A stretch of DNA of 11,895 nt, taken from the NCBI GenBank assembly GCA_937871985.1, contig CALMPB010000193.1:1-11895 (forward strand), written 5' to 3'. The notes under the pieces are model-generated. The model did no database searches and was not told the DNA's origin. It was given only the letters and a program-made list of their open reading frames with translations. Positions 1 to 11,895 of the stretch are shown here, piece by piece (position 1 is the stretch's first letter; every line of letters starts with the position of its first letter). This stretch comes from an uncultured Burkholderiaceae bacterium (lineage in GTDB: Bacteria > Pseudomonadota > Gammaproteobacteria > Burkholderiales > Burkholderiaceae). Position numbers and translations under genes: made by a program.

Positions 1-2
1 TT

Positions 3-797
3 TTCACGGCCGTACAGGGCCTGCGGCGCAGTCCTGAAGCAGCGTGGCGCCTGTCGGCGGTCTATGCCCTGATCGCCGGGGAGAATCGAGACCTAGCCGC
101 AAAGCTCGCACCGTATGTGGATCGCTCCGACTCGGAAGACGACTACGGCGCAGGCCCGTATGCCAATTACTTCGACAACGATGAGGACAACTTCAAGCTG
201 ACCCACATGGTTTGCATGGAGTGCGGCGGCATCCTCGAGACGCCGCAGTTGGCCAGTCCCTTTATGGACTACGCGTTCTACTGCATCGAGCGCAGTCTGA
301 ATGGGACCACGCCCACGCTGATCTACGTGGAAGAAGCCTGGTACATGCTCTCCAACCCCGTCTTCGCACAGAAGATGGAGGACTGGCTTCGTACCTTCCG
401 CAAGAAGCGAGCGTTCGTCATGTTCGCTACGCAAGCGCTCGACGAGATCGCGCGGCTACCCAACATCGGCAGCTTCGTGACCAACATTCCCACGCAGATC
501 TTCCTACCGGCGGTGAAATCCTCGGTGCACGAGCAAGCTGACTTGTTCCGCTCCGTGTTCGGCACGACCGATGCGCAAATGGAGTTGCTGGCCGGCGCCA
601 TACCCAAACGCGACTACCTGCTGGTTCGGCCGACTGTGACGCGGCTGGTCAACACAAAGATGCCGCATGCCGTGATCGCTATCAACGAAGCGACGACGCA
701 AGAGGCCAAGCGTGAGCAGCTCGCAATGTATGCGGCTTCCAGAGAAGCCAACTGGGAAATGAAGTTTTTGAAGGAGGTCCTCAATGTCCAAGCGTAA
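3..797 (+). CDS. virB4: VirB4/TrbE-family T4SS ATPase, C-terminal part (5' end outside window)
   Basis: VirB4 is the conserved cytoplasmic or inner-membrane ATPase that powers type IV pilus assembly and substrate transfer. The open frame runs in from the window start with no stop, so the GTG at 117 is internal and the N-terminal domain and Walker A lie upstream. About 264 residues are visible. They include the GPYANYFDNDEDNF stretch typical of VirB4 ahead of Walker B, a Walker B-like LIYVEEAW (acidic pair at 330-335), then RKKRAFVMFATQ with the conserved ATQ sensor, and IPTQIFLPA, the usual near-C-terminal motif. The Walker B carries Glu-Glu where Asp-Glu is more common. The stop at 795-797 overlaps the next start by 14 bp, and the next gene's Shine-Dalgarno AAGGAGG (771-777) lies within this frame, so the two are probably translationally coupled. 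The family call is firm; whether to name it virB4 or trbE is a matter of convention. Confidence 0.93.
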   Translation, partial: FTAVQGLRRSPEAAWRLSAVYALIAGENRDLAAKLAPYVDRSDSEDDYGAGPYANYFDNDEDNFKLTHMVCMECGGILETPQLASPFMDYAFYCIERSLNGTTPTLIYVEEAWYMLSNPVFAQKMEDWLRTFRKKRAFVMFATQALDEIARLPNIGSFVTNIPTQIFLPAVKSSVHEQADLFRSVFGTTDAQMELLAGAIPKRDYLLVRPTVTRLVNTKMPHAVIAINEATTQEAKREQLAMYAASREANWEMKFLKEVLNVQA

Positions 798-1548
798 TTC
801 CATGGCCCAGATCGTGGCCGTTGCAATCGTGTTGTCTTCACCGGTTTCTGCGTGGGCCTGGGGTAAAGCATCGGAGATGACACAGATCCTGAACAACATT
901 CAGCTGCTCAAGGTGGCATCGGACTCGGCGAAGTCAGCCAGGGCGGAGATATCAGCGCTGGCCGTCCAGAACAAGCAATACGGCATCGACATTGCGAACA
1001 ACGCCAAGTTCGGGTCGATGCCAAGCAACACGCCGCACGGTACCAAGTCACAGGATGACCTCGTCACGTATGCGAAGGCATTGGAAACCCTGCACGGTTC
1101 GCTGGAGGAGCAGCAGAAGATGATGGACACCCGTATGGCAGAAGCTCGACTGAGCGGCCTCACGTGGGAGCAATACACGGAGAGGGTTCACGCCGACGCT
1201 CAGAACCAGAACAAACGAGCCATCAGCCGGATGCAGTACGAGGCCTCCGTCCTGGAGCAGGTCAAAAGCGACTATGAAGCCGCGCGCAGCTTCGAGCCGA
1301 TGATCGCGGGTTCGGTCGGCCTGCAGCAATCATTGCAGGTCATGAACAAGCAGATGAACCGCCTGGTGCTGCAGAACGCAAAGCTGACGGAAACGATTGT
1401 GGCGACCATGCAGGAATCAACGCGAGCTCAGGCGGATGCGGCCGAAAGAAAAGAGCGTAGTGCAGCCGAGATGACGACGCTGAACAGTCAGCAAAAGGCG
1501 ATCACCGCCCGCCAGCAGGCCGCCGCCAAGGCATTGCAGGCCAAGTAA
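784..1548 (+). CDS. VirB5/TrbJ-like exported T4SS protein
   Basis: This 254-aa protein is probably the minor pilus or periplasmic component equivalent to VirB5/TrbJ. It has an N-terminal signal peptide with a hydrophobic core at about residues 8-23 and a likely cut after AWA (residue 25). The mature N terminus then holds SEMTQILNNIQLL, the motif common in TrbJ-like proteins. The remainder is almost entirely alpha-helical and rich in Gln, Ala, Lys and Glu, with coiled-coil-like segments at about 95-160 and 185-254, as in VirB5. The ATG at 784 is chosen because AAGGAGG sits six bases upstream. The gene overlaps virB4 and lies eight bases before virB6, so it belongs to the same operon. VirB5 proteins diverge quickly; the assignment rests on signal peptide, motif, helical make-up and position between virB4 and virB6. 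Confidence 0.8.
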   Translation: MSKRNSMAQIVAVAIVLSSPVSAWAWGKASEMTQILNNIQLLKVASDSAKSARAEISALAVQNKQYGIDIANNAKFGSMPSNTPHGTKSQDDLVTYAKALETLHGSLEEQQKMMDTRMAEARLSGLTWEQYTERVHADAQNQNKRAISRMQYEASVLEQVKSDYEAARSFEPMIAGSVGLQQSLQVMNKQMNRLVLQNAKLTETIVATMQESTRAQADAAERKERSAAEMTTLNSQQKAITARQQAAAKALQAK

Positions 1549-1556
1549 GGACGCAA

Positions 1557-2942
1557 ATGGCAAGGCAGAACATGCACATTCGCGCAAACATCATCTTCGG
1601 CTACTGGGTCGGCCGTATCGCAGAACTGGCGATGGAATGGTTGTCCGACAAGCGTGTGAAGATCGTGCGCCCGCGCAACATGGTGATTGCGTTAGTGTGC
1701 ATTGCTGCCTTCGCTTCCGCCATTGTCGGTGCGGCGGAATCGCCGGAGCCCCCTGCTCCAACTGCGGCACAACCTTACGCCAGCGGCATCGAGACCGTTG
1801 TGCCTCGGGTGTCAGAGGCCATCGGTCAAGCCCTAGACAAGCTTGCCAATGGCAGTCTCAAGGGCATGGGAGATGCCATCACTGCGTTCTTCCTCATCGC
1901 ATTGATGGTTTGGACGTCGGTCAAAACCATGGCGGCAGGAAAGGGGTTTGGCGAGTTGATAGGGGAGTGGGTGCCGATATGGATCTCGTTCGCCTTTGTG
2001 TATACCTTTCTGGACAAGTCGGCTGCCAAAAGCATTGAGGCATTCATGGACTCCGTTGGCACGGCGCTGGGCGGTGGGTCAATGGCCTCACTTTCATCTG
2101 CATTGCAGGTAGTCGCTCAGCCCGTATTCTCGGCAATCACCACAGTCACACAGATGGAGTCTTCTGCCATTGTGGACGGATGGTCCCCATCAACATACCT
2201 TCCGGCAGGCGTGTCGCTTTTGGGAGGTATTGTCGCCAAGTTGCTGACTGTCTTGTTCTTGGTGATTGCCGCGGTTGTCGGAATGGGAACCGTGGTCATG
2301 TCGTTCGTCTCCCTATCGTTGGTGTTGGCGCTTGCGCCAATCATGGTGCCGTTCTTCATGTTCAAGCCGTTGTCGTGGATCTTTGATTCCTGGCTGAGGT
2401 TCTTCCTGGGTGCATGCATGATGAAGATCGTGCTCGCGTTTGTACTGACAGCGGCCGGGGCGATACTTGCGGCATTGAGCACAGTGAACGCGCAAATGGT
2501 TGCGGAGGCAGCGCAGGCTACGGCTACCGAGAAGATGGCGGTGGACCTGCTGATGCACGCTGTGATGATGATTCTGTCCCTTCTCGCCTCACTGTTGCTG
2601 CTTCAGGTTCCGTCGATCGCGACCGGATTGCTGTCGGGGAGTGCGGGTTCCACAGGGTTTAATGGCATCAGAGGCCTGACGCAAGCGCCGACTGGGCGTA
2701 TCGCGGCTTCCACGGCTTCGAAGCCCTTGGGCGCTATGGGCGGAGCATTGGGCAGTGGAATCGCTGGCGGGGCCTCAGCCTGGAGAGGGGCAAGGCACGC
2801 AAAAGCCGGAAAGGACCGTGATATGGCGTACCGCACCGGGGCGCAAAAGGCAGGTTATGACCGCGGCTATAGCAGAGTCGCGAACGCGCGGACGAGGGCG
2901 CAATCGGAAGAAAAAAAGCGCGCGACAGATGTTGCTATTTGA
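1557..2942 (+). CDS. virB6: VirB6/TrbL-family inner-membrane channel protein
   Basis: This 461-aa polytopic protein corresponds to the VirB6/TrbL inner-membrane component of the transfer channel. Hydrophobic segments lie at about residues 42-60, 108-126, 136-152, 219-245, 246-268, 281-303 and 330-350. The stretch LALAPIMVPFFMF followed by WIFDSWLRFFLGACMMK (residues about 257-290) is the usual TrbL/VirB6 core. The soluble C terminus from about 360 is rich in Gly, Ala, Arg and Lys, as in TrbL proteins. The ATG at 1557 has a TAAGGA Shine-Dalgarno six bases upstream. It puts 41 residues in front of a signal-peptide-like segment ending GAA, so an internal start at 1680 would give a classic exported N terminus but has no visible ribosome site. 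Codon use is less GC-biased than in the following ATPase domains. The family is secure; the start is less so. Confidence 0.88.
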   Translation: MARQNMHIRANIIFGYWVGRIAELAMEWLSDKRVKIVRPRNMVIALVCIAAFASAIVGAAESPEPPAPTAAQPYASGIETVVPRVSEAIGQALDKLANGSLKGMGDAITAFFLIALMVWTSVKTMAAGKGFGELIGEWVPIWISFAFVYTFLDKSAAKSIEAFMDSVGTALGGGSMASLSSALQVVAQPVFSAITTVTQMESSAIVDGWSPSTYLPAGVSLLGGIVAKLLTVLFLVIAAVVGMGTVVMSFVSLSLVLALAPIMVPFFMFKPLSWIFDSWLRFFLGACMMKIVLAFVLTAAGAILAALSTVNAQMVAEAAQATATEKMAVDLLMHAVMMILSLLASLLLLQVPSIATGLLSGSAGSTGFNGIRGLTQAPTGRIAASTASKPLGAMGGALGSGIAGGASAWRGARHAKAGKDRDMAYRTGAQKAGYDRGYSRVANARTRAQSEEKKRATDVAI

Positions 2943-2985
2943 AAGTCCTCTGGTAACTTGAGTGCAGTACCAGATCAGAGCCCCT

Positions 2986-5013
2986 ATGTTCAAGCGCTTT
3001 TTCCACTTCGTTGTCGATGCCCTGGAAGTCTCCGGGACCGTACTCAGCAGGTTCATTGTTTTCATCGTCGCAGGCTTTTGGCTGCTGGCGATTGCATGGA
3101 TGACGTTTCGAGGCTTCATGGATTGGGGGCCTGGTATTCAACTTGGGACGCTGCAAAAGCCCTCCGCCCTAGTGCCTCCATTGATCATCTTGTCGGCGGT
3201 GGGCCTGTGCTCTCTGCTGTGGCGGATGTTTGCCCGTTTGTTGCTAGGCGATCTGAGCGCCGGTTACTCGGATTTCATGTTGAATCTTGCACCTGTACTG
3301 GCTGTGTTGGGTGCGTGCTTCTTGGGGCAGGTTCTGTTCTTCTCCGATGTTCCTCGTGGTGCCGAGACGGTGGTGCCGGCGGTGTACGCTGGTTGGATGA
3401 CCATCCTCTCGGTCCTGGGTCGGTACGGGCCGTTGGCATCTGGCAGATTCACCACCAAGACCCGAGTCTCGAGTGGCGCGGTGAGGCAGGACGCCAAGGT
3501 GGAAAAGTCCGTGGCGCGCCGCACCCACCCGAAGATTACCTTCAACGACATCTTCGGCAACAACGAGATCAAGGCTCGCCTGAAAGACGCCGCCAACGCG
3601 ATCGTGGCTCGCCGCGGTGATGGCAAGGCCGCTCGCAACGGTATCTTGCTCTCCGGCGAGCCAGGCAACGGTAAGACCGTCTTTGCCGAAGCGCTGGCGG
3701 GCGAGCTCAAGCTTCCCCTGTTCCAACTCTCCGCTGCCGATGTGGCTAGCCCTTGGGTGGGCGAGAAGACCTCGCGCATCAACGCCGTGTTTGCCGAGGC
3801 GCGTGCCAATCAACCCTGCGTGCTGTTCATTGATGAGGTCGACAGCTTCCTCGACTCGCGTGATGGCGGCGGCCAAGGCGTGAAAGAGGACCGCGATGTG
3901 GTCAATGCGCTGCTCACGCTCATGGTGGACGTTCGCAAGGACCGGGTCATTCTCGTGGCCGCCACCAACCACATCGACCGCCTCGACGGAGCGGGCATCC
4001 GGGAGGGCCGCTTCGACTTCAAGGTAGAGATCACTCCGCCCGACAGCGAGGCCCGCGTTGGCCTGCTCACGCATGGTCTGAAGACCAACCTGCCCGGTGT
4101 GACCATCGACCAGACTGTCATCGAGGCCGTCGCGCGCCGTTGGAATGGCTTCTCGGTCAAGCGCATCCTGGCCGTGACCGAAGAACTGCCGTCCTATCTC
4201 CAACGCGAGGGCAAGACCCGACCGGCTTTCGAAGACTTCATGGGCGCGCTGCGCACGTTGCAAGGCCGCAAGGGCACGACCCTGGAGAACGTCAAACCCA
4301 TGGAAGATCTTGTACTGACGCCGACCACGCGCGACATGCTTGAGCTGGTCGCCGGGCGCATGGCCGATCCCGAGCATACGGAATTCCACGGCGGTACGTT
4401 GCCCACCGGCGTGCTGTTCTACGGCCCGCCCGGCACGGGCAAGACGGCCACCGCCAAAGCCTTGGCCAAAGCCATCGACTGGGCCTTTCTGCCCGCCACC
4501 GGTGCGGACCTCGCTCGCGACCCCAAATCGCTGGAGAAGCTCTACGCCAAGGCCAAGGAACTGCGCCCCTGCATTATCTTCGTGGATGAGGCTGACGAGT
4601 TGCTCAAGAGCCGCGACTACTCGCCCAACACCGAAGCCACCAACAAGCTGCTCACGCTTATGGATGGCGTCAACGACCGCGTCAAGGATGTGGTGTGGAT
4701 CGCAGCGACCAACAACCCTGAGCAGATTGATGCCGCTCTGCTGCGTGGTGGCCGGTTCACCGAGAAGGTGCTTTTCGAGCGCCCCAGCGCCGAGGCACTG
4801 GGAGCCTACCTGGAGAAGTGGTTCACCAGCCGCAAGGTGCAGTTGGAAGCAGGCCTGACGCTCGCGGCGGTGGGCAAGGCGGTCGAGGGGGAGAGTATCG
4901 CCAACGCCGAAGCCGTGGCCCAGGCCGCGCTCAATCGGGCGATCTCGCGGCGCGCTACGCCGGTCGTGGTCAGCCAAGCCGATCTCGAGCAGGCAGTCAG
5001 GACGGTGCTTTGA
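2986..5013 (+). CDS. Membrane-anchored tandem AAA+ ATPase in the T4SS operon
   Basis: This 675-aa protein has about four N-terminal membrane segments (residues about 18-40, 61-86, 97-119 and 128-145) followed by two AAA+ modules in Cdc48/p97 style. Module 1 has Walker A GEPGNGKT (224-231), pore-loop-like WVG (257-259), Walker B LFIDE (D283, E284), sensor-1 N328 and arginine-finger candidates R339 and R342. Module 2 has Walker A GPPGTGKT (480-487), Walker B IFVDE (D534, E535), sensor-1 N576 and R587/R590. Both ATP sites look intact. No HExxH is present, so it is not an FtsH protease. It is the extra gene between virB6 and virB1 and probably remodels or assembles a component at the inner membrane, which is inference. 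The ATG at 2986 is preferred; an in-frame GTG at 2962 would add eight residues, and neither has a clear Shine-Dalgarno. Module 2 lacks the aromatic pore residue. I do not recognise a named T4SS family for it. Confidence 0.9.
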   Translation: MFKRFFHFVVDALEVSGTVLSRFIVFIVAGFWLLAIAWMTFRGFMDWGPGIQLGTLQKPSALVPPLIILSAVGLCSLLWRMFARLLLGDLSAGYSDFMLNLAPVLAVLGACFLGQVLFFSDVPRGAETVVPAVYAGWMTILSVLGRYGPLASGRFTTKTRVSSGAVRQDAKVEKSVARRTHPKITFNDIFGNNEIKARLKDAANAIVARRGDGKAARNGILLSGEPGNGKTVFAEALAGELKLPLFQLSAADVASPWVGEKTSRINAVFAEARANQPCVLFIDEVDSFLDSRDGGGQGVKEDRDVVNALLTLMVDVRKDRVILVAATNHIDRLDGAGIREGRFDFKVEITPPDSEARVGLLTHGLKTNLPGVTIDQTVIEAVARRWNGFSVKRILAVTEELPSYLQREGKTRPAFEDFMGALRTLQGRKGTTLENVKPMEDLVLTPTTRDMLELVAGRMADPEHTEFHGGTLPTGVLFYGPPGTGKTATAKALAKAIDWAFLPATGADLARDPKSLEKLYAKAKELRPCIIFVDEADELLKSRDYSPNTEATNKLLTLMDGVNDRVKDVVWIAATNNPEQIDAALLRGGRFTEKVLFERPSAEALGAYLEKWFTSRKVQLEAGLTLAAVGKAVEGESIANAEAVAQAALNRAISRRATPVVVSQADLEQAVRTVL

Positions 5014-5015
5014 CC

Positions 5016-5630
5016 ATGCTTCGAATGTTGGGCCTGCTGCTGACAGGCGTCCTGATTGCGGGCGGTGCGCGCGCCCAGACGGCAGAAGCCATAACGAGCC
5101 TGGAGGACATGGCGCTCACGCCGGCGACTCGATGTGTGGTGGCCGCTGCCGAGCGCCATTCCGTGAATCCCTGGGTGCTCAAGGCGATCCTCAAGGTGGA
5201 GAGCAACTTCAACCCTGGGGCGGTCAATCGCAATCCGAACGGCACCAAAGACATCGGCATGGCGCAGATCAACACGATCCATCTGCGCGAGCTATCCAAG
5301 CACGGAATCAGCGGGACCGATCTTCTCGACCCCTGCGTGTCGACCTACGTGGCGGCATGGCACCTTGCCAAGCAGTATCGCCAGTATGGGAACACCTGGT
5401 TCGCGGTGGGCGCCTATCACTCAGTCACGCGCTGCTACAACGAGCGATACGTGGGCCTCGTGTGGAACGCCCTGGTGGACTGGAAGGTGATGGCAGAGCC
5501 GCGCCGGGCGACGAAGTCGCTGGAAGCATGCGGGTTCAAGGCCGTCTCCTCAGACGGCAGCACAAGAAAGCCGAGCAGCACCCGAATCGCCAAGGCGGCT
5601 AGCGCTGGCCTGCTTGCGTTCGATGAGTGA
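5016..5630 (+). CDS. virB1: VirB1-type lytic transglycosylase
   Basis: This 204-aa exported enzyme cleaves peptidoglycan to let the secretion channel pass. A signal peptide (MLRMLGLLLTGVLIAGGARA, cut near residue 20) precedes a soluble lytic transglycosylase (SLT/GEWL-fold) domain spanning about residues 35-165. The catalytic Glu is E62 in ILKVESNFNP, followed by the family motif GMAQIN at 81-86 and a late AVGAYHS element. C40, C113 and C139 could form disulfides. The frame stays open further upstream inside the AAA+ gene, but the ATG at 5016 is chosen because it begins the signal peptide. It lies two bases after the AAA+ stop, with AGGA at 4999-5002. The C-terminal tail of about 40 residues is Ser, Arg and Ala rich with no domain. 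The gene is immediately followed by the insertion element; removing that element joins it to the 149-aa gene 38 bp downstream. Confidence 0.93.
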   Translation: MLRMLGLLLTGVLIAGGARAQTAEAITSLEDMALTPATRCVVAAAERHSVNPWVLKAILKVESNFNPGAVNRNPNGTKDIGMAQINTIHLRELSKHGISGTDLLDPCVSTYVAAWHLAKQYRQYGNTWFAVGAYHSVTRCYNERYVGLVWNALVDWKVMAEPRRATKSLEACGFKAVSSDGSTRKPSSTRIAKAASAGLLAFDE

Positions 5631-5647
5631 GCGTAGGCGAGCGCGTG

Positions 5648-5655
5648 CACCGATC
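5648..5655. repeat. Left target-site duplication of the insertion element
   Basis: CACCGATC lies directly before the left terminal inverted repeat and is repeated exactly at 7909-7916 after the right one. Eight bases is the usual duplication length for IS1595-family elements, and the perfect copy points to a fairly recent insertion. Confidence 0.92.
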
Positions 5656-5678
5656 CGGCGCTATTTACTTTAGACAAG
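5656..5678 (+). repeat. Left terminal inverted repeat (IRL)
   Basis: The repeat begins CGGCGCTATTTAC and ends TTTAGACAAG. It matches the reverse complement of 7886-7908 at 19 of 23 positions, with mismatches at positions 4, 5, 6 and 14. It is probably the transposase binding site. Just inside it, ACAAG-T-CTTGT (5674-5684) forms a short palindrome. Confidence 0.9.
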
Positions 5679-5698
5679 TCTTGTGACGCAATGTCGGC

Positions 5699-6632
5699 AT
5701 GGACCTAAAACAGTTCGCAGACACTTTTGGCACAGAGGAGCAGTGCGTCGAGTACCTCGCACGCACGCGCTGGCCGCATGGTCCCGTCTGCGACAAGTGC
5801 GGCTCCATTTCGGATGCCTGGAAGACGGCGCAGCCGCGCACCTGGGCATGCCGAGCCTGCCAAAAGCAGTTCAGCGTGACTGCTGGCACGCCCATGGAGC
5901 GCACTCACTTGCCGCTGCCGGCCTGGTTCATGGCTATCTACCTGATCGCCACCTCGAGCAAAGGCGTTTCGGCAATGGTCATCAGCAGACAGCTGGGCAT
6001 CTCTTACAAAACCGCCTGGCTCTTGTGTCATCGGATTCGCCAGCTTCTGGCGGACGACGATTTCACTCTCAAGGGCATCGTTGAAGTCGATGAGACCTAC
6101 ATCGGCGGGAAGCGCCGCCGCGATACGAAGAGCAAGCGCGACAGCGATGATGACCAACCCAAGGGGGCGCGGCGGCTCCCGCAAGATGATGCCGATCACT
6201 GCGGTTGAGCGCGACGGTAAAGCCAAAGCACGCAAGGGCCGACCCCACAGCGAGCGAACCATCGCGGGGGCAGTGTTCGATTGGCTCGACCGAGATTCTG
6301 TGCTCGTCACCGACGAGCTGCCAGCCTATCGATGGATCGGCAAGCGCTTCCCAGCGCACCTACGCGTGAACCACAGCAAGGGAAAATGGTCCAGGCGCGG
6401 TCCGCTAGCCGTCGCATGTGCACACACCAACAGCGTTGACAGCTTCAACGCCACCATCAGACGCGCCATCGCTGGCGTTTGGCACTGGTTCAGCATCAAG
6501 CACGCAGACAGGTATCTGCGAGAGCTGGCCGTGCGCTGGAACATGCGGCGGATGAGCCGGATGGAGCGATTTGATGCAGTTCTCGGCTCGATGTTTGGTC
6601 GCCCGCTGAGCTGGAGGGCATTGACCGCATGA
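5699..6632 (+). pseudogene. tnpA: IS1595-family DDE transposase, frameshifted
   Basis: The product would catalyse cut-and-paste or replicative movement of the element. The first part (5699-6208, 169 aa) begins MDLKQFADTFGTEEQC, a typical IS1595 start. It has an N-terminal zinc ribbon (C31, C34, C51, C54), a helical DNA-binding region, and the first catalytic Asp in VEVDETYIGG (D131). The rest is in the next frame: the second Asp in VLVTDELPAY (codon 6312), then NHSKGKW, HTNSVDSF (acidic residue at codon 6438) and GVWHWFSIKHADRYLREL, the conserved C-terminal block. The frames meet at a GGGGG run (6163-6167); removing one G restores a 310-aa protein, the usual family length. It is probably inactivated by a one-base insertion, though slippage at the run or a sequencing error cannot be excluded. 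No good Shine-Dalgarno precedes the start. The stop overlaps tnpB. Confidence 0.9.
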
Positions 6633-7894
6633 ACGAGGCCAAGATCACCCGCGCTGCCGTGCTGCGCCTTTACCCTAACCAGCAGCAGGTCTCAGCCCTG
6701 CGCCGCTGGCAGGGTGGGCTGCGCTACGTCTGGAACGCAGCTCTGGACTGCGTGTTCACTTCGCGCGATATCAACGGCTGCTGGCCCAGCAAGGCAGAAA
6801 TCCAGTCCCTGATCGTCGCCATGAAAAAGATGGAGGGGACAGAATGGCTCTCCGACATCCCCGCGCACTCGCTGCTGACGCTAGCCGATGATCTCCACAA
6901 AGCCTTGGCGAACTGGTTCAACAGCATCTCTGGCAAGCGCAAGGGGCCCAAGATCGCCCGTCCGCGCTTTCGGGGCAAGTACGCCCGGCAGTTCTCGGTC
7001 TACATGGTCAACCAGAACACTTCGTTCGGTGATGGCCTGGTCAAACTACCCAAGCTGGGGCTGGTGAAATTCCGGGCGGGTGACCTGCCTGCCGGGCGCC
7101 TGCTCTCCAGTCGCGTCTACCGCGAGGCAGACAAGTGGTTCATGGCCAGCATCTTCGAGTGCGCTGCACCGGAGATGAATGCTGCACCCATTGAGTGTGT
7201 CGGCATCGACATGGGCCTCAAGACCCTGGCTACCATCTATGACGGGCAGAGCATCCGGGAAGTGCCCAAACTCGGCGCTCTGCGCAAGCATGAGCAGAGA
7301 CTGAAGCGATACCAGCGTCGGATGAGTCGCCGTGTCAAAGGGAGTAACCGCCACAATCAGGCCAAGCAGGCCGTCGCACGGCTGCACCAGCGAATCGCCA
7401 ACATCCGCAACGCCTACGCACACAAGGCGACCAGTGAGATCGTGGCCTGCGCGCAGACGATCAAGGTCGAGACCCTCAACATCAAGGGCTGGGCGAAGAA
7501 CCGCAGCATTTCCAAGAGCACCGCCGACGCCAGCGTCGGGATGTTCCTAAGCATGCTGCGCTACAAGGCTGACTGGGCCGGGCGAAGCTTGGTCGAGGTG
7601 GGTCAATGGGAGCCGACCAGCAAGACCTGCAGCAACTGCGGCTTACATGAACAAGGCGTTGTGCTGGGTGTCAGCCGATGGGTTTGCAGCGCCTGTGGCG
7701 CGATCCACGACCGCGACCACAACGCGGCGAAGAACATTTATGCGTACGGCGAGGAACGCCGAAACGTGACCGGCAACACGGTCGAAAGCGCGTGGACTGG
7801 TGGAGATCAGGCGGGAGCAATCCCGCCAGTGCCCCAGGAAGAAACGCGAATCTTGAAACGGGCGGCGAGCGATTCAGATCGCGCGCTTGTCTAA
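6629..7894 (+). CDS. tnpB: TnpB, OrfB-type RuvC RNA-guided nuclease (passenger gene)
   Basis: TnpB proteins are small RuvC nucleases, ancestors of Cas12, guided by an omega-RNA transcribed from the transposon end. This 421-aa protein is close to the usual size of about 400 aa and looks complete. It has an N-terminal helix-turn-helix-like region (LYPNQQQVSALRRWQGGLRYVWN) broken by no stop. The RuvC residues are D194 in GIDMGLKTLATI, E281 in VETLNIKGWAKN and D363 in DRDHNAAKNI. The zinc ribbon between the last two has C334, C337, C353 and C356. Its ATG overlaps the tnpA stop as ATGA, with GGAGG at 6613-6617, which suggests coupled translation. The stop falls within the right inverted repeat. 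Nuclease activity is inferred from the family and the intact catalytic set; its biological role in this element is unknown. Confidence 0.93.
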   Translation: MNEAKITRAAVLRLYPNQQQVSALRRWQGGLRYVWNAALDCVFTSRDINGCWPSKAEIQSLIVAMKKMEGTEWLSDIPAHSLLTLADDLHKALANWFNSISGKRKGPKIARPRFRGKYARQFSVYMVNQNTSFGDGLVKLPKLGLVKFRAGDLPAGRLLSSRVYREADKWFMASIFECAAPEMNAAPIECVGIDMGLKTLATIYDGQSIREVPKLGALRKHEQRLKRYQRRMSRRVKGSNRHNQAKQAVARLHQRIANIRNAYAHKATSEIVACAQTIKVETLNIKGWAKNRSISKSTADASVGMFLSMLRYKADWAGRSLVEVGQWEPTSKTCSNCGLHEQGVVLGVSRWVCSACGAIHDRDHNAAKNIYAYGEERRNVTGNTVESAWTGGDQAGAIPPVPQEETRILKRAASDSDRALV

Positions 7895-7908
7895 CGTAAA
7901 TAATTCCG
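7768..7908 (+). ncRNA. Candidate omega-RNA scaffold at the right end (inside 3' tnpB)
   Basis: Three hairpins follow each other at the 3' end of tnpB: GACCG/CGGTC (7768-7783), GGCGGGA-GCAA-TCCCGCC with a GNRA tetraloop (7810-7827), and an eight-pair stem with one A-G mismatch around loop TCAG (7865-7886), abutting the right inverted repeat. In characterised TnpB systems the guide RNA scaffold comes from the 3' end of tnpB and the transposon right end, and the guide lies just outside. By analogy the guide here would start at 7909. No promoter or transcript is shown, and hairpins are easy to form at this GC content, so this is a hypothesis. Confidence 0.35.
7886..7908 (-). repeat. Right terminal inverted repeat (IRR)
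   Basis: The repeat begins CTTGTCTAACG and ends AATAATTCCG, the imperfect inverse of 5656-5678. The tnpB stop codon TAA (7892-7894) lies within it. Confidence 0.9.
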
Positions 7909-7916
7909 CACCGATC
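7909..7916. repeat. Right target-site duplication of the insertion element
   Basis: CACCGATC is identical to 5648-5655 and immediately follows the right inverted repeat, which fixes the element's right boundary at 7908. Confidence 0.92.
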
Positions 7917-7929
7917 AGATGGATTCTCG

Positions 7930-8379
7930 ATGAATAAGACAGAAGAACTGCTGCAGCAAATCCTGGCCCTTCCTGAGGGCGAGCGGTTGCGCATCCTCGA
8001 TGTACTTGCAGCGTTGCATGGCAAGCCAGCACGCCAAGAAGGGGTGGCCCCGCGCGCCGCGGCGGAGCAGGAGCAGGGACATGAGCGGTCCGAACTCGAA
8101 AGCGTCAAGCTCTGGTACGAAGGACTCCCTCCTACCGCTAGCCTGTACGACCGCCTTCAGCAGATTGAGTACGCACTTGAGCAGGTCGAAGAGAGCGAGG
8201 CCTTTGAGTACTTGCAGCAACAGCGAAAGGCCATACTCGATGACCGGCCGAGCCTTGCCGTTCGGTTGTCGGTGACAAAGATCGCCACTGAGCAGCCTTG
8301 GGTGGTTGTGGGTGCAATAGTTGGTGTCCTGCTCGGCGGGGCTGCGATCGCACGCTGGGGCTGGGCCCTGTGGTTCTAG
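7930..8379 (+). CDS. Unrecognised 149-aa protein with C-terminal membrane anchor
   Basis: I do not recognise this protein. It has no signal peptide. The N terminus (MNKTEELLQQILALPEGERL, residues 1-20) and the middle (about 72-105) are helical and rich in Leu, Glu and Gln. A variable Ala, Arg and Glu segment lies at about 33-55. A single hydrophobic helix follows at about 125-147 (PWVVVGAIVGVLLGGAAIARW) and ends at the C terminus, so it is probably a tail-anchored inner-membrane protein with a cytoplasmic body. The PW and Gly-rich tail faintly recalls ElaB/YqjD C-terminal anchors, but the remainder does not match. The ATG at 7930 has only a weak GATGGA (7918-7923) upstream. The insertion element ends just before this, so expression may be altered. 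Before the insertion it lay 38 bp after virB1 and ahead of a terminator, which suggests a T4SS accessory role such as assembly or exclusion; that is speculation. Confidence 0.75.
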   Translation: MNKTEELLQQILALPEGERLRILDVLAALHGKPARQEGVAPRAAAEQEQGHERSELESVKLWYEGLPPTASLYDRLQQIEYALEQVEESEAFEYLQQQRKAILDDRPSLAVRLSVTKIATEQPWVVVGAIVGVLLGGAAIARWGWALWF

Positions 8380-8397
8380 GATCCAATCAGCTCCAAT

Positions 8398-8425
8398 GAA
8401 GCCAGCCGCCGAGCTGGCTTTTTTT
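8398..8425 (+). terminator. Rho-independent terminator after the 149-aa gene
   Basis: AAGCCAGC and GCTGGCTT pair perfectly (8399-8406 with 8413-8420) around a six-base loop CGCCGA, followed by a run of T to 8425. It begins about 20 bp after the stop at 8379 and should end the upstream virB4-to-orf149 transcript, separating it from virB8-10. Confidence 0.9.
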
Positions 8426-8452
8426 CGTCCTGAAACGGCCGTTCGAGCGGCA

Positions 8453-8532
8453 TTTCCCGGGTCTATGCGGTGAAACGCAGACGTTGGACGCCCATGCCTG
8501 TGGGTACTTCGTCCTTAGCATCGTCCGGGAAA
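8453..8532 (+). promoter_or_regulatory. virB8 leader with inverted repeat reaching the ribosome site
   Basis: The 163-bp gap between the 149-aa gene and virB8 holds the terminator and then this leader. TTTCCCGG (8453-8460) is repeated inverted as CCGGGAAA (8525-8532), extendable by two G-U pairs, around about 64 bases. That span contains a small hairpin, TGCG-GTGAAA-CGCA (8466-8479). The right arm runs into the virB8 Shine-Dalgarno (GAAAGG, 8529-8534), so folding could hide it. A promoter must lie after the terminator if virB8-10 are separately transcribed, but I see no convincing -35/-10 pair. The regulatory reading is inference. Confidence 0.35.
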
Positions 8533-8542
8533 GGTACCGCTC

Positions 8543-9322
8543 ATGTCTCTGTTCAAACGCTCCAGATCCACCGAGGGAAACGGCCCGCTGATCCCCGCCG
8601 AGGAAACGCACGGCAAGAAAGCGAAAAAGGTTGACGCCATCGCTGCAATGGCAACCCAGCCCAACACCCCGGCAGTTGTTTTTGGCAAGGGGATGGCTGC
8701 GTTCGCCGAGATCTACGGCTCATCCAAAGTGGATGCAGCCCGCTGGTTTGTGGTGGCAATGCTTTCGATCCTGCTCGCGATCACGGCAATGGCCGCCGTG
8801 TCGGTGCTCATGCCGCTCAAGGAAGTGCGCCCATGGGTCGTTGAGATCAACCCTGAGACGGGCATCGTCAACCGACCGGTCCAGGTCGAAAGAATTGATC
8901 CGAACCTGGCCGTGGTCAAGGCCGAGCTGGCGCGCTGGGTTGAGGCCGTCTACACCCTGGATCCGCTTCGTACGTCCGAGCTGATGCGTTGGGCCAACAG
9001 CCGCGCGGCTGACAAGGCCGTGGCGCAGTTCACGGAGTTCCGCGCGCGCGAACGCGTGTTTGAGCGCATCCGCAACGAGAAGGATCTGGCGCGCGAGGTC
9101 AAGGTGACGGCCGTCGACGCAAGCGCCCGCGGAACGGCCTTCATCTTCATCACAACCACCGAGCGGGTTGGTTCGAGCGCGCCCAGCGCAGATCGCATCA
9201 AGCGATACCGCGTCACCCTGAATTACCGGCTGACGCCCGCAACCCAGGAGGCCGAGCTGCTGGCTAACCCACTGGGGATTCTTGTCACCTACTTTAGCGA
9301 TGCCGAGGAGCGCGCGCAGTGA
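8543..9322 (+). CDS. virB8: VirB8/TrbF-family inner-membrane assembly protein
   Basis: VirB8 is the bitopic inner-membrane scaffold that links VirB9, VirB10 and the ATPases. This 259-aa protein has a Lys- and Arg-rich cytoplasmic N terminus, one membrane helix at about residues 67-90, and a periplasmic domain beginning PLKEVRPWVVEIN, as usual in the family. It ends with YRVTLNYRL and the signature NPLGI at 242-246, then VTYFS. This length is slightly above the usual 230-240 aa because of the longer N-terminal tail. The ATG at 8543 is preceded by GAAAGG at an eight-base gap. It is the first gene after the intrinsic terminator and overlaps virB9 by the four bases GTGA, so it likely heads a second T4SS operon. 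The family is firm; the TrbF name would also be acceptable. Confidence 0.93.
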   Translation: MSLFKRSRSTEGNGPLIPAEETHGKKAKKVDAIAAMATQPNTPAVVFGKGMAAFAEIYGSSKVDAARWFVVAMLSILLAITAMAAVSVLMPLKEVRPWVVEINPETGIVNRPVQVERIDPNLAVVKAELARWVEAVYTLDPLRTSELMRWANSRAADKAVAQFTEFRARERVFERIRNEKDLAREVKVTAVDASARGTAFIFITTTERVGSSAPSADRIKRYRVTLNYRLTPATQEAELLANPLGILVTYFSDAEERAQ

Positions 9323-10227
9323 AGACCAACATCCGATTCCCCTTGAGCATGCCCAAGGCGCGCGGCTTGAGCGCAGTGCTCGCTGTGACGTCGGCGTTGC
9401 TGACCCACCAGCCAGCCTCGGCCGAGCTCGTCGCGACGCCGCTGCGCGGCGACACCCGACTGGTGGAGTTCCAGTTCGACGCTGACAACACCTTCCTGGT
9501 GCTCACGAAGCCACGCGCGGTAACGCACCTTCAGTTTGCGCCCGATGAGCTGATCATGTCTGTGGCCGCAGGCGACACGTCCAACTGGGAGATCACGCCG
9601 ACCAAGAACCGAAAGAACCTCTTCCTCAAGCCGCGCTACGAGGACCTGGAGACGTCCCTGACGGTGCTGACGGACAAGCGTCCGTATCAGTTCGTACTTA
9701 AGTCCACGGGCGATGGACGCAAGTGGTACCAACGCGTGTCCTGGGTCTACGCCACGGAACTGGTGTTGGAGATAGACCCTTCGGAGGCCGCCGGCGGCGC
9801 CATGTCAGGCGCGGATCGTCCCACCCCCCTCACGGCAGGCCCAGTGGCAAGTGCCGCGCCCACCTCGGCCCACGCCGGGGATGGCAGGGCTGTGCCCGAG
9901 AACCGCGATGCGGGGACTCTGGGGATCAATCCGTCGAGCATGCGTTTCAACTATCGCATCGAAGGGGACGCAGCGTTCCGCCCGGACATGGTGTTCGACG
10001 ACGGCAGGTTCACCTATTTCCGAATGCCCGCCGATCTGCAGGAGCAGCCGGCGCTGTTCGCTGTGATCGAGGGTGCCGAGTACAGCTTGGTGAACTACAC
10101 GGTGAACGGCGACTACATCGTGGCGCAACGCCTGCTTGAGACAGCCGTGCTCAAGTTGGGCAAGCCTGAAGTGCGCGTGCACCGCGTCACCAAGCGCAAC
10201 TGGCTCGGTCAAGTCGTGCAGGACTGA
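9319..10227 (+). CDS. virB9: VirB9/TrbG/CagX-family core complex protein
   Basis: VirB9 forms the periplasmic and outer-membrane ring of the T4SS core with VirB10 and a VirB7-like lipoprotein. This 302-aa protein has a long signal peptide ending PASA (residue 35), and an N-terminal beta domain (about 36-155: TPLRGDTRLVEFQF, AVTHLQFAPDE, NLFLKPRYEDLETSL, YQFVLK). A Pro- and Ala-rich linker follows at about 157-200. The C-terminal domain contains FRPDMVFDDGRFTYFRMP and VNYTVNGDYIVAQRLLE, typical of VirB9. The start is GTG at 9319, with GAGGAG at 9305-9310, overlapping the virB8 stop. No lipobox protein (VirB7/TrbH) is encoded between this gene and virB10, where only one base separates stop and start. 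Confidence 0.95.
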   Translation: MKTNIRFPLSMPKARGLSAVLAVTSALLTHQPASAELVATPLRGDTRLVEFQFDADNTFLVLTKPRAVTHLQFAPDELIMSVAAGDTSNWEITPTKNRKNLFLKPRYEDLETSLTVLTDKRPYQFVLKSTGDGRKWYQRVSWVYATELVLEIDPSEAAGGAMSGADRPTPLTAGPVASAAPTSAHAGDGRAVPENRDAGTLGINPSSMRFNYRIEGDAAFRPDMVFDDGRFTYFRMPADLQEQPALFAVIEGAEYSLVNYTVNGDYIVAQRLLETAVLKLGKPEVRVHRVTKRNWLGQVVQD

Positions 10228-10228
10228 T

Positions 10229-11536
10229 ATGGGCTTGTCCAAAGAATCGATCATTGCGCCGGAAGAGCCCAAGCCGGGCATTCCGTTGAAGAAGTCCACC
10301 TTGGCTGTGCTCGCCGCTGGCGTGCTTGGCTTGGGCGTGGCCACGTCTCTGTTGCTCGGTGGGGGCCCCTCGCAACCGGCTGACTTGGCCGTGAAGCCGA
10401 CCGAGGCGCCGGTGGGGCAAGTCGTAGGCAAGCCTCAATCCATCGACGAGGAGATTGCTGCCGCACAAGAGGATTCGAGTGTGGTGCCGGAAGGTGTGCG
10501 GCGCCCGAACAACACGGCCAGTCTCTACGAGAAGCCAATGTCAGAGCTGGACAAGGAAAGCGTCACGCCAGTGGTTACGCCGACCCGATCCGACCAGCAA
10601 GCCGCGCGCGAACAGCAAGCGATTCGGGACGCGGAGCGTGAGGCAGAGATTCGTCTGGCCAAGGCGGTGGTGGTGGACTTTGATGGGCGCGAGGAGCAGG
10701 CCAGGAGTGCTCTTGGCATGACGCCAGCAGGGAGGGCGCTTGGCGCGGCGCAGCAACTGGCTGCTGGCCAAGGACTCGCTGAACTCGCAGGCGGTCAGGG
10801 TGCCCAAGGTGAAGGCCTGGACCCCGGCATCGACCTGGCTATCCGGCGCCTGCAGGAGGAAGAAGGAGGCGGCCCCCGTCCGACCTCCTGGATGAAGGAG
10901 TACGCCGGCGAGGTCGGGGGAAGAACCCGCGGTGGCAAGGTGCTGCAGAGCTACCAGGCGCCTGCAAATCTCGTGTTGATGCAGGGAAAGGTAATCCCCG
11001 CCGTGCTGGGCCGCGCTATCAACTCCGATCTGCCTGGGCGAATCTCTGCATACACGACGCTGGATATCTACGACAGCCTTGGCAAAGGACAACTCCTGAT
11101 CCCCAAGGGCAGCGTGCTCGATGGCAAGTACGACTCCAACGTGAAGATCGGTCAGGCGCGCATTCTGTTCGCCTTCGAGCGGCTGATCCTGCCCGATGGC
11201 ACCAGTTTCGACATGCCGCCGGCACCGGGCTCCGACCTCAGGGGCGCGGCCGGTATCGGGGGCGAAGTCAACAACCACTTCCTGAAGATGTTCGCGTCGA
11301 GCTTCTTCATAGCGGTGCTGGCCGACAAGACTACCGCCCCCACCGGCGTCACGACGATCGGTAACGAAGGCGGGGGCATCAAGGGTGCCGCCGGCGAAGT
11401 GCTGGTCGACGTCAGTAAGTCGATCCTTGATCGAAACAAGGTCATCCCGCCCACCATCACGGTGCGCCAAGGTGAGCGCATCAACGTCGAAGTCGTGAGC
11501 GACATGGTGTTTCCGCGCGCCTACAACCGCCGCTAA
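10229..11536 (+). CDS. virB10: VirB10/TrbI-family core channel protein
   Basis: VirB10 spans the inner membrane, periplasm and outer membrane and gates the channel in response to ATPase activity. This 435-aa protein has a short cytoplasmic N terminus, one membrane helix at about residues 23-44, a long helical and flexible periplasmic section with a charged coiled-coil-like stretch (about 121-146), and the C-terminal TrbI beta-barrel domain from about 245. The barrel contains QGKVIPAVLGRAINSDLPG, YDSLGKGQLLIPKGS, RLILPDGTSFDMP and PGSDLRGAAGIGGEVNNHF. The hydrophobic pair in MFASSFFIAVLAD (354-366) and the following loop match the outer-membrane antenna. The frame is open upstream to 10136 inside virB9, but ATG 10229, one base after the virB9 stop with GCAGGA at 10218-10223, is the sensible start. 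The usual Pro-rich spacer is replaced by one rich in Glu, Ala and Gln. Confidence 0.95.
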   Translation: MGLSKESIIAPEEPKPGIPLKKSTLAVLAAGVLGLGVATSLLLGGGPSQPADLAVKPTEAPVGQVVGKPQSIDEEIAAAQEDSSVVPEGVRRPNNTASLYEKPMSELDKESVTPVVTPTRSDQQAAREQQAIRDAEREAEIRLAKAVVVDFDGREEQARSALGMTPAGRALGAAQQLAAGQGLAELAGGQGAQGEGLDPGIDLAIRRLQEEEGGGPRPTSWMKEYAGEVGGRTRGGKVLQSYQAPANLVLMQGKVIPAVLGRAINSDLPGRISAYTTLDIYDSLGKGQLLIPKGSVLDGKYDSNVKIGQARILFAFERLILPDGTSFDMPPAPGSDLRGAAGIGGEVNNHFLKMFASSFFIAVLADKTTAPTGVTTIGNEGGGIKGAAGEVLVDVSKSILDRNKVIPPTITVRQGERINVEVVSDMVFPRAYNRR

Positions 11537-11548
11537 CAGGGTATCCCT

Positions 11549-11895
11549 ATGAAAGCCAAACTCACCAGGGCGGCGGCTGCAGCCGCAATCGTCCTGCTCA
11601 ACGCGAACGTGGCCGTGGGCAGCGCCAAGCAACAGGTTGGTGCCTACGACTTCACCTACATGAGCTCTGGAAGCCTCAGGGCCACACCCGTGCAGGTGTT
11701 TGACGACGGTCGAAATACCTACTTCCAGTTCAGGGCGGGAGAAGCCATCCCAGCGATCTTCGCCCAGAACAACGGCGTCATGAAGCTGCTGGTGCCCACC
11801 CACGAAGGCCCCTACATCAAGGTGCCTGAGGTGCATGGCCAATTCACGTTGCAACTGGGTCGCGCACAGGCGATGGTCGTTCATGGCGGGGGAAC
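11549..11895 (+). CDS. Exported VirB9 C-terminal-domain-like protein (3' end outside window)
   Basis: This frame was found by reading past virB10; 115 residues are visible and it is still open at the window end. The N terminus MKAKLTRAAAAAAIVLLNAN is a signal peptide with a likely cut near GSA (residue 26). The mature part contains TPVQVFDDGRNTYFQF, then AIPAIFAQNNGVMKLLVP and FTLQLGRAQAMVVHGGG. These match the order of motifs in the VirB9/TrbG C-terminal domain, and VFDDGR-x-TYF is shared with the VirB9 of this window. The VirB9 N-terminal beta domain is missing. It begins 12 bases after the virB10 stop with only a weak AGGG (11538-11541) ahead, and is probably the fourth gene of the virB8 operon. 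It may be a second outer-membrane ring subunit or a TcpQ-like accessory protein; the full length is needed to decide. Confidence 0.8.
   Translation, partial: MKAKLTRAAAAAAIVLLNANVAVGSAKQQVGAYDFTYMSSGSLRATPVQVFDDGRNTYFQFRAGEAIPAIFAQNNGVMKLLVPTHEGPYIKVPEVHGQFTLQLGRAQAMVVHGGG

Follow-up and report, generated by a model that had tools for sequence, protein, structure and literature searches.

We propose that tnpB, the gene of an RNA-guided nuclease, together with an omega RNA overlapping its 3' end, is an established and repeatedly acquired module of certain IS1595-type elements, and that a guide led by the target-site duplication probably sends TnpB to unoccupied insertion sites. Sequence comparison establishes the bounded unit, the tnpA-tnpB overlap, the nuclease residues, an RNA-like tail on tnpB and the recurrence of the pairing, while the action of the guide is a prediction. 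The element lies in an 11,895-nucleotide stretch of DNA from an uncultured Burkholderiaceae bacterium, hereafter called the window (Table 1).

Boundaries and genes of the window element

We scanned all pairs of 23-mers with left starts at 5401–5800 and right ends at 7723–8122 and listed those with at least 16 matches. The best pair was IRL and IRR (19/23 matching), which was also the only one of the 14 listed pairs with an exact 8-bp duplication; the element thus has the ends of the IS1595 family. Its flanks form a type IV secretion operon, and the Hydrogenophaga plasmid pBPS33-1, the one plasmid record found with that operon, aligns over the joined flanks with the site empty. The same operon encodes, at 2962–5013, a protein of 683 aa containing two AAA ATPase modules (FtsH and CDC48 family models fit best, under their cut-offs), 5' of a lytic transglycosylase; the gene order is similar in pBPS33-1 and at locus L004. 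At L004 (5397–7475), part of the 3' end of the transglycosylase gene is duplicated downstream of a remnant of this element's tnpB, close to where the window insertion lies in the operon.

Table 1 Features of the window element, and bounded elements with tnpB (duplications exact unless stated)
Feature	Position	Strand	Sequence	Basis or remark
Candidate TAM position	5643–5647	+	GCGTG	Predicted; exception among eight sites
Target-site duplication, left copy	5648–5655	.	CACCGATC	End scan
IRL, left inverted repeat	5656–5678	+		19/23 matches to IRR
tnpA, N-terminal part	5699–6208	+		Zinc ribbon PF12760 and DDE domain start; ORFs, Pfam, NCBIfam
tnpA, C-terminal part	6132–6632	+		Other frame, rest of PF12762; ORFs, Pfam, NCBIfam
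tnpB, 421 aa, one open frame	6629–7894	+		ATG overlaps tnpA stop (ATGA); ORF, Pfam, NCBIfam
Predicted omega-RNA scaffold (5' end approximate)	7736–7908	+		Constraint, folds; overlaps last ~46 tnpB codons, through IRR
IRR, right inverted repeat	7886–7908	-		Holds tnpB stop; end scan, fold
Target-site duplication, right copy	7909–7916	.	CACCGATC	Would be first 8 nt of guide
Predicted guide stretch	7909–7928	+		Duplication and right flank; expected from TnpB biology
Bounded, tnpA + tnpB: window			CACCGATC, preceded by GCGTG
Bounded, tnpA + tnpB: L206			AGGGTACG, preceded by GGATA
Bounded, tnpA + tnpB: L209			ATCATCTG, preceded by GTTCA
Bounded, truncated tnpA + tnpB: L003			TTCTCCAT, preceded by TGGTA
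Bounded, tnpA + tnpB: L288			ACGGCAGG, preceded by AAGTA
Bounded, tnpA + tnpB: L365			TTTGAGCC, preceded by AGATA
Bounded, tnpB only (tnpA deleted): L086			GGGTTCGA, preceded by CCATA
Bounded, tnpB only (tnpA deleted): L360			AGAGCACGA, preceded by CTACA	Both sides; exact 8-mer needs one end shifted 1 base

Pfam and NCBIfam name tnpA an IS1595 transposase, with the zinc ribbon (PF12760) and DDE domain (PF12762/NF033547) of that family. A frame change near 6160–6175 ends the N-terminal part early, after the first 30 DDE-domain columns; scored apart against NF033547, this part reaches 91.4 bits (cut-off 75), and the C-terminal part, at 74.8 bits, narrowly misses the cut-off. The window TnpA has D as its third catalytic residue (NSVDSFNAT), and every aligned relative covering that position has E. 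With both the frame change and the E-to-D substitution, the window copy lacks an intact transposase with a catalytic DDE; the relatives P0122 and L005 encode tnpA as a single open frame with E. We rejected a programmed frameshift, close relatives P0122 and P0124 being single open frames. Since a short TnpA form (P0194) comprises 15 member sequences on two contigs, the split may be no mere reading error of the record. With its tnpA disrupted, the window copy would probably need a transposase provided in trans to move, but its tnpB could remain active. A named IS1595 transposase protein from Hydrogenophaga taeniospiralis (P0166) ends, by eye, in a tnpB-like stretch and looks like an internal deletion joining tnpA and tnpB.

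The downstream gene is named TnpB by Pfam and NCBIfam. A protein search returned 3294 relatives at E 1e-3, of which the best 120 were listed; in an alignment (A1) of 45 TnpB clusters at 44–88% identity plus the window, the RuvC residues D194, E281 and D363 and the zinc-finger cysteines C334, C337 and C356 are invariant in all 46 sequences. An AlphaFold model (mean pLDDT 80.7, pTM 0.59) has a single segment with pLDDT below 50, residues 376–421, coinciding with the tail that overlaps the predicted omega RNA, and its core matches the TnpB-omegaRNA structure 8h1j (TM 0.77/0.88), as expected of the TnpB fold. The window TnpB is complete, with its nuclease residues kept, and would be expected to cut DNA.

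The initial annotation had placed the ends at 23-bp repeats (19 of 23 matching) with an exact 8-bp duplication, and had tnpB begin on the tnpA stop (ATGA) and terminate within the right repeat, all of which our analysis bears out. It had also described the contents as a DDE transposase and an intact TnpB; the IS1595 type and the intact TnpB stood, whereas tnpA proved to be frame-changed and to carry the E-to-D substitution.

Recurrence and origins of the pairing

IS1595 tnpA is joined to tnpB at 13 distinct loci (the window, L003, L005, L084, L206, L207, L208, L209, L210, L212, L288, L359 and L365), counted after removal of same-contig repeats (L088 = L207, L361 = L212, L362 = L208) and with L286, a decayed copy 86% like L003, kept out. 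The TnpBs of these recurring units range from 91% (L084) to 38% (L088) identity to the window TnpB, with more distant groups besides. Eight bounded elements with tnpB occupy different sites, six with tnpA (one truncated) and two with tnpA deleted (Table 1); the L360 duplication was found by its end pattern and is absent from the automatic duplication search. L005 has inverted repeats and no duplication, and a search for matching duplications at L359 and L361 found none. The L210 contig lacks the right flank and that of L208 the right end; the left repeat is lost in L004, L085, L207 and L357, and none was seen at L358. L209 and L210 represent the same element inserted at two unrelated sites. 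Most tnpB-bearing relatives sit on metagenomic or viral contigs; L288 comes from a named strain, Salipiger profundus JLT2016 (plasmid pTPRO6). A 146-aa open frame at L361 (2031–2575), between the left repeat and tnpA and overlapping the tnpA start, had no Pfam match.

The pairing seems uncommon among IS1595 elements. A tnpA scan of viral contigs found TnpB beside tnpA at 6 of 80 kept loci (275 relatives), including the five best matches. From two genome draws, one of 385 in the class of L043 (Parvibaculum) and one of 369 in that of L004, more than 58 IS1595 matches were listed; the 58 loci taken from these (2.3–3.9 kb) all lacked TnpB, which suggests that only a minority of IS1595 elements carry tnpB. 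Draws from the order and family (399 genomes each) gave a close TnpB match only in the L004 genome (718 bits), the next best being ordinary TnpBs (279 bits), and one DNA match; a search of plasmids at E 1e-40 returned no relative of the group-3 TnpB. When TnpA and TnpB clusters were linked by equal-sized longest contigs, using the first 58 of 120 TnpB rows and the first 59 TnpA rows with a value, five links appeared (mean 0.545, maximum 4 over 400 offsets), of which four count because one contig is too short for both genes. One further locus found by the group-3 end pattern, L367, was rejected as a chance match in a phage region.

In a TnpA tree of 106 rows, built without the window (split), L003 (truncated), L084 and L210, the nine tested tnpB-linked TnpAs fell within one clade of 25 rows (SH-aLRT 99). 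The other members of that clade were 14 rows of unknown context and 2 tnpB-less rows, out of 80 tnpB-less rows sampled. In the TnpB tree (89 rows), a branch of less than strong support (83.7) set apart 16 rows made up of TnpB groups 1–3 and relatives of unknown context, next to serine-recombinase-linked TnpBs; group 4 (L288, L003, L365) lay in another part of the tree, alongside a serine-labelled row. A topology uniting all four groups was rejected (p-AU 1.25e-5, with a warning from the tool of long branches there). These trees place the TnpBs paired with IS1595 in at least two lineages, which fits uptake of TnpB at least twice by one transposase lineage.

Several earlier expectations can be revisited against these loci. 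That tnpB is an established part of the element and no chance nested insertion agrees with the 13 loci and eight bounded elements; tnpB is not confined to a single copy, and the units recur at different sites with different duplications. A shared ATGA junction with varied duplications was expected: the sites and 8-bp duplications do vary, but ATGA is limited to the nearest group (window, L005, L084), the others having GTGA or TGATG. The independent pairing of nuclease and DDE transposase envisaged by the initial annotation holds more strongly than claimed, because at least two TnpB lineages were taken up.

Predicted omega RNA, guide and competing explanations

Silent sites at the 3' end of tnpB are constrained about four-fold. 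The silent-site change was 0.063 in the last 46 codons vs 0.254 elsewhere in group 1 (5 loci) and 0.101 in the last 50 codons vs 0.394 elsewhere in group 3 (4 loci), values as low occurring in none of 20,000 column permutations for each group. Despite this constraint, the protein tail is less conserved than the rest in group 3 (amino-acid difference 0.33 vs 0.14) and about equally conserved in group 1 (0.12 vs 0.10). RNAalifold structures, derived from the same alignments (six and seven sequences) in which covariation was counted, had changes on both sides in 10 of 44 pairs in group 1 (shuffled mean 2.1, 0/500; counted without the first helix, 9 pairs in the coding part), resting largely on one distant sequence, L005. 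The corresponding figures for group 3 were 12 of 52 pairs (shuffled mean 7.2, 1/500) and 27 covarying cells (shuffled mean 9.7, 0/500). Slide controls, like shuffles, gave lower covariation in both groups, which by eye share two successive 5' hairpins. We take the constrained, covarying tail, a feature expected of TnpB genes, as the mark of a predicted omega RNA reaching the right repeat. Rfam gave no match up to E 1 in 5600–8050.

The right repeat itself probably belongs to the scaffold. In the minimum-energy fold of the window (z -2.69), part of IRR pairs with 7736–7742, a pairing absent from the group consensus; in group 3, columns 151–156 pair with 191–196, joining IRR to upstream sequence, in columns that hardly vary and lend little covariation support. 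Because IRR bases pair within the predicted scaffolds, we do not favour IRR as a guide against the ends of other copies.

The bases left of the duplication suggest a candidate TAM. TA or CA occurs at seven of the eight sites vs 7 of 39 tnpB-less controls (Fisher p 0.0004; 6/7, p 0.0011, without L360), and A at -1 at 7/8 vs 10/39 (p 0.0019; 6/7, p 0.0047, without L360), in a motif that rests on eight sites and had caught our attention before the count was made. RTA is found in groups 1, 2 and 4 and CA in group 3; the window reads GTG, neither of the two. L209 and L210 are both preceded by CGCGTTCA, if the cut-off L210 duplication is 8 bp, and on the same assumption of an 8-bp duplication, A stands by eye at -1 in L005, L210, L359, L361 and L208, which lie outside the count (duplication absent or cut). 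The controls were tnpB-less IS1595 with an exact duplication and at least 18/24 repeat matches (143 loci examined, 52 candidates, 40 passed, 39 after one duplicate was removed). The TAMs characterised by Nety 2023 (PMC10278001) are at most 5 nt long and nearly all AT-rich.

From these features we assemble the following mechanism. The transcript would run through IRR into the flank, and TnpB, which is reported to process its own mRNA into omega RNA (PMC10278001), would obtain a guide made of the 8-bp duplication followed by right-flank sequence. This guide would match the unoccupied site next to a TAM, immediately left of the duplication, that would read RTA or, in one group, CA. With such a guide and TAM, TnpB would cut the insertion site wherever it is still empty, be it on a sister chromosome, another plasmid copy or a phage genome. 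Repair templated by the copy that carries the element would then keep or spread it, as a preprint reports for IS200/IS605 TnpB, which cuts plasmid copies lacking its element and so drives the element into them (PMC11870625). We put forward more tentatively, as a possibility slightly short of an even chance, that transposition writes its own guide, with the duplication as seed, the inverted repeat as scaffold and the TAM just outside, and that one IS1595 clade arrived at this arrangement two or more times by capturing two TnpB lineages, paralleling Fanzor1 in eukaryotes.

The flank motif could instead have arisen from the transposase, because the controls come from other TnpA subclades that have a bias of their own (in 18/39, a T to the right of the duplication). 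TA/CA would then be a target preference of this IS1595 clade with no bearing on TnpB, an ordinary passenger. Long spans between the repeats of many tnpB-less elements suggest that other passenger genes are common in IS1595 (35 of 40 elements with exact duplications and good repeats, from loci L211–L342 and L294, span at least 2 kb, up to 4.3 kb), and RTA is common to groups 1, 2 and 4 with unrelated TnpBs. A symmetric transposase, however, should produce a mirrored motif, and a mirrored A right of the duplication occurs at 0/8 sites; group 3 also differs in having CA. We judge a mere target preference unlikely. We give still less credence to a TnpB turned to other use, as a regulator, a nuclease with a fixed guide or one used in phage or plasmid competition, whose guide would hold no record of the insertion site. 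The tnpB frame does stay open at loci that have lost tnpA or keep a remnant of it (L004, L085, L086, L357, L358, L360), and its persistence in L004, L085 and L357 without tnpA or the left repeat fits a role apart from transposition. In these three, tnpB lies 3' of another gene whose stop overlaps the tnpB start or is 4–8 nt from it (L004 5994–6001, L085 6001–6004, L357 3489–3501), as if selection maintains tnpB translation, and the most conserved RNA block of group 3 stops about 15–27 nt before IRR. On the other side, group 1 keeps its RuvC residues, the group-3 stretch before IRR is a predicted hairpin with IRR pairing upstream, and L086 and L360 are bounded elements with duplications.

A tnpB dropped by chance into one IS1595 copy, as a nested IS200/IS605 or IS607, has next to no likelihood. 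TnpB does usually accompany Y1 or serine transposases (PMC10711439), but thirteen distinct loci, eight bounded elements and overlapping junctions speak against such an event, and two Y1 queries and one serine query found no match beside the window tnpB; we rejected nested insertion on the recurrence of the tnpA-tnpB units.

Comparison with known systems

Models of how TnpB works are built mainly on elements with Y1 or serine enzymes, which lack a long duplication. A DDE element in bacteria that is flanked by 8-bp repeats of its target offers a test of whether RNA-guided-nuclease retention or drive operates under other transposases, and the predicted scaffold, guide and TAM make our reading directly testable. 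The IS1595-linked group may also be a source of compact nucleases.

Like other members of the IS1595 family, these elements have a zinc ribbon and DDE domain, inverted repeats, 8-bp duplications and room for downstream passengers; unlike known IS1595, they carry an RNA-guided nuclease as passenger, with a predicted guide-RNA scaffold that overlaps the right repeat. With IS607 and IS200/IS605 they share the TnpB fold, the RuvC residues, an omega-RNA-like tail over tnpB and the expected TAM and guide logic, but the mobilising enzyme here is a DDE transposase acting with inverted repeats and an 8-bp duplication, where IS200/IS605 has a Y1 enzyme without such repeats or duplication and IS607 a serine recombinase. 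Our literature search (TnpB with IS1595 or DDE; IS1595 passengers) found no report of a bacterial pairing in the accessible text of its sources. In eukaryotes, Fanzor1, a TnpB relative, is known to be paired with DDE elements (Bao and Jurka 2013, PMC3627910; Yoon 2023, PMC10711439). IS1595-TnpB would be the bacterial counterpart of this capture and resembles it in that a terminal repeat is predicted to contribute to the guide-RNA scaffold. Unlike the scaffolds of eukaryotic Fanzor1, which reportedly include the duplication, the one predicted here would end at the repeat, so that the variable duplication would start the guide.
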